Positions 1 through 64,000 of a stretch of DNA of 64,000 nt are shown piece after piece. This stretch comes from Nitrosomonas sp. Nm34. Its GTDB lineage: Bacteria > Pseudomonadota > Gammaproteobacteria > Burkholderiales > Nitrosomonadaceae. Under the pieces are notes generated by a model that searched no databases, was not told the origin of the DNA, and was given only the letters and a program-made list of their open reading frames with translations. The position numbers and the translations under genes are program-made. The stretch covers positions 1-64,000 of the forward strand of contig NZ_FORD01000011.1 of assembly GCF_900113925.1 (NCBI RefSeq), written 5' to 3'. The first letter of the stretch is position 1; every line of letters starts with the position of its first letter.

Positions 1-290
1 GCCATGATTGCAACGATCACACCAAGGATAGCAGCACCCACAGTTCCAACGTCAGTAACGGCGGTAGTAATAGCAGTGGTGACATCAGCAGGTACAGCAG
101 CATGGGCACTTGATAGACCAGCAATGAAAAAAGCGAATAAAGCAACAGTGCGATAGACCATTCGCTTAAATCGTTGAGAAATCGACAATAGCGCCCTTTT
201 AAGAAAGCTGGTAGCTAGCATAAAGGGATAAATTAGAACGGCTAGAGAAAGCGTCAAAAGTGCTTGAATTTGTTGCTTAAGTTGATTCAT
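1..290 (-). CDS. Inovirus major coat protein (pVIII-like), partial at window edge
   Basis: Read by hand on the minus strand; 96 codons are open and the gene runs off position 1. The start at 290 has an AAGGAG Shine-Dalgarno six bases upstream. A hydrophobic stretch ends in the signal-peptidase-like site SSAHA, followed by a small acidic amphipathic segment beginning AVPADVTT and then a Gly/Ala/Ile/Val-rich membrane helix (VGAAILGVIVAIM). This architecture of leader, short acidic N-terminus and single transmembrane helix is that of filamentous phage coat subunits, which wait in the inner membrane before packaging around ssDNA. The leader is longer than usual: an internal ATG at 161 would give a classical 21-residue signal peptide but has a poor ribosome site. 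It lies just downstream of the phage replication genes. Confidence 0.75.
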   Translation of the reverse strand, partial: MNQLKQQIQALLTLSLAVLIYPFMLATSFLKRALLSISQRFKRMVYRTVALFAFFIAGLSSAHAAVPADVTTAITTAVTDVGTVGAAILGVIVAIM

Positions 291-327
291 TTAAAACTCC
301 TTTTGAAAATGTTTAATGGTTTTGGTT

Positions 328-378
328 GTGCACACCCCCAAGCATTCGTTACGCTGTAACAATTGCTTGAGGTTGTGC
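328..378. repeat. Long imperfect hairpin between rep and coat gene
   Basis: GTGCACACCC..CAAGCA pairs with TGCTTG..GGTTGTGCA around an inner GTTAC-GCT-GTAAC stem. It lies in the gap between the rep stop (380) and the coat-protein start (290). There is no T-run on the minus side, so it may be an RNA stability or attenuation element rather than a simple terminator. Confidence 0.55.
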
Positions 379-379
379 A

Positions 380-1408
380 TTACTTGTTCACTACAAGTTT
401 CAAAGGTTGATTAAATTCGTCATCGAACTTGTACCAGTCAGGAGGCGAAACTGGTTTAAGTTCGATAACGTGTACTTTGGTTGGGAATTTGGTGATATTG
501 CGAGGTTCAAGTACATCTATTCCGTATTCCCGTAAAATCTTGGCATGACGAAAAAGCGTTGCTCTCGACATAAGGGTAGAAATATCTTCGCCGGCGAGCC
601 ATGCAGCAGCCGTGAGGCGATAACGAGCAGGAATGGAATCCAAGATGTCAGGCTCGTCACTACGATCAACACGGCGGAAAATTTCTGTTTCTTCCTCAAA
701 AATTTGATGAATTTTCTCGTCAGTTATATTTTCCAGTTTGTCGAGTTCTTCGCTTTGCAGCATACGGCGCTTAAGTTCTACTTCTACACGTACTATTCCA
801 TTGTCTCTGCACCATTGATAAACAGGATCATCTGTTTTCATGCCGTGTTTCTCCATTTCTATGTGTTTGATATAAGCTTTAATCATATGACGAGTATTAG
901 ACCACCAGACAGACTCATCACCAGCTCTACCCTTTTTCATACGTGAGACGGAGCGATCAGCAAGCCGGCGGATAAGGTGTCGAGCTTGGGACTCGGAACC
1001 ACACGCAAAATTAGCGGTGATGTCCAAGCGTGAAAGACGCGCACCGCGTGATTCTGTGAGATCAGGCGAAAGCCCCCGAGGAGTGAAAATTGGGAGCGAT
1101 TTATCCAGCATGACTCGGTTACATTTCGCGAGAGTTTCTCGCCAACCATGGTTGAAAAGGTTGTCACGACGAGAAAACCTTCCAACGTTTCCTGAGAGTG
1201 AAACAAAGCTACCGTCACATTTGATTTGCAGACTTGTTTCATATGAGCCGACAAAGCGCGCGGGGCTAGCTTTTTCAAAACGCGGTATACCGAATCCGTC
1301 ATAAAAGACGACTGCTCCGTTTGCGATGACTGGGAGGCTTGCGCCTTCATGAACTTGACTAATGGTGATCCAGTCAATAAAGATGTTTTTTTCTTCCGCA
1401 TAGCTCAT
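380..1408 (-). CDS. Phage replication initiation protein (gene II/X family)
   Basis: This 342-residue protein resembles the phage/plasmid replication proteins of inoviruses (II/X family), which nick the double-stranded replicative form to start rolling-circle replication. Family-like signatures are the central segment GARLSRLDITANFACG, the segment VRVEVELKRRML near residue 210 and the late TLFRHAKILREYGIDV segment. The ATG at 1408 follows a GGGAAA ribosome site. It sits between the gene V-like protein (upstream) and the coat protein (downstream) on the same strand, a normal inovirus arrangement. No frame break is visible. Confidence 0.82.
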   Translation of the reverse strand: MSYAEEKNIFIDWITISQVHEGASLPVIANGAVVFYDGFGIPRFEKASPARFVGSYETSLQIKCDGSFVSLSGNVGRFSRRDNLFNHGWRETLAKCNRVMLDKSLPIFTPRGLSPDLTESRGARLSRLDITANFACGSESQARHLIRRLADRSVSRMKKGRAGDESVWWSNTRHMIKAYIKHIEMEKHGMKTDDPVYQWCRDNGIVRVEVELKRRMLQSEELDKLENITDEKIHQIFEEETEIFRRVDRSDEPDILDSIPARYRLTAAAWLAGEDISTLMSRATLFRHAKILREYGIDVLEPRNITKFPTKVHVIELKPVSPPDWYKFDDEFNQPLKLVVNK

Positions 1409-1445
1409 TTTCCCAACCTGAAATTAAAGTACTTAACAGTGAAAA

Positions 1446-1462
1446 AGTCTCAAATTGAGACT
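1446..1462 (-). terminator. Intrinsic terminator-like hairpin after gene V-like protein
   Basis: On the minus strand AGTCTCAATTTGAGACT is a perfect inverted repeat followed at once by TTTTT, between the gene V-like stop (1492) and the rep start (1408). It could end or attenuate transcription so that gene V is made in excess over rep. Confidence 0.6.
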
Positions 1463-1491
1463 GAATGGCATAGTGTTACTAGCCATTGGAA

Positions 1492-1785
1492 CTATTTAGG
1501 ATCGTTAAAGCCGACCACAGTATCTTTCAATTCTCCGAACATAATCATCGGCTCTTTGATCAATTCAAAAATTCTGGGCTGGGTAAGAACTGGGGCAAAT
1601 TTTTGATAAGCTGCTGGGTCAAGTGGAAGTGACGCTACATCGTAACCAAAGCCTTCCATGTTGTAGTTACCTTGGGCAACTGGACGAATGGGCAAAGCAA
1701 CGGTCAGCTCATACATTTCATAAGGTTTGCCATCTGCTTTTTTAAGACCGTGGGTACGTTTTGCATTCAATACTAAAACTCTCAT
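1492..1785 (-). CDS. Small phage protein, probable gene V-type ssDNA-binding protein
   Basis: This 97-residue soluble protein starts MRVLVLNAKRTHGLKK and has a beta-rich, charged composition with no membrane segment or signal. Position is the main argument: it precedes the rep gene in an inovirus replication module, where filamentous phages commonly encode a small ssDNA-binding protein that coats the plus strand. I see no decisive motif, so the function is inferred from context and size. The ATG at 1785 overlaps the stop of a short upstream open frame (1782-1928), suggesting coupled translation if that frame is real. Confidence 0.55.
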   Translation of the reverse strand: MRVLVLNAKRTHGLKKADGKPYEMYELTVALPIRPVAQGNYNMEGFGYDVASLPLDPAAYQKFAPVLTQPRIFELIKEPMIMFGELKDTVVGFNDPK

Positions 1786-1928
1786 TTTTTCTCCCGATTA
1801 TTAACATTTAAATTATTCATCGCCTTCTCGTCGCGTCGCAGACGCTGAAGCGTCCGCTCCTGCTCCTCGAGGCTCTTCACAAAATGACCACATTTGACGC
1901 AAGGAAATTTGAACTGTAGGATGACGCT
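1782..1928 (-). CDS. Possible small zinc-ribbon ORF (no standard start found)
   Basis: An open frame of 48 codons ends in a TGA that overlaps the ATG of the gene V-like protein. Its product contains FPCVKCGHF, a CxxC knuckle, followed by a strongly charged helix (SLEEQERTLQRLRRDEK). I find no ATG, GTG or TTG before the CxxC; an ATC at 1922 would be needed. It may be a rare-start gene, a decayed gene or chance. Confidence 0.25.
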   Translation of the reverse strand, partial: SVILQFKFPCVKCGHFVKSLEEQERTLQRLRRDEKAMNNLNVNNREKK

Positions 1929-1937
1929 TTAACAATT

Positions 1938-1983
1938 CAGTAGTAATTCCTACTGAATAAACTATCAGTAGGAATTACTACTG
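1938..1983. promoter_or_regulatory. Duplicated palindromic operator between divergent phage genes
   Basis: A perfect 19-bp inverted repeat (1938-1956 and 1965-1983) is separated by 8 bp. Each arm is itself a near-palindrome, AGTAG-N6-CTACT, so there are two operator-like sites with centres 28 bp apart. They lie between the divergent HTH gene (start 2000) and the minus-strand replication module, where an inovirus immunity repressor would bind. Confidence 0.6.
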
Positions 1984-1999
1984 TCAAGGAGATTATGCT

Positions 2000-2422
2000 A
2001 TGAACATAAAAACATTTATTGAAATGGGAGAAAAAAAAGCAGGAAAGCAAATAGAGCTAGCTAAAATGCTTGGTGTAACAGATAGTTACCTGAGGACAGT
2101 AAAAACAGGAAGAAACGGATTAAACGACGCTGTATGTATAGAATTAGCGAAGTATATTGAAGTCGATCCGCTAGAAGTAATAGCAGCAAGTAACTTAGTT
2201 ACAGAAAAAGACGAAAGAAGAAGGAAGGTTTTTGAGAGCTGTTTGAAAAATTCAAGAAGTGCAGCAGCTGGTGTAACAATTGCTCTACTTGTCACAACGG
2301 TTTTGACATTGGCACCGATAAAGCCCGCTAGCGCTAGTTATTTGTCGTTTATAGGTGACAATCTACACATTATACGCAATTCAATAGACGTAAAAGAATC
2401 AGGAGAAAAACTGATTACCTAA
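2000..2422 (+). CDS. HTH phage repressor-like protein with C-terminal hydrophobic segment
   Basis: This 140-residue protein begins with an XRE-type helix-turn-helix (about residues 15-60: QIELAKMLGVTDSYLRTVKTG, then LNDAVCIELAKYIEVDP). A basic linker (KDERRRK) leads to one hydrophobic segment near residues 90-108 (VTIALLVTTVLTL). Divergent placement over the double palindrome at 1938-1983 suggests an immunity or lysogeny repressor controlling the replication module. The membrane-like tail may tether the repressor. The stop is about 24 bases before the IS5 remnant, so the C-terminus could be affected by that insertion. Confidence 0.6.
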   Translation: MNIKTFIEMGEKKAGKQIELAKMLGVTDSYLRTVKTGRNGLNDAVCIELAKYIEVDPLEVIAASNLVTEKDERRRKVFESCLKNSRSAAAGVTIALLVTTVLTLAPIKPASASYLSFIGDNLHIIRNSIDVKESGEKLIT

Positions 2423-2445
2423 TGAATTTTTTCTATAAGTTATTA

Positions 2446-3190
2446 GGGTCTATTGACGTTTTAAGATAAGTATTTCATAAATAGAAACAAACTCGTGATA
2501 TTGGGGCTCCCATATCACCAACAAAACGAGTTTGCGATGCCCGAATGATGCTCAATGATGAGTACTGGTCGAAGCTGGAGAAGATTCTGCTTCAAGAATC
2601 GATTGGTAACAAGTGCAATCTGCGCATGACAGTAGAAAGAATACTGTATCGAATGCGGGTTGGCTGTCCGTGGAGCGACCTACCCCAGGCGTTCAGCTGC
2701 TGGAATTCCATCTATAAAAGATTCAATGCATGGTCATTGAGCAGGAAATGGATCAATATTTTCAAAGCATTGACTATTGATCTGGATTGGGAATGGGAAT
2801 TTATTGATGGCAGCTATTTAAAGCGCAAAGCCAAGTGTGGGAGCAGCGAGTCAAGAACCGCAGGCTGAAGGCCAAAAGCCGTGCAGGCAATACCGCAAAG
2901 ATCCATTTAGCGGTTGATGGAGCGGTTGATGGTTATGGCTTGCCAGTTGAGTTTGAAATTACCGGTGGAGAAGTCAATGACTGTTCTGCCGCACCTGATT
3001 TGATTGCCAGGTTGCCTGACGCAAAAGCGATGATTGCGGACAAGGGCTATGACAGCAAATGGTTACGGGAACAGATAACGTAGAAGAGAGCTCGGGCTGT
3101 GATACCGAGAAAGCGCAACTCGTTGAAAGGTAATGCAGATATGGATTGGGTTTGTATCAATACCGGCATTTGGTGGAGAATGCTACAGCA
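2446..3190 (+). mobile_element. Decayed IS5-family insertion sequence
   Basis: The left end begins GGGTCTATTGACGTT, a sequence I associate with IS5-family (IS427-like) ends. The transposase is in pieces: 2545-2868 gives the N-terminal DUF4096-like part (WSDLPQAFSCWNSIYKRF, then EFIDGSYLKRKAK); 2835-3083 continues in another frame (AKIHLAVDG, MIADKGYDS); and a final part (AVIPRKRNSLKG, then LYQYRHLVENA in yet another frame) stops near 3190. At least two frameshifts and a stop are present and the 3' end is missing, so it cannot transpose by itself. It abuts the antitoxin gene. Confidence 0.85.
2545..3190 (+). pseudogene. IS5-family transposase, frameshifted and truncated
   Basis: The reading frame moves from the first open frame (2545-2868) to a second near 2835-2860, meets a stop at about 3081, and changes frame again near 3150 within the NADMDW region. 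The DDE core is recognisable: D in EFIDGSY, D in MIADKGYD, and the YRHLVENA region where the last Glu lies. The C-terminal residues after YRHLVENA are lost. This is a relic, not an active transposase. Confidence 0.8.
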
Positions 3191-3199
3191 TGACGATAA

Positions 3200-3514
3200 T
3201 CATAAGGCTTCTAATGTTGTTTCATCGTCTGTCGATACTTTTGCTGTCAGCTTGATGCCAAGAGCTTTCATGACAGCTAGCGTTGTTTTAAGGGTAGGAT
3301 TGCCGTTTTCACTAAAAGAACGGTAAAGCTGTTCGCGGGAAAGACCAGTTTGTTCCGCAATCTGTTTCATGCCTTTAGATCGGGCAACAACGCCTAGCGC
3401 GTGGGCAATATAGCTAGCATCGTCTGATTCAAAAGCATCGGCCATATACGCCGCTATGGCCTCGGAAGAGGTCAATTCTTCAGCTATATCAAAAGTAGTC
3501 AGTTTTTCAGTCAT
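3200..3514 (-). CDS. Antitoxin of RelE/HigA-type toxin-antitoxin pair
   Basis: This 104-residue protein resembles the antidote proteins partnered with RelE-like killers (TIGR02684-like). The N-terminus is TFDIAEELTSSEAIAAYMADAF, and a HTH occupies about residues 50-90 (MKQIAEQTGLSREQLYRSF, then LKTTLAVMKALGIKL). It starts one base after the toxin stop, giving the toxin-first order usual for this class. Such antitoxins bind the toxin and repress their own promoter. The stop lies about 10 bp from the end of the IS5 relic, so the extreme C-terminus (DDETTLEAL) may be original or altered. Confidence 0.85.
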   Translation of the reverse strand: MTEKLTTFDIAEELTSSEAIAAYMADAFESDDASYIAHALGVVARSKGMKQIAEQTGLSREQLYRSFSENGNPTLKTTLAVMKALGIKLTAKVSTDDETTLEAL

Positions 3515-3515
3515 G

Positions 3516-3812
3516 TCATTCGCTCCATTCTTCAGCTAAACGCTTTGCAGTTTTAATGTCTCTATCCTGCGTGCTTTTGTCGCCACCGCAGAGTAAAACA
3601 ATGATGGCGTTTTTTCGCTTCTGAAAATAAATTCGATAACCTGGACCATAATGGACACGTAATTCACTAATTCCCTGCCCTATAGGTTCTACGTTGCCAG
3701 TGTGGCCGTAGGTAAGGCGTCCCAATCGCGAAAGAATCAAGCCGCGGGCACGTTCGTCTTTAAGTCTCCCCCACCATTTTTTAAATGTTTCAGTTTGTTG
3801 TATTTCGACCAT
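3516..3812 (-). CDS. RelE/HigB-like toxin
   Basis: This 98-residue protein belongs to the putative addiction-module killer group (TIGR02683-like) of the RelE/ParE superfamily, ribosome-dependent mRNA nucleases. Visible family features are TFKKWWGRLKDERARGLILSR, GNVEPIGQGISELRVHYGPG, the YRIYFQ strand and the C-terminal GGDKSTQDRDIKTA helix. It is first in a two-gene operon with the antitoxin, with only one base between stop and start. It looks intact. Confidence 0.87.
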   Translation of the reverse strand: MVEIQQTETFKKWWGRLKDERARGLILSRLGRLTYGHTGNVEPIGQGISELRVHYGPGYRIYFQKRKNAIIVLLCGGDKSTQDRDIKTAKRLAEEWSE

Positions 3813-3897
3813 TTCAATGTAGTGTAGTTTAATAACTACGTATGATCAATATCGCATGCTTTGTAAGGGGCTGAGAGTCTGGAAACAATGCGAAGCT

Positions 3898-4010
3898 GGC
3901 GACATTGCGGTTTTACCCGCGACGAAAAAAGGGTTCCCCCTGACATCCTACCCCTTCGGGGTAAGCGACCCGACCTGTCAGGGTACCACCCTTATTTTCT
4001 GCTAGTCGCC
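3898..4010. repeat. Large nested inverted repeat, possible phage intergenic structure
   Basis: Concentric arms can be paired by eye: GGCGAC (3898-3903) with GTCGCC (4005-4010); AAGGGT (3929-3934) with ACCCTT (3988-3993); CCCTGACA (3938-3945) with TGTCAGGG (3976-3983); and TACCCC (3949-3954) with GGGGTA (3958-3963) around a TTC loop. It carries no coding potential and is GC-rich among AT-rich neighbours. Filamentous phages have such hairpins at their origin or packaging signal. That role here is inference. Confidence 0.55.
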
Positions 4011-4041
4011 TTTATGTGTTCTATAAGTCAGAATAAAGATA

Positions 4042-5101
4042 TTACTGTGAAGAGATTCTCATAATATTACCTACCTGTTCAATTCGGAAATTCTTTAGAA
4101 CATTCATACCTAATAAAGAATCAGATGACATATTAGGCATAATTGTCACTTCTACATTATCAAGTTTAAATTTCCCAAACGTAATTTTAGGCACAATTGC
4201 TGTACAAGCATTAACATTGCCATTAGCAGTAGATACAAGCTTAGGAGAACACTTTTTTATACCAGCTCTAGACGCAACTTCTGAAGAGATTGATACATTA
4301 GTGGCTCCAGTATCAATCATAAAAACGACTGGTAATTGGTTTATAGTTCCTGAGCTGAAATAATGGCCTTCACGAGTTTGTAGTAGGTCAAGCCTCTTTA
4401 AGCTAGACACTTCAGCAGGCTGATTTAATATTTTAGAATTATAAGAGCGAGGCACATCAAAATTAATCGAAAATTGCTCTGGCCGTTGCCCTGTAGCATT
4501 AAGCCGTAAGAAGCTTGTCTCGCCCACGTTGATTAAAATTCCATTGGTAATAGATATATTTGCTCCGTCTGAAAATCCTTCCTTGAGATTACACCATTCA
4601 GACCCAGTTAAAACCTGCATCCCATATTGACCAATCGGCATACTAACTTGAGTAGTGCTACCAGAGGATACCGAAACAGCTAAGAATTTTTTGGTACCTG
4701 ATAAATCAGACAAAACCGCCACTATTGGATAATTATGTTTATTCTGTATTTCCAACCCAGAATAAAGTATATCTGAACGTTTCATTGCTGATGGCTCAAT
4801 AACATAAGAAGAGCCGTGAGAAGGCACGGGTTCACAATTGCGTAAAATCGCAAAACTTGTAGCTAAATTTTCATCAGTAAATGATTTTTGAATAGTTTGA
4901 AATTTATTCTGTAATTGGGGGTTATAGTAATAAAAAATTATAAAAAAATAATATTATAGAAAACCAAATAAAAATAACTCGGGCTATAGCTTTAAATGAA
5001 CTCTTATTAGAAGAGTTCTTTATAGTATGTATTCTATCTTTTCTAATTAGGTTCTGTTCATCACGTTTTTCATAATAATAATCACGATCTTGTATACCCA
5101 T
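4042..5101 (-). pseudogene. Retropepsin-like aspartic protease with N-terminal membrane anchor, frame-broken
   Basis: The continuous open part (4042-4827) holds an aspartyl protease domain of the retroviral-type clan AA: active-site motif VVFMIDTGATNVSIS, then VPKITFGKFKLDNVEV and the C-terminal SLLGMNVLKNFRIE. No ATG fits that frame. Reading upstream, the same frame is open to about 4955, while another frame from an ATG at 5101 encodes MGIQDRDYYYEKRDEQ and a transmembrane helix (VIFIWFSIILFF), the anchor layout expected of this family. The two parts join if one base is removed in the T-rich run near 4930-4955. I therefore read one gene broken by a frameshift, either real decay or a homopolymer sequencing error. 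Confidence 0.65.
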
Positions 5102-5173
5102 TTCTCATCTTATCTAATTTAATTAAGATGCTAATAACGGCAATAATGTACTTAAACTTAAAATAGCTAGTCG

Positions 5174-5406
5174 TTATTTAAGTATTTTTATTGAGATAGT
5201 TGGTTTGGGTGAACGTGGAAAGCTATGTTTCGACGCAAGCCGACAAGTTTCATCAGGTATCACCAGCCGTTCTACGCTGTGACCATCGCAGATACATTGT
5301 TTTTTGCTAGATACGCACGCCGACACTCTTGACCAGTCCACACGGTCTGAGACAAGCGTATAAGTAACAGGTGCGATTTTTTCGGGCTGTGGCGCTGGTG
5401 TGTGGT
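5174..5406 (-). pseudogene. Probable C-terminal remnant of inovirus Zot (pI-like) protein
   Basis: The minus-strand frame reads a variable Pro-rich linker, then VSACVSSKKQCICDG, RLVIPDETCR and a Pro/Ser tail. Cysteine-paired tails of the form C(I/V)xSxxxCxC followed by an acidic stretch and a third Cys are what I expect after the transmembrane segment of inovirus Zot assembly ATPases. The frame continues upstream only as antisense of an IS982 relic, so the ATPase part is gone. Identification rests on this short tail. Confidence 0.4.
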
Positions 5407-5430
5407 TCTGTGACGTATGGTTTACTATTG

Positions 5431-6185
5431 CAAGGTACTTGGTACCTTTGTGCTGTTTTCTAACCAGCCGCTTTGGACGCTGCAGTGGGATCAGCTTCAT
5501 TGATTCGACTATAGACAAACCAGTTAGAAATGATTCAAAGAGTATTCTCATTATTCCATCGAACACAAATGGACACAGGTCAAGACACTACGTAAATAAC
5601 AAAACCGAACCGTCGAGATGCTCTTCTAGTCCTGTACATTCTGAATCATACTTAACTTGTTAGGCGATAAGATCAGTGTGTGCCACAATCGCCGCATTGG
5701 GTCGCATCAAGTAATGGCAGAGTTTGCTGCCCGGGGAAAGACCAGTGTGGATTGGTTTTATGGGTTCAAGTTGCACCTGGTCATTAATGACTAGGGGGAA
5801 TTGCTAGGAGTCAAAATCACGGCGGGCAATGTGGATGACCGTGACCCGGTGCTAGAGTTGACGCGCTCCTTATTTGGCAAGCTCTTTGGTGACCGGGGTT
5901 ATATCTTGCGGTTACTCCTTGTTTGAGCAACTCTGGGAGCAAGGTGTGAGCAAGGTGTGCAGCTCATCACCAAGGTGTGCAAGAATATGAAAAACAAGCT
6001 GTTGCCACTTTTTGACAAGCTGCTGTTACGTAAACGCTCGATCATTGAGGCCGTCAATGACCAATTGAAAAATATCTCGCAAATCTAGCATTCCCGCCAT
6101 CGCAGCCCAGTTAACTTTTTTGTTAATCTGATAGCCGGACTGGTGGCTTACACCTTTCGCTTTATTGGGCTTCTTTCCGAGAAAT
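5431..6185 (+). pseudogene. IS982-family transposase relic (plus strand), interrupted
   Basis: Segments clearly homologous to the second IS982 copy at 56971-57866 can be read: LVPLCCFLTSRFG and GISFIDS (5431-5509), then ISVCHNRRIGSHQVMAEFAA (from 5671), TSVDWFYGFKLHLVIND followed by a stop, [37 protein letters not shown] and [15 protein letters not shown]. Several stops and frame changes and a local duplication (GAGCAAGGTGTG) break it. The N-terminal quarter is absent, and an unrelated piece of about 158 bp splits it at 5510-5667. Confidence 0.8.
5510..5667. other. About 158 bp of foreign sequence inside the IS982 relic
   Basis: Against the copy at 57.4 kb, where GATTCGATCAAGATCAG is continuous, this stretch interrupts the gene between GATTCGA and AAGATCAG. 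I see no terminal inverted repeats, target duplication or reading frame, so it may be a fragment left by a nested insertion and deletion. Confidence 0.45.
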
Positions 6186-6451
6186 GGTTTCAGTTAACCA
6201 GATGATGGCAAAGCAAACGTAGTCCACGATCGACACTTAAGTTAATTAGGCGTTTTTTTTCGACCTCAGCATATCCATAATATTTAAGACGCTCAGATGG
6301 CTTATGAGCGGCTCGAATAAACCAGTAAATGCTATAAAGTTTTGCCTTCAGCAAAATCTCGAAGGCATTTCCCAACATTTAGAGAATCGATCAAGAAGTA
6401 TGCGCATGTCACAAAGATGTCATAAGGGCGTAATGCTGAACCGTATAATAG
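6186..6451. other. Spacer after IS982 relic
   Basis: A 62-codon minus-strand frame exists at 6190-6378, but it has no recognisable family or convincing ribosome site, so I treat it as unsupported. Nothing else stands out. Confidence 0.3.
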
Positions 6452-6700
6452 TCAATACATAGTATCTTTTTTGTGTAGCTTCTTCGGTGCCAGCGTTTCC
6501 TTCTTCCTAAGGCCGTCTCCTAAGGCCTTACTGGCACCTCTCTTTTTTTCTCTGATGATTCCTTGGCTATTTGCTCCGGCTTCTCGTTGGCTTTGATTAT
6601 CTTTGATTATTTCAGGTGGGGTTTTATTAATTACATTTAAGTGCAGTTTATAGCCGAAATATAGCGCCAAGAGGGATATAAAAAAGATAAAGTATAGCAA
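6452..6700 (-). CDS. Hypothetical small membrane-anchored protein
   Basis: This is an 82-residue frame with one N-terminal transmembrane helix (LYFIFFISLLALYFGYKL) followed by a strongly basic, polar tail (KKRGASKALGDGLRKKE, APKKLHKKD). I do not recognise a family. The DNA under the tail contains short direct duplications (TTTGATTATC twice; CCTAAGGCC twice), so part of the tail may have grown by slippage. There is no operon partner; lipA begins well downstream and the upstream side is IS debris. It is plausible but unproven as a gene. Confidence 0.4.
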   Translation of the reverse strand: MLYFIFFISLLALYFGYKLHLNVINKTPPEIIKDNQSQREAGANSQGIIREKKRGASKALGDGLRKKETLAPKKLHKKDTMY

Positions 6701-7086
6701 GAAGACTATGACAAATTTTGCACTTTATCAATCCGTTCAAGAAGCCGTGCATGATCTGCTTTAACTCCCTTATTTACAGCTATATTTAAACTTTCTCGGA
6801 AATACTAAGTCATAACAAGTAATCCTGGTTTATGGGATTACGGTACACAACTGCTAATGTTCTTCTCTCTCCCCTAAGCTGCTGTGTACCGGTTTTCTTT
6901 CATAGCTTTCTCCATTTTTACGGTGCAGAGCTTAGTTTATTAATCACCTTTCTGCTATGCACCGTCTTTTCGATGTGTTGCTATTTTTTTATATAGCCCC
7001 TACTCACATGATCTAATAGACCCAAGCATTCTATCAGGTCTCTCAGGCCTTCCAATCAAAGTATTATATCGAACGCTGTCAAAAAG
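6701..7086. other. Intergenic region with two similar long-loop hairpins
   Basis: No gene is supported here. Two inverted repeats of like design occur in tandem: CGGTACACA (6841-6849) with TGTGTACCG (6883-6891) followed by GTTTTC, and ACGGTGCA (6920-6927) with TGCACCGT (6958-6965) followed by CTTTT. Both have loops of about 30 bases. They could be weak terminators or copies of a small repeat. Confidence 0.45.
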
Positions 7087-8031
7087 CTATTTCACCCCTG
7101 CTTCATGTGCTTGTTGATCGGCATGGTAACTGGAACGCACCATAGGGCCACAGGCAGCGTTACTGAAGCCCATTTCTATGGCCATACGCTCAAACTCCTT
7201 GAAGTCTTCGGGTGATACATACCGCATGACAGGCAAGTGTCCGATGCTGGGTTGTAGGTATTGGCCGATGGTGAGCATATCGACATTATGTTCACGCAAA
7301 TCTCGTAACACCTCGATAATTTCACTATCGGTTTCTCCCAGTCCTAACATTAAACCGGATTTGGTAGGAATAGCTGGAAAAGCAGCTTTAAAATCTTTCA
7401 GCAATTTTAAAGAATGCGCATAATCGGCACCCGGGCGGCATTGCTTATATAAACGTGGCACTGTTTCAAGGTTATGGTTGAGCACATCGGGAGGACACGC
7501 AGATAATTTTTCCAACGCAACCGACAATCTGCCACGAAAATCCGGCACCAGAAGTTCAATTTTAGTCAGTGGTGAATGAGCCCGGATCTCACGCACGCAA
7601 TCGACAAAGTGTTGTGCTCCCCCATCGCGCAAATCATCACGATCCACACTGGTGATCACGACATATTTAAGCTTCAATGCTGCGATAGATTTTGCCAGAT
7701 GTAATGGCTCTTCAGAATCAGGTGGTAAGGGTCTGCCATGCGCCACATCACAGAAAGGACAACGCCGGGTACAAAGATCGCCCAAAATCATGAAAGTGGC
7801 GGTTCCTTTACCAAAGCATTCGCCAATATTAGGACAGGAAGCTTCCTCACACACCGTATGCAGTTTATGCTCCCGCAGCAAGCGTTTAACTTCGGTATAA
7901 GTCTGACTATTAGATGAGCGTACCCGTATCCATGATGGCTTGCGCAGTATCTCACTAGGCTGTTGAGCCGTTATTTTGATTGGATTGCGCGCTGTTTTAG
8001 CAATTCCTCTTTCGTGCCTATCAGTGGTCAT
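7087..8031 (-). CDS. lipA: Lipoyl synthase
   Basis: Radical-SAM lipoyl synthase inserts two sulfurs into protein-bound octanoyl groups. The auxiliary-cluster motif [12 protein letters not shown] and the radical-SAM motif CTRRCPFC are intact, followed by [28 protein letters not shown] and the C-terminal [11 protein letters not shown] with its conserved Ser. I place the start at the ATG at 8031 (MTTDRHERG); a longer TTG start at 8058 would overlap lipB more deeply. It follows lipB closely on the same strand, the usual lipB-lipA order, so octanoyl transfer and sulfur insertion are encoded together. Its length is normal for the family. Confidence 0.97.
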
Positions 8032-8035
8032 GGCG

Positions 8036-8650
8036 TTAGATGTTACTCCCTTCAGCAAGTTTTAATTGTAGTTTTTTGATCATTTTCGAGCCTAGCACTT
8101 CCATTTTATCGGCAATACCCAGATCTCTGGTTTGGGTGACACGCAGTCCCGCATAACCGCATGGATTGATTGCAGAAAAAGGGGTTAAATCCATGTCTAC
8201 ATTCAATGCAATCCCATGGTAGCAACAACCATTTTTAATTTTTAATCCCAATGAGGCAATCTTGGCATTACTTACATAAACGCCTGGCGCATCTACGCGG
8301 CCCTCTGCATGCACGTGATATTCTTGTAGCAAGTCTATCACAGCCCTCTCCATCTTTCTGACTAACTCTCTTACATTCAGCTTCAAACGGCGCAGATCAA
8401 GTAATAAATAGGTGATGAGCTGTCCTGGGCCATGGAAAGTAATTTGCCCGCCGCGGTCGGTTTGGATAACCGGGATATTATTCTGATAGAGCAAATGCTC
8501 CGGTCTGCCGGCAATACCCTGGGTATAGACTGGTGAGTGCTGCAGCAGCCAGATTTCATCAGGTGTATGTTCAGTACGATGAGCGGTAAACTCCTTCATG
8601 GCTTGCCAGGTTACGAGATAATCTACCGTACCCAGTTCTCTTATTTTCAT
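8036..8650 (-). CDS. lipB: Octanoyltransferase LipB
   Basis: LipB transfers octanoyl from acyl carrier protein to lipoyl domains. Seen are [18 protein letters not shown], the catalytic lysine region NAKIASLGL and the catalytic cysteine in [10 protein letters not shown] prefer the ATG at 8650 ([11 protein letters not shown]) because family members begin with this IRxLG segment; a GTG at 8692 extends the frame by 14 residues. lipA starts about 4 bases after the lipB stop, so the two are an operon, with the DUF493 gene just upstream (stop at 8705). Confidence 0.95.
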
Positions 8651-8704
8651 GGCCAACGATATCTGCTCTGGCCTAAACCGTAAATTTTCCACCTTATGGA
8701 AACT

Positions 8705-8971
8705 TCAAAATACCAGCATGATCATGGGGTGATCATGAAGCTCCTGATAGAGTGCATCGAGTTGTGCGCGTGAAACCGCCCAAATCGTACAGGTTATACA
8801 TAAATAGTTACCATTTTTGCTCGCTCTTACTTCCAGTGAAGTTTCCTTAAAATCTGGTGCATGAGTTTTGACAATATTCAGCACCGTTTCAGTAAACCCC
8901 TGCTGTGCTCGACCCATAATCTTGATGGGGAAATCGCAAGGATATTCAATAAGCGAAGGCTGTTCTGTCAT
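8705..8971 (-). CDS. DUF493 (YbeD-like) protein
   Basis: This 88-residue protein of the YbeD/DUF493 family has a ferredoxin-like fold of the ACT type: LIEYPCDFPIKIMGRAQQGF at the start, SKNGNYLCITCTIW in the middle and the C-terminal DHPMIMLVF. In many Proteobacteria this gene lies directly before lipB, as here, and it is proposed to be regulatory. It probably shares the transcript with lipB-lipA and with the transaminase gene upstream, whose stop is only about 33 bases away. Confidence 0.9.
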   Translation of the reverse strand: MTEQPSLIEYPCDFPIKIMGRAQQGFTETVLNIVKTHAPDFKETSLEVRASKNGNYLCITCTIWAVSRAQLDALYQELHDHPMIMLVF

Positions 8972-9003
8972 AGTCTGTGTAACCGTTTATATCCCAAAAC
9001 TCA

Positions 9004-9873
9004 TTATTCTGATAAAACGGCAGAATTTCCAGCACGCATCGTACTTGCCTTATATTGCTGATAAAGCTGGTTAAGTTGCTTGAACATAGCTCCTGGTTTG
9101 CCATCCCCAATGGCTTTCCCATCAAGTGATACAATTGGCATGACTTCTCTGGTGGAAGAAGTCAGCAGCACTTCATCCGCTGTACGAAGCTCCCCTTCTG
9201 CGATTTCTCTTACCTCATGGGGAATGGCGTGGGCTTGAGCTAATTCCAGCACGACATCATACGTTATCCCGGGCAACATCAAATGGCTCTTGGGGGGCGT
9301 TAACAATACATTATTTTTTACGATAAAAATATTACTGGCGGCACCTTCAGTTAAAAAGCCGTCACGCAGAAGAATGGTCTCCATAGCCCCCGCATCAATC
9401 GCCAGTTGACGCAGCAAGACATTCGGCAGCAATGCGATAGCCTTGATATCGCATCTCCCCCACCGATTGTCGGAAGCAGTAATGGCCGGCACGCCCGTCA
9501 ACAATAGCTCCTGGGGTGGAACTAACAATGGGTTGCTCATCATGAACACAGTAGGAGAAACACCCGCCGGAAATGCATGATCACGCTTGGCTACCCCGCG
9601 CGTGATATGCAGATAGAGATATTGATCGTCAGCAGCATTACTGGCAATGATCTGCTCGATAAGAGCATGCCATTCTTCATTCGTATGGGGATTGTTAAGC
9701 CGGATGCCATTCAGGCTATGTTGCAAGCGAGCCAGGTGCTCTGCGAGGCGAAATGGCTTGCGCGAGTAGACGGGGATGACTTCATAAACCCCATCACCAA
9801 AAATGAATCCTCGGTCTAGTACCGGTACATAAGCCTCTTCAATCGGCATAAACTTGCCATTGAGGTAAATCAT
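9004..9873 (-). CDS. D-amino acid / branched-chain class IV aminotransferase
   Basis: PLP-dependent fold-type IV transaminase, 289 residues from the ATG at 9873 (MIYLNGKFMP), preceded by a GGAAAA site; a longer frame to 9945 runs into the carboxypeptidase gene and is unlikely. Seen are VLDRGFIFGDGVYEVIPVY, HITRGV, the PLP lysine context CDIKAIALLPNVL, FLTEGAASNIFIV and LLTSSTREVMPI, which together match D-alanine transaminases. It probably makes D-Ala or D-Glu for peptidoglycan, which fits its place between a D-Ala-D-Ala carboxypeptidase and the lip genes. Substrate choice is inferred. Confidence 0.9.
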   Translation of the reverse strand: MIYLNGKFMPIEEAYVPVLDRGFIFGDGVYEVIPVYSRKPFRLAEHLARLQHSLNGIRLNNPHTNEEWHALIEQIIASNAADDQYLYLHITRGVAKRDHAFPAGVSPTVFMMSNPLLVPPQELLLTGVPAITASDNRWGRCDIKAIALLPNVLLRQLAIDAGAMETILLRDGFLTEGAASNIFIVKNNVLLTPPKSHLMLPGITYDVVLELAQAHAIPHEVREIAEGELRTADEVLLTSSTREVMPIVSLDGKAIGDGKPGAMFKQLNQLYQQYKASTMRAGNSAVLSE

Positions 9874-9889
9874 ATTTTTTTTCCAGGAA

Positions 9890-11029
9890 TTAATTAAAGA
9901 GCATATGGAGGCTATCCCAGGCGCGCCCAAGAATACCGGCTTCACCTATCGTTTCCAGGGAAACGAGTGGATAAGCTGCGATTTCCTGATCACCCAGGCT
10001 GAATTTAACGGTACCTACTTCTTGCCCTTGATTGATAGGGGCAATGACAGGCTGCTTGTATTCCATTTTGGCCTTTATTTTTTCAGCCTGCCCTTTGGGT
10101 AAAGTAAAATAGATATTACGGTCAAATCCCACCTTGAGCGTATTCTGTGCCCCTTTCCAGATTGGCAGAACAGTAATTTCCTGATCCTTTTTATAGGGAT
10201 GCGCCGTATCAAAGAATTGATAGCCGTAATTCAATAAACGTTGACTTTCCTTGGAACGTGCATTAGCTGATGCAGTTCCCATGACGACTGAAATCAACCT
10301 GCGCTCATCCCGTTGGGATGACGTAATCAAACAGTAACCAGCAGCCACCGTCCAGCCTGTCTTCATGCCATCTACCGTAGGATCCACCCACAGCAATCGA
10401 TTACGATTGGGTTGAGTAATGCCATTATAGGTATATTCACGCAATGAATAGAGAGGGTAATATTCCGGGAATTCACGAATAATGGCGGCCGACAAGAGTG
10501 CAAGATCGTGTGCCGTGCTGTAATGTTTGGGATGGGACAATCCAGTCGAATTGGTGAAATTCGTATTGGTCATACCCAAACGAGCCGCTTCCTCATTCAT
10601 CTTATGGGCAAACATATCTTCAGACCCTGCAATCAGTTCAGCCAGCGCAACACAGGCATCATTTCCGGATTGCACAATCATGCCACGAATCAATTCATCC
10701 ACTGTCACCGGCTTATTGGGTTGAATAAACATGCGAGAACCCACCATTTTCCAGGCTGCTTTAGAAACGGGAACCACTTGATCCAATTTGATACGGTTCT
10801 GCTTTAGCTCGGAAAAAACCACATAAGCTGTCATCAGCTTAGTGAGTGAGGCTGGCTCAAGACGCTCATGCTCATTTTGACTGATCAGTGTTTTACCGGT
10901 GTGAAAATCAACGAGTATGTAAGATTTTGCTGCGACCGACAAGGTAGGCTGCTGTGCAAAAACAGGAAGTACTGCCAAACATAGCACTAACCAAAGAATG
11001 CTCTTCATAAGAATACGGGAAAATTTCAT
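9890..11029 (-). CDS. D-alanyl-D-alanine carboxypeptidase (PBP5/6 family)
   Basis: Low-molecular-mass penicillin-binding protein trimming the terminal D-Ala of muropeptides in the periplasm. A signal peptide (ILWLVLCLAVLPVFAQQ) is followed by the three active-site motifs: SLTKL (SxxK), SGNDAC (SxN) and KTGWT (KTG). The C-terminal half is the PBP5-type beta domain, ending with a likely amphipathic anchor (AGILGRAWDSLHMLFN). Total length, 379 residues, fits DacA/DacC. Its stop is 17 bases before the transaminase start, so the two are probably cotranscribed. Confidence 0.95.
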   Translation of the reverse strand: MKFSRILMKSILWLVLCLAVLPVFAQQPTLSVAAKSYILVDFHTGKTLISQNEHERLEPASLTKLMTAYVVFSELKQNRIKLDQVVPVSKAAWKMVGSRMFIQPNKPVTVDELIRGMIVQSGNDACVALAELIAGSEDMFAHKMNEEAARLGMTNTNFTNSTGLSHPKHYSTAHDLALLSAAIIREFPEYYPLYSLREYTYNGITQPNRNRLLWVDPTVDGMKTGWTVAAGYCLITSSQRDERRLISVVMGTASANARSKESQRLLNYGYQFFDTAHPYKKDQEITVLPIWKGAQNTLKVGFDRNIYFTLPKGQAEKIKAKMEYKQPVIAPINQGQEVGTVKFSLGDQEIAAYPLVSLETIGEAGILGRAWDSLHMLFN

Positions 11030-11349
11030 TATAGCTTGCTCATCAAAATTCTTAAACTAACTACATAGAACGGATGGTTTTTAATTTAATCTGTCAGACA
11101 GGGAACAACATAATATTTCTTGATGAATACCTGGAGAGAAGAGGAAACTTGCTTGAGTAATCTAACAAATTCACGAATATCCAGCTTAAATCATGAGTAA
11201 ACGCGGATTGGATTTGATTATCCATAGCTGCAGTATTGAAGTACAAAGAGGGTATGATAACAAATAATATTGGCTGTCATTTAAATTCTCTGATGCGATG
11301 CACCTATTATAAAGAATGAAGATTAATGCTACCTGAATGGGAAAATAAA
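11030..11349. other. Intergenic region upstream of carboxypeptidase
   Basis: AT-rich, with no supported reading frame; it presumably carries the promoter for the minus-strand dac operon. Confidence 0.4.
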
Positions 11350-11520
11350 GACAGTACGGATTCTCTTGGCCCGGAGGATTTCATCGGCAAGTTTCTTGCC
11401 AAAGAACAGCACATTTTCCTTCATATCTTGGATATAAAACAATCCGGACAGTAACCGCAGCAAGGGATACATACTGCACGCATGCGGCTGCTCTCTTACC
11501 GAAAGGTGAATTGGTCAGTA
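11350..11520 (-). pseudogene. Short relic of a type I methyltransferase gene (hsdM)
   Basis: The minus strand reads LTNSPFGKRAA, then in another frame LLRLLSGLFYIQDMKENV and LFFGKKLADE. The intact hsdM 2 kb away reads LTNPPFGKKSS, LLRLPTGLFYAQGVKANV and LFFDKKPASE. The relic keeps the NPPF region and the later LFY block but has lost what lies between. It is a deleted copy of a second hsdM, diverged from the local one. Confidence 0.75.
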
Positions 11521-11569
11521 GCATGGCAAGACTATGCCCCAGCTAACTAGTTTAGCTCTTTTTTCTGTA

Positions 11570-12981
11570 CTATTTACATGGTAATAGATCGCGCCTGATT
11601 CGAGTGGCAGCCTTCTGCGCCGCTTCCATAATCGTCTCAGGATCCACGTCCACCAGCTCTCCTTTTCTTTTCAAGGATTGCCCGTCGACAAATACCCACT
11701 CAACATTCACAGGCTGGCCGTTAAAAACGATTTGATTGACCCAATCAAAGCTCGGAGCAAAGTTGACATTTCCCGGATTGATGATAATTAAGTCGGCTTT
11801 TTTACCAGGTGTCAGGGAGCCAATGCGATCAAACATATCCAACAGCTTGGCTCCATCCACCGTGGCCATACGCAGCACGTCAGCAACCCGAGGAAATATG
11901 CCAGCTTGAAGCGATATGGCGCGTTGCAACCCCAATGCAGCGCGCATATCGTTAAACATGTCACTTGTATCATTCGTTCCGCCATCAATGCCTAGACCTA
12001 CTTGAACACCAGCCTGTTTCAGCTCAGGCAAACGGATGACCCCAGAAGCTAAGCGCATATCACTAAGGGGATTATGCAAGATACGCACATCATGTTCAGC
12101 CAGGATATTAATTTCCTGATCAGTGAGATGTATCCCATGAGCCCCCAGCAGATCTGGCCCTAGTGCATTCGCCTCTTTTAGCACATGAAATGCTTTATCT
12201 TCACGTTGCGCAATATTCTCAAGCAAATGCACATGCAGCTTTACGCCCAATTCCTTGGCCAGCTTAGACATTGCAATAAGATCGGATCGAAATGCCTCCG
12301 AAGGGTGTGAAGCCACTTGAAAAGTGGCTCTGGGGTTGGGGTCAATCATTGTCTGCTTGACAAGCTTCATATCAGCTATGCTGGCAGGATCAGCGGTACC
12401 AAGATGAGCGAACACAACCGCAATCCAGAGTCACTGAGAGCGCGAATATTCCCCCGTACGAACTGGGGTGTAAAGGCATGCGACCAGTCGACAGTTGTGG
12501 TAACTCCTGTGTTAATCAGATCCAGAGTACTGAGCCGAACGCCAGCGTAAGCCTCAGTTTCAGTAAGTGTAATATCAGGATTAAACAGTGGGAACACACA
12601 AGCATCTAGCCAGCCAATGAGGTTTTTGTCAGTGCCACAGCCACGGATGAGTGATTGCCATAAGTGATTATGCACGTCCACAAAACCAGGCATAACAATT
12701 TTGCCCGTCGCATCCACAACCTGAGCACCACTCTCTTGCAAATTCTTACCTACCTGAGCGATCTTGTCTTTATCCAGCAAAATATCGGCATTCTCGATAA
12801 TCCCTAACTCACCTGTGCCTATCGTAGAATCCATGGTGAAAATAAGGGCAGCGCCACGAATCAGAGTCTTTGAAGGTGCCGCTAGTGCCAATGCACAGAA
12901 GGAACCGGCTATCACGCTCAGCATGAAGGAACCCAGAATCACAGAATACCAGCGCTTATATTTGAATATCATTTCATTCAT
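11570..12981 (-). pseudogene. Exported amidohydrolase (TrzA/deaminase type), frame-broken
   Basis: The first part (12376-12981) has a signal peptide (VILGSFMLSVIAGSFCALALA), the amidohydrolase entry VMPGFVDVHNHLWQSLIRG with the metal HxH, and LINTGVTTTVDW. The second part (11570-12415) continues in another frame with KLHVHLLE, LLGAHGIHL, LHNPLSDMRLASG, the GIDGGTNDTSDM metal aspartate and the C-terminal GSLTPGKKADLIII. The frames overlap near 12376-12415, where a single-base change would restore one protein of about 470 residues similar to chlorohydrolase/SAH-deaminase-type enzymes. A secretion signal is unusual for this group. Decay or a sequencing error are both possible. Confidence 0.8.
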
Positions 12982-13168
12982 CTCTAACCGTTGATGTGAG
13001 ATTACCTAACAATTTGAATGTATTTCTGAGCTTGTGATCCGCTTTTATCGTATACCTCCTAGTCAACCCAACTTCTGAACCTTCCCAGTACCGCTGCCTG
13101 ACAAGCCATAGCCAGATCGATGATGGGGATGGTCCCAGTAACGACACAGTAATGTAGAAGTTGCCACA

Positions 13169-14755
13169 TCATAGTCCTTCCCCTTTTGAGAAAACATCGA
13201 CATCATTGAGAATCTCACGAAACTGTTCTAGGGCTGCCTCCAGATCCTCTACAATCTCCTGTGCAATCACATCCGGCGCTGGCAGATTGTCGGAATCCGA
13301 CAAAGATTCATCCTTCAGCCAGAAAATATCCAGGCTGATCTTGTCGCGCTTGATCAGCTCCTCATAATCAAAGGCACGCCAGCGACCGTTTACTCCCTCT
13401 CCCTCCGGGTTGGGGTGAGGGGCGTTACCTCTCTCCTTCCCTTTCGCCGTCATTCCGGCCTCCGGGCCGGAATCCATTTCTGGACACCACGTGGGTGTAC
13501 GGTTAAACCTGTTCTCAGGTTTGAAGCATTTCACAAACTCATCCAGATCTGCCCGCTTCAAAGGATTCGTTTTCAGCGTGAAATGCATGTTAGTGCGCAA
13601 GTCGTAAATCCACAGTTTTTTAGTCCAAGGCGTCTCAGAAGCAGGCTTCTTGTCGAAAAATAGCACATTTGCCTTCACCCCCTGAGCATAAAACAATCCC
13701 GTCGGCAAACGCAGCAAGGTATGTACATCGCACTCATGCAGCAGTTTGCGGCGGATGGTCTCACCCGCCCCGCCTTCGAACAGCACGTTATCCGGTACCA
13801 CCACCGCAGCGCGTCCATTCTGCTTGAGCAATGTCTTCACATGCTGGACAAAGTTGAGCTGTTTGTTCGAGGTGGTCGTCCAGAAATCGCCGCGCTCGAC
13901 GATGTCGCGCTCACGGCTCGCCTTGCCCTCCTCGCCCACGATTGTGGTGCTGCTCTTCTTACCGAACGGCGGATTGGTAAGCACCAGATCAAAGCGGTCA
14001 CCAGGGTCAGCGGCGAGCGAGTCAGACACTACGATGGGTTCGAATTCCTGGCTGCCAATGCCGTGCAGCAACATGTTCATAGCGCACAGCCGCGCTGTGG
14101 CCTGCACCAGCTCCCAGCCCTTGAAGGTTTCCTCCTTGAGCTGCTTGCGCTGCTCCTTGGTCATATGCGGGTTATGCTTTACCACATAGTCGTGCGCTGC
14201 GAGCAGGAAGCCACCGGTACCGCAGGCCGGGTCGCTCACGGTCTCGCCGGGCTTCGGCGTCATGACATCAACAATGGCCTGAATCAGCGGACGCGGAGTG
14301 AAGTACTGACCGGCGCCGGACTTGGTGTCCTGAGCGTTCTTTTCCAGCAGACCCTCGTAGGCATCGCCCTTCACGTCGGCGCTCATCGACACCCAGGTTT
14401 CCTTGTCGATCAGATCCACGATCAACCGTCGCAGCTTGGCCGGGTCTTGGAATTTATTTTGTGATTTATTGAAAATTAGCCCGAGCAAGCCCTTCTCATT
14501 GCCCAGCGCCTCAAGCGTATGGCGGTAATGATCGAACAGTTCGTCACCGTCTTTTTTGATCAGACTCGGCCAACTGTAATTTTCAGGTATTGGGTTTTTC
14601 TGGTTGTATGGTGTTTTGGTGCGCTCATCAGCCATCTTGAGAAACAGTAGATAAGTCAATTGCTCGACGTAGTCGCCATACGACATGCCATCGTCGCGTA
14701 GTACGTTGCAGTAGTTCCAGAGTTTTTGGACGATTTGGGAAGTATCGCTTACCAT
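13169..14755 (-). CDS. hsdM: Type I restriction-modification methyltransferase subunit HsdM
   Basis: N6-adenine methyltransferase subunit. Present are the N-terminal helical domain (IVQKLWNYCNVLRDDGMSYG), GQYFTPRPLIQAIV, the SAM-binding SDPACGTGGFLLAAHDY, the catalytic LTNPPFGKKSS and GVKANVLFF. I start it at the ATG at 14755 (MVSDTSQIV); an ATG at 14779 would overlap the helicase gene. Near the C-terminus a Pro/Gly/Glu-rich stretch (13391-13480) is encoded by two inserted repeats in frame, so the protein carries an additional loop. It is the last gene of the R-S-helicase-M operon. The methylation machinery looks usable. Confidence 0.92.
   Translation of the reverse strand: MVSDTSQIVQKLWNYCNVLRDDGMSYGDYVEQLTYLLFLKMADERTKTPYNQKNPIPENYSWPSLIKKDGDELFDHYRHTLEALGNEKGLLGLIFNKSQNKFQDPAKLRRLIVDLIDKETWVSMSADVKGDAYEGLLEKNAQDTKSGAGQYFTPRPLIQAIVDVMTPKPGETVSDPACGTGGFLLAAHDYVVKHNPHMTKEQRKQLKEETFKGWELVQATARLCAMNMLLHGIGSQEFEPIVVSDSLAADPGDRFDLVLTNPPFGKKSSTTIVGEEGKASRERDIVERGDFWTTTSNKQLNFVQHVKTLLKQNGRAAVVVPDNVLFEGGAGETIRRKLLHECDVHTLLRLPTGLFYAQGVKANVLFFDKKPASETPWTKKLWIYDLRTNMHFTLKTNPLKRADLDEFVKCFKPENRFNRTPTWCPEMDSGPEAGMTAKGKERGNAPHPNPEGEGVNGRWRAFDYEELIKRDKISLDIFWLKDESLSDSDNLPAPDVIAQEIVEDLEAALEQFREILNDVDVFSKGEGL
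13391..13480. repeat. Two dispersed palindromic repeats inserted in frame in hsdM
   Basis: ATTCCGGCC (13452-13460) and GGCCGGAAT (13465-13473) form a 9-bp stem with a 4-base loop, the ATTCCGGC..GCCGGAAT repeat that also occurs in the hsdR gene at 18956-18975. Next to it is a CCCTCTCCCTCCGGG..GGGGTGAGGGG element, another common dispersed repeat type. Both are translated without breaking the frame. Confidence 0.7.
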
Positions 14756-14775
14756 CACATTTCTCTGCTGCAACT

Positions 14776-17301
14776 TCATAAAGAAGTGCCAAGTAGCTTT
14801 TCGATTGAGTCACAGTCTAATTGCGCCTGTCGTATTTCAGCTTTCAACTGATCACGAACTGCCCCGAAGTCCTTACCACCAAATTGCGTGCGCAGTTTGT
14901 TGAGCTCAGCTGCAACTTTTTGTCCATAGCTCAAAATATCTGCGGTTGATATGAAATTAAGCCCCTTGATGTGCGGCTTTGCTAACTCATCAATTTCATT
15001 CCATGCAGAGACTATCAGTGGCTGTACAGAGAAGTCGTTCAGCTCTGGGCGCTTGGCTTTTACCCAATCGGGATGACCTTTTGCCTGTAGCACATACTTC
15101 TTCGAAAGCTGCGTTCCTGCCTTTGCCTCGAATGTATAGCACCGATCATGAAAAACCCACACAACGTCTGGAGCACCATCGGCTGTGGAGCGAATTACCT
15201 CGGCACCTAGACACTGTCCCAGTCGCTCCAAGCCAATGTGAAATCTGGTGTAATTGTTCAGCTGCAACAAGCCCTCCGTCATCTCGTCCAACTTCTTTTT
15301 AAAAGCTGGTCCTTGCCAGCCCCAGTTTACAAGTTGGTTCCAGACGGATTCTGCTTGCACATCCAGTGCGTCATCATGGACTGGCTTTACTGCCCCCTTA
15401 CTACGCAGCCGAAGCAGTCTATCCAGAAAACCGGAATTGATCCCAATTGCCTTTGCTCTCTTCAGGCAATCGATCTCCCCCTCTGTTTCTCCTGCTGATT
15501 GTGCAGCGATAGCTGCAAGAAACAACCACCACGCTCGATAGCCTGCCAGCTCGGGCTTGTTGATATCGTCAGCTATTCGTCGTGCTACATGATACGCACC
15601 GGTGTAGTCATCACTCCACATTGCTCGAAAGTAAAGAACTTCAGCCTTGCCATTTTCTTCGTCCCCAAGCTCATCGACGGCTTGGTCTGGAATATCCAAC
15701 TCCACGATGTTTTCATTAGCATTCTTTCGATATTCTTCATCACTAAGCAAACCAACGATCATTTCCGTGAGCGCATCAGCATCCTCTCGGGCCACCTCTC
15801 CCTGTTCCATGCCCCATGTGAGCTCGCGCTGTATCTCGCCAGGGAGGGTTTTTGAGAACACTGATGGCGTAATACTGTCGACTAGTGACTGCCCTAATAA
15901 TATGATTACAGCGAAGTCGGTTGCATCACGCGTGCAACGCCCCATACCCTGAATTAACCTCGTTCGCTCACGGCGACGAAGCAATGGTCCTAGTTTCCAG
16001 TGCTCACGAAGATGACGTTCCAAAGCCCCAATAGCCCCCGGACTCTCAGCCATAACGAGTAACCGGCAGTCATCCCCAGGAAGATCAACACCATCGTAAC
16101 GACCGGCTAGACACAACACTGCGCTGTCCGATCTTGTAAATGGGTCGAGACTATTCTCAATATCCCGTGCACCTAGTTTGTCTGGTTTCGGGTTCATGCC
16201 AGCAGAAATAGAATTAAAAGTGCGGTCAGTAATTGGGAATGATGGCGCAAGGATCAGTGCACGGTGTTCACTCATTTCATTCCAAATCGAGGAAACTACT
16301 TGTGGACACTTCTCCTCTTCGAAATAAAGGCTTGGCATAAAAATATAACGTCGCCCCCATTGCGCATGTTTTACGCGAATTGTCTCAATGCCCGTAATGC
16401 CATAACCTCGGAGCAAATCGCCCTCCCCACCCAATGTTGCAGACATGTAGATGCGCTGTTTCGTTTCACTGAATGGCGCATGAGTATGTGTCGGTGGCGC
16501 AATCGGTCGTATTACTATCTCGCGCCCCGACACGAAAAATAGACATGCATTGAGATTGTTTCGGATAACAATCCACGGGAAGTGGATTCTCCGTTCTTCG
16601 GCTTCATTAAGCGCCGTGGTTACGTTAGTAACGACATCTGCACGCGTAAGAACATCTGCTAACTCAACCGTTGCGGACCCTGCTTCATCGGTAACTATAC
16701 GAAATTGTGATTCAGATAATGCAGGGCGGAGAGCCGCCAATACTTCTTGGTATATATATTGGTCGTCCTCGGCATCAATCCTCACTGTCCACATCTCGGC
16801 CACATAGTGCTCGCCGCTGTGAGCATCGTCGAATACCAAAACGTTTGAGGTCTGAACTACTGGGTTGACATTGAATAGGTTTGAAAATGTAGTTATACCA
16901 ATCGCGCGTCCCGTCGTATAGCGGCCTACTTCACCGGAGTCACGAGTCTCTTTTGTCCCTATAAGGTTTGCACAATCGATTCCAAGATTTTCTGCTTCGC
17001 GCAGTACCTGCCTCGCCAACTGATTTGTAAGTGTAAGGTAAGCAACCTTCTCACCTGTTTGACGTCTACGCCATTCTGCAATGAGGAGTCCAACAATTGT
17101 CTTTCCGGTGCCCGTCGGTAATTCGCATGCAATGTCGGTCTTATCCTGCAACTTCATATAGTCGCGTAGCGCATCAGTTTGTGGACCGCGCAGATAGCCG
17201 TGCGATTTAGCGCGATTAGGGAGTTTGGCGAACAACTCTTCGGGTGTTTCGTACGATTGCGTGGCTCTTGGTTTGCGAAACTCTGGCCTTTTCTTTTCCA
17301 T
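14776..17301 (-). CDS. Superfamily 2 helicase fused to a putative PD-(D/E)xK nuclease domain
   Basis: This 841-residue protein lies between hsdS and hsdM. Residues 61-68 are a Walker A (LPTGTGKT). A YLTLTNQLARQVL motif Ia-like segment, the Walker B variant VFDDAH, MSATLGGEG and the arginine-rich motif VI (RLIQGMGRCTRD) follow. In the last 130 residues GAPDVVWVFHDR is followed by YTFEAKAG, which fits the PD-x(n)-E-x-K signature of restriction-type nucleases (PD at about 711-712, E-x-K about 12 residues later). I do not know a named family with this exact layout. It starts 15 bases after the hsdS stop and ends just before hsdM, so it is cotranscribed. I infer an accessory restriction or anti-phage effector. 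RecB-like nuclease activity is untested. Confidence 0.7.
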   Translation of the reverse strand: MEKKRPEFRKPRATQSYETPEELFAKLPNRAKSHGYLRGPQTDALRDYMKLQDKTDIACELPTGTGKTIVGLLIAEWRRRQTGEKVAYLTLTNQLARQVLREAENLGIDCANLIGTKETRDSGEVGRYTTGRAIGITTFSNLFNVNPVVQTSNVLVFDDAHSGEHYVAEMWTVRIDAEDDQYIYQEVLAALRPALSESQFRIVTDEAGSATVELADVLTRADVVTNVTTALNEAEERRIHFPWIVIRNNLNACLFFVSGREIVIRPIAPPTHTHAPFSETKQRIYMSATLGGEGDLLRGYGITGIETIRVKHAQWGRRYIFMPSLYFEEEKCPQVVSSIWNEMSEHRALILAPSFPITDRTFNSISAGMNPKPDKLGARDIENSLDPFTRSDSAVLCLAGRYDGVDLPGDDCRLLVMAESPGAIGALERHLREHWKLGPLLRRRERTRLIQGMGRCTRDATDFAVIILLGQSLVDSITPSVFSKTLPGEIQRELTWGMEQGEVAREDADALTEMIVGLLSDEEYRKNANENIVELDIPDQAVDELGDEENGKAEVLYFRAMWSDDYTGAYHVARRIADDINKPELAGYRAWWLFLAAIAAQSAGETEGEIDCLKRAKAIGINSGFLDRLLRLRSKGAVKPVHDDALDVQAESVWNQLVNWGWQGPAFKKKLDEMTEGLLQLNNYTRFHIGLERLGQCLGAEVIRSTADGAPDVVWVFHDRCYTFEAKAGTQLSKKYVLQAKGHPDWVKAKRPELNDFSVQPLIVSAWNEIDELAKPHIKGLNFISTADILSYGQKVAAELNKLRTQFGGKDFGAVRDQLKAEIRQAQLDCDSIEKLLGTSL

Positions 17302-17315
17302 GATTCTTTCTTCCT

Positions 17316-18761
17316 CTAACTTGTGGCAATCATTTTAGATGGTGAGAGATGCTTTACCAGTAGCCCAGAAAACACCCTCATGAGAATAGTCTGTCTAAGT
17401 GATTTAGCGCGTTGGAGGTTGGTGTCCACCTGTGCCTCGGTTTCGCTCAGGAGAGTGATGCGGCGGTCTACTTCGGCAACGATATGGTGTTGTTCAACCA
17501 TAGATGGGAGTGGCAAAACAAATGAAGCGATACCTGACCCACTAATATGCGGAAGCTGCGTTCCGGTTTGGCCGCCTAAAAGATGCCGCACAAACCGCTG
17601 TGTCTGCATAGCTACATACAAATAGCCTTCCATTTCGCGGTTGATGCAACGCATTCGTGCCATTCTCTGAACCAATAGACATGGAAGATCTGCATGGCTG
17701 GCTCTGGCCAACTTCAGGCCAGCAGTGACGATGGGTCGGTCCATCGCCAAGATAATTTCTCCTTCTTGGACGAGGAGAGAACGATAGCCTTCTACTTTCT
17801 CCACGGGCCAATAACGAGTGTCTTCCCAGCGTAGGCGTCCCGGCTCAATGTTTTCCCCTCGGAGCAATCGAACCCCCTCAGCCTCGAATTGACTGCTCTT
17901 AAATGCATAACCGACATTGACATATGAAAGCTGCTCGACAGTTGCCCACACCCAACCCTCCGGCAATTCGGGTAGGTCAGAGGTGCCGGGTGCGGCTGGT
18001 TCTTTGTATTTGCTCTTGCCATTCCATTGGCTGCGGCGGGTTTCGAGGATGCGTTGCAGGAGTTGTTCGCCGGTTTCAAAGCGGCGGCCTTCGCGGTGGG
18101 CACGTTCGGCTTCGGTTTCGACAAGGCGGCCTTCGACGGCAGCTTTGAGGACGGCGGCTTTGTAGCGCTTGAGGTTGGCCTTGACGCGCTTGAGATTAGC
18201 GACAGCTTCGTCGAGGCGGGAGAATTGTTTTTCAATTTCTGCGACGATACGTTTTTGTTGGTCGAGAGGCGCAACGGGAATCGTGCATTCCTTGAGGTAA
18301 GGCGCAGGCACGCGCCGCTGACCGACAGCACCAGTCATATTCCTCTCTGCTTTGGCACGAAAACTCTGACTCGACACGTAGTAATAGAGATACTTCGCAT
18401 CCATTCCAGACTTTGGCCGAAGCACATGAAACTCAGTTGAACCGAAGCCGTAACCGTTAACGATTTTCGGCACGACCGCCATCTTTCCGTTTTCCATGCA
18501 GGGTGTGATCTTTGCAAAGAGAACATCGCCTTCGAGGAAAGCAGTGAAGCCTTTTTTCACTTCAAGCGCCAGTCGTGTTTCATCAACGCGAATTGTGCCG
18601 TCGCCAGCGCCAACTGCAGACATCGGTACAAACGATACGGGTAGATCATCAGGAATAGCTGACTTATCAACGCGAGGGTTGATTTCAGCCACTTGCTCGA
18701 TTGGGATGACTGGCCATTCGTCATGTGCCGACGTATCGTCCGCGATAAAAGTGTTATTCAT
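17316..18761 (-). CDS. hsdS: Type I restriction specificity subunit HsdS
   Basis: DNA-recognition subunit with two target-recognition domains. TRD1 covers about residues 15-170 (VPMSAVGAGDGTIRVDETRL to VGQRRVPAPYLKECTIPV) and is followed by the conserved helix QQKRIVAEIEKQFSRLDEAV. TRD2 starts at LPEGWVWATVEQLSYVNVGY and ends with ISGSGIASFVLPLPS and the second helix QHHIVAEVDRRI. Length 481 is usual. Its ATG overlaps the hsdR stop (ATGA), so the genes are coupled. The two TRDs differ, so a bipartite target sequence is expected. Confidence 0.93.
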   Translation of the reverse strand: MNNTFIADDTSAHDEWPVIPIEQVAEINPRVDKSAIPDDLPVSFVPMSAVGAGDGTIRVDETRLALEVKKGFTAFLEGDVLFAKITPCMENGKMAVVPKIVNGYGFGSTEFHVLRPKSGMDAKYLYYYVSSQSFRAKAERNMTGAVGQRRVPAPYLKECTIPVAPLDQQKRIVAEIEKQFSRLDEAVANLKRVKANLKRYKAAVLKAAVEGRLVETEAERAHREGRRFETGEQLLQRILETRRSQWNGKSKYKEPAAPGTSDLPELPEGWVWATVEQLSYVNVGYAFKSSQFEAEGVRLLRGENIEPGRLRWEDTRYWPVEKVEGYRSLLVQEGEIILAMDRPIVTAGLKLARASHADLPCLLVQRMARMRCINREMEGYLYVAMQTQRFVRHLLGGQTGTQLPHISGSGIASFVLPLPSMVEQHHIVAEVDRRITLLSETEAQVDTNLQRAKSLRQTILMRVFSGLLVKHLSPSKMIATS

Positions 18762-21275
18762 GCTGCCAACGTCTCATTCAATTCTTCAATGATCGCGCTC
18801 AGCTGATCGCCGAACAGTTGATACACTTTGCCGAGTCCGCCCTGTTGCGTAAATGGTGGCAACTCGAAATCATCAGGCTCGATGCTGAGGTTAGCAGCGA
18901 TGTGGTCACGGATCATTTCGAGCCAGTGGAATTGGTCGCGGGTGAAAGGCTCTGGATTCCGGCCTTCGCCGGAATGACGGCTCTGAGTGGCTACCCAGGC
19001 ATTAAAGTTGACGTTGACACGTTCAGGGAACGGGATGAGTTCGTTGTCCTGGTGGATGGCGAAGCGCACCAGCGAAACCAGATCGGTAAGGATGCGGCGG
19101 CCAGAGGCGCCTTTGACCTTGGATTTTTCCAACGCAGCGTAAGCGTTCCACAGTTGCGATTCGTTCCATAAATACGGCGGCTTTTCAATAGCATTAGCGA
19201 GTTCTTTTACGGCATCGAAAGTGAGACGTTGTTTGTAAGGTTTGCTGTAGAGCACCTGCAGAGCGGTGATTTCGTCCTTGTGCGCTTGAATGAATTGCTC
19301 GAAGGATTGGACCACACCCTTGGCGCGGTCGAGGGCTTCAGGCGAGAAGCCGACGTCGATGATTTCATCGGCGCTAATGATGTCGATGACAACTTCGTTT
19401 TTCTTTTTGATGCATGAGTTTTTCGAAGCTGATGGTGGGCTTCTGCTCCATGGGGCGGGAGTCGGTCTTGTCCTGCTCGCACACACCTACCGCATCGACG
19501 ATGACGAAGTGGTCCTTGGCTTTGGCGTCGGGGGTGACGCTTTGCAGGTCGTCGGGCTTGATCACGCGTACGCCGCGGCCTTTCATCTGCTCGAAGAAAG
19601 CACGTGATTTGACAGCGCGCATGAACATGACGACTTCCACTGCCTTGATATCGGTGCCGGTGGCGATCATGTCCACTGTGACAGCGATACGCGGCATGGG
19701 GCTGGTGCGGAATTCGTTGATGAGGTCTTTGGGTTTCGCGCCCCCTGCCCCATAGCTGCGGTAAGTGATCTTCTGGGCAAAATTGTTGCCCTTGCCGAAT
19801 TCCTCACGCACAATCTCGACGATGTTTTCCGCGTGCGCATCATCCTTGGCAAAGATAAGCGTCTTGGGTACCCAGCTGCGGCCAGGGAAAATTTCGGTGA
19901 ACAGTTTGTCACGATAAGTCTGGATAATGGTGCGGATCTGGTCCGGGGCAACCACATTGCGGTCTAGCTGGTTTGGGTCATAGCTGAAATCGTCATCGAG
20001 CTGTTCCCAGCGCTTTTTGCGCGTGTCGCGCTCCATGATCTGCACGGCGTAGCCGGATTCCACCTTCGAGCCTCTTTCAGTGATCTGGGTGCGAATGCGG
20101 TAGACGTCGTAGTTGACGTTGACGCCGTCGGCCACGGCCATTTCGTGATTGTATTCCATCACCAGGTTCTGATGGAAGAAACCGAAGGTTTGTTTGCTGG
20201 GTGTGGCAGTGAGACCAATCAGGTAAGCATCGAAATACTCCAGCACCTGCGCCCACAGATTGTAGATGGAACGGTGACATTCGTCAGTCACGATAATATC
20301 GAAGGTTCCAATAGGGATAGCCGGATTATACTCAATCGGTTCCGGTCGTTTGAACAGGCCGCCGAGCTTGTCCACCGGCTCTTCCTCGAGGTCTTCCGCC
20401 AACTCCTTGCCTTTAAGCATAGCATACATGCGCTGGATGGTGCAGATGCATACGCGCGCGGTGGTATCGATTATATTCGATTGCAGACGTTGAACGATGT
20501 ATTCTTCGGTGAACTTGAAATTGTTGTAGGGCGAAGCGTATTGCTGAAATTCTTTGAGCGTTTGGTCGCCAAGATTGCCGCGGTCGACCAGGAACAGTAC
20601 CCGTCGGGCGCCAGCAAATTTGATCAGGCGGTAGATAAAGGAGATGGCAGTAAAGGTTTTGCCAGAACCAGTAGCCATCTGAATCAATGCGCGCGGACGG
20701 TTTTCCTTGAGTGATTGTTCCAGATTATGTATGGCTTTGATCTGGGCAGGCCACAGCCCTTCTTCTTTCAGAGGTGGCATCTGTTGCAGGCGAGCAAGGA
20801 AAGTACTGCCCGTTTGATAATACTGCGGCAGGCTCTGCTGTACAGTGTGTGCTGGTGGATTGTTCAGCCATTCCGCCAGCAGTACTGGTGTATGAAATGC
20901 AAATACTGACCTCGAACGTGGAGCGGGATCAAGGCGATTGGTAAAGCGGTTTTCGTTTCCCGTCGATTGATACGAGAACGGCAGCGGATTACTCCAGCGC
21001 GGCAATCCATCCGGCAAGCCTTGTGTGTATTTGTCCGATTGCGTTTCAACGCCGGTAAGAGTAATGCCTGCTTTCTTGGCTTCGATTACCCCTACTGCTT
21101 TACCATCGATATACAGCAGATAATCTGCAAAACCATATCCGGTTTTCAGTGGAAATTCGCGAATAGCCACGCCGCGTACGGCATGAATATTAACTCTTTC
21201 CGCATCGCACACCAACCAGCCTGCTGCCGTCAGCAGACGATCGATATTCTCCCTTGCGTGTTGTTCCAGTGGCAA
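18758..21275 (-). pseudogene. hsdR: Type I restriction endonuclease subunit HsdR, frame-broken with apparent internal deletion
   Basis: The first part (19374-21275) has the nuclease core YGFADYLLYIDGKAVGVIEA followed by KK, the helicase motifs MATGSGKTFTAI and VTDECHRSIYN, and RIAVTVDMIATGTDIKAVEV. It ends at a stop after SFEKLMHQKEK. The second part (18758-about 19410) continues in another frame with IISADEIIDVGFSPEAL, DEITALQVLY, RRILTDLVSLVRFAIHQD and FGDQLSAIIEELN. From memory of EcoEI-type HsdR proteins, the helical linker of roughly 100 residues between these parts (LSSLAxRLARL region) is missing. So this is more than one missing base. Loss of DNA cleavage is likely while modification could remain. 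Confidence 0.8.
18953..18979. repeat. Dispersed ATTCCGGC/GCCGGAAT palindrome inside hsdR
   Basis: ATTCCGGC (18956-18963), loop CTTC, GCCGGAAT (18968-18975). In the hsdR frame it is translated as RHSGEGRNPE, a peptide typical of this repeat when it invades genes. It matches the repeat inside hsdM. Confidence 0.75.
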
Positions 21276-21363
21276 TTTTTATTAGTATGGTAGGTAGATC
21301 ATCAAGTCATGAGCGGCAAGACAATAGCATAAAAAGCGGTTACTCAGCTAGTCTTTCTATAAT

Positions 21364-24300
21364 TTACTCGCGCACTGTTTCCCACAACTTCTGCAGGCGT
21401 TTGACCGATACTGGATAAGGGGTTTTCAATTCCTGCGCAAACAGCGAGATACGCAACTCTTCGATTTGCCAGCGGAATTCGGTCAGATTGGGGTCGCTAA
21501 TACCAGCCTTGCGATGTTTTTCCAGGCGCTGCAGGTATTGATTCCATAATGCCGCGATACTAACGGCATGCTGGCCGTCGCGTGAGGGATTGCTGGCGTA
21601 TTTATCCAGGCGCAAGACCATACCTTTCAAATAGCGTGTCAGATGCGACAGTCGCTCCCAGCTGGTTGCATGTAGAAAGCCAGGATAAATCAGGTGATTG
21701 AGTTGATCGGTCAGTTCAGTCTTGAGGCGAGGATTGCTGATCGTGCTGGCAGCGAGGCGTTGTTTCAGTGTCTGGTATTCCTGCGCGATGTCCTGGATGA
21801 GTCGGGCGACAGCATCGGTTACGGGACTGAGGCGTAACCGCGCACGCTGTTTCTGGGCGTTAAATTCGCTTTCGCTACGTGGCAGTGGGTCATCACCGAT
21901 GAAGGCGCGGTCGCTGATGGCAGCGAGCATGTCTCGTTTGAGCGTGTCCGGATCGATCAAGGTGCTCAACTGCATGATCGCCTGTTTATGCCCCGGCAGA
22001 TTTTTTTCAAGTTGCTTCATTCTGTCTTTAAGCTCGAAGCTCAATAATCGCCGCACCCCTGCCCGCATGTTGCTTACGGCAGCGTCACGGGTATCGAACA
22101 GGCGTATGGCGACATGATCGGTCTGATCGATCAGGGCGGGATAGCCTGTAATGTGTTTGCCTGCACGTGTGAAAGTGATTTCTTCGGGCAGATCCCCAAA
22201 ATCCCAGCGCGTGAGCTGATCGCGCTCAATGCTGATTTGCTCGGCTGTGCCAGACTGGGCAAAGGTCAACTGCGCGGCCTGCCCCAACTGTGCCTGTAAT
22301 TCTGTGAGATCGCGGCTCATGGTAAGTTCCTGGCCGGCATCATCGATGACTTTGTAATTCATCTGCAAATGCAGCGGTAACGGTTTATCGTCCCAACTGT
22401 CCAGCGGCACTTTGATGCCTGTTTGGACTTGGATAAAGCGAGCCAACGCTTCTGACAGCAGCATGGGTTCTGCTGGTTCCTGCTGCTCCAGAAAACGGGT
22501 GACATAGTCGGGCACGGGTACCAGATTGCGCCTGATCTGCTTGGGCAGCGATTTGAAATACCAGGTTATTTTTTCCCGTACCAGCCCTGGTACGAGCCAG
22601 TCAAACTGTGCCGCAGTAAGCTTGTTGAGAAAAGGCAGCGGTACAGTGATGGTTACGCCATCCAATACGTGCCCTGGCTCAAACCGATAGTTTAAAGGGA
22701 AGGCATGGCCATCGATGCTGACCGTTTCTGGGAATTGTACTTCGTTAACACTGCCTGCTGCATGGCGCATCAGGTAATCACGCGTGAGATAAAGCAGATG
22801 CGGATTGGTTTGTTCCGCCTGCTTGCGCCATTTTTCAAAAGCTGCTCCACCATAAATATCCGCCGGAATAATGGTATCGTAAAACGCAAAAATTTCCTGC
22901 TCATCGACCAGCACATCCTGTCGGCGTGCCTTGTGCTCGAGTTCTTCGATGGTTTCAATCAGCTTGCGGTTGTGCTCGAAGAATGGCGCTTTGGTCACGT
23001 ATTCCCCTGCGACCAGCGCATTGCGGATAAAGATCTCGTGCGCTTCCTTGGGATTGATCCGGCCATACGCCACGCGCCGTTTCGGCACAATCGTCAGACC
23101 ATAGAGCGTGACACGCTCATAAGCGGCGACCTGGGCAGGCTGCTTTTCCCAATGAGGGTCAAAATAATGTTTTTTACAGAGCCTGCCAGCGATGTTTTCC
23201 AGCCAGGACGGATCGATGGCGGCCACGCAGCGGGCATATAATTTGGCGGTTTCAGTCAGCTCCGCCGCAACGATCCATTTGGGTTTGGCTTTTTTCAGTG
23301 ATGAGCCCGGAAAAATCGAGAATTTGATGCCGCGCGCGCCGAGGTATTCGCCTTCGCTTTCAGATTTGAAGCCGATATTACCGAGCAGTCCTGCCAGCAA
23401 GGCGCGGTGGATTTCGTCATAATTTGCCGGTACCTGATTCGGTTTGAATCCCAGTTCCATCACCAGATTATGCAATTGCCCGTGAATTTCACGCCATTCA
23501 CGCATGCGGCGATGGGAAATAAAATGCTCCTGACACTGGGCGATCAGTTTTTTGTTGGATTTTTTATGCTTGAGCTGCTCATCAAAAAATTCCCATAGCT
23601 TCAAGAAACTCAGAAAATCCGAGCGCTCATCACGAAAAGGTTCATGCGCGCGGTCGGCTGCTTCCTGCTTTTCGAACGGCCGGTCGCGCGGGTCTTGCAG
23701 GCTTAGGGCGGAAGCAATGATCAGTATCTCGCTCAGGCAGTTCTCCTGTTTTGCCGCCAAAATCATGCGCGCAATTTTCGGGTCGATTGGAAATTTGGCC
23801 AACCGCCAGCCGATCGCAGTCAGCGCATTATTGTCATCGACTGCGCCCAGTTCAGCCAGCAGTTGATAACCATCCGCGATCATGCGTGGTAGCGGTGGCT
23901 GGATAAACGGAAAGTTCTCCACATCGCCGATTTTGAGCGATTTCATGCGCAAAATTACAGCCGCGAGCGATGAACGCAGAATTTCCGGGTCCGTAAACTC
24001 GGGGCGCGCGCAGTAATCTTCTTCCCCATACAGACGCACGCAGATGCCACTCATCACCCGCCCGCAGCGCCCGGCTCGCTGATTAGCGGAAGCCTGGGAA
24101 ATCTTTTCGATCAACAGCTGCTCGACTTTATTGCGGTAACTGTAACGGTTAACGCGCGCCAGACCCGTATCGATCACATAACGGATACCCGGCACGGTCA
24201 GGGAGGTTTCCGCTACATTGGTAGCCAGTACGATGCGCCGCATGTTACCGGGCTTGAATACGCGTTCCTGTTCGGCAAACGATAAGCGCGCAAACAATGG

Positions 24301-25125
24301 CAGGATTTCCACCCCTGCCCCGCCACCCGCACGGCTAAAGGCATGTTTGCGCAGGGATTCGGCAGTTTCTCTGATTTCCCGTTCACCCGGCAGAAAGATC
24401 AGGGTATCGCCCGGCCCTACCCGCATCAGCTCGTCAACTGCATCGATAATCGCCTGTTGCAAGTCCACCTCTTCCTCATCTTCAGAAGCCAAGGGGCGAT
24501 AGCGTACTTCCACCGGATACAGCCGGCCGGATACTTCGATCACGGGCGCATTATGAAAATGCCGGGAAAAACGTTCCGCGTCGATAGTGGCAGAAGTCAC
24601 AATCAGCTTCAGATCAGGCCGTTTTACCAGTATCTGCTTGAGATAACCCAGCAGGAAATCGATATTGAGGCTGCGCTCATGCGCTTCATCGATGATAATG
24701 GTGTCATAAGCGCGTAACAGCGGATCACCTTGCGTTTCTGCCAGCAGAATACCGTCTGTCATCAGTTTGATATAAGTATCCTTGCTGACACTGTCGGAAA
24801 AACGCACTTTATAACCTACCGCATGACCCAGCGGGCTATTCAGCTCATAAGCAATCCGCATTGCCACCGTGCGGGCGGCGATGCGGCGTGGCTGGGTATG
24901 CCCGATCAGCCCGGCTACCCCGCGCCCAAGCTCGAGGCAGATTTTGGGTAACTGGGTGGTCTTGCCTGAACCGGTCTCACCACACACAATGACTACCTGG
25001 TTTGCCTCAATAGCGCGTGCGATCTCTTCGCGCTTGCCAACGACGGGCAGCTCTTCTGGATAGGTGGGTTTGGGCAGATTGGCGAGACGTCGATCCAGCT
25101 CAGTGACAGCAAGTGGTAATTTCAT
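21364..25125 (-). CDS. hrpA: ATP-dependent RNA helicase HrpA
   Basis: DEAH-box RNA helicase of 1253 residues, the size of proteobacterial HrpA. Motifs in order: VIVCGETGSGKTTQLPKI (I), TQPRRIAARTVAMRIAYEL (Ia), IIIDEAHERSLNIDFLLGYL (II), LIVTSATIDAERFSRHF (III), ATNVAETSLTVPGIRYVIDT (V) and QRAGRCGRVMSG (VI). The HA2/OB part and the long HrpA-specific C-terminal region follow without interruption. In E. coli HrpA has been linked to mRNA processing and rescue of stalled ribosomes. It stands alone here, between the restriction operon and a MITE. Confidence 0.96.
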   Translation of the reverse strand: MKLPLAVTELDRRLANLPKPTYPEELPVVGKREEIARAIEANQVVIVCGETGSGKTTQLPKICLELGRGVAGLIGHTQPRRIAARTVAMRIAYELNSPLGHAVGYKVRFSDSVSKDTYIKLMTDGILLAETQGDPLLRAYDTIIIDEAHERSLNIDFLLGYLKQILVKRPDLKLIVTSATIDAERFSRHFHNAPVIEVSGRLYPVEVRYRPLASEDEEEVDLQQAIIDAVDELMRVGPGDTLIFLPGEREIRETAESLRKHAFSRAGGGAGVEILPLFARLSFAEQERVFKPGNMRRIVLATNVAETSLTVPGIRYVIDTGLARVNRYSYRNKVEQLLIEKISQASANQRAGRCGRVMSGICVRLYGEEDYCARPEFTDPEILRSSLAAVILRMKSLKIGDVENFPFIQPPLPRMIADGYQLLAELGAVDDNNALTAIGWRLAKFPIDPKIARMILAAKQENCLSEILIIASALSLQDPRDRPFEKQEAADRAHEPFRDERSDFLSFLKLWEFFDEQLKHKKSNKKLIAQCQEHFISHRRMREWREIHGQLHNLVMELGFKPNQVPANYDEIHRALLAGLLGNIGFKSESEGEYLGARGIKFSIFPGSSLKKAKPKWIVAAELTETAKLYARCVAAIDPSWLENIAGRLCKKHYFDPHWEKQPAQVAAYERVTLYGLTIVPKRRVAYGRINPKEAHEIFIRNALVAGEYVTKAPFFEHNRKLIETIEELEHKARRQDVLVDEQEIFAFYDTIIPADIYGGAAFEKWRKQAEQTNPHLLYLTRDYLMRHAAGSVNEVQFPETVSIDGHAFPLNYRFEPGHVLDGVTITVPLPFLNKLTAAQFDWLVPGLVREKITWYFKSLPKQIRRNLVPVPDYVTRFLEQQEPAEPMLLSEALARFIQVQTGIKVPLDSWDDKPLPLHLQMNYKVIDDAGQELTMSRDLTELQAQLGQAAQLTFAQSGTAEQISIERDQLTRWDFGDLPEEITFTRAGKHITGYPALIDQTDHVAIRLFDTRDAAVSNMRAGVRRLLSFELKDRMKQLEKNLPGHKQAIMQLSTLIDPDTLKRDMLAAISDRAFIGDDPLPRSESEFNAQKQRARLRLSPVTDAVARLIQDIAQEYQTLKQRLAASTISNPRLKTELTDQLNHLIYPGFLHATSWERLSHLTRYLKGMVLRLDKYASNPSRDGQHAVSIAALWNQYLQRLEKHRKAGISDPNLTEFRWQIEELRISLFAQELKTPYPVSVKRLQKLWETVRE

Positions 25126-25174
25126 GAAAAACTTAATGACAGAAACTTAAGGATAGAACGAAAACAAGCATTAA

Positions 25175-25334
25175 GGGCACCTCGAAAAATTCAGAGTTAT
25201 AAACAAGACAAGGCGAGAACAAAAAATGTTGACGCAGCATATAACTGATAGGTAAGGAAACATTTTTTGTGAACAGCGAAGAGCAGGCAATCCGCGAAGC
25301 GGATGCTCGCAAATATGAATTTTTCGAGGTGCCC
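25175..25334. mobile_element. 160-bp MITE with 19-bp perfect terminal inverted repeats
   Basis: GGGCACCTCGAAAAATTCA at the left is the exact reverse complement of TGAATTTTTCGAGGTGCCC at the right. The interior carries no transposase. The element lies between hrpA and the thioesterase gene; no clean target duplication is visible (TTAA on the left, TCAA on the right). Non-autonomous elements like this need a transposase supplied elsewhere. Confidence 0.85.
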
Positions 25335-25380
25335 TCAACAATCTGCTTGCCGAATTAAAGGATTAGACAGTTAAAAGCCA

Positions 25381-25857
25381 TTACGATTCTCTGCTCACGA
25401 TCACAGTTTCTTTTTGAGTACTCAATGTACCCTGTTCAATGATCGCCACAGTCAATCTTGAAATCGCTACACGCTTGCCGGTTTCCTCTTCGGTGATATC
25501 TGTCTGCCAGACCTGAGTGCGACGACCAATATGCAGCGGGGTACATACCCCGATGACATTGCCTTTGGTGACCGCGCGGATATGATTGGCATTGATATCA
25601 AGCCCAACTGCGCGATATTTCTCCGGATCGATCGTCATCCAGGCTGAGACACTGCCCAGCGTTTCTGACAAGACGCAGCTTGCACCACCATGCAAAATTC
25701 CAAACGGTTGGGTTGTCCTTTTATCCACCGGCATCTTGGCTGTTAGAAAATCAGGGCCAATTTCGGCAAAACGGATGCCGATATGCGCACCCATATTAGC
25801 GTTGCGCAGCCCTTCCAGATAATCGAGTGTGTACTCCTTGAACCAAATCGTGCTCAC
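25381..25857 (-). CDS. Hotdog-fold acyl-CoA thioesterase (PaaI/YdiI type)
   Basis: This 158-residue hotdog protein hydrolyses an acyl- or aroyl-CoA thioester. The family block is FGILHGGASCVLSETLGSVS, containing the HGG and the catalytic Glu helix typical of YdiI/EntH-like members. INANHIRAVTKGNVIGVCTP and RTQVWQTDITEEETGK follow, as in that group. It is monocistronic between the MITE and the divergent DUF72 gene. The physiological substrate cannot be read from sequence. Confidence 0.85.
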   Translation of the reverse strand: MSTIWFKEYTLDYLEGLRNANMGAHIGIRFAEIGPDFLTAKMPVDKRTTQPFGILHGGASCVLSETLGSVSAWMTIDPEKYRAVGLDINANHIRAVTKGNVIGVCTPLHIGRRTQVWQTDITEEETGKRVAISRLTVAIIEQGTLSTQKETVIVSRES

Positions 25858-26058
25858 TAGTTTCCCTTTATTGATGATTGATCGTTTAAAAAATTAAAAG
25901 CGTTCTATACCGCAAACTCTGCTAAACAGAATATTATAAAGGCAATGGCCAAATTGACAGGTTACTTTGTGATAGCCATGCTTTTCAGGCTGGCATGATA
26001 GTTTTGTTTCTGAGCAGCCTGTTTTACAGCCAAGACAAATCATTCAGGAGCGAGCGAT

Positions 26059-26799
26059 ATGATGGAAAGTACTATTTTCATCGGAACATCCGGCTGGTCA
26101 TACTCTCACTGGCGAGACTTATTCTATCCCCCGGGTTTTTCCCAGAAAGAATGGCTGTGCTATTATGCAAAATACTTTAAAACTGTCGAGATCAATAATT
26201 CGTTCTATCAATTACCTGATAAAAAAACATTGCTGCGATGGTATGACATAGTCCCTAAAGACTTTATCTTTACCGTCAAAGCCAGCCGTTACATCACTCA
26301 CATACAAAGACTGAACGATCCGAAGCAAAGTACTGAGACTTTCCTGGAACGAATACGCATCCTGGAAGATAAACTAGGACCCATTTTGTTCCAACTCCCG
26401 CCTCGCTGGCATTTCAATCCCGAGCGCTTGTCTGCTTTTCTGGAGACGCTCAGCAATGACTTCAGATATGTCTTTGAATTTCGCGACCCTAGCTGGCATA
26501 ACGCACAAACTTATCAACTGCTCTCACTGCACAAGGCAGCCTTCTGCATCTTTGATCTGGATGGCTTTCTTTCACCCAGGGAAATTACTACCGATCTTAT
26601 TTATGTGCGCCTGCATGGCCCAAACGGTCCTTATGAGGGCAGTTATAGCAAATGTTCTTTATCTGACTGGGCCAATACTTTTGCTAACTGGTCAGCGCGC
26701 GGTCATACCGTGTATTGCTATTTCGATAATACCAAGAGCGGTTATGCTGCTGCACAAAATGCGCTAACCTTGCAAACTATGCTGCACAGTACGCAATAA
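26059..26799 (+). CDS. DUF72 protein (YecE-like)
   Basis: This 246-residue DUF72/YecE-type TIM-barrel-like protein of unknown function shows IFIGTSGWSYSHWRDLFYPP at the start, EINNSFYQLP, FTVKASRYITH, GPILFQLPPRWHFNPERL, VFEFRDPSW and VYVRLHGPNG-like (LIYVRLHGP) before CYFDNTKSGYAAAQNA. It starts ATGATG with GGAG upstream, so the exact first codon is uncertain by one residue. dinB follows on the same strand after 76 bases. Confidence 0.92.
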   Translation: MMESTIFIGTSGWSYSHWRDLFYPPGFSQKEWLCYYAKYFKTVEINNSFYQLPDKKTLLRWYDIVPKDFIFTVKASRYITHIQRLNDPKQSTETFLERIRILEDKLGPILFQLPPRWHFNPERLSAFLETLSNDFRYVFEFRDPSWHNAQTYQLLSLHKAAFCIFDLDGFLSPREITTDLIYVRLHGPNGPYEGSYSKCSLSDWANTFANWSARGHTVYCYFDNTKSGYAAAQNALTLQTMLHSTQ

Positions 26800-26875
26800 T
26801 GCAACCGGGGTTAATTCGATTTCCAAAGCAAACCTGACGCGAAGCCGAGCCGCAGACATTAATAACTGATAAACA

Positions 26876-28039
26876 ATGAATTTCTTATCCCGTCGTATCG
26901 CTCATCTTGATATGGATGCATTTTTTGCGTCTGTTGAGCTGCTGCGTTATCCGCAATTACGCGGGTTGCCTGTGGTCATTGGCGGGAAATCGGAGCATAA
27001 GCCGGTGCGACTGGAAGATGGAAGCCTGCGTTTCTCACGGTTACGTGATTATGCAGGCCGGGGTGTGATCACGACAGCCACCTATGAAGCGCGCGCAGTT
27101 GGCGTATTCTCTGCAATGGGCCTAATGAAAGCGGCACAACTTGCTCCCGATGCCATTTTGCTGCCAGTTGACTTTGAGGCGTATCGCCATTATTCACAGC
27201 TGTTTAAAACTGCCGTGGCAAGCATTACGCCGCAAATCGAAGATTCCGGCATCGACGAAATTTATATTGACCTCAGCAGTCTGCCAGAGGATAGCTTGAC
27301 GCTGGCGAAACGTATCAAACAAGCAGTATTCGATGCCACCGGTCTCACCTGCTCAATGGGGATTACGCCCAATAAACTGCTCTCGAAAATGTGCTCCGAT
27401 TTTGAAAAACCGGATGGCATCACTATTCTGGATCTGTCTGATATTCCGGAACGTATTTGGCCGCTGCCAGTACGTAGAATCAATGGTATTGGCCCCAAAG
27501 CAGAAAAGAAACTGGCATTGCTCGGCATTTCGACCATCGCCGAGCTGGCCCAGGTCGAATTAAGTTTGCTTCAGACACACTTTGGTCGCGGCTACGCCAC
27601 CTGGCTCTCTGAGGTCGCGCATGGTATTGATCATCGTCCAGTCATGACTCGTTCGGAACCTAAATCGATCAGCCGGGAAACTACTTTTGAGCATAACCTT
27701 CATCCACGCCATGATCGTACTGCTTTATCGGAAGCACTTACCGCCCTGTGTACACGTGTTGCACAAGATCTGAAACGTAAAGGCTACCTTGGTCGAACCA
27801 TTAGTATTAAATTGCGCTTCGAAGACTTCCATACTGTCACCCGAGATATCACCTTGTCTACGTTCATTGCCGATCCTATTGCTATCCGCCAGGCTGCGCG
27901 GGAATGTCTACGACGTGTACCCCTGGAGAAAAAGCTGCGATTGCTTGGCGTACGGGTCAGTATGCTGTCTTCTACCCACTCGCTGCAGGTAGCGAATGTG
28001 TTAACTCAGGGCGAATTGCTCCTTGCATTCCAGGAATAG
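26876..28039 (+). CDS. dinB: DNA polymerase IV
   Basis: Y-family translesion polymerase. HLDMDAFFASVELLRYP holds the first catalytic aspartate and the steric-gate Phe region; the second catalytic DE is in SGIDEIYIDLS; SMGITPNKLLSKMCSDFEKP and NGIGPKAEKKLALLGI (helix-hairpin-helix thumb) follow, and the little-finger domain occupies the last 120 residues. The protein has 387 residues, a little long because of an insert around residues 40-60 (EHKPVRLEDGSLRFSRLRDY) found in some homologues. It lies between DUF72 and ovoA; no LexA box is evident by eye. Confidence 0.95.
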   Translation: MNFLSRRIAHLDMDAFFASVELLRYPQLRGLPVVIGGKSEHKPVRLEDGSLRFSRLRDYAGRGVITTATYEARAVGVFSAMGLMKAAQLAPDAILLPVDFEAYRHYSQLFKTAVASITPQIEDSGIDEIYIDLSSLPEDSLTLAKRIKQAVFDATGLTCSMGITPNKLLSKMCSDFEKPDGITILDLSDIPERIWPLPVRRINGIGPKAEKKLALLGISTIAELAQVELSLLQTHFGRGYATWLSEVAHGIDHRPVMTRSEPKSISRETTFEHNLHPRHDRTALSEALTALCTRVAQDLKRKGYLGRTISIKLRFEDFHTVTRDITLSTFIADPIAIRQAARECLRRVPLEKKLRLLGVRVSMLSSTHSLQVANVLTQGELLLAFQE

Positions 28040-28272
28040 CCATCATCAAGTCACCCATTCAAATTTTCTGTTAATTCTGTTAATTAAGCGAATTGTATTC
28101 CTATTCGTTGTTTATGCCTTTATCATTATGTCAGGGAATAATTGTCGTGTTTCCATTTACTACCGATGGGTACGCTAAATGTGTTATTTCCTTGTTAAAT
28201 ATGACCTATAAAGTTCGAAAGAGTATAATAACCGCTCCAAAAGTTATAAATAAGCAGGTTTGTCAATATCTT

Positions 28273-30384
28273 ATGTCTAAAAAACTTTTTCAGAGAACAC
28301 CGGTACTTGATGGTAACGACGTTAATGCTAAACGTGAAGAGATACGATCCTATTTTCATACTACGCTGGATTATTACGAGCAACTTTTTGAAACGTTACG
28401 CAACAATGAGGCTTATTACGTTAAGCCGATCACGCTGAGGCATCCTCTGATTTTTTATTTGGGACATACTGCTACTTTCTTCACTAATAAGCTGATTCTG
28501 GCCGGCTTGATTACTGAGCGAATTAATCCAAAAGTAGAATCAATGTTTGCAGTCGGCGTCGATGAGATGAGCTGGGATGATTTGGATACGACTCATTATG
28601 ATTGGCCATCGGTAGAAGAAGTGATGACATACCGCCGTACCATGCGCAGTATCGTCGATAAGCTCATCAGTGATACGCCCCTGACTCTGCCGATTAGCTG
28701 GGAAAGCCCCTGGTGGACCATTGTAATGGGTATCGAGCATGAGCGTATCCATCTGGAAACCTCTTCGGTATTGATTCGTCAGCATGCACTGCAATATGTT
28801 CAACCCCATCCTGCCTGGCAGCCCTGTCGCAAAAGCGGAACGGCTCCGGAGAATCAATTGGTGACTGTGCCGGCTGGCAAGGTGCAGATCGGTAAAAGCA
28901 ACACCGATCCTGTTTTTGGATGGGACAATGAATATGGCCACCATTCAGCAGAAATCCCGGCATTCCAGGCAAGCCGTTATCTGGTGAGCAACCAGGAATT
29001 TCTGGCTTTTGTTGAAGCCAATGGTTATGGCGTAGAGGATCACTGGGAAGAGGAAGGCCGTGGCTGGTTAAAACATACGCGTGCGCAATACCCCACCTTC
29101 TGGCTCAAACAAGGCAATGATTGGTATTTCCGCTTGATGACCGAAGAAGTGCCGATGCCCTGGGATTGGCCAGTAGAAGTCAACTATCATGAAGCCAAGG
29201 CGTTTTGTAACTGGAAAGCGAAAACCAGCAGCCTACCGATGCGTTTACCCACCGAAGATGAGTGGTACCGGTTGTATGATGTAGCCAAGTTATCCGAGGT
29301 ACCTCACAATGCCCCAGCCGCTGGCAATATTCATCTCGATTATTATGCTTCGAGTTGCCCCATTAATGAGTTTCCTCAGGGTGAATTCTTCGATATCGTA
29401 GGGAACGTTTGGCAATGGACAGAAACACCCACCTACCCATTTGAGGGGTTCGAAGTTCATCCACACTATGATGATTTCACCACGCCTACTTTTGATGACC
29501 GGCATAATCTCATCAAAGGCGGCTCCTGGATTGCCTGTGGTAATGAAGCACTGAAGGCATCGCGCTATGCCTTTCGCCGGCATTTCTTTCAACACGCCGG
29601 ATTTCGCTATGTTGTTACGGATACGCCTGCCTTCCAGCCCAGCTCTCATTATGAGACAGATAAATTGCTGTCCGAGTATGCCGAATTTCATTATGGCGAT
29701 ACGTATTTCGATGTGCCCAATTTCCCGGCTGCTTTGGCTAAACTTGCTATTGCTGCCATGGGCAATCGACCCGCACATAAGGCGCTTGATCTCGGATGCG
29801 CCTCAGGGCGAGCCACCTTTGAATTGGCCAAACATTTCAATCATGTGACAGGGGTCGACTTTTCTGCACGTTTTATTAATCAAGGCGTGCAGCTCGTTCA
29901 ACAAGGGGTGCTGCGTTATACCCTAACCGATGAAGGCGAGCTGGTTTTTTATAAAGAGCGTTCGCTCGCAAACCTGGGGCTGGATGATGTCAAGCATAAG
30001 GTTGAGTTCTTTCAAGGGGATGCTTGCAACCTCAAGCCCATTTTGGCTGGCTATGATCTTATCCTGGCAGCTAATCTGATCGATCGTTTATATGATCCGG
30101 CCAAATTTCTGGCAAACGTACACAGCCGTGTCAATCCTGGTGGATTGTTGCTGCTTGCCTCCCCTTATACCTGGTTAGAAGAGCACACTAAGCGGGAAGC
30201 ATGGATCGGTGGATTTAAGCGGGATGGGGAGAGTTTCACTACGTTGGATGGTTTAAAAGAAATACTGGGCAGTCATTTCAGACTGATTCAAGGTCCACAG
30301 GAAGTTCCCTTCGTCATCCGTGAAACTAAACGTAAATTTCAGCATACGTTATCAGAAGTAACGATTTGGGAGAAAATCGCGTGA
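28273..30384 (+). CDS. ovoA: 5-histidylcysteine sulfoxide synthase / methyltransferase OvoA
   Basis: OvoA couples histidine and cysteine through a sulfoxide in an iron- and oxygen-dependent step, and in ovothiol synthesis it also N-methylates the product. Three parts are visible: a DinB-like iron domain with H65 (FYLGHTATFF) and the HxxxH pair H156/H160 (GIEHERIHLE); an FGE-sulfatase-type domain (PMRLPTEDEWYRLYD, IVGNVWQWTETPT, IKGGSWIACGNEA, RRHFFQHAGFR); and a C-terminal SAM methyltransferase (KALDLGCASGRATFEL). The methyltransferase fusion separates OvoA from EgtB. I use the ATG at 28273 (MSKKLFQRTP); the frame is open 60 codons further upstream without similarity I can see. It is coupled to the next gene. 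Confidence 0.93.
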   Translation: MSKKLFQRTPVLDGNDVNAKREEIRSYFHTTLDYYEQLFETLRNNEAYYVKPITLRHPLIFYLGHTATFFTNKLILAGLITERINPKVESMFAVGVDEMSWDDLDTTHYDWPSVEEVMTYRRTMRSIVDKLISDTPLTLPISWESPWWTIVMGIEHERIHLETSSVLIRQHALQYVQPHPAWQPCRKSGTAPENQLVTVPAGKVQIGKSNTDPVFGWDNEYGHHSAEIPAFQASRYLVSNQEFLAFVEANGYGVEDHWEEEGRGWLKHTRAQYPTFWLKQGNDWYFRLMTEEVPMPWDWPVEVNYHEAKAFCNWKAKTSSLPMRLPTEDEWYRLYDVAKLSEVPHNAPAAGNIHLDYYASSCPINEFPQGEFFDIVGNVWQWTETPTYPFEGFEVHPHYDDFTTPTFDDRHNLIKGGSWIACGNEALKASRYAFRRHFFQHAGFRYVVTDTPAFQPSSHYETDKLLSEYAEFHYGDTYFDVPNFPAALAKLAIAAMGNRPAHKALDLGCASGRATFELAKHFNHVTGVDFSARFINQGVQLVQQGVLRYTLTDEGELVFYKERSLANLGLDDVKHKVEFFQGDACNLKPILAGYDLILAANLIDRLYDPAKFLANVHSRVNPGGLLLLASPYTWLEEHTKREAWIGGFKRDGESFTTLDGLKEILGSHFRLIQGPQEVPFVIRETKRKFQHTLSEVTIWEKIA

Positions 30385-31571
30385 GTGATTTATTCGACCG
30401 CGATATCAAACGGATCGGAACGAATAGCACTAAGTTTGATGGACGTCTGAGTACCTTCGGCAATGCCAATGTGATGCCGTTGTGGGTGGCCGATATGGAT
30501 TTCGCTGCCCCTGCCGAAATCACGCATGCTCTGATCGGACGGGCTACCCATCCCATCTACGGGTATACGCTGATCCCGGAGAGTCTCTACCAGTCGCTCA
30601 TCGACTGGTTATGGCTGCGCTATCAGTGGAAGGTAGAGCGTGAGTGGATTATTCTCAGCCCTGGCGTAGTACCCTCGATAACGACGGCGATTATGACGCT
30701 CACTCAAACAGGTGAGCAAGTCATCATACAGCCACCGGTGTATTTTCCCTTTTTTTCGGCAGTCACCAAAACAGATAGACAATTGATACTCAATCCTTTG
30801 CATCTGGCGAAGGGTCGATACACGATCGATTTCGATCAACTGGAGCAGATCGGTGCTAATGCGCGCATGCTGCTATTCTGCTCTCCCCACAATCCTGTGG
30901 GAAGAGTGTGGAGCAAATCTGAGTTAACGCAGCTTATTGAAATGGCTGCCAGACATAACTGGGTGATTATTTCGGATGAAATTCATGCTGATCTGGTTTA
31001 TCCAGAAAACCCGCATCGCCCCCTCGCAAGTCTGACTGGAAATCCAGAAAATATCATTACGGCTGTTGCACCGAGCAAGACCTTCAATATTCCGGGACTT
31101 CATCTGTCTGCCCTGATCGTACCGAATAAAATACATCGTACTGCGATCACGCATTTTTTTGACATGATGCATATCAGTGCGGCTAATCCCTTCAGCATGG
31201 TGGCATTTGAAACGGCTTATCGGAGCGGAACCACCTGGCTGAATGAATTGATGCTGTATCTAAAAAATACACGCGATCAGGTTGACGGCTACCTGGCCGA
31301 ACATCTGCCAGACATTCAATTAATTAAACCTGAAGGAACCTATTTACTTTGGCTGGATTGCCGCGCCCTGAATATGAACGATAAGCAGCTTAAGCATTTT
31401 TTTGTGCATGAAGCTGAAGTCGGATTAAGTCCTGGCGCTTTATTTGGGAAAAACGGCAGCGGTTTCATGCGCATGAATATTGGCACGCCCCGCCACAATA
31501 TTATGATAGCACTTGAAAATATTAGAAAAGCTTACAAGCGGGTAAAAATAAGATCAGGAAGAATATTATAA
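30381..31571 (+). CDS. ovoB: PLP-dependent C-S lyase, OvoB (PatB/MalY type)
   Basis: Fold-type I PLP enzyme of 396 residues: MPLWVADMDFAAP, LLFCSPHNPVGRVWS, the aspartate in ISDEIHADLVYP and the PLP lysine in APSKTFNIPGLH, all typical of MalY/PatB beta-lyases. The GTG at 30381 overlaps the ovoA TGA by four bases with GGGAG upstream, so the pair is translationally coupled. In ovothiol synthesis OvoB cleaves the sulfoxide conjugate to the 5-thiohistidine. The ovoB assignment depends on this context, since sequence alone would say cystathionine beta-lyase-like. The C-terminal basic tail is unremarkable. Confidence 0.85.
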   Translation: MSDLFDRDIKRIGTNSTKFDGRLSTFGNANVMPLWVADMDFAAPAEITHALIGRATHPIYGYTLIPESLYQSLIDWLWLRYQWKVEREWIILSPGVVPSITTAIMTLTQTGEQVIIQPPVYFPFFSAVTKTDRQLILNPLHLAKGRYTIDFDQLEQIGANARMLLFCSPHNPVGRVWSKSELTQLIEMAARHNWVIISDEIHADLVYPENPHRPLASLTGNPENIITAVAPSKTFNIPGLHLSALIVPNKIHRTAITHFFDMMHISAANPFSMVAFETAYRSGTTWLNELMLYLKNTRDQVDGYLAEHLPDIQLIKPEGTYLLWLDCRALNMNDKQLKHFFVHEAEVGLSPGALFGKNGSGFMRMNIGTPRHNIMIALENIRKAYKRVKIRSGRIL

Positions 31572-31576
31572 AACGA

Positions 31577-31975
31577 CTATCGTTGTAATTTACCAAGAAA
31601 CATGGCGATATTGGAACTGTTCCATGGCAGGATATCTTCGTCTTTCAAAAGATCAGGAAATTTCCTGGCGGGCATGTCACAGGCTTCCTCATCGCCAATC
31701 AGCATTACCTTCATTTTGGCTTCAAAAGCACAACGCAGTTCCCATAATTGTCCATCAGCCCGAATGGTGTTGGGGGTGATGAGACCAATTGCTCCATTAC
31801 ACCCTCTAACTTTTTCCCGGCATTCCTCTTTCCATGCGCTCTCCCATGATCTCTTTTCGGGCATGAAGACACATGTGATTTCAGGACTCTCTTCCTTTAT
31901 CTGCTCTATAAGCTTATCTCTAAGCTCAGCATCCTTGAGTGCAAAGCTGACGAAAAGCTGATTCGTTGGTTCCAT
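31577..31975 (-). CDS. TIR-like (ThsB/MTH538-type) domain protein
   Basis: This 132-residue protein is essentially one TIR-like domain: QLFVSFALKDAELRDKLIE (strand A and box 1-like), SWESAWKEECREKVRGCNGA, IGLITPNTIRADGQLWELRC and MKVMLIGDE. The pattern of GxIxLIT..(T)..D(G)xLWEL resembles the DUF1863 TIR-like group that includes Thoeris ThsB. An excellent GGGAGGAG site places the start at 31975; the longer frame to 32077 would overlap nhaC. No ThsA-like or other effector is adjacent, so it is either an orphan or works with a distant partner. Its stop is 5 bases from the convergent ovoB stop. Confidence 0.65.
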   Translation of the reverse strand: MEPTNQLFVSFALKDAELRDKLIEQIKEESPEITCVFMPEKRSWESAWKEECREKVRGCNGAIGLITPNTIRADGQLWELRCAFEAKMKVMLIGDEEACDMPARKFPDLLKDEDILPWNSSNIAMFLGKLQR

Positions 31976-32066
31976 TTTGCTCCTCCCTGATTTGTTTTCA
32001 GCACGGGATATCCATCTATCCCTTTTAGATTCTTTCTTAACTGGACGGAATATAGCATTGAGCCAA

Positions 32067-33482
32067 TTAAGCGTCAACGCGCAGGCGTTGCAGTAATCCT
32101 ATACCCAGGCTCGCCATTATCACAGAAACAATAGGATTAAGCACATTCAAGAAAGCATAAGGCGCATACTCTAATACTGAAATACCGAGTGTTGCTGCAT
32201 AAAAAGCGCCTGCCGTAGTCCATGGAATCAACGCTGTTGTCATCGTGGCCCCTTCTTCTACCGAGCGAGAAAGCATCGCACTATCCAGTTGGGCTTTATG
32301 ATAAGCGTCCTTAAATAATTGACAATTCAGAATGATCGAAATATACGCTTCCCCCATTCCTATATTGCTGATAAATCCAGACACTATCGTCGTGACAATG
32401 AGCGTGCGCACATGCTTAATACGGAAAATTACATATTCAAGAATAACGGAAAGAAATTTTGCGTGGTGCAAGATACTGCCCAACGCCAACGCCATAATCG
32501 ATAACAACAAGGTCCAGGCCATGCTATAAATGCCCCCACGACCAAGCAAGGAATCGATATGGTCTATGCCTGTGCTACCAGGCTGATTGAGCCAGAGCGC
32601 GTTCAATACCTCGATGAAGTTTCTTTCTTGATAAAAAATGGCAATCACCATGGCCAGTACGATACTGCATGACATGCTTATTGCCGCAGAATAATTTTTA
32701 ATGCTCATGCCGAACATGCACAACAACGGTAACGACGTGACCCATAGATTTAATTGGAATGTGCTTGCTAGCACAGTTTGAATCGCTGTTATCTCCTCTG
32801 CAGGCAATGCATAGTCTTCATATTGAAGCCCTACAAAGATAAATAGGATAAGCGTCAGTATAAAGGCTGGGATGGTGGTATACAGCATGGCATAAATGTG
32901 GCGATAGAGGTTGGTGCCGGCGCTGATAGCGGCGAGATTCGTTGTATCTGACATAGGTGATAATTTGTCACCAAAGGTTGCGCCTGACACAATCATGCCC
33001 GCTACGATAGCCAGCGGAATACCGATCGCCTCTGCAATACTGATGAGTACCACCCCTATCGTTCCTACCGTTCCCCAGGAAGTGCCCGTTGCCAGTGACA
33101 TGAGACTACATAAAATTAATCCGGTTGCAAGAAATACTGTAGGGTTGAGTAATTCCAGCCCATAATACAGAAGACTGGCAATTGTGCCACTGTGCATAAA
33201 ACTTGCGATGATCATTCCAACCAGGATAAAAATATAAATAGCAGGCAGCGCATGACTGATACCCGTATTCATCATATGCTGTATATCAGTGAAAGTATGA
33301 CCCAGCATAGCTGAATGGATACCTACCCATAGCAAGCATATGAAAATGATGGTATGAATATGGATCTCCAGCACAAAGAGTCCCAGCGAGATCATTAAAA
33401 ACACACCAAGCAAACAAATAATCGCTTGGAGAATAGAGGGTTCTCTGCGATCTTCTTGTTTAAGAGAATTAGTCTGTGTCAT
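32067..33482 (-). CDS. nhaC: Na+/H+ antiporter, NhaC family
   Basis: This 471-residue membrane protein with about 11-12 hydrophobic segments belongs to the NhaC family, which exchanges sodium for protons. Family stretches: GTSWGTVGTIGVVLISIAEA, IVSGATFGDKLSPMSDTTNL (the conserved SPMSDTT) and SVEEGATMTTALIPWTTAGA. It is the first gene of a minus-strand pair with the TIR-like protein 92 bases downstream. The ammonia-oxidiser habitat would make sodium and pH homeostasis relevant, but this is inference. Confidence 0.92.
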   Translation of the reverse strand: MTQTNSLKQEDRREPSILQAIICLLGVFLMISLGLFVLEIHIHTIIFICLLWVGIHSAMLGHTFTDIQHMMNTGISHALPAIYIFILVGMIIASFMHSGTIASLLYYGLELLNPTVFLATGLILCSLMSLATGTSWGTVGTIGVVLISIAEAIGIPLAIVAGMIVSGATFGDKLSPMSDTTNLAAISAGTNLYRHIYAMLYTTIPAFILTLILFIFVGLQYEDYALPAEEITAIQTVLASTFQLNLWVTSLPLLCMFGMSIKNYSAAISMSCSIVLAMVIAIFYQERNFIEVLNALWLNQPGSTGIDHIDSLLGRGGIYSMAWTLLLSIMALALGSILHHAKFLSVILEYVIFRIKHVRTLIVTTIVSGFISNIGMGEAYISIILNCQLFKDAYHKAQLDSAMLSRSVEEGATMTTALIPWTTAGAFYAATLGISVLEYAPYAFLNVLNPIVSVIMASLGIGLLQRLRVDA

Positions 33483-33957
33483 TTTTGTTCAGTTATTGAT
33501 CAATCTAATCAGTTCTTGTGTGCTGCAGCTTGTATCTTAAGCATGATTCGCATCACCACTGATTTTAAAACAGAGAAGTTAAAGGTGAAATTTGCCAGTC
33601 AAGCTATATCCATTTGAATAGTAGTCATGCAGTTCATCCAGGCACACGCTATCAAACAACTATGTAAAAGCTTTTAAATACTCATGACCTCTCAATATTT
33701 AATTCTAATCTGTCTGTTCAAAAAATAATCAATTTCCTGCTACGCAAATATACTCATATACTCATCAAAATTTCTTGCGCGCTGAGAACAGCAAGGTGTA
33801 GTATTTTTTTTCTTGTAAATTTAAGAAGAATGAGGAAAACCACTTGTTTTTTCGTGAATAGCTTAATAGAAACTATGCTATTAATAGCTACTTTCAAGTT
33901 GAATCTTATCACTTAAGGATCTGTTGACATTAGCTGCTCTTTAATTGAATAAAGGAG
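33483..33957. other. Intergenic region between divergent nhaC and two-component genes
   Basis: AT-rich with no gene. A TTGACA at about 33925 and the AAAGGAG site at 33951 precede the response regulator. A promoter this close would leave almost no leader, so I do not call it. Confidence 0.35.
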
Positions 33958-33963
33958 ATGGAT

Positions 33964-34371
33964 ATGACACAAAGAATTGCCCACGTTGATGATGATCCTG
34001 ATATTCGAGATACTGTTCGTCAAATCCTAAAAAAGCACGGCTATGAGGTCGACAGCTATCACACAGCGAATGATTTTCTCAACTCATTGAATGATCCTGC
34101 TGTAATTCCTGATTTAGCTATTCTTGATGTTATGGTCGAATCAATGGATGCAGGCTTGAATACCTATGTAGAATTGCACAACCGTTTCCCTAAAATGCAG
34201 GCAATTTTTATGACTTCACTCGGTGATATGATTTTGCCTTATTTCGAAAATAAGTCACAAGAATGGATCTGTATCATTGAAAAGCCTATTGAACCCTCCG
34301 TTTTGTTGTCAATCGTCCGTGAGCGTCTGAAGACAGCCAAGCCCGAAATGAGTACTTCTCAGGATGGTTAA
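33964..34371 (+). CDS. Single-domain response regulator
   Basis: A REC domain of about 135 residues with no output domain. Acidic pair in HVDDDPDIRD, phosphoacceptor Asp in LAILDVM, conserved Thr/Ser in FMTSLG and Lys in CIIEKPIEP. The ATG at 33964 has GGAG six bases ahead; the ATG at 33958 is also possible. It stops 2 bases before the histidine kinase start, so the two form a two-component pair. With no DNA-binding domain, it probably signals through protein contact or a phosphorelay. Confidence 0.9.
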   Translation: MTQRIAHVDDDPDIRDTVRQILKKHGYEVDSYHTANDFLNSLNDPAVIPDLAILDVMVESMDAGLNTYVELHNRFPKMQAIFMTSLGDMILPYFENKSQEWICIIEKPIEPSVLLSIVRERLKTAKPEMSTSQDG

Positions 34372-34373
34372 GC

Positions 34374-35822
34374 ATGGCTACTGCCGATTTCTCCTGGAGC
34401 ACGCCTAAACAGCAATTTAACCTGGACGGGAAAAAAGAAGGTGAACAAAAATTAAGTGATGAAATATTAAGAGATAACATTCGCTGGTTTATCATTTTTC
34501 GATGGGCTGTCATTGGTGCACTGATTCTTTTTCAGATCGTAGCTCTAATAGCATCTGAGGAGCTCACTCAACTGGGAATCAGAGAACAACAAGTTTGGCC
34601 GCTTGCAATTACCGTTATTTTGAGTGCCGCCAATTTTGCCTATATTTATGCATTGGATTTTTGCCAGCCTTTAAAATACAACTCACCTTCAATCAACATT
34701 TGGCTGCAGATCATTGTTGATTTATTATGTTTATCGATAGTTGTGCATTATGTTGGCAGTACCGCAACGCCTGCTCCCTTCTTCTATATCCTCCATATTG
34801 CCTTAGCATGTATCTTTTTCTCGGCGCTGGAAAGCTTATTTGTTGCAATCATAGTTTCCGCGATGTACACGATTGTTTTACTCGTTGAAAATGAAATGTT
34901 CTATCAAGTATCACAATCAATTCTTATAGATCCACGCTTTTCGAATGAAAGCTTACAAAAAGGTAGAGTTCTAGTATGGATGATTGCACTCGATACTTTA
35001 TTTTTTATTGTATGGTATGTTGTCTCACGCCTTACACTGGTTGTTCGAAAGCATGAGCAATATCTCCGGGATGCCTATGATCAAATCAATCAAGCCCAAA
35101 TTGCAAAAGATCAGTACGCTATGCTGGTGACACATCAACTTAAGGCACCGCTTGATGCTATCCGTAGCAAAATTAATCTGGTCAAAGAGGGATATTGTGG
35201 AGAGGTGTCGCGTGAAATTGAAGATGTGCTAACCAGAATTGATAAACGTGGACATAATATGTCAAATTTAATCCTGGATGTACTCAGGCTTGAAAGACTG
35301 AAAACCGCCGGACGAAATACCAATGCAATGGGATACGTTGATATTTCAGCAACTATTAATAAGTGCATTGATAAATTAGAACCAGTAGCAAATGCAAGAA
35401 ATATTAAAATAAAGTTATCGATGCAAAATTTTTTTGCCTTTGGTATTCCAGATCAGATAGAAATATTATTTGAAAACATCATTGCCAATGCAATCACTTA
35501 TTCTTATGACAATGCAGAAATTGATATTACCTCTATCATTGAACTGTCAGGTAACTTAGCAATTGTAACCATTGCTGATCATGGAATTGGCATCGAAGCA
35601 AAGGACTTGCCGAATATTTTTGACGAGTATTTTTATTCTCCAAGAGCGGTGATGCATAATCAGTCGTCTAGCGGCATTGGCCTATCCCTTGTCAAAATTG
35701 CCGCAGCTAACAATAATCTACAACTTAAAGTTGCCAGTGAACCGGGCTTGGGGACAGCATTTTCTGCCATTTTCCCGAATATACAATTTATAAAGGAGAA
35801 TCATAATGAGCTTACATATTGA
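34374..35822 (+). CDS. Membrane histidine kinase
   Basis: This 482-residue sensor kinase has about six N-terminal transmembrane helices (residues 40-230) without a large periplasmic loop. A linker leads to the H-box LVTHQLKAPLDAIRSKI, and the ATP-binding domain has an N-box (IIANAITYSYDN), G1 (ADHGIGIEAKDL), F (FDEYFYS) and G2 (SSGIGLSLVKIAAAN). The MASE-like membrane sensor suggests a signal sensed in or at the membrane; the ligand is unknown. It is cotranscribed with the single-domain regulator directly upstream. Confidence 0.93.
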   Translation: MATADFSWSTPKQQFNLDGKKEGEQKLSDEILRDNIRWFIIFRWAVIGALILFQIVALIASEELTQLGIREQQVWPLAITVILSAANFAYIYALDFCQPLKYNSPSINIWLQIIVDLLCLSIVVHYVGSTATPAPFFYILHIALACIFFSALESLFVAIIVSAMYTIVLLVENEMFYQVSQSILIDPRFSNESLQKGRVLVWMIALDTLFFIVWYVVSRLTLVVRKHEQYLRDAYDQINQAQIAKDQYAMLVTHQLKAPLDAIRSKINLVKEGYCGEVSREIEDVLTRIDKRGHNMSNLILDVLRLERLKTAGRNTNAMGYVDISATINKCIDKLEPVANARNIKIKLSMQNFFAFGIPDQIEILFENIIANAITYSYDNAEIDITSIIELSGNLAIVTIADHGIGIEAKDLPNIFDEYFYSPRAVMHNQSSSGIGLSLVKIAAANNNLQLKVASEPGLGTAFSAIFPNIQFIKENHNELTY

Positions 35823-35850
35823 TGTTTTATACCAAAGAAAAGTAGACTAA
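35806..35850 (+). CDS. Very short ORF with a strong ribosome site overlapping the kinase end
   Basis: AAAGGAG precedes ATG at 35806 and a 14-codon frame (MSLHIDVLYQRKVD) ends at 35850, overlapping the kinase stop. It may be the stump of a lost third gene of the operon or a leader. I cannot tell which. Confidence 0.2.
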   Translation: MSLHIDVLYQRKVD

Positions 35851-36071
35851 GCGGAAAAAAAAGGTAAAAGGATATTGATGGATTTTAGAAGCTGACTAGT
35901 CTGAATTCTATCAGAATAGTATTTTATGCAAATTATCGAGAAGGTTAAAATCTCTCCAGCGGTATCACAATACCCAACACTTTGTAAGTTTTGGACAAAT
36001 AACCTATTAAAAGGTAAAATTCTGGATTCTTGAAATAGGCTAATTAACAAAAACTGGAGAAAATTAATTAT

Positions 36072-36341
36072 ATGACAGTTACAACCGAGCAAAAAGCCCA
36101 GGTGGTGCGTGATTATCAAAGAGCCGCAGGTGATACGGGATCTCCTGAAGTACAGGTGGCACTTTTGACTACTCGTATTAATGATTTGATCAATCACTTC
36201 AAAACACATGTTAAGGATCATCATTCTCGCCGCGGCTTACTTAAAATGGTCAGTCATCGACGTAAACTACTGGATTATTTAAAAAAGAAGAGCAACGATC
36301 GTTATCTTGCGCTAATTGAGCGCCTTGGTTTACGCAAATAA
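36072..36341 (+). CDS. rpsO: 30S ribosomal protein S15
   Basis: This 89-residue S15 binds the central domain of 16S r[63 protein letters not shown] and [14 protein letters not shown] are classical blocks. It has the expected position directly upstream of pnp, as in most Proteobacteria; the 120-base gap between them normally carries a processing hairpin and the pnp leader. Confidence 0.98.
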
Positions 36342-36463
36342 TTAATTTATTAGCTTTCTTCCCTAATTAAGTAATCGTTTAATTAAACAATAAAAATGGG
36401 TTATCAAGTAGGGAAACAGCCAATCAAACAAGGATGATTACATCAATAAAGAAGGATTGCTAA

Positions 36464-38572
36464 TTGGAACTAGTAAAGAAGAGTATTACCTACGGTCGCC
36501 ATAGACTTACTTTGGAAACCGGGGAAATTGCGAGACAAGCTCATGGTTCAGTGATAGTTTCGCTGGATGATACAGTCGTATTGGTGACTGTCGTCGGAGA
36601 TAAAAATATCAAACCAGGGCAAGATTTCTTTCCCTTGACCGTTGATTATCAAGAAAGATTCTATGCTGCAGGTCGTATTCCCGGAAGTTTCTTTAAACGT
36701 GAGGGGCGCCCTTCCGAGAAAGAAACCCTTACTTCAAGATTGATCGATCGTCCTATTCGGCCATTATTTCCTGCAGGCTTTTATAATGAAGTACAAGTGG
36801 TTGCAACCGTTTTATCAGCTGAAGTTGAAGTGGATGCTGACATTGCAGCCATGATTGGTGCTTCTGCTGCGCTAGTACTTTCGGGGATTCCCTTTGATGG
36901 TCCTATTGGGGCCGCCCGTGTTGGTTATATCAATAATGAATACGTACTCAATCCAACTACCACCGAATTAAAAGAAGCTCAGCTTAACTTGGTTGTTGCT
37001 GGAACACAGCAAGCGGTTTTAATGGTTGAATCAGAAGCAATGGAATTATCTGAAGAGATCATGCTAGGCGCCGTTACGTTTGGTCATGAGCAAATGCAAG
37101 CAGTCATTAATGCTATTAATGAGTTTGTTGATGAAGCTGGCGTTACTGCATGGGATTGGAAACCAGCTGAAAATGATCCGGTATTAATTGAAAGAATTTC
37201 ACAATTGGCAGAAGCAGATTTGCGTAATGCTTTTCAATTAAAACAAAAGCAAATTAGAAACGAAGCCATTAAAGAAATTTGGCAACGTGTCTACACAGAA
37301 TTAGGTGTCGGTGCTGAAGAAGGTCCTGATGAGCAGTCCGTCAAAGAAATCGGCTTTGAACTCGAAGCTCGCATTGTTCGTAGTCAGATTCTTGATGGAG
37401 AAGCCCGTATAGATGGACGTGGCACAAGAACTGTGCGCCCTATCTCGATACGCCATGGTGTACTTCCACGAACACATGGCTCAGCATTATTTACACGAGG
37501 TGAGACACAAGCGCTGGCCGTGGCCACATTAGGAACCGCACGCGATGAGCAGAAATTTGATACCCTACAGGGAGATTATACCGAACGCTTCATGCTTCAT
37601 TACAATATGCCTCCTTTTGCTACCGGAGAAATTGGGCGTGTCGGTACGCCAAAGCGACGCGAAATAGGCCATGGTCGTCTCGCAAAACGTGCATTGGAAG
37701 CAGTGCTTCCTCCACCTGAAGAATTTGGTTATTCGTTAAGAGTCGTTTCGGAAGTGATGGAATCCAATGGCTCCAGCTCTATGGCTTCGGTTTGTGCAGG
37801 TTGTCTTGCATTGATGGATGCAGGCGTTCCCTTAAAAGCGCATGTGGCAGGTATTGCCATGGGACTGATTAAGGAAGGGAATCGCTTTGCTGTGCTTACC
37901 GATATTCTTGGTGATGAAGATCACTTGGGCGATATGGATTTCAAAGTGGCAGGTACTGAGAAGGGTATTACTGCACTGCAAATGGACATAAAAATTCAAG
38001 GGATTACCAAAGAGATTATGCAGGTAGCCTTGCTACAGGCTAAAGAAGGTCGGTTGCATATCCTGGATATCATGAAGAACGCTCTTCCCGCTACCCGGGA
38101 AAATATTTCGACTCACGCTCCGCGCATTATCAAGTTTAAGATTAATCCGGAGAAAATTCGTGATGTGATCGGTAAAGGGGGCGCCGTCATCCGTGCGCTC
38201 ACTGAAGAAACCAATACGACCATAGATATCAGTGATGACGGTACAGTTACGGTTGCCTGCATCAATAGTGAGGGTGGGGAGCTTGCAAAGAAACGTATCG
38301 AGGATATTACCGCAGAAGTAGAAGTAGGTAAGATATATACAGGCGTAGTATTAAAATTGCTCGATTTTGGCGCAATTGTGAGTATATTGCCTGGCAAAGA
38401 CGGCTTGCTGCATATTTCTCAAATTGCTCATGAGCGTGTTGAAGACGTAGCCACTCATCTTAAAGAAGGACAAACTGTGCGAGTAAAAGTCCTGGAGGCT
38501 GATGAAAAAGGTCGGCTCCGTTTAAGCATGAAAGCGGTTACTGAGGTCGAAACAGAGAGCGTACCTTCCTAA
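36464..38572 (+). CDS. pnp: Polyribonucleotide nucleotidyltransferase
   Basis: This 702-residue PNPase is a phosphorolytic 3' exonuclease of the degradosome. It has two RNase PH domains ([20 protein letters not shown] in the first; [15 protein letters not shown] and [20 protein letters not shown] in the second), a KH domain with [15 protein letters not shown] and a C-terminal S1 domain ([20 protein letters not shown]). The start is a TTG at 36464 with AGAAGGA upstream, giving [13 protein letters not shown], which aligns with usual N-termini. It is typically autoregulated through its leader. Confidence 0.97.
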
Positions 38573-38955
38573 TACAATATTAGTCTTATTCTAATGTAAC
38601 TCCAAATTTGCCAAAGTAAGCGTTACCATATTTGAAGTAAATATAAGATAACGCTTACTTTGTGTCTTCGATTATTCAAATTTTCCAGGCATTTCCTACT
38701 CTTTGTCATCCGCCTGCTCTTAAAATAAATACCAATAAAGCAGCCACAGGAGTGAGGTGGCAAATATAAAATGCTTTAATTTCCTGGGTTCATTAATTGA
38801 TGACTCGTTCTGCTGCGGATGACGTTGCTTTGTAAATAGGTAATTTAACCGCATTCCAATTTCTTGGAATGAAACAACTATCCGACTTCATTGCGTGATG
38901 CCCTGCACATGGAATAAAAATATACACACCTCCCCTCCAACTCAGAAATCCAGGA
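38573..38955. other. Intergenic region after pnp
   Basis: Between convergent pnp and the DUF3422 gene. It contains the 14-bp inverted repeat listed separately and no supported ORF. Confidence 0.4.
38612..38662. terminator. 14-bp perfect inverted repeat downstream of pnp
   Basis: CAAAGTAAGCGTTA (38612-38625) and TAACGCTTACTTTG (38649-38662) pair perfectly around a 23-base loop, about 40 bases after the pnp stop. There is no strong T-run, so it may be a bidirectional terminator or a 3'-end stabiliser. Confidence 0.55.
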
Positions 38956-40308
38956 TTATTTATTTTTCACCCGTCGGCGCAGACGCCTTACTCCGAAATA
39001 AACGATCGTGAGTATTACTGGAATTGCAATCCCAGTGATTAATTCTACATTGATAGGATATCCTGCAGCTTTCGCTGCCTTAAGCCCATAGCCTACTATA
39101 CCAAGCAAATAGTAACTCAGTACGACCACTGATAATCCTTCCACGGTTTCTTGCAAGCGCAATTGTAAACGTGCACGATTATCCATAGATTTCAATAAAT
39201 CACGGATTTGTGATTCCGTGGAAATATCGACGCGTGTACGCAGCATGGATGAAGCGCGTGTTACCCGTAAAGAAAGCGTCTCCAAATGTGAGCGAACGAT
39301 ATCGAAAGTTCCCATTGTCGAAGTTACACGCTGTTTTCTAAACTCATAAAGCATCTGCAGCCCTTCGATACGCTCCTCTCTCAATTCAGCAATACGTTGC
39401 TGCATGATAGCGTAATACGTCTGCGATGCACTAAATCGATGGCTAGTCTGGGCAGAGATTTTCTCGATTTCGGAGGTTAATCTTGTCAATTCCCCTAGAA
39501 GACGCTGCTCATCTTCAATTCCGGGCAAATCATTACTAGTAATCAGCTCTGATAAGCGATCATCGTAACGCTCCAACTGAGGAACTATCCTACGCATGAG
39601 TGTCAATGGCAGTATAGTGAGCATACGATACGTCTCAATTTCCAGCAAACGTTGCACCAGCCTTCCAACCTGACGGCTTCGGAGATTATCATCATGGATC
39701 AAGATTCGGCTAAAACCATCTGCATGAATTTGATTGTCGCTCCAAACACTGGCGCTGCCTCCTGATACTTTGGAACCAATCACGGTATTGGATGCAAATA
39801 GACTGGCTAGCTCACTTAGACTACGGCTAGGACGAGATCGATCATCCAGTGCAATATGCGTCGCAACCAACACTTCACCGGGCAGGCTGGCTAACCAATC
39901 TGGTGGTACAGAGGTAATGGCTGGTCTAGCAAAAGGAATATCGAACGAACCTTTACAATAAACTGTATAGGTAGAATATTCGGTATGGCGTTCCCAACGT
40001 AAACGAAAATCTCCAAAGTCGGCACTGAACTGATCAAAGTGAGCATTAGGCGGCAAAATATCGTTACGATGACAAAGTTGAACCAATAATTGGCGCTCCT
40101 GATCGACCCATTGCCGATCAGACAAAAGTACCAAATGAGAGAGTTGAGCAGGAATACTCACCAACTCATAAACATCCGCATTAAGCTCAGCATGAAGATC
40201 GTGTCGTTCTGAATATTCCGGAAGACCTAAGGGGTGCTTACCAAGCAAAGCGTGTTTATTAGTCATTGTTTGTGAAGCCAAAGGAGAAAAATCCATATTG
40301 CTTAGCAT
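38956..40308 (-). CDS. DUF3422 membrane protein
   Basis: This 450-residue protein matches the DUF3422 family as I know it: an N-terminal block LGLPEYSERHDLHAELNADV, RWERHTEYSTYTVYCKGSF, a middle predicted coiled coil (about residues 260-400) and two C-terminal transmembrane helices (VVVLSYYLLGIVGYGLKAA and ELITGIAIPVILTIVYFGV) before a basic tail. The layout resembles CorA-like or cytoplasmic-facing coiled-coil membrane proteins, but function is unknown. It stands alone between pnp and hslO. Confidence 0.8.
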   Translation of the reverse strand: MLSNMDFSPLASQTMTNKHALLGKHPLGLPEYSERHDLHAELNADVYELVSIPAQLSHLVLLSDRQWVDQERQLLVQLCHRNDILPPNAHFDQFSADFGDFRLRWERHTEYSTYTVYCKGSFDIPFARPAITSVPPDWLASLPGEVLVATHIALDDRSRPSRSLSELASLFASNTVIGSKVSGGSASVWSDNQIHADGFSRILIHDDNLRSRQVGRLVQRLLEIETYRMLTILPLTLMRRIVPQLERYDDRLSELITSNDLPGIEDEQRLLGELTRLTSEIEKISAQTSHRFSASQTYYAIMQQRIAELREERIEGLQMLYEFRKQRVTSTMGTFDIVRSHLETLSLRVTRASSMLRTRVDISTESQIRDLLKSMDNRARLQLRLQETVEGLSVVVLSYYLLGIVGYGLKAAKAAGYPINVELITGIAIPVILTIVYFGVRRLRRRVKNK

Positions 40309-40598
40309 TCCTGAAATTTATGAATATTTAAAACAAAGATTACCATATATTGATTAAAGCGATATTTCAGTATCTTCTGTTAGTTAAAAGAATTTTCTAG
40401 TGGATAATTCTGAATTAACTATCAGAGTTTAATAACAAGTGGGATGAATCGAGTTGGAGTTTATACCTGATAAATAATTAATTTTCTGTCTGTTCTTAAC
40501 ACCACAACTGCAAGGCAGATAGTTTTTAAATGGTTTTTTTAGACCATACCAGCAGTGTAACTCATGCCGTTTATAATATATTCGCAGAACATGATCTC

Positions 40599-41453
40599 TC
40601 AATGTATTGTCGGCCCGGCTTCACGAAAGATGGCGTCTATAGCTAGCGCGTCAAAACGGTATTCGCGATTGCAGATGTCGTCATGTATGACAACTTCGCC
40701 ACATTCCTGCAAAATAGCATTAACTTCTGCACGGCCTAAAGACTGCAGCATATTATAGATTTTGGCTGGATCTTCGTGACAGCCGTAGCTGACCTTCTGA
40801 GCTTCAAAAATGCGGATGGCTTCTTCCGTAAACAAGCGAGTAAGAATTTCTTCAGCAGTTAATCTGAACATAGGCTGGTCTTGCACCGTTGCGGCAAGTG
40901 CTTCTATACGAGTCCATCCATCTGGATCCTGTTGATCGGCGGTGGGAAGCTTCTGCAGCAGGATGCCGAAAATGGCATTATCTGATGTCGTCAGGAATAA
41001 ACGTGAAGGAAGCTGTTCAGACTGCTTGAAATAGTGCTCAAAGACTTCGGCAATCGTGTCACCATCAAGTGGCACAATGCTCTGGTAAGCCTCGCGCATG
41101 GACAACATGTCCAAGGTCAGCACTAGCTGACCATCCCCCAGTAAATCAGGTACTGGTAACATTCCTACCTGAGGTACATGTTTAGCCATCCCGCGCAAAT
41201 GAAGACTTTCATCGCAGTCGATAACTAACATAGGAACCGGACCATCACCTTTTAGCTGCACGGTTAGGCGTCCAAGTTGCTTGAGATTATTACTCAGTAA
41301 AAGCGTAGTAGCACTCATATCTCCAAGTAGCTGGACGACGGATGCCGGATAATTCCGATCTTGTAGCATTTGCTGCCATACGCTATCAAGATGCACCACT
41401 GCACCCCGTATATCCAGATTCTCTAATAGAAAACGTTGTACGTAGTTGTTCAT
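40599..41453 (-). CDS. hslO: Hsp33-family chaperone with altered zinc-cysteine switch
   Basis: This 284-residue Hsp33 is normally a redox-activated holdase in the cytoplasm. The N-terminal domain is normal (RGAVVHLDSVWQQML, LLGDMSATTLLLSNNLK, GDTIAEVFEHYFKQSEQLPS). In the C-terminal switch, family members have CxC and CxxC. Here the first motif reads SYGCHED and the second HDDICNREYRF, so only one Cys of each pair remains, with an additional Cys in LQECGEV. Zinc binding and disulfide switching cannot be canonical. The rest of the domain (SLGRAEVNAILQE) is conserved, so the gene is unlikely to be dead. Confidence 0.9.
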   Translation of the reverse strand: MNNYVQRFLLENLDIRGAVVHLDSVWQQMLQDRNYPASVVQLLGDMSATTLLLSNNLKQLGRLTVQLKGDGPVPMLVIDCDESLHLRGMAKHVPQVGMLPVPDLLGDGQLVLTLDMLSMREAYQSIVPLDGDTIAEVFEHYFKQSEQLPSRLFLTTSDNAIFGILLQKLPTADQQDPDGWTRIEALAATVQDQPMFRLTAEEILTRLFTEEAIRIFEAQKVSYGCHEDPAKIYNMLQSLGRAEVNAILQECGEVVIHDDICNREYRFDALAIDAIFREAGPTIH

Positions 41454-42359
41454 TTTAATGATTCCTTTGCAATGCTATTTAAATCTGTAAAGTTGCTAAT
41501 TTACGATATCACTTAATCAGATAAATATCTGTTTATGTTTTTTGTGGATAAGTTTGTGAGTAATTTGTAAATATTGATACCAAGATAGTTATCCGTAATA
41601 ATATTTACTCATTGGATTAAGATTTAAATATATGTTTTTAATAAATTAATTATAATTATATTATATGCTGAGGCGAATTTAATTGAAGTGGTGAGTATTG
41701 TTTAAAAAATTGTGAATTATTTCTTAATGTCAATATTATTTTAGAAGCCAACTAGAGAATTTCATGTGCTAAATATTAGGAATACTAATCCTGCTTTAAA
41801 TAAAATTGAGTAACTGCTCATGGTTATATTGAATTATAGGACAAACTTGTAGTAAAGCTTTACCTGGCTAGCTCAATAGGGATGAAGAGAGATAACATTA
41901 ATCCAACATACCAACAAATAAATAGAGGCAATATAGGCCCTCTGCTCAAGTAAGTTTGACTTGACTTTTTTTTCTTAAATTCCAAAGTTTTAATTAAATT
42001 AATGTTAACCTGTTCCGGTACACCTTGGGGCTAAATAGTATTCAACCCAAGAACTTCTTGCAGGGTATTTATTACCGTGATGCTATGCCTACTGAACTGC
42101 ATGGGTAAGTGTGACAAGCTGAACGTTCTGGCAGTTCAGTTTTGTTACACTAGTTAGTTGAAGTGGTATTGGATATTTCAACCAAACTTCATTTTGCTGG
42201 CATCAAGCTAATGCGCTTGATGCTGCAAGTTCTAGTGATAACAGAAAGCAGCCATAAGTTAGCCTTTTAGCAGAACAATTTATACTTTGACAAAATAACA
42301 CTACCTTGTTTTAGACAAGAAATCGCTCACCCTGAATCTCTTTTTTGTAAGATAGTATA
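41454..42359. other. 900-bp AT-rich intergenic region
   Basis: No supported ORF on either strand and no tRNA seen. The first half is very AT-rich; the second contains a 9-bp inverted repeat GCATCAAGC/GCTTGATGC (42200-42223). It may hold a small RNA or long promoters for divergent hslO and rlmK-like genes, but I see no direct evidence. Confidence 0.4.
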
Positions 42360-43415
42360 ATGGATCATCATCTGAAAAAAGCTTTCTTTGAAACTCAAGC
42401 TAAGCCCCAACAAGAGCACGTCAAGCAAACCGACCGATCTGTCCAAACCAGTCAGTCCGACAGTCAGGCGGAAATGTTTGCCAATCGTTTACGCAAAAAC
42501 CTGAAAAAACTAACGAAATGGGCCAAACAGAATCAGGTCTATTGCTACCGATTATACGATGCTGATTTGCCGGAATACTCGGTAGCAATAGACCTTTATC
42601 AAGGTGAGCAAACCTGGGTCAATGTTCAGGAATACGAGCCACCGAAAACGATTGACCCTATCAAGGCCCACCAGCGACTCGTGGGAGCGATGGCAGAAGT
42701 AGCGAAGGTGTTAGAAATTCCAGCTGAGCAAATATTTTTAAAAATTCGCCGCAAGCAGAAAGGCACCGATCAGTACCAAAAGCATGGCAATTCAGGTCGC
42801 TTTTATATCGTTGAAGAAAGCGGGTGCAAATTCTGGGTGAATTTTGAGGACTATCTGGACACCGGCCTGTTTCTCGATCACCGGCCAATGCGTATGTTGA
42901 TTCAACAACAAGCTAACGGCAAGCGTTTCTTAAATTTATTTGCCTATACCGGGAGCGTTACGGTACATGCCGCGGTCGGTAGAGCGACGGCCAGTGTCAC
43001 GGTCGATATGTCCCAAACTTATCTGAACTGGGCGAGACGGAATTTCGACCTCAACGGCATCCGTGGCGATCACAAGCTGGTGCGTGCTGATTGTCTTGAG
43101 TGGTTGGCTAAACAGGCTGATTCAAAACAAAAGCAACACTTTGATCTGATTTTTCTTGACCCCCCAACTTTCTCCAATTCCAAGAAAATGGGTAAAGCCT
43201 TCGATATCCAGAGTGATCATGTACAATTGATCCGCAATGCTGCGGCGTTGTTGGCGCCAGGTGGAGTATTGTATTTTTCAACCAACTTCCGTCGCTTCAA
43301 AATGGATAGAGAAGCGCTGATGGATTTGACTATTGAAGATATCAGCGCAGAGATGATCCCTTTGGATTTCGCTCGTGATACTAAAATTCATTATTGCTGG
43401 AGAATTTCCCGATGA
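42360..43415 (+). CDS. 23S rRNA methyltransferase, RlmK-like (C-terminal half of RlmKL)
   Basis: This 351-residue SAM methyltransferase corresponds to the C-terminal RlmK half of E. coli RlmKL, which makes m7G2069 in 23S rRNA. Seen are NRLRKNLKKLTKWAKQNQV, YRLYDADLPEYSVAIDLY, DTGLFLDHRPMRMLI, the SAM motif FLNLFAYTGSVTVHAA, DMSQTYLNWARRNFDLNG and the catalytic-type LDPPTFSNSKKM. The RlmL half is absent, so this is a stand-alone enzyme with a short polar N-terminal extension (residues 1-35). No neighbours point to a special role. Confidence 0.85.
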   Translation: MDHHLKKAFFETQAKPQQEHVKQTDRSVQTSQSDSQAEMFANRLRKNLKKLTKWAKQNQVYCYRLYDADLPEYSVAIDLYQGEQTWVNVQEYEPPKTIDPIKAHQRLVGAMAEVAKVLEIPAEQIFLKIRRKQKGTDQYQKHGNSGRFYIVEESGCKFWVNFEDYLDTGLFLDHRPMRMLIQQQANGKRFLNLFAYTGSVTVHAAVGRATASVTVDMSQTYLNWARRNFDLNGIRGDHKLVRADCLEWLAKQADSKQKQHFDLIFLDPPTFSNSKKMGKAFDIQSDHVQLIRNAAALLAPGGVLYFSTNFRRFKMDREALMDLTIEDISAEMIPLDFARDTKIHYCWRISR

Positions 43416-43562
43416 ATGAGTACGTGCATATCATCAGAAAGAGTAAGATTATACTCCTAACGGATAGTCATGCCGAAATGTTTGTAAATATGACTAGACT
43501 AACAGATCACTTCTGTTAGTCTAGAGCCGAAATGAATAGGTTACGATTAACCATGTAGCGAT

Positions 43563-43883
43563 CTATCGTCCCTTGACTTGTAGGACATTCTTAACAGATT
43601 TCACGCCTTCGACACTACGCGCCACTTCGGTCGCTTTGTCAATATCGGCTTTGGAACTGACGAAACCACTCAGTTGAACAACACCCTTAAAGGTTTCAAC
43701 GCTGATTTCAGAGGATTTTAGTGTGGGCTCCTGGAAAATTGCCGTTTTGACTTTCGTGGTAATGACAGAATCATCGAAATATTCTCCAGTTCCTTCTTGT
43801 TTGGGCGTTGAGGCGCAACCCAAGAAAAAAGCCATTACAGCAATTAAAAAGAAAGTGGAGAAACGGTTATTAAGCTGTGTCAT
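43563..43883 (-). CDS. BON-domain lipoprotein (OsmY-like)
   Basis: This 106-residue precursor has a lipoprotein signal (FFLIAVMAFFLGCAS; lipobox LGCA, so Cys is the lipidated residue) and one BON domain (DSVITTKVKTAIFQEP, ISVETFKGVVQLSGFVSSKA, SVEGVKSVKNVLQVK). BON domains bind phospholipid or other envelope surfaces and such proteins are often stress induced. It is the only gene of its transcript. Placement in the outer-membrane inner leaflet or inner membrane cannot be told from the +2 Ala alone. Confidence 0.88.
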   Translation of the reverse strand: MTQLNNRFSTFFLIAVMAFFLGCASTPKQEGTGEYFDDSVITTKVKTAIFQEPTLKSSEISVETFKGVVQLSGFVSSKADIDKATEVARSVEGVKSVKNVLQVKGR

Positions 43884-44456
43884 AGCAATGCTCTCCTAGA
43901 GGATTGACGGAAAAAACATCCTTCGTTATTTTTAGCGTAAAGGACGCTCGGTTTATAAATGCTCACCTACATAAATTATTGGATGTATAAACAATGCCAT
44001 AAGTTCATACTCATCAGGCACCGACACAAGTATTAGACAACAGGCATCAATATTGCCTGCTGAGATTTTTATTCCCAGCAATTCCCTGACGATTAATGAT
44101 CAGGTGCAGCCTGAAACGAGACAATGACGAACAAACATTGCATATTAAACTAGAGATTCTGCCATAACTAATATACAAGCATCTATTTTTACTATAATGT
44201 CCATCACATCTATAAGCTATTAAGGATAGGTGAGGATAGGTCAGCAATAGAATTTGAGAAGGAGCTTAGCAAATATCTGGTTTTATTTGACTAATCACAT
44301 TATCTCTATTGCAGTACTGGAAAAACAGCTTTAATTAAATAACAATAGCTGCGCTAACCTGGTTGTGTTGACCAACAAGGCAGCAAATTGGATGTCTTGT
44401 TAGTTCTTTCGCATAGTACTCTTCATAGTTATATTACCAATAAAGGGGAGCAATAA
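43884..44456. other. Intergenic region with IS982 fragment
   Basis: No intact gene. It contains the IS982 piece at 44050-44117 and AT-rich DNA upstream of the tyrosinase gene, whose AAGGGGAG ribosome site is at about 44443. Confidence 0.4.
44050..44117 (-). mobile_element. Small fragment of IS982-family transposase
   Basis: The minus strand TTCAGGCTGCACCTGATCAT..CAGGGA..GGG closely follows the segment encoding FKLHLVINDQG in the IS982 copies at 5.7 and 57.3 kb. Only about 70 bp remain. Confidence 0.6.
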
Positions 44457-45935
44457 ATGGTATCGAGACGCAACTTCCTTAAAATTTCTGCAGCCTGCCT
44501 GGCCATCCCAGCGGTATTTGGAATGAGCAATACATTATGGGCGCAGCCAACCCACTTGCGGGTTCGAAAAAACTTGATGACCCTTGCAGACAATGATCCA
44601 TTCTTTGAAAAATATGGCGAAGCGGTAAAGGCCATGCACGCATTGCCTGATACCGACCTGCGTAGCTGGTGGGGTCAGGCAACCATTCATGCAGACTATT
44701 GCCAGCATGGTACCCTTAACTTTGTATCGTGGCACCGCCCATATATAGCGATGTTTGAGGAAATCTGCGGAGAACTGATTGGCGACAGCAATTTTACACT
44801 GCATTACTGGGATTGGAGCAAGAAGAATGGGATTATTCCCAACCCCTTTTACGACAACCCTCTACTTAATGTCACACACTGGAATGATCCGGGGGAATAT
44901 AATGGGATTAACTGGGGACGAATCGACAGTCTTCCAATAAGGGCTCTGCAAAAGGGTACAGGATTGCAAAGTGATCCAGTACGTAGTGGTAGCTTTACGG
45001 AAAGAAACTTGCAGACCATTTTGCGTCAATCTTCATTTGTAAACTTCAACAACATGCTGGAAAGGCAGCCACACAACAATGGGCATGTCATTGCTGGTTT
45101 CCCGGCAAGAGGGTTGCCCGGGCATATTGGTGATGGCTTATCTCCACTCGACCCAATTTTCTGGATGCACCACTGCATGGTGGACTACATGTGGGCAAAA
45201 TGGCAAGCTGCAGGTAACACTACTCAGGACAACGACGAAACTTACAGCGACATGTTTGTAGACAAGGACGGTAATCCCATCACCTTTACTTCCCAGCAAG
45301 TGCGAGACTTTACCAAACTGGGGTATACCTATGACGACTTGATTGGCAAAGAGCGTTTTGAAGCGATGTTGAAAAACGCCGAAATTTCGAGTGCCTTTCA
45401 AGCGACGCTAGCAGAACAGCTAAAAAGCGCGAAATCTATGTCCTTAGGAACGAAAAAAGCAAGCATCACCGCAAGTGTTGGCGAAGAAACCAGTCTTTCG
45501 GCTAAAACCACGAATTTGCTCAGAAACCTCCAGAGCAGCCGCGTGTTTCGCACTACCCTTGCGGGCGAGAAGCTCCTGGCCACGGAAGGTGCGCGCGTTA
45601 TAGCTGTTCTAAAAAATGTCGGCTGGCCGCAAGGCGGGAATAACGGTCTGGTAGTGAATGTTTTTGTGAATTGCCCTTATCTGACTCCAGAAACGCCTTC
45701 AACCGATCCCCATTATGCTGGAAGTTTCGGTTTTTTTGGCTCTGCAAAGACGACAAGCATGGAGCATGGCACCAGTGTGATGGTAGACATTACTGCGCCG
45801 TTGACGGCACAGGCTGGAGCAGGCAGGCTGAACGATGATATCAAGGTGCAACTGATGCCAGTTAATGCAGCCGCTGAAAGTAAGAATACTGCTTCCTTTA
45901 CTGTTACAGATTTAGAAATTATACGGCTTGATTGA
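44457..45935 (+). CDS. Tat-exported tyrosinase-type copper oxidase
   Basis: This 492-residue type-3 copper protein has a twin-arginine signal (SRRNFLKISAACLAIPAVFG, cleavage after LWA). The CuA site has H78, H84 and H93 in IHADYCQHG and VSWHRPY with the Hx8H spacing of tyrosinases. The CuB site is PHNNGHV (Hx3H) and DPIFWMHHCMVDYMW. After the catalytic core (about residue 290) comes a C-terminal region of about 200 residues that may shield the site or form a beta domain. Expected activity is oxidation of phenols or aminophenols outside the cytoplasm, with copper loaded before Tat export. A small exported protein gene follows on the same strand. Confidence 0.9.
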   Translation: MVSRRNFLKISAACLAIPAVFGMSNTLWAQPTHLRVRKNLMTLADNDPFFEKYGEAVKAMHALPDTDLRSWWGQATIHADYCQHGTLNFVSWHRPYIAMFEEICGELIGDSNFTLHYWDWSKKNGIIPNPFYDNPLLNVTHWNDPGEYNGINWGRIDSLPIRALQKGTGLQSDPVRSGSFTERNLQTILRQSSFVNFNNMLERQPHNNGHVIAGFPARGLPGHIGDGLSPLDPIFWMHHCMVDYMWAKWQAAGNTTQDNDETYSDMFVDKDGNPITFTSQQVRDFTKLGYTYDDLIGKERFEAMLKNAEISSAFQATLAEQLKSAKSMSLGTKKASITASVGEETSLSAKTTNLLRNLQSSRVFRTTLAGEKLLATEGARVIAVLKNVGWPQGGNNGLVVNVFVNCPYLTPETPSTDPHYAGSFGFFGSAKTTSMEHGTSVMVDITAPLTAQAGAGRLNDDIKVQLMPVNAAAESKNTASFTVTDLEIIRLD

Positions 45936-46029
45936 TGCTGGATGGAGCAATAACTTCTTACCATCTCGAGCGTACTGCTGGCTATAACGGAATTTTAAGC
46001 TGGGAACTTACCTACTGCCATAGAATAGG

Positions 46030-46515
46030 ATGAGCATGAAACCATCGAGACGTGTTGCCATCGGGAGTCTGGTCGCAGTATTGCTGATGTTTTTATGTCA
46101 AAGGTGTTATGCGGATATGGTCGTAGACAAAGACCGCATCGTGCAGATGGCTCTGAAGGGGATGATCGAAGACAAAAAAACGTCTACTATCTTAGTTGTG
46201 CGCTATAAGGTGCTTGCTGCTCCCAAGCAAGAGCATAGCGTGATCCAAATCATATTTTCTCCCGTAAAACTCAACACGGACGATAGCATAATAATTCAGA
46301 AGCAGGAAGACTGGATGAACGAGAACACCCTTGGATGGATCACTCACTACCCTCCTGCCCGTCAGGGGCAAACGGGAGAGGTTCGTTTGTCCATTCCATT
46401 ACCCGTCCGTGAAACAGCAGAGCAGCATTTTGTGCTATTTCGGATGCTGCCGGTCCATCCTGAAGGAAAATTAGAAAAGAGCCGCCTCCAGATTATTTCT
46501 GTCCACCTGGAGTAA
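46030..46515 (+). CDS. Hypothetical exported protein downstream of tyrosinase
   Basis: This 161-residue protein has a signal peptide (VAIGSLVAVLLMFLCQRCYA) and a mature beta-rich region: MVVDKDRIVQMALKGMIEDK, TILVVRYKVLAAPKQEHSVI, and alternating strands to the end. No cofactor motif is seen; the only Cys residues lie in the signal. I do not recognise the family. It starts 95 bases after the tyrosinase stop on the same strand, so cotranscription is likely. By analogy with other tyrosinase pairs it could help copper loading or act as a partner, but it lacks the His/Cys/Met clusters expected of a copper chaperone. Confidence 0.6.
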   Translation: MSMKPSRRVAIGSLVAVLLMFLCQRCYADMVVDKDRIVQMALKGMIEDKKTSTILVVRYKVLAAPKQEHSVIQIIFSPVKLNTDDSIIIQKQEDWMNENTLGWITHYPPARQGQTGEVRLSIPLPVRETAEQHFVLFRMLPVHPEGKLEKSRLQIISVHLE

Positions 46516-46517
46516 AT

Positions 46518-46585
46518 AGCGTGAGTTCGGGATAAGAAAAGCGCAAAAGGAATAGTGTAGTGATTCTTATGTCCGAACTCGCGTT
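46518..46585. mobile_element. Miniature remnant with IS982-like ends
   Basis: AGCGTGAGTTCGGGATAAG at the left and CTTATGTCCGAACTCGCGTT at the right are near-inverse and match the IS982 end at 57851-57866 (ATCCCGAACTCACGT). Only about 30 bp lie between, so this is an internally deleted copy or a solo-end pair. Confidence 0.55.
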
Positions 46586-46721
46586 AAATAATAAACGCCA
46601 GCTTATTTAGTAATGACATGTAAAACATCATGTCGATCTGTATTAGTGACTAGACCTGGTTCATTAGTACTCGACTGAAATGAAGACAGAACCAGCTCTA
46701 CCTCCAGCTACATATATCCAG

Positions 46722-47117
46722 CTATCCGTAACCGGTACCTACATCTTGACCTTCTTTGGGCATTGAAAACCCACCGAACATATAAATTTTACCTTCTACG
46801 GAAGTCAACGCCATATGATGCAATTTGACGGGCATGTCATTTTTACGTGTCCATTTATCGGTTTTCGGATCATATTCCATCACCATACCAAGCGGCTCCC
46901 AATTGAGCCCTAATCCACCGAACATGTAAAATTTATCTTTAGTGGAAACGCCTATCACCTCCTCAGCTCCGAGAGGTGCAGATGCCGCTGTTCTCCATTC
47001 ATAAGATTGTGCTGGAATATTATCTTGAGCACTTAACTCATTACTCAACAAAAACATCAATAAAGCTCCTACAGCATGCTTGGATAGGTTCATACTGATT
47101 CCCCGCGAAGTGGTCAT
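46722..47117 (-). pseudogene. Kelch-repeat protein, truncated
   Basis: This 131-residue fragment has a signal-like N-terminus (VGALLMFLLSNELSAQD) and two kelch blades: VIGVSTKDKFYMFGGLGLNW with VMEYDPKTDKWTRKNDM, and LTSVEGKIYMFGGFSMP. Kelch propellers need 4-7 blades, so at least half of the gene is missing. It is caught between two IS982 end remnants (46518-46585 and 47170-47350), which probably explains the loss. Some family members are periplasmic galactose-oxidase-like propellers. Confidence 0.7.
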
Positions 47118-47169
47118 TATTAAGGATGATAGATAGTTACTTTATAATCAAAATAATCATTAATACTGC

Positions 47170-47350
47170 CATGACCAATTGAAAAATATCTCGTAAATTG
47201 GGTATTTCCGTCATCGCAGCCCATTTAACTTCTTTGTTCATCTGATAGTGGAGTTAGTGGCTTATACTTTCCGAGAGAAGCAGTCTTGCCTTAATATTAG
47301 GCACAGACTTTTCTAACTGCAGTGTTTAATCCTTATGTCAAGCTCACGTT
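47170..47350 (+). mobile_element. 3'-terminal piece of an IS982-family element
   Basis: ATGACCAATTGAAAAATATCTCG..CATCGCAGCCCA..TAACTT matches the end of the transposase and the following sequence in the copies at 6.1 and 57.0 kb. It closes with CTTATGTCAAGCTCACGTT, a degenerate IS982 end. Confidence 0.65.
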
Positions 47351-47369
47351 ATATGGAACATAATAAAGG

Positions 47370-48617
47370 CTAATCGTAGCCACCACACATGAATAGAGAA
47401 ATATCTTCATCCGTAGCATTAATCAGAGCATGGAGATTGCCACCTTTCAACATAGCAAAATGTCCCGATCTTAAAGTACGGATTTCAAAACATCGCTCTC
47501 GTTGGGGCATCTTTAACCAATCTCCGATTACCATAAACCCTTGGCCTTCCATCATCAAAAACATTTCCTGATTATCTCGATGGCGGTGCAGACCAATGCC
47601 ACACCTTGCTTTTAAGAGATGTAAATCCATGTAATCGACAGTAAAGAATGGCTCAAAGTTGTTGTTATGATTTTTGGTACCAAACGCATTGAAGTTCCAG
47701 GAATTTAACTGACGTCCTAATTCATTTCGGCCTGAATAATAGCCATAATTAGACATCAAATTCCGGTATTCCAAAAAGCCAACTCCTCCATGAGGGTTAG
47801 GGCTGATCCCAGCTCCCAGGAAATTGTCCCAACCTCGCAAAATCATGTTAAATTCATAGTGGTAGTTAGCTCCGTTTTGTGAGTCCCACTTTTGTTCGTA
47901 AAAATCTGCCCAAGCTAGCTCTATATGTAGTGGTAAGATTGGGTGCATGGAATTGCTGGGTGCAACATTTATCATGTAGAGATCATTCAATTTTTCCCGG
48001 TTAAAGTCATGCATATTTCCTTGCACGAGAGCGTTTTGGACGATCAATTCTCCTCGTTGTAGTGCTTCTAATCCTTTAGTATCCAGCAGTGTGGTTAGAT
48101 CGCTACCAGGATAACCCCAAAATTCAACTTCATAACGATCGCTGCGTGGATTGTATGGCACTAGGACAATGATAGGCCCTACGTTAGCAACTTTAATCCA
48201 GAGTTTGATTTTTTCACCTAATTGATTATTGGTTGAAGCCGATAATTGAGAATCAGGTCCCCCGCGATAGGAAACACGCAGGAATGGACCTGTCCAGTTT
48301 CCAATAGTTACCAGGCCTCTGATGAGCACTGTGTCAGTGCTCACAAATTCTTTGACGTTCTGTTTCTGGAAGTCGGTCTTATTATCTTGCAGCGATGGGT
48401 CAAGGATACCTGCGTCCCCTCCTTGGGGACCATAGAAAGTGAGTGAGTGATAGGGGAACAGATACTGTAGATGTTCAGATAGATAAAATTCACGCTCTGC
48501 AGCCAGCTGCGATCGCTCCATTAAATTCATCAATTTCAGCAGCGGATTGCTTTGGTCATAATTGGGGGTTGTGCCGGATGGCACCTCAACAATAATATCC
48601 GAGTGAACAATAAACAT
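47370..48617 (-). CDS. Cupin-domain protein (second of paralogous pair)
   Basis: This 415-residue protein has no signal. The C-terminal 80 residues are a cupin: GIGLHRHRDNQEMFLMMEGQ, then HFAMLKGGNLHALINATDED, with HxHx4E and a later His as possible metal ligands. The N-terminal two thirds (DTVLIRGLVTIGNWTGPFLR, EKIKLWIKVANVGPIIVLV, SDRYEVEFWGYPG) look like the N-terminal domain of the preceding gene product, so the two are probably diverged paralogues. A central block (YHYEFNMILRGWDNFLGAGI) is unique to this one. It is the last gene in the GMC/cupin cluster, 17 bases after its neighbour. Function unknown. Confidence 0.65.
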   Translation of the reverse strand: MFIVHSDIIVEVPSGTTPNYDQSNPLLKLMNLMERSQLAAEREFYLSEHLQYLFPYHSLTFYGPQGGDAGILDPSLQDNKTDFQKQNVKEFVSTDTVLIRGLVTIGNWTGPFLRVSYRGGPDSQLSASTNNQLGEKIKLWIKVANVGPIIVLVPYNPRSDRYEVEFWGYPGSDLTTLLDTKGLEALQRGELIVQNALVQGNMHDFNREKLNDLYMINVAPSNSMHPILPLHIELAWADFYEQKWDSQNGANYHYEFNMILRGWDNFLGAGISPNPHGGVGFLEYRNLMSNYGYYSGRNELGRQLNSWNFNAFGTKNHNNNFEPFFTVDYMDLHLLKARCGIGLHRHRDNQEMFLMMEGQGFMVIGDWLKMPQRERCFEIRTLRSGHFAMLKGGNLHALINATDEDISLFMCGGYD

Positions 48618-48634
48618 AGAAAATATTTTCCCTT

Positions 48635-49777
48635 TTAGACCGTGTGGTATAGAAAAGCTACAAACTTGAGCGGTATAGTGCCATTATTGCGGATGCCGTG
48701 CATTCCTCCACTCTTCGTGTAGATGACACTACCTGGTTTAACAGGAAGTTCTTTGAAATCTCTGAAGCCCAAGCCCATCACCTGCCGCTCCACCGTGGGG
48801 AATGAATCAGTAGCCGGATCGTCCCCAACCCGTAGATAAGCTATCCCCTCACCTTCGGTGATGTAATACAGCTCTTCAGTGCCAATGTGCTGATGATTAC
48901 CTTCAACTTTACCGGGCGGTATGGTGACTTCGTGGAAAAATATCATTGACCCACCCAACTCACGCTGAACTACCCAACGCATCTCAATAATATTGTCATC
49001 GTGCAATTCCTGATTGTCAGAATCCATCATTGCATTTTGATAACGGACAGGTTGAATATCGGGTGTTTGTAAGTACCAGCCACGCTGGAAGTTGATGAGA
49101 TAATTCTGATCCAGGATAGTATTGTTGGGAGAACTCGGGCTAGATGTGCGAGGTTCCTGGTGAGATCTCAAATATCCGTTATCCCATACTGTATCATTGT
49201 CATTAATGGTGTACCCCGTGGGCAGATCGCGGTCATTTTCACGAAATGCTAGCTCTAGCTGCCTTAAAGACTTGATCTCCTGTAAAGCTGGATTAAAAGC
49301 TCGTACTCGTGTAATCGGGCAGTCTCGGCCCATCTGATCCAATACTTGGAAATCATGAAAAGAATTACCCGGTGGCTCTAATGTTTCCCAAATCTCTACT
49401 TGAAACGCATCTACCCAGGGGCAGTAGTGGAGTTTAACTCTCGACTCAGCCATTTTTGTCATATTGTCTGGCATGAGTTTGACCCAAGCAATGAGCTGAT
49501 CCCTAAGGAAGCGCCGCTTTTCACGGGCCTGCTCAACCAAGCGACTGGCTCTATATTCTATTCGCAGGAAGTTGCTGAGAAACTGGCTGTCTAAGTAGAC
49601 TTCTCCCTTAATAACATTGATATCGAAGTAACTGCGAACTTCCTGGACATTGTATCGGTAGCGATCACTACGAGTGGCATTTAAGTATTGGGCGTGATAA
49701 ATGCGATCAGGGAAAAAAACGACTTTAAATATTTCATTCCAGGGATTTGTCTGAATGGTATTAAAAGCGGGATCCAT
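48635..49777 (-). CDS. Cupin-domain protein (first of paralogous pair)
   Basis: A 380-residue cytoplasmic protein. The N-terminal domain reads RSYFDINVIKGEVYLDSQFL, FLRIEYRAS, QLIAWVKLMPDN and DAFQVEIWETLEPPG, corresponding in order to segments of the next gene product. The C-terminus is a cupin: VEGNHQHIGTEELYYITEGE and KPGSVIYTKSGGMHGIRNNG, with HxHx5E and a distal His that can form a 3-His/1-Glu metal site. It starts 5 bases from the GMC oxidoreductase stop, so it is in the same operon. Possible roles are an isomerase, a dioxygenase or a sugar-binding partner of the oxidase. Confidence 0.65.
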   Translation of the reverse strand: MDPAFNTIQTNPWNEIFKVVFFPDRIYHAQYLNATRSDRYRYNVQEVRSYFDINVIKGEVYLDSQFLSNFLRIEYRASRLVEQAREKRRFLRDQLIAWVKLMPDNMTKMAESRVKLHYCPWVDAFQVEIWETLEPPGNSFHDFQVLDQMGRDCPITRVRAFNPALQEIKSLRQLELAFRENDRDLPTGYTINDNDTVWDNGYLRSHQEPRTSSPSSPNNTILDQNYLINFQRGWYLQTPDIQPVRYQNAMMDSDNQELHDDNIIEMRWVVQRELGGSMIFFHEVTIPPGKVEGNHQHIGTEELYYITEGEGIAYLRVGDDPATDSFPTVERQVMGLGFRDFKELPVKPGSVIYTKSGGMHGIRNNGTIPLKFVAFLYHTV

Positions 49778-49782
49778 AGTTT

Positions 49783-51624
49783 TTACAACCTCTTAAGCAA
49801 TTCGTCAGCAACACGAAAGGAATTAGCCTGAATCGTTAAGGTTGGGTTCGCGCCACCTGAGGTAGGCATAAATGAGCCATCCGTAACGTATAGATTGTCA
49901 AAATTCCAGGCACGGCAATGAATATCCAAGACCGAATCACGGGGGTCAGTCCCGAATCGTGCTCCACCTAGAATATGGTTGGCAATGCGTGCCAGGGCGT
50001 TCTCAGCATTGAAAATACCACCCTGACCTTCAAACAGAAATTGAAATTCTCCGGTATTATTTTCTCCACCATATTTGAGAATCTTTCCACACATCCCGGC
50101 CAAAGTATCCATCAAATACTGATCATGTCTGTGCCATGTTTTGATGATATAAGCTACCGGTCGGTTCCACTTATCTGAAATGGTTGGATGCAGCTCAATT
50201 CGGTTGTTTCTTTGAGGCACCTGGTTAGCCATAAAACTTACAGATAGCCCTCTCCCTATGTTTTCATCCAAGAAATCTGCTAAACCTTGGCCTGCCAAAC
50301 GAGTATCGTCAATAAAGCCTTTCCAGAGCGTATCAAGATCCTGACTTCCATGATTACGTCCTATGGAAAGAGGCAAAGCCTGGTCAGATGTATTGTTATA
50401 AATGGCACCTCCAGCCCATAAACCATTGTTTTTCAAAAAATCTTCTGTGGCACAGCAATCTGTCGCCCAGTCGGCGTCTAAGGCCATTGACTTGTCATTC
50501 CGGGTCGGCATGAGAGCGCTGGCGCCTCCAAAACAATGGGTTAAAAAATATCTTCCCAACAGGTCATTTTGGTTGATGCGTTGATCAAATTCGCTATTGA
50601 ACCTTGCAGATAGCTTTAGCAATCGAATCGATTCAATTGCAGAACAAGCTACCACCACCAGGTTACCTTCGACAGATAGTTGCCTCCCTGATGGATCCCG
50701 ATACATCACACGATTTATCCTGGCACCGTCACATTCTAGATGGGTGACAATACAGTTTGCACGAATCTCAAAATTCGGTTGGTCGGAGATTGGACTCAAA
50801 AGAGCTACCCAAGTATTCGATTTAGCACCAAGGGGACAGCCGTAGCGATTAACGTAGCTGGTTTTTAAGGTTTCTGGATCGGTAGGAACTTTTCGCCCAC
50901 TTGGTGGGTGATCGCGAGTGATCACTGCCAGAGGAGTACGGTAAGGTAATATTGGATCGATAGGGTTAAGCTCTCGCCCTAACTGCTCCATTCCAGCTTT
51001 GGCGTAACGACTTATAGGGTTCGGTTCCAGGGGAGGCTGGTAGTTGTCCTTACTAAAGCGTTTAAGCTGATTATCAACCGTTCCGTTGAAACCAATTAAT
51101 TCTTCAGCCTGGGTATAATAGGGCTCAAGTTCATCGTAGCTAATTGGCCAGTCCCTTGCTTCCCGCTGTACATCCCCATCAGGATCATTTTTGAGATCAG
51201 TGCGACCCGCATTGAAGCTTTGCAATTGAAAATCAGTGGGAGTAAAACGCAAAGATACTCCCCCATATAGCTGGGTGCCACCCCCTACAACTTGAGCGGT
51301 ATAGCCTTCAATTGTAGCGCGATCTTGTCCGTCTGCCCCACGGTAGACATGGGGCTCATCATTAATATCTGGCTCTACGTGACTGGAGTAAAAACCTTCT
51401 CCATAGTTAGCTACTCCAGGGACCTGGACTCGCTTTTCCGTTCCATCGGAGATTAACTCATCGCGTTTAAAGTCACTCAATCCATTCGTATTTTGATATT
51501 GCGGCTTAAATAACGGGCCTTTTTCTAAAATCAGAACTGATTTGCCTGCTTTGACCAATGTGTAGGCTATCGGTGCTCCTCCCGCTCCACTACCAATAAT
51601 TATTACATCAAATCTGGTTTGCAT
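49783..51624 (-). CDS. GMC-family FAD-dependent oxidoreductase
   Basis: This 613-residue flavoprotein of the glucose-methanol-choline type has the Rossmann motif FDVIIIGSGAGGAPIAYTL with LILEKGP, VGGGTQLYGGVSLRF and the C-terminal LGGARFGTDPRDSVLDIHCR, LYVTDGSFMPTSGGANPTLT. The Asn in NPTLT and an upstream His in the last block are where the catalytic pair of GMC enzymes lies. No signal peptide is present. The next gene upstream is a subunit-3-like protein, as in membrane gluconate or sugar dehydrogenases, but no cytochrome c subunit is encoded here. Expected reaction: oxidation of a sugar or sugar acid hydroxyl; electron acceptor unknown. Confidence 0.88.
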   Translation of the reverse strand: MQTRFDVIIIGSGAGGAPIAYTLVKAGKSVLILEKGPLFKPQYQNTNGLSDFKRDELISDGTEKRVQVPGVANYGEGFYSSHVEPDINDEPHVYRGADGQDRATIEGYTAQVVGGGTQLYGGVSLRFTPTDFQLQSFNAGRTDLKNDPDGDVQREARDWPISYDELEPYYTQAEELIGFNGTVDNQLKRFSKDNYQPPLEPNPISRYAKAGMEQLGRELNPIDPILPYRTPLAVITRDHPPSGRKVPTDPETLKTSYVNRYGCPLGAKSNTWVALLSPISDQPNFEIRANCIVTHLECDGARINRVMYRDPSGRQLSVEGNLVVVACSAIESIRLLKLSARFNSEFDQRINQNDLLGRYFLTHCFGGASALMPTRNDKSMALDADWATDCCATEDFLKNNGLWAGGAIYNNTSDQALPLSIGRNHGSQDLDTLWKGFIDDTRLAGQGLADFLDENIGRGLSVSFMANQVPQRNNRIELHPTISDKWNRPVAYIIKTWHRHDQYLMDTLAGMCGKILKYGGENNTGEFQFLFEGQGGIFNAENALARIANHILGGARFGTDPRDSVLDIHCRAWNFDNLYVTDGSFMPTSGGANPTLTIQANSFRVADELLKRL

Positions 51625-51674
51625 AATAACTCCTACTCACAAATGCCGGACTGTTCAAACCGTGGTAGTCATTT

Positions 51675-52751
51675 TTAGCCGTGATAGTCCTTATTGATCC
51701 CTAACGGGGATTCAATTGCACGTTGCCAGTTGAATAAAGTGGTTTTTGTCGCTGTGTCAAAATACCGTTCCGCAAGGTATGCCCATCCTGCTGCTCCAAT
51801 ATTTCCACCATATTTAGGATGGGAAAAAGCGCCTGTAAAGGTGTGGCGTCGTAAAAGCTCCCAAAAGTAGCGTGGTCTACCATACTTACTGTAATCCCAA
51901 CCTGGAACAGTATTTGCCGCCATCTCGTTATAGAGCTGGGCATACATTTCTACTGATATGTCCTGCGGGTCGATAAAAGGATTCCGTTGCCTCAACACTT
52001 GATTAATTTCGCTAATGCAGATTTTGTAATCAATCAAATGATGGTTTTCTTCTCGTGCCAGAATACAGTCAATATAATTGGTTGCGCCCACTGATTCATC
52101 AAGACGGTAAGCAGATGGGAAAAGAGCAGCTTTGTCTTGCTTATCAAGAATATTATAGTAGCGATCGATGAAATTCTGTCCTTCTCGAGTACGAAATGGC
52201 AAGATGTGGGCCACAAGCCGCTGCAAGATAGCATATTCCCAATCTTCAAAACTGAGGGGCTGAGTACAGAATTGGGTGAAAAATCGTGACCAGGTCTTAT
52301 TGTTATCGAGAGTAACTCGCTGTGGGTTAATCGGATCTATAATATATTGATTATTAACCAAGTACTTATAGAAATGGACTTCAGCTTTCGGTACAATGAC
52401 GGTCAAGGCAAAATACCCAGTATTTTCCCCTAAAAACTGAATAGGTCGAAGGGGAATGGGTTCATAAAGTGTGGCAAAAGTGCCAATTACGCCAACGCTT
52501 ATAGGAGAAACAACACCCCGATTCTGATAGACAAAAGTTACTTGGTTAACTGCATAATTAGATTTAGAACTTGTCCCATCGCTATAAGTAGCGATGAGAG
52601 GAAATCGCCATGATTCAGCGATGCTAGCCCTGGTGTCATCACTGCCAAATTGTCCAAAATTATGTCGTGGATCTGTATTATCCCTCGCTAAATATTTAGT
52701 ACAATGGTTCAATACATACTCAGGATCAGGGTCCAGAACTTGAACTGCCAT
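51675..52751 (-). CDS. Gluconate-dehydrogenase-subunit-3-like protein with CBM48/AMPK-beta-like domain
   Basis: This 358-residue protein appears to be a fusion. Residues about 69-160 follow the pattern of glycogen-binding E-set domains: NQVTFVYQ, SVGVIGTFATLYEPIPL, GYFALTVIVP, VHFYKYLVNNQYIIDPINP and a closing Asn-rich turn, where W/Y-K-F and DPxNP are hallmarks of CBM48/AMPK-beta folds. The C-terminal half (DWEYAILQRLVAHILPFRTR to FTGAFSHPKYGGNIGAAGW) resembles subunit 3 of gluconate 2-dehydrogenase, which partners GMC flavoproteins. It lacks the usual Tat signal. It lies 50 bases before the GMC gene and 360 bases after a GH13 glucan enzyme gene. I infer that it tethers the oxidase to glucan or oligosaccharide. 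Confidence 0.65.
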   Translation of the reverse strand: MAVQVLDPDPEYVLNHCTKYLARDNTDPRHNFGQFGSDDTRASIAESWRFPLIATYSDGTSSKSNYAVNQVTFVYQNRGVVSPISVGVIGTFATLYEPIPLRPIQFLGENTGYFALTVIVPKAEVHFYKYLVNNQYIIDPINPQRVTLDNNKTWSRFFTQFCTQPLSFEDWEYAILQRLVAHILPFRTREGQNFIDRYYNILDKQDKAALFPSAYRLDESVGATNYIDCILAREENHHLIDYKICISEINQVLRQRNPFIDPQDISVEMYAQLYNEMAANTVPGWDYSKYGRPRYFWELLRRHTFTGAFSHPKYGGNIGAAGWAYLAERYFDTATKTTLFNWQRAIESPLGINKDYHG

Positions 52752-53112
52752 TTATTTCTCCTTGTTCTTGACTACTAATGCTCAACCAGACAATTTAAGT
52801 TTCCTTATCAAATAATGCACATTAACAGCTTGTTGTAATGGGAAAGTGCATAAATAAATGCCCCCGAATTAAAGCTCAGCAAGAACGATGGCTCAAATTT
52901 CCTTATGTAATTAAAATAAGTGATAACTAATATTTAAACAATAATACGTTTGCATGCATTTTTAACCATAATAGCAAGAATGTTGAAAAAGAATGGGCAT
53001 GAAATATCACTACTTTTATTCTTAAATAGAAGACTTGAGGCATTCCAATTTCTGTAGCATTTCCGCATGAGATATGAGCTCTCAGCCGCATCTCAAGTAT
53101 AAGATCCAGCAG
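52752..53112. other. Intergenic region between GH13 gene and oxidase cluster
   Basis: AT-rich; no ORF supported. It probably holds the promoter of the minus-strand oxidase/cupin cluster. Confidence 0.4.
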
Positions 53113-55023
53113 CTATCTCGCAAAAACTAAGAGGCTATTTGCTGGTAGCACGAGCGATGCGGAAAAATTGAACTCGTGCAGCGGCTGCGTATCCGCCCAC
53201 ACCTGACCACCATTACCGGCAACTTGAGGATTTACCCAATGATCGTATACGTCACTGTTGAAGACCTCGCGCCAATTTCCGCCTCCGGGAAAACCAATAC
53301 GATAGCCAAAGCGATGAGCGTTGCCTAGATGAACGACTACGAGCACATCGTGGCCTTCGCCCTCCACCCACCGGTGAAAGATCAATATTCGATTTTGATC
53401 ATGCGTATGCACTATGCGGAATCCCTGCCCTTTTAGACCTGGGCGGCTATTGCGCAGATGGATCAACTCCCTTGTGAAGCGGAGATGGTCAATCATGTCC
53501 CTGTCTCCTTGCTCAAGTCCGGCCCAGTATAACAGCAAGTTATGGTCATTAACGAAATCGTCGGACCACTGCTTATCTTCGAGGAACTCCTGTCCCATGA
53601 AGAGCATGGGGATACCAGGTGCAGTCAGGCTCAACCCAGTAGCGACCCGCGCACGACTTCGGGCAAACCATGAACGCGCGTTCGAAGGATCACCTAAATT
53701 GCTGATGCGTAGTTCCCGTCCCTTATAAACCATATCATGGTTCTCTGGCCCTTGTACAAAATGCCAGTGTTCGTAAAACCCGTCTGGCCAGAGGTTACGC
53801 GCAAGCACCGTCATATCGAGTGGTCGCTCGTCTGGCACGCTTGCATTTGCTATGACATTACGAATAGCGATCCGAAATCCGTCTGTCAGAGTCGTATCAA
53901 ACCCCGCACCTTCTGGTAGTCTCTTCACGATGTAGGGGTTGACATTCCAATACTCGGCGAGATCCATGGCACTTGGGTTGTTTGCAAGGAGCGTTGTCGT
54001 GAGATCCTGGCAAAAACTCCAGCCATATGGCGCCCCGTCATGATCGATTACCTCAACACGATCATAGCGAAAGCCATCCACACGATATTCGTTCAGGAAG
54101 AATTTGGCATTCTGAATAAGGAAATCGCGTACTTCCGGCTTGGCAAAGTCGAAAACAAGCCCGCCCGCGTGGCCCTTATCCGTAAAATAGAGCGAATTAC
54201 GGTTCCCGTCGGTAGTCGCTTGTCGATCAAAGAAATATATACTCTCATCACCGAAACTTCCGCCGGCATGGTTATAGACTACGTCAAGCAGTACGGCCAC
54301 CCCGTACAGATGGCAGATATCCACAAGCGCTTTCAGTTGATTCATTTCGCCATATAACTCGGCCACTTCATATTTCTGCTGGCCCTTCGACTCCAATAGC
54401 TCATTCACCTTGGCGACGTAAGATGTCAAATCTGCATCTGCCACAGCGTAATCCATTTCAGGAGAGTAATAGTCAGTTCCGTTGTATCCAAGACTAAACT
54501 GCGTCTGAAACTCTTGGATAGGCATAAGTTGTAGCGCAGTGATGCCCAACTCAGTCAAATAGGGGATTTTGAGCGCGACGTCAAGAAATGTGCCGGCTTT
54601 GTTTGGAAGGTTCGGAGTGAAGAACGTCCCTACATGAAGTTGATAAATCACAAACTCATGAAAAAGCGGCGTGACGAAGCCGAGTTCGTGCCAAGGAAAA
54701 TCCGGTTTTCGGATAATGCATTTGCTGGGGAAGGGTGTTTCTAACTCGCGCGCGTAAGGGTCACGTTTGGGCCCCTCACTCCCGTCACCAACTATATAAA
54801 ACAAGTACCGCTGCCTATCACGCACACCTGGAATAAAACCGAGCCAATGACCGTGGTTGTCGCGCGTAAGTAAACCGGTATCGGTACGTAGATGCCCGTT
54901 GAAATCACCCACAACATGAACGGAATGGGCATATGGTGCCCACACACGAAATGTAGCACCATCAGCGATGAGGTTTGCTCCCATTGGTGTCCCGGAGTGA
55001 GTGTGCTCAAGCGATGCCGGCAT
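53113..55023 (-). CDS. GH13 alpha-glucan enzyme (branching/trehalohydrolase-like)
   Basis: A 636-residue alpha-amylase-superfamily enzyme. An N-terminal E-set domain (GATFRVWAPYAHSVHVVGDF) precedes the TIM barrel: VYNHAGGSF (region I), VDGFRYDRVEVI with the nucleophile Asp (region II), MDLAEYWNVNP with the acid/base Glu (region III) and VQGPENHDMVY with the stabilising Asp (region IV). GIPMLFMGQEFLEDKQW and a C-terminal beta domain follow. The E-set plus barrel layout fits branching enzymes and malto-oligosyltrehalose trehalohydrolases; I cannot pick between them. It is transcribed in the same direction as the oxidase cluster 360 bases downstream, suggesting linked glucan metabolism. Confidence 0.82.
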   Translation of the reverse strand: MPASLEHTHSGTPMGANLIADGATFRVWAPYAHSVHVVGDFNGHLRTDTGLLTRDNHGHWLGFIPGVRDRQRYLFYIVGDGSEGPKRDPYARELETPFPSKCIIRKPDFPWHELGFVTPLFHEFVIYQLHVGTFFTPNLPNKAGTFLDVALKIPYLTELGITALQLMPIQEFQTQFSLGYNGTDYYSPEMDYAVADADLTSYVAKVNELLESKGQQKYEVAELYGEMNQLKALVDICHLYGVAVLLDVVYNHAGGSFGDESIYFFDRQATTDGNRNSLYFTDKGHAGGLVFDFAKPEVRDFLIQNAKFFLNEYRVDGFRYDRVEVIDHDGAPYGWSFCQDLTTTLLANNPSAMDLAEYWNVNPYIVKRLPEGAGFDTTLTDGFRIAIRNVIANASVPDERPLDMTVLARNLWPDGFYEHWHFVQGPENHDMVYKGRELRISNLGDPSNARSWFARSRARVATGLSLTAPGIPMLFMGQEFLEDKQWSDDFVNDHNLLLYWAGLEQGDRDMIDHLRFTRELIHLRNSRPGLKGQGFRIVHTHDQNRILIFHRWVEGEGHDVLVVVHLGNAHRFGYRIGFPGGGNWREVFNSDVYDHWVNPQVAGNGGQVWADTQPLHEFNFSASLVLPANSLLVFAR

Positions 55024-55767
55024 AAGATTAGGTCCTTAGATAAGGTTTATAAAAAAAAGAAGCTCTCTTTTTAAAAATACCTATTCTTCAATAGCTTATC
55101 TAATATGCAGGCTAATGCAATACGTGCAAACACGTAGGAATTAGTAAATTTGTACTATTACTTGGTTTAAGAGGTAGCTTCTTCAACAGATAAAGTCTGA
55201 ATCATTATTTCCGTGAAGTGGTCCTCAAAACTATTCACATTATTAAAGTGAGGTATGCTGAGTTTTATCGAGTCCAAAGTTTCCTAAAATAGTTATGAAA
55301 CAGCGAGACAACCACCTTTACCTGAGGAAACCTCTAAAAACTAGGTTTATGCTGACCGGCAAGGCGAACTCACAACTGTAGGTATTTTACGAAGCAGAAT
55401 AAATAATTTATGATTTTATATATCTGTATTTATAAGATATTTAATATTTGATTTTCAAAAATTATTTTTTATACAATTATGTAGCTTTATCCATAAAAAA
55501 TAAAAATTGTATACATTTGCATTATTGCTTTGTTTTTTGCTACTCACTTATATTGATAAGTAATAAAGTTGGATTGCCTTGATTAATTGTCTACACATCG
55601 CTTAGGGTATTTGTCTACTTTGTTGATAATTTCTTCTATATTGATCATTTCTTCCATTTTGATGATTTCTTGTTTATTTAATTGATTACAAGAGAATTAG
55701 CTAATGTAACTTTTCATGCATTAAGCTTATTTCTATACTTCTCGCTATAAGTTAAGGAGACAAAGCT
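55024..55767. other. AT-rich intergenic region with tandem repeats
   Basis: No ORF supported across about 740 bases. The part from 55390 to 55700 is extremely AT-rich, and three 18-bp tandem repeats lie at 55623-55676 before the next gene. Confidence 0.45.
55623..55676 (+). repeat. Three tandem 18-bp repeats upstream of the repeat-protein gene
   Basis: Units TTGATAATTTCTTCTATA, TTGATCATTTCTTCCATT and TTGATGATTTCTTGTTTA follow each other without gaps, ending 91 bases before the ATG at 55768. Such iterated sites can bind a regulator, or arise by slippage. Confidence 0.65.
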
Positions 55768-56118
55768 ATGTATAAATCAACTTTAACATTGGTAGGAACA
55801 ATAATGCTAACTGGTACATTGATATTCACCAGCATAGTATTTTCTCAGAATGCTTCGAATGACCAGATGCCTGCTGGTAGTACTAATACTCCTGGTACTT
55901 CTGATAACCCTGATAGCCTTGGTACTCCGAGTACCTCTAATAATTCTGATACATCTAATATTCCCGATACCTCTGGTAGTTCTGTTAGCCCTAGTACTCC
56001 GGGAAGCTCTGTTACTCCTTATATCCCGGATAGCTCAGTTACACCTTATACCCCGGGAAGCTCCGTAACTCCTTATACCCCAGATAGCTCTGTTAATCCT
56101 GGTAACCAGGGTAAGTAA
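55768..56118 (+). CDS. Exported Ser/Thr/Pro-rich repeat protein
   Basis: A 116-residue precursor with a signal peptide (LVGTIMLTGTLIFTSIVFSQ, AAGGAGA ribosome site) and a mature part almost entirely of Ser, Thr, Pro, Asn, Asp and Gly. The end is a tandem repeat of the unit SSVTPYTPG/SSVTPYTPD (about four copies, the last degenerate, SSVNPG). No Cys, His or membrane segment is present. It is probably disordered, perhaps a cell-surface or matrix polypeptide. Copy number of the unit could vary by slippage, as the DNA repeats are near-identical. No family recognised. Confidence 0.6.
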   Translation: MYKSTLTLVGTIMLTGTLIFTSIVFSQNASNDQMPAGSTNTPGTSDNPDSLGTPSTSNNSDTSNIPDTSGSSVSPSTPGSSVTPYIPDSSVTPYTPGSSVTPYTPDSSVNPGNQGK

Positions 56119-56414
56119 TCACTAAGTCACTCGTTATTAAAGATATTATTCGTGTTGTTTTACAGTTTATTTTGAAGCCACCTATTTTGAGTAGGTAGCC
56201 GAGATCTCAAAACCAACTATAGACGGATAGCGTATTCCCTGCCTAAGCAGTAGTTTTTTATTAGCTCAACACTCGGTTATAAGAATTTATTATGAAGTAA
56301 AAAACACGACTTTCTGGCTTGGGGCTATCCGCTACAGCAAGTGTTTGAGTACCAGCACAAAAGGATAAACCCTTAGAGTTAATGGGGCTAAAATTGAACA
56401 AGTTTTCAGCTTTT
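56119..56414. other. Spacer of unknown nature
   Basis: No ORF supported; it contains small imperfect hairpins (for example CCTA-TTTTGAG-TAGG near 56183). Probably IS-related debris. Confidence 0.3.
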
Positions 56415-56727
56415 CTATGATTTGGATATCATACCGTCTAACCTCAATTCCTTGACCAGCATAGCACTGGAGCTCAACTCGACAAAATGTTGAGAGACGT
56501 GCTGGATGATTCTGGCTTCATACTCGTTGGGTACCTGCCTGCGATTTTCGACATCATAGCCAAGTGGCGGTATGCCACCCATCCATCCCCCCTTTTTCTT
56601 GCTAGCAGTAATTTTGCCACGAATGCACTCACTGGTAACTTCCATTCGAACAGGACAAATGATAGCAAGATGTTCAGTATCAGCCGGGCCACCGACATCG
56701 TGGTATTGAAATTGAACTATTGATCAC
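56415..56727 (-). pseudogene. Serine recombinase (resolvase/integrase) relic
   Basis: On the minus strand one frame reads FNTTMSVARLILNILLSF, then another reads MEVTSECIRGKITASKKKGG, WMGGIPPLGYDVENR and LRLDGMISKS. These are the junction of catalytic and recombinase domains of large serine recombinases (usual text QFNTxxSMGRLxLNILLSFAQFE.EVTxERIRDKI). A frameshift near 56645 and loss of both ends show a relic, possibly from an integrated phage or element. Confidence 0.75.
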
Positions 56728-56970
56728 ATAGAGAGAAGGTATCTGTATCGCTCAAGGATTTCCACTATCATGGAAGAATCTTCCCGGCAGTTCGTGAAAC
56801 AAACGATTCTGCTAACCTCGATGTTGTTCATCAAGTGCCTCCGAGCCAAGCAAGCGACATTCCCACCGCAATAACCGTGATAGTCACGGTCGTCAGGGAA
56901 TAGTATTCAGTCTTCAGAAGAGAGTCTGATGACAAAATTGTTTTCAGCAGAATGCAGATAACTACTGAAG

Positions 56971-57866
56971 ATCAGATTAACAAAGAAGTTAACTGGACTG
57001 CGATGATGGGAATGCTCGATTTATGAGATATTCTTCAATTGGTCATTGACACCCTCAATGATCGAGCGTTTACGTAACAGGATTTTGTCAAATAGCGGCA
57101 ACAGTTTGTTTTTCATGTTCTTGCGTACCCTGGTAACAAGCTGCACGCCTTGTTCCCAAAGTTGCTCAAAGAGCGTTTGCGAGATGTAACCCCGATCACC
57201 AAAGAGTTTCCCAGACAAGGAGCGCGCCAGTTCCGGTACCGGATCACGGTCATCCCCATTGCCCGCTGTTATTTTTACCCCTGGCAATTACTCCCTGGTC
57301 ATTGATGACCAGGTGCAGCTTGAATCCATAAAACCAACCCACGCTGGTCTTTTCCCGGGCAGCAAACTCTGCCATTACTTTATGCGACCAAATACGCTGA
57401 TTGTGGCACACACTGATCTTGATCGAATCAATGAAGCTGATGCCACTACATTGCCCAAAGCGGCTGGTCAGAAAACAGCACAAAGGCACCAGGCTACCTT
57501 GCATCAACTCCACAAAGGGTGGTAGCTCACCAACCCTGGAAAATGGGGCCGCTGATACTTCAACAGGTCATTCAGGTAATAGTGTTTAAACGTCCGGTAA
57601 CCGGATAGATGAAACCCCACCATGATAGTCATGACTTCACTTAGACACAGCTCCCCCCGGCGACGACGCCGTTTCAGCGATGACCCCGACAAGCGTTGCT
57701 CCCACCTCGGCTCAAACTCTTTACAAAAATCGTCAATTGCACAAAAAATCAATAGTATAGTATCCATCGGAATCTGACTCCTCTCATGAGGAAACTCTTT
57801 TTGAAAACCATTTCATCATAAGGAATTCAGATTCCTTTTGCTGCTTTTTTATCCCGAACTCACGTT
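56971..57866 (-). pseudogene. IS982-family element with frame-broken transposase
   Basis: Transposase pieces on the minus strand: 57504-57767 (MDTILLIFCAIDDFCKEFEP; GELCLSEVMTIMVGFHLSGY), 57250-57513 (SGISFIDSIKISVCHNQRIW; WFYGFKLHLVINDQG) and 57021-57287 ([39 protein letters not shown]). They overlap and together give one transposase broken by two frameshifts. The upstream end ATCCCGAACTCACGT (to 57865) is a terminal repeat; the downstream end diverges from the other copies near 56971, so it is cut. Confidence 0.85.
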
Positions 57867-57884
57867 AATTAGGATTCGAATCCA

Positions 57885-58013
57885 TTATGTGCCGTGGAGG
57901 TTGTGGTCGTAGGGCTCACCGGCGCAAACTTCCGAAAACCGCTGCTGTAACAGGCAGCGGATGGTTGGGTCTGGGATACGGCCTCTAAAGGCAGGACAAT
58001 TAAGGACTAGCAT
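57885..58013 (-). CDS. Possible 42-residue peptide gene with strong ribosome site
   Basis: An ATG at 58013 is preceded by a perfect AGGAGG six bases away. The frame codes for 42 residues (MLVLNCPAFRGRIPDP, CLLQQRFSEVCAGEP, ending NLHGT), with three Cys. Inside the frame the minus strand reads CCGCTGC-CTGTTACA-GCAGCGG-TTTT, a good intrinsic-terminator-like hairpin, so the unit may be an attenuator leader rather than a peptide gene. A plus-strand frame of 33 codons (MCRGGCGRRAH) overlaps but has no ribosome site. Confidence 0.35.
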   Translation of the reverse strand: MLVLNCPAFRGRIPDPTIRCLLQQRFSEVCAGEPYDHNLHGT

Positions 58014-58279
58014 GGTGTACCTCCTATGAAAATTGGATGAGAAAAAGCAAAACGCCCAGGGCCAGTTGATGACCGACGGCGCTTTGTAGGGTGCGACGCT
58101 TTCAGATTCTCGAGCCCATAGTGTCGCCGAAGGCTCTTGTGGTTGTTGGGTTAGATTATTGATTGCACTAGGGTATTTTATGGTCTCAGATATTTTGAGT
58201 TAGTACGACCAAAGTACAATTTCAATCTGACTAAGGTAATAAGAAAATCAGCCTCATCTAATTTTATTTACTGAGGTGG
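58014..58279. other. Spacer with hairpins upstream of the small minus-strand ORF
   Basis: On the minus strand GCGCC and GGGCG can pair before TTTTGCTTTTT (58040-58090), another terminator-like structure, so a structured leader RNA before the 42-residue frame is possible. No protein gene seen. Confidence 0.3.
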
Positions 58280-58666
58280 ATGATCATGAACTGCAAAACA
58301 TGCGGTAAAGATCTCGGATTAGGCCCTCGTTATGTTCTCTTAGATGAAACACAAATGTGCCTTTGGCGAGCACCCGACGCAATGCCGGAAGTCAATATCG
58401 GGGAAGCTGTCATACTCGGTTATTATTGCTGTGAGCAACATGCGATTGAGGCTGCTAGCTCATATTTAACCCTTGCAGGTGGCGAAGCTACATGGTCAAA
58501 CGTTCTACCGATCGATAATTGCGGCATTTGCAAAGAAAGTTTTAATACTAATACATGGCATAAAGTGCTTACATTGAGTAAAGAGCGTGGTCATGAAAGC
58601 AAGCCTGAAATTATCAACAATCAATATGTGGCTCGATTTTGTCAGAAATGTAACCCCGTAGCTTGA
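58280..58666 (+). CDS. Hypothetical cysteine-rich zinc-binding protein
   Basis: This 128-residue protein has an N-terminal CKTCGKDLG knuckle, a central CCEQH, CGICKESF, and a C-terminal CQKC. Two pairs of CxxC plus Cys/His pairs could bind two zinc ions. No signal or membrane segment. The ATG at 58280 or 58286 follows GAGGTGG. I do not recognise a family. It is alone among IS relics, with codon use that does not look decayed, so it is probably an expressed orphan. Confidence 0.6.
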   Translation: MIMNCKTCGKDLGLGPRYVLLDETQMCLWRAPDAMPEVNIGEAVILGYYCCEQHAIEAASSYLTLAGGEATWSNVLPIDNCGICKESFNTNTWHKVLTLSKERGHESKPEIINNQYVARFCQKCNPVA

Positions 58667-59347
58667 TGCTCTTGCTGGCAGAGGACAACAAACAGCTGAT
58701 TGAATTAAAAGAAGACCAATTATAAGATGTCGCTAACTCTTCATGCTCACCAGATTGGCTATATTGCTTATTGATCAGAATATAGGTTTCATGTCATCGC
58801 CACTGAACAACTTTGACAGTGACACTTGTTCTTGGAGTCCGCGGGCGATGTACTTATCGGCCGAAGTTAGTATCCCCCTAAAATCTTCGTCTGAATAGGG
58901 GGCTATCCATAATTTCACTCGATGGCTAACGTTGCTTTAAGCAGCACTGGTTAAAATGGTTGTGTATACGAAATGTCGTAAACAACTCACAACCATTTGT
59001 ATTTAAATTATTAAACATTTTAACAACATTTCAACCGTAAATAAGTATCGAGAAATTCTATAAATGTTTACATTTATTCGCCCTGAATTAGGGAGGAAGC
59101 TCTGCTGACTGCACGACAGTCTTGAAGGTTGTCCAAACGGATGAAGCGATCCCGTTAGACCTGCTCACCCACGCCTTTAAACTTCTCAACAAAAGCAACT
59201 ATTTTCTGGAAGACACTCTGCTTTTTTGTCAGGTACTGCGGGTTTAACGGGCTCATTTTAGGCAGAATGGCATTGAGCTTGATGATCATTTACCAAATCT
59301 TTTCAAATTAAATCTGGCAAGAGTTTTAACTCACCAGTTGCCATGAA
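58667..59347. other. Intergenic region with an inverted repeat and a doubtful 44-codon ORF
   Basis: Holds the 11-bp inverted repeat at 58954-58998 and a minus-strand frame at 59155-59289 (44 codons, [32 protein letters not shown]) that continues in phase after its stop, so it looks like the decayed end of a larger gene. No family recognised. Confidence 0.35.
58954..58998. terminator. Perfect 11-bp inverted repeat
   Basis: AAATGGTTGTG (58954-58964) and CACAACCATTT (58988-58998) pair around a 23-base loop about 290 bases after the Cys-rich gene. No T-run follows, so the role is uncertain. Confidence 0.4.
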
Positions 59348-60624
59348 GTGTTAAGCAATGTTTTATCTTCATATATTGAACACTATCACGAGCCGCAATC
59401 CTGTCAGTGCAGGCAATGTGGCTGTGATCTGGTCAAAATTGGCGAAGACACCACCGAGCAGCTGGATATGGAGCCGGCAAGATTTTTTGTCCATCGCCAC
59501 ATTCGTGCGCAATATGCGTGCAAAACCTGTGAAATCATCACCGCAGAGCCTGTTCCACCCGCTGTAATCGATGGTGGTATGGCCGCGCCCGGCTTGCTGG
59601 CCTGGGTGATGACTAGCAAATATCTGAACCCTCTTCCCCTTTACCGTCTTGAACAAATCGCTGCGCGTGAAGAGGTGAGGTTATCCCGCTCTACCCTGGC
59701 CGAATGGGTGGGCCGTGTTGGTGTCGCCTTGCAACCGCTGGTAGATCGCCTGACCTGGCATCTTTTACAGGGCAGCACGCTTCATGCTGACGAAACCCCG
59801 GTGGCTCAACTTGATCCCGGCAATGGCAAGACTCGTAAGGCTTATTTATGGGCCTATCGCAGCAATGATCTGGAACCTGGGCCGCGCATCATCATCTTCG
59901 ACTATCAAGCTGGCCGTAGTGGTCGGGCATACACAAAACTTCCTGCAAGACTGGCAAGGTCATCTGCTGGTGGATGATTACGGCGGATACAACCCCTTAT
60001 TCTCATCAGCATCGTCCTGCACTGAACTAGGCTGCTGGACTGATGCGCGCCGTAAATGCTTCGAGCTGCACCAGGCCAATAACAGCTCCATGGCCATGGA
60101 AGCATTGCAACGCATCGGCATGCTGTATGCCATTGAGGCCGAAGGCAAACACCTGACGATCGAAGACCGTCAACAACTGCGTGCAGAAAAAAGCCTGCCC
60201 ACACTCAATGCACTGCATGACTGGCTGATACAAACCCGCTCACAAACTGCCAACGGCGGTGGCTCTGCCAAAGCGTTGGACTATACTCTCAAACGCTGGC
60301 CAAGTCTGATTCGTTACGCACAAAGCGGTCATCTGCCCATCGACAACAACCCGGTTGAAAATGCTATCCGTCCCATTGCACTGGGTAAAAAAATTGGCTA
60401 TTTACCGGCTCAGAGCGTGCCGGCCAACGCGCAGCCGCTATCCAAACTCTGTTCGGTACCGCTCAACTTAATGGACTGGACCCATCTGAATAGCTCAAAG
60501 ATACGCTCATTAAACTTCCCGCCTGGCCTAAATAGACCATATCGATCAATTGTTACCCCTAACACCGGAGTTCATTAAATCACTAAGCCAGAGAGAATGA
60601 CAGGTGGTGTCGTTGAACGCTTAC
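59348..60624 (+). pseudogene. IS66-family transposase (TnpC), truncated and frame-broken
   Basis: Frame 1 (59348-59977) starts inside the gene at the zinc-finger-like CQCRQCGCDL and runs through MTSKYLNPLPLYRLEQIAAR and the catalytic LHADETPVAQLDPG. Frame 2 (from about 59925) gives LLVDDYGGYNPLF, CWTDARRKCFELHQ and LPIDNNPVENAIRPIALG, typical of IS66. Near 60390 a further frame change precedes the final LPLTPEFIK. The right end GTTGAACGCTTAC (to 60624) resembles IS66 terminal repeats (GTAAGCG at the tip). The N-terminal 100 or so residues and the tnpA/tnpB genes are missing. Confidence 0.85.
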
Positions 60625-60844
60625 ATTTGATTAGCTTAACAATTAGGCTAATCTACTACAGCCCCTTGATTAATCTTATTCCATTTCTAAATCACACCTA
60701 ACTTTGTCGATTTCACTTTGTCATATTATTTATGCTGTTTGGGCTTGCCTTTTGTCATGTTTGATTTTGAAATAAAATTATGATGTCAATCCACCTAATC
60801 TTATTTTGAAATATGCCGGGGTTATAATGAGGGCTTAGGGCTTG

Positions 60845-63010
60845 TTATTTGACGACCACGACCTCTATGTCGCCTTGCCGATGCATGACAATAATCCCGA
60901 CATCCAGTTTATGCCGCCGGACAAGCAGATCCACTGAGGCCTTTCCTATTTGCAGATTCTTGATCTGCAACTCATGCAGGAATACCGGGAGTATCGGGTA
61001 CATAAACTGCACTTTGGCCTCAGACGCATGAATCGATATACCCAGACAAGCTTGAAGACCCATGAAGGCGGAAGCCGCAGCCCAGGCCTGGGGATTACAG
61101 GCGACAGGGTAGCGGGTCAGGCCTTGGCCGGGTCGGCGGACAAACCCGCAAAACAATTCGGGCAACCGGTGGAAATCCACGACCAGGCTGGCATCAAACA
61201 AGCTAGTCATGATCTTTTCCACGTCAGCCATCAAACCATATCGGGCAAGACCGGCTGCGATGATTGCGTTGTCGTGAGGCCACACGGAGCCGTTATGATA
61301 CGACATTGGGTTGTAGCGTCTCTCCCCATCCGCCAACGTGCGCACCCCCCATCCGCTGAAGTGATCATTGTTCATCAGGGTGTCGGCCAACCGAACGGCG
61401 CGGTCGGGACTAGCGATCCCAGTGTACAGACAGTGACCCGCATTGGACGTTCTCACGCGACAGGTTTTCTTATGCCCATCCAACGCCAGTGCGTAAGTGG
61501 ACAAGTCTTCACACCAGAACACCTCTTCAAATTGTTGTTTCAGTTTTTCCGCCTGCTGACGGAGTTCGTTCGCTCGTTCCGGTAATCCGAGCGCCTCCGC
61601 CAATTTAGCGCCCTGCTGCTTGGCGTCATAGACATAGCCTTGTACTTCGCACAAGGCGATCGGGCCCTCCGCTAGTTCTCCGTTCTCGTGAAAAACCGAA
61701 TCACTCGAATCCTTCCAGCCCTGATTATCCAGTCCTGTCTGGGACTTTCGATTGTACTCCACGAATCCATCGCCGTCCTGATCACCATACGTATCGATCC
61801 AATCAAGGGCCAGTTCGATATTCGGCCAAAGGGTGCGCATTAACGCGAGGTCGCCCGTCCGTTCATAATAGGCTCCCGCCAACATGACAAAGAGCGGTGT
61901 CGAATCTACACTGCCGTAATACAGTCCAAAGGGAATCTCTCCCAGCGCGGCCATTTCCCCCTTTCGCGTCTCGTGCAGAATCTTCCCCGGCTCGGCATCT
62001 TGCGCCATCTTCAGTTCCTTCGCCTGGGCCGACGCCAAGTAACCGAGCACTCCGCGAGCGATCTGCGGTTTGATCCATAACGCTTCGAGCGCCGTAATAA
62101 TGCCGTCCCGGCCAAATGGCGTGCTGAACCAGGGAACCCCAGCGTACGGATAGGGCCCCTCGGCCGTCTCGGTGACCATCATGCGAAGGTCTACCAACGA
62201 ACGGTTCCACCATTCATTGAATTGCTCGTTAGACGTATGAATCAGGCAATCCTGGCTTTGTTCGGCTTTGAGCTCCATCTCGGTCTCGGCCACTGCATGA
62301 TCGTACGCAAAACAGGTCCGCAGGTTCGCGCCGATATCGCAGCAGATCGTGACGGTAACCAACGTCTCGGCCTTTGGGTCCAAGGTCATATTAAACAGCG
62401 CTTGCGTCACACTGAGTTCTGTCGGAATCGGCGAAAACATGATCCTGGTTTGACGCAGCACTCCGTCGAGTCCCTCGTAGGGCAAGACGAGAACATTCTT
62501 TTCCACCACCCCGTGCAATTGTTTCCCTTTATGTTGCCGTTTTGTGCCACGGACTTCAAAGATATCTGCAAAATCCGATTCGAACCGGAGTCCGATCTGT
62601 ATCGATATGACGGCCAGACTGAAATTAGAGAAACGAAATCGTTCATATCCCACTCCGTTCCACAAAAACCGGGAGCGAAAGACATGCACGCTACCCCGCG
62701 GAATGTCGATCCGGCCTTCGTGATATAGGTCCGGATTGGTCAAATCGACCGCCAACAACGCATTGTCTTCCTTGATGGTGGAACTGAGCAGCATCGGCCG
62801 ACCATTGTTCAGAAACAATTCCTCCCGGCTCAGGAACCGCGTCCCTTCGTGATACAAGCCCTGTGTTCCATGACCGACCAGTTGAATATCGCCATAGCGA
62901 TCGAAGACACCGAAGGTTTCTCCATGCTTGAGCACCCGGGTCCGATTGTCCGCCATGGACGAGCTGGCAAGAATATAAAACTGATCATTGATGTTGATAA
63001 TCTCTTCCAC
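60845..63010 (-). CDS. Glycogen debranching enzyme (amylo-alpha-1,6-glucosidase type)
   Basis: About 720 residues. The N-terminal bis-type GDE domain (LKHGETFGVFDRYGDIQLVG, GLYHEGTRFLSREELFLNN) is followed by an (alpha/alpha)6 glucosidase domain: YPYAGVPWFSTPFGRDGIIT, WIDTYGDQDGDGFVEYNR, GLDNQGWKDSSDSVFHENG, YNPMSYHNGSVWPHDNAIIA. It removes alpha-1,6 branches from glycogen-like glucan. A GTG at 63010 follows GGAGG-TTTTT and fits better than the ATG at 63022, whose codon lies over that site. The GC content is clearly higher than in the neighbours. Together with the GH13 enzyme at 53-55 kb it suggests glucan turnover. Confidence 0.88.
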   Translation of the reverse strand: MEEIININDQFYILASSSMADNRTRVLKHGETFGVFDRYGDIQLVGHGTQGLYHEGTRFLSREELFLNNGRPMLLSSTIKEDNALLAVDLTNPDLYHEGRIDIPRGSVHVFRSRFLWNGVGYERFRFSNFSLAVISIQIGLRFESDFADIFEVRGTKRQHKGKQLHGVVEKNVLVLPYEGLDGVLRQTRIMFSPIPTELSVTQALFNMTLDPKAETLVTVTICCDIGANLRTCFAYDHAVAETEMELKAEQSQDCLIHTSNEQFNEWWNRSLVDLRMMVTETAEGPYPYAGVPWFSTPFGRDGIITALEALWIKPQIARGVLGYLASAQAKELKMAQDAEPGKILHETRKGEMAALGEIPFGLYYGSVDSTPLFVMLAGAYYERTGDLALMRTLWPNIELALDWIDTYGDQDGDGFVEYNRKSQTGLDNQGWKDSSDSVFHENGELAEGPIALCEVQGYVYDAKQQGAKLAEALGLPERANELRQQAEKLKQQFEEVFWCEDLSTYALALDGHKKTCRVRTSNAGHCLYTGIASPDRAVRLADTLMNNDHFSGWGVRTLADGERRYNPMSYHNGSVWPHDNAIIAAGLARYGLMADVEKIMTSLFDASLVVDFHRLPELFCGFVRRPGQGLTRYPVACNPQAWAAASAFMGLQACLGISIHASEAKVQFMYPILPVFLHELQIKNLQIGKASVDLLVRRHKLDVGIIVMHRQGDIEVVVVK

Positions 63011-63237
63011 AAAAACCTCCATTACGCTTGCCGAAATGATTACACGATCTCATCCGCGAATATCCAATGGACAGACCCGGACGAATGATCACGCGGCAGT
63101 CCAATTCCTCTTATCACCTTATACTCTTCTTACCGACCATGCTCAATATACCATTCAATCTTCGTCCCAGCACTATTGGTCAATGCGTGGAGAGCTGCGT
63201 CGCAAGCTTAATCGCCTCAGGCTCTTCGGCAGCATAA

Positions 63238-64000
63238 TTATTCCGTCCAATTTGTTCTCATCCAGCGGATGACATAAGCCGAGACGATGGCGGTCAAAAA
63301 GAATCCAGTTCCGATTCCTACGACACTCGGGAGTCCCCCGATCTCTTGCGTCATCCAGCCGAACAACGTCATCCCTGCGATGGCTGCTCCCATCGCGCCA
63401 AGATTGTAAATGGCCAGGACACGTCCCAGCATTGCCCGCGGCGCGATCTCCTGCAGGATGCCCCAGGCAATCGGAGTCACCGCGCCAGCTCCTATACCGA
63501 TCACGAACAAGAGCAGCGCGGCGGGAAGACGATTGGAAGTCAAGACCAATCCCCATATGGCGAACCCACTGACCAGACTGGACACCATTATCATTTGAAT
63601 GCGCCGGTAAAGTGGCCAACCGGACAGAGAGACCAACCCCAGCGACATCACCAAAAGCCCTACACCGTAGATAGACCAGAAATAGCCGACCTCGATCGGA
63701 CCTAAATCCAGCATCTCCTTCCCGAACACTGGGAACAAAGTGCTGAAGGCGCTTGCTGAAAATGTGTAGGCTATAGCAACACCAATTAACAGTAGGATCA
63801 TCCGCTGATCGAACAACACGTACCGAAATCCGTTCCGCACATCCTGAAACATATTGGTCAGCGAAGTTACCACCGCCGAGGCCGATTCGGCTGCCGGAAA
63901 GCGAATAATCAGGAAACAAACGGCCGAGACGAGATAACTGACAGAATTGATACAGAGCACCTCTTGTGAACTCATCGTTGCGATTCCTATGCCGCTCAGT
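63238..64000 (-). CDS. MFS transporter (EntS-like group), C-terminal part, runs off window
   Basis: The frame stays open from 63238 to the window end (LSGIGIAT precedes the ATG at 63975), so only the C-terminal two thirds are seen. At least six transmembrane helices alternate with short loops (MILLLIGVAIAYTFSASAF, LFVIGIGAGAVTPIAWGIL). The motif ILQEIAPRAMLGRVLAIYNL is that of MFS exporters of the MFS_3/EntS type. The DNA is GC-rich like the debranching gene next to it, from which it is separated by about 215 bases without a gene. Substrate unknown. Confidence 0.82.
   Translation of the reverse strand, partial: LSGIGIATMSSQEVLCINSVSYLVSAVCFLIIRFPAAESASAVVTSLTNMFQDVRNGFRYVLFDQRMILLLIGVAIAYTFSASAFSTLFPVFGKEMLDLGPIEVGYFWSIYGVGLLVMSLGLVSLSGWPLYRRIQMIMVSSLVSGFAIWGLVLTSNRLPAALLLFVIGIGAGAVTPIAWGILQEIAPRAMLGRVLAIYNLGAMGAAIAGMTLFGWMTQEIGGLPSVVGIGTGFFLTAIVSAYVIRWMRTNWTE

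Follow-up and report, generated by a model that had tools for sequence, protein, structure and literature searches.

In bacteria, the oxidation of sugars by complexes of a GMC flavoprotein and a subunit-3 protein is known in an exported and cytochrome-linked form. The window analysed here, a 64,000-nucleotide stretch of Nitrosomonas sp. Nm34 (contig NZ_FORD01000011.1), carries genes for both kinds of protein next to two cupin genes. All four reading frames between positions 47370 and 52751 are open, begin with ATG and lie on the minus strand. The four-gene observation of the preliminary description is thereby confirmed, with genes that are intact, co-oriented and closely packed (gaps of 50 nt between fusion and GMC genes, 5 nt between GMC and cupin B, and 17 nt between cupin B and cupin A). 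A GH13 gene, 361 nt upstream of the fusion gene and also on the minus strand, is counted as a fifth member.

53113..55023, minus strand: GH13 enzyme, 636 aa, with a CBM48 and an intact catalytic triad; upstream fifth member.
51675..52751, minus strand: fusion protein, 358 aa, first gene of the cassette; an N-terminal segment, then at about residues 68-158 an E-set domain resembling CBM48/AMPK-beta, and at about 170-330 a helical domain resembling gluconate 2-dehydrogenase subunit 3, as delimited by ORF, Pfam, AlphaFold model, Foldseek, VIA-align and family alignment.
49783..51624, minus strand: GMC flavoprotein, 613 aa; His550 and Asn593 kept, Fe-S cysteine set absent.
48635..49777, minus strand: cupin B, 380 aa; an N-terminal domain and a C-terminal metal-type cupin.
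47370..48617, minus strand: cupin A, 415 aa; an N-terminal beta-rich domain and a C-terminal metal-type cupin.

Using the fusion protein as the query, we retrieved 47 loci from public genomes of seven phyla. The preliminary description had treated the four genes as a cluster and had staked this on the same order being present in other genomes; the co-occurrence search found the genes on a single strand and in the sequence fusion–GMC–cupin B–cupin A in all 47 genomes wherever contigs extend. The fusion gene is followed by the GMC gene at every locus, cupin B is present at 46 and cupin A at 45, the missing copies being explained by contigs that end there; cupin B is split in L004 and short and diverged in L024. 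The four-gene unit is beyond chance. Cupin A occurs as one full-length copy per genome, located at the cassette, in each of the 24 cassette genomes searched. In the cassette tree, the window cassette nests among cyanobacterial cassettes, and the window GH13 enzyme is closest to that of Accumulibacter (70–72%); the best reading is that the cassette is mobile and moves horizontally.

An alpha-glucan substrate had been suggested from the GH13 gene, and the association of such an enzyme with the cassette holds across the comparison set. Flanks scanned to at most 10 kb upstream and about 5.8 kb downstream contain GH13 genes at 29 of 47 loci, where 0.98 would be expected; two of the 29 are fragments. 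Of the 34 loci whose flanks reach 2 kb or more on each side, 23 have such a gene, and 17 of the 29 genes lie immediately downstream of the cassette, separated from it by -40 to 93 nt. These enzymes, related to GlgB, TreZ and GlgX, fall into three groups (14 window-like, 7 GlgB/TreZ-like and 8 GlgX-like). When the four GH13 states are placed on the cassette tree, 13 changes are needed, compared with a shuffled mean of 21.7, and the GlgX state accounts for two changes, both forced by well-supported branches. Because the groups switch repeatedly on the tree, the α-glucan link of the cassette looks functional. The catalytic Asp, Glu and Asp are intact in all 28 sequences longer than 400 aa (the window plus 27 of the 29 loci, excluding fragments L013 and L022). 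The window-type enzyme was found in 9 of the 24 cassette genomes, there as a single copy at the cassette, and the window protein itself scores below the curated cut-offs for GlgB (NF003811; 213 versus 741 bits) and TreZ (190 versus 539) and far under those of the 25 families listed out of 39 matched.

The likeliest rival holds that the cassette oxidises a different cytoplasmic sugar or an alcohol, such as trehalose, a glycoside or a secondary-metabolite sugar, with GH13 as a supplier of precursor or a mere neighbour. The flanks of 18 of 47 loci have no GH13, on a Microvirga plasmid GH13 is the only listed neighbour with a sugar annotation, and the substrates of GMC enzymes are highly diverse among the matches listed. 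Against this, three GH13 groups have been recruited, a Nostoc locus without GH13 (L002) has an adjoining GT4 gene and, about 9 kb upstream, a GH57 gene, and at a Methylomonas locus with a broken GH13 a GlgC-like gene lies downstream of cupin A, about 1.6 kb away. We regard a non-glucan substrate as unlikely, if still worth weighing.

The fusion protein matches Pfam Gluconate_2-dh3 above the cut-off (E 7.6e-6, residues 214–324) and AMPK1_CBM under it (E 0.015, residues 85–145); the latter is precomputed for many of its relatives among the matches listed. In the AlphaFold model, mean pLDDT is 75 and rises to about 85–92 across residues 71–160, and Foldseek and VIA-align comparison with AMPK-beta glycogen-binding domains identified residues 68–158 as an AMPK-β/CBM48 fold (rmsd 1.2–1.6 Å over 81–83 residues against AMPK-beta chains). 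The CBM48/E-set fold predicted for residues 69–160 was thus found, and the lack of a structural match, named beforehand as the refuting result, did not materialize.

The second part of that proposal, in which the small subunit tethers the oxidase to glycogen or maltodextrin so that glucan chain ends are oxidised in place, fared worse. The fold itself, the GH13 association and the Lys126 position, which is basic in 45 of 48 fusion proteins, are in its favour, and a neighbouring residue, 96, aromatic in 29 of 48, together with Trp154, present in 48 of 48, could form another surface. However, Leu takes the place of AMPK-beta Trp100 in all 48 sequences of the family alignment, and the Trp133 position is Trp in 7 and Trp, Tyr or Phe in 18. 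Within the portions available of two reports (PMC9788615, PMC4339375), mutation of both AMPK-beta tryptophans abolishes the effect of cyclodextrin on AMPK, and mutation of their equivalents abolishes starch binding by PTST. In the VIA comparison, moreover, the top matches are feruloyl esterase CBM48 domains, and alpha-glucan binding therefore does not follow from the fold. With the glucan-stacking tryptophans not conserved, the tether is unsupported and we consider it improbable; given their loss, the CBM48-like domain most likely serves for assembly or protein contact instead of acting as a classical glucan anchor.

The GMC protein exceeds the Pfam cut-offs for both N and C domains. Its strongest PDB profile matches are the large subunits of Burkholderia cepacia FAD-dependent glucose dehydrogenase (GDH; 6a2u/8hdd, E 4e-44) and fructose dehydrogenase (FDH; 7w2j, 1e-32), ahead of pyranose oxidase (1.5e-18), and by this profile comparison it is nearest, among solved structures, to the large subunits of FAD glucose/fructose dehydrogenases. 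With pyranose oxidases (AA3_4; PDB 9fl2, 8qve) and glycoside 3-oxidases it shares the GMC fold and a His/Asn pair, His550 and Asn593, present in all 48 GMCs. The top NCBIfam family is pyranose_ox (TIGR02462), whose cut-off of 544.9 bits is not reached (56.8 bits), and, unlike pyranose oxidases, the cassette GMC stands with a subunit-3 partner and cupins, in loci that were retrieved via that partner.

A subunit-3 family partner likewise belongs to the heterotrimeric FAD sugar dehydrogenases (GDH, FDH and the gluconate 2-dehydrogenase type), from which the cassette differs in what it lacks and in what it adds. The available part of one account (PMC9727119) describes GDH as a system of exported, cytochrome-linked sugar oxidation and assigns its catalytic subunit a 3Fe-4S cluster with its role. 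In the alignment to GDH, the 3Fe-4S cysteine set is absent from all 48 GMCs; where GDH has its Cys-rich segment, 33 of them have no Cys and 15 have one. The absence of export signals and of a cytochrome subunit, asserted earlier for the four genes, extends to the relatives as far as simple searches reach. A scan for an RR motif and for mean hydropathy of 18 residues within the first 50, on rows trimmed to the start of the window protein, flagged none of the 48 fusion proteins and no cupin, so that it gave no Tat signal on the small subunit of the sort used for hitch-hiker export; with the upstream parts restored, the only new flag was an RR string, lacking a hydrophobic stretch, in the L046 fusion. 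Flagged GMC rows (hydropathy 1.63–1.68 in those of the window, L011 and L013; an RR string in L027) all have the flagged feature in the FAD-binding start, and nine GMCs carry a single hydrophobic stretch further in, near residue 315. No CxxCH occurs in any reading frame of at least 80 aa in the 42–58 kb region of the window, and within 4 kb outside the cassette the motif occurs in such frames at 4 of 47 loci; inspected by eye, none of these looks like a cytochrome. What the cassette adds is the CBM48-like domain, two cupins and often a GH13 gene.

The two cupins are related in their N-terminal domains, and Pfam Cupin_2 clears its cut-off in cupin B but stays under it in cupin A, whose model has a mean pLDDT of 90.8. 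Metal-site residues are His295, His297, Glu301/302 and His360 in cupin B and His344, His346, Glu351 and His396 in cupin A. The HxH...E...H ligands are complete in 44 of 44 cupin B and 44 of 45 cupin A sequences, leaving aside L004, L017 and L024 (cupin B, short) and L020 (cupin A); the one miss, L044, is due to a contig that cuts the gene.

Fungal pyranose oxidase and aldos-2-ulose dehydratase offer a parallel, as the cupin domains of the latter act on 2-keto sugars and 1,5-anhydrofructose. The likeness is one of idea, in that a GMC enzyme oxidises the sugar and a cupin-type enzyme then converts the keto-sugar; aldos-2-ulose dehydratase is not among the matches listed. We propose, at about even chances, that a horizontally moving cytoplasmic cassette oxidises and then rearranges an alpha-glucan-derived sugar. 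To judge from gene association, GH13 would trim, debranch or hydrolyse glycogen or maltodextrin. The GMC and the subunit-3-like half of the fusion would then oxidise a hydroxyl group, on the sugar set free or at a chain end, and so give a keto-sugar or a lactone, as homology suggests and with the observed His/Asn pair in place. Since the cysteines, the signal and a neighbouring cytochrome gene were not found, electrons would bypass the Fe-S/cytochrome path of the exported relatives and probably pass to O2 or a soluble acceptor. Finally, the two related metallo-cupins may isomerise, epimerise or dehydrate the oxidised sugar, in keeping with their complete metal sites and with what is known of the chemistry of the fold.

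A redox-neutral cycle, in which the cupin epimerises, isomerises or eliminates after oxidation by the GMC and the same flavin or another enzyme re-reduces the product, would make an external acceptor unnecessary and would suit the pair of cupins, the missing Fe-S ligand set and the lack of any acceptor gene seen near the loci, but no reductase recurs across the 47 loci, and we think it very improbable. One ORF cluster, present at 8 of 47 loci, has zinc-type dehydrogenases as its two tested members, and another, SDR-like by eye, is present at 5.

The four genes, often with a starch-processing GH13, appear to encode an uncharacterised intracellular system scattered over distant bacterial groups, and no description of the cassette turned up in the open-access library that was searched. 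More tentatively, and with rather less than even probability, the cassette may represent an undescribed, phylum-crossing intracellular pathway from stored alpha-glucan to an oxidised, rearranged rare sugar, by way of a GMC dehydrogenase of the exported, cytochrome-linked kind re-tooled for the cytoplasm (E-set domain on the small subunit, no Tat signal, Fe-S relay gone, two dedicated metallo-cupins processing the product). If so, storage glucan would be handled in a new way, by a cytoplasmic version linked to glycogen enzymes, and the cassette would supply enzymes for keto-sugars; its function is testable with four or five proteins that are clonable and apparently soluble. The cassette is widespread, with 900 database proteins matching the fusion and 948 matching cupin A at E 0.001, yet among the matches listed (the best 120 of each) the names are generic: hypothetical protein, gluconate 2-dehydrogenase subunit 3 family, and cupin domain-containing or mannose-6-phosphate-isomerase-like protein.

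The four cassette genes, described preliminarily as a tightly spaced set, all lie on the minus strand with gaps of 50, 5 and 17 nt in transcriptional order, and 361 nt upstream of them is a co-oriented GH13 gene:

51675-52751, minus strand, fusion ORF (CBM48/AMPK-beta-like plus gluconate-2-dehydrogenase-subunit-3-like domains)
49783-51624, minus strand, GMC flavoprotein ORF
48635-49777, minus strand, cupin B ORF
47370-48617, minus strand, cupin A ORF
53113-55023, minus strand, GH13 gene

Pfam placed the subunit-3 domain of the fusion protein over its cut-off and AMPK1_CBM under it, found GMC N and C domains in the flavoprotein, and matched Cupin_2 in both cupins, over the cut-off in cupin B only.

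Using a profile built on 25 fusion proteins, we retrieved 47 cassette loci (L-numbers) from genome contigs of Cyanobacteriota, Pseudomonadota, Actinomycetota, Acidobacteriota, Verrucomicrobiota, Planctomycetota and Bacillota, one of the records being unassigned. The proposed co-occurrence of the four genes was borne out: from the fusion gene (47 loci), order continues on the same strand with GMC (47/47), cupin B (46/47) and cupin A (45/47), the exceptions being contig ends (L041 for both cupins, L017 for cupin A). Cupin B is split in L004 and short and diverged in L024. Because the fusion protein was the bait, cupin A searches served as a reverse check, spanning 24 of the 47 cassette genomes and 398 sampled phylum genomes rather than all genomes. 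Full-length cupin A occurred once per genome, at the cassette coordinates, in 24/24 cassette genomes, and three extra partial hits all lay within ~2 kb of the cassette. Among the phylum genomes, cupin A (three further hits being short cupin matches) and a full fusion-protein match were each found only in the window's own genome (1/398). That genome was also the only one of 61 related genomes (37 within the genus, own genome counted) with the fusion protein, whose closest relative among the database matches listed, at 97% identity, carries the name Nitrosomonas communis. One ORF cluster is common to eight loci (L004, L007, L016, L018, L019, L027, L028 and L046); its tested members (L007, L046) are zinc-type dehydrogenase/quinone-reductase-like and adjoin the fusion gene.

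The GMC family profile matched Burkholderia cepacia FAD-dependent glucose dehydrogenase (GDH; E 4e-44) best, then fructose dehydrogenase (1e-32) and then pyranose oxidases (1.5e-18). Catalytic and metal residues of the cassette are kept, with GMC His550 and Asn593 invariant across 48 sequences (window plus loci). According to an excerpt of PMC9727119, it is the small subunit of GDH that serves as Tat hitch-hiker, and FAD passes its electrons first to an Fe-S cluster. The cassette segment aligned to the GDH Cys-rich segment holds no Cys in 33/48 sequences and one in 15/48. As the preliminary description had it, no export signal was seen in the cassette proteins scanned and no cytochrome gene near the cassette, so the enzyme misfits as a standard GDH-type member.

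GH13 genes stood in the fetched flanks, which reach as far as 10 kb before the fusion gene and ~5.8 kb past cupin A, of 29/47 loci, covering ~22 genera or unnamed lineages and six phyla, and in 23 of the 34 loci with 2 kb or more of sequence on each side. PF00128 matches per genome gave 0.98 expected loci, an upper bound because fragments were counted apart; as loci are not independent, the Poisson tail is no probability. GH13 lies downstream in 23 of the 29 (gap -40 to 93 nt in 17, 282 nt in one, start not read in five) and upstream in six (104-1766 nt, one divergent). Nostoc locus L002 has no flanking GH13; a GT4 gene adjoins its cassette, with a GH57 gene ~9 kb upstream.

These GH13 genes form three groups: 14 loci have the window-like kind (fragmentary in two), seven the GlgB/TreZ-like kind (~32-34% identity) and eight the GlgX-like kind, of which three of four tested passed the curated GlgX cut-off and one just missed it. 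On a cassette tree built by a quick method, with L024 and L047 as long branches, the four GH13 states ('none' included) required 13 changes against a shuffled mean of 21.7 (GlgX, two changes), so GH13 states are also partly inherited. The window cassette nests among cyanobacterial cassettes but its GH13 is closest to Accumulibacter's (70-72%), meaning that the GH13 slot has been refilled; the GC contrast (~0.50 for GH13, 0.42-0.45 for the cassette) is in line with a separate origin. Window-like GH13 occurred in 9/24 cassette genomes, one copy each, at the cassette. Two of the 398 phylum genomes carry one (50-51%) without a cassette in the ~1.5 kb fetched either side, which speaks against exclusivity. 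In Methylomonas lenta (L013:15351-18213) the GH13 beside the cassette is disrupted, leaving only short ORFs that went unmatched in the 24-genome search, with all four cassette genes still open and a GlgC-like gene downstream on the other strand.

The analysis directly shows the conserved gene unit, its association with GH13, the protein folds, the retained catalytic and metal-binding residues and the absence of export and relay components. We see about an even chance that the cassette encodes a cytoplasmic pathway linked to α-glucan in which oxidation is combined with keto-sugar rearrangement; its substrate, acceptor and product, and the role of the CBM48-like domain, we infer.

Microvirga plasmid pMVF16-5 (L043/L049) bears the five-gene cassette; most genes around it are hypothetical, and ~12 kb downstream of cupin A there is an IS630 transposase. 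On the strand opposite the window's cassette, just past its 3' end, sits a tyrosinase-domain gene (44457-45935, plus strand; Pfam Tyrosinase E 6.7e-31; Tat-like N-terminus). After it comes ORF 46030-46515, whose 161-aa product matched nothing in Pfam at E 1. A 131-aa ORF (46722-47117, minus strand) has a signal-like start and Kelch motifs in its C-terminal part only, and resembles the beginning of a Kelch beta-propeller protein that has been truncated. A short ORF at 55768-56118 (plus strand) joins a signal-like start to a Ser/Thr/Pro repeat tail.
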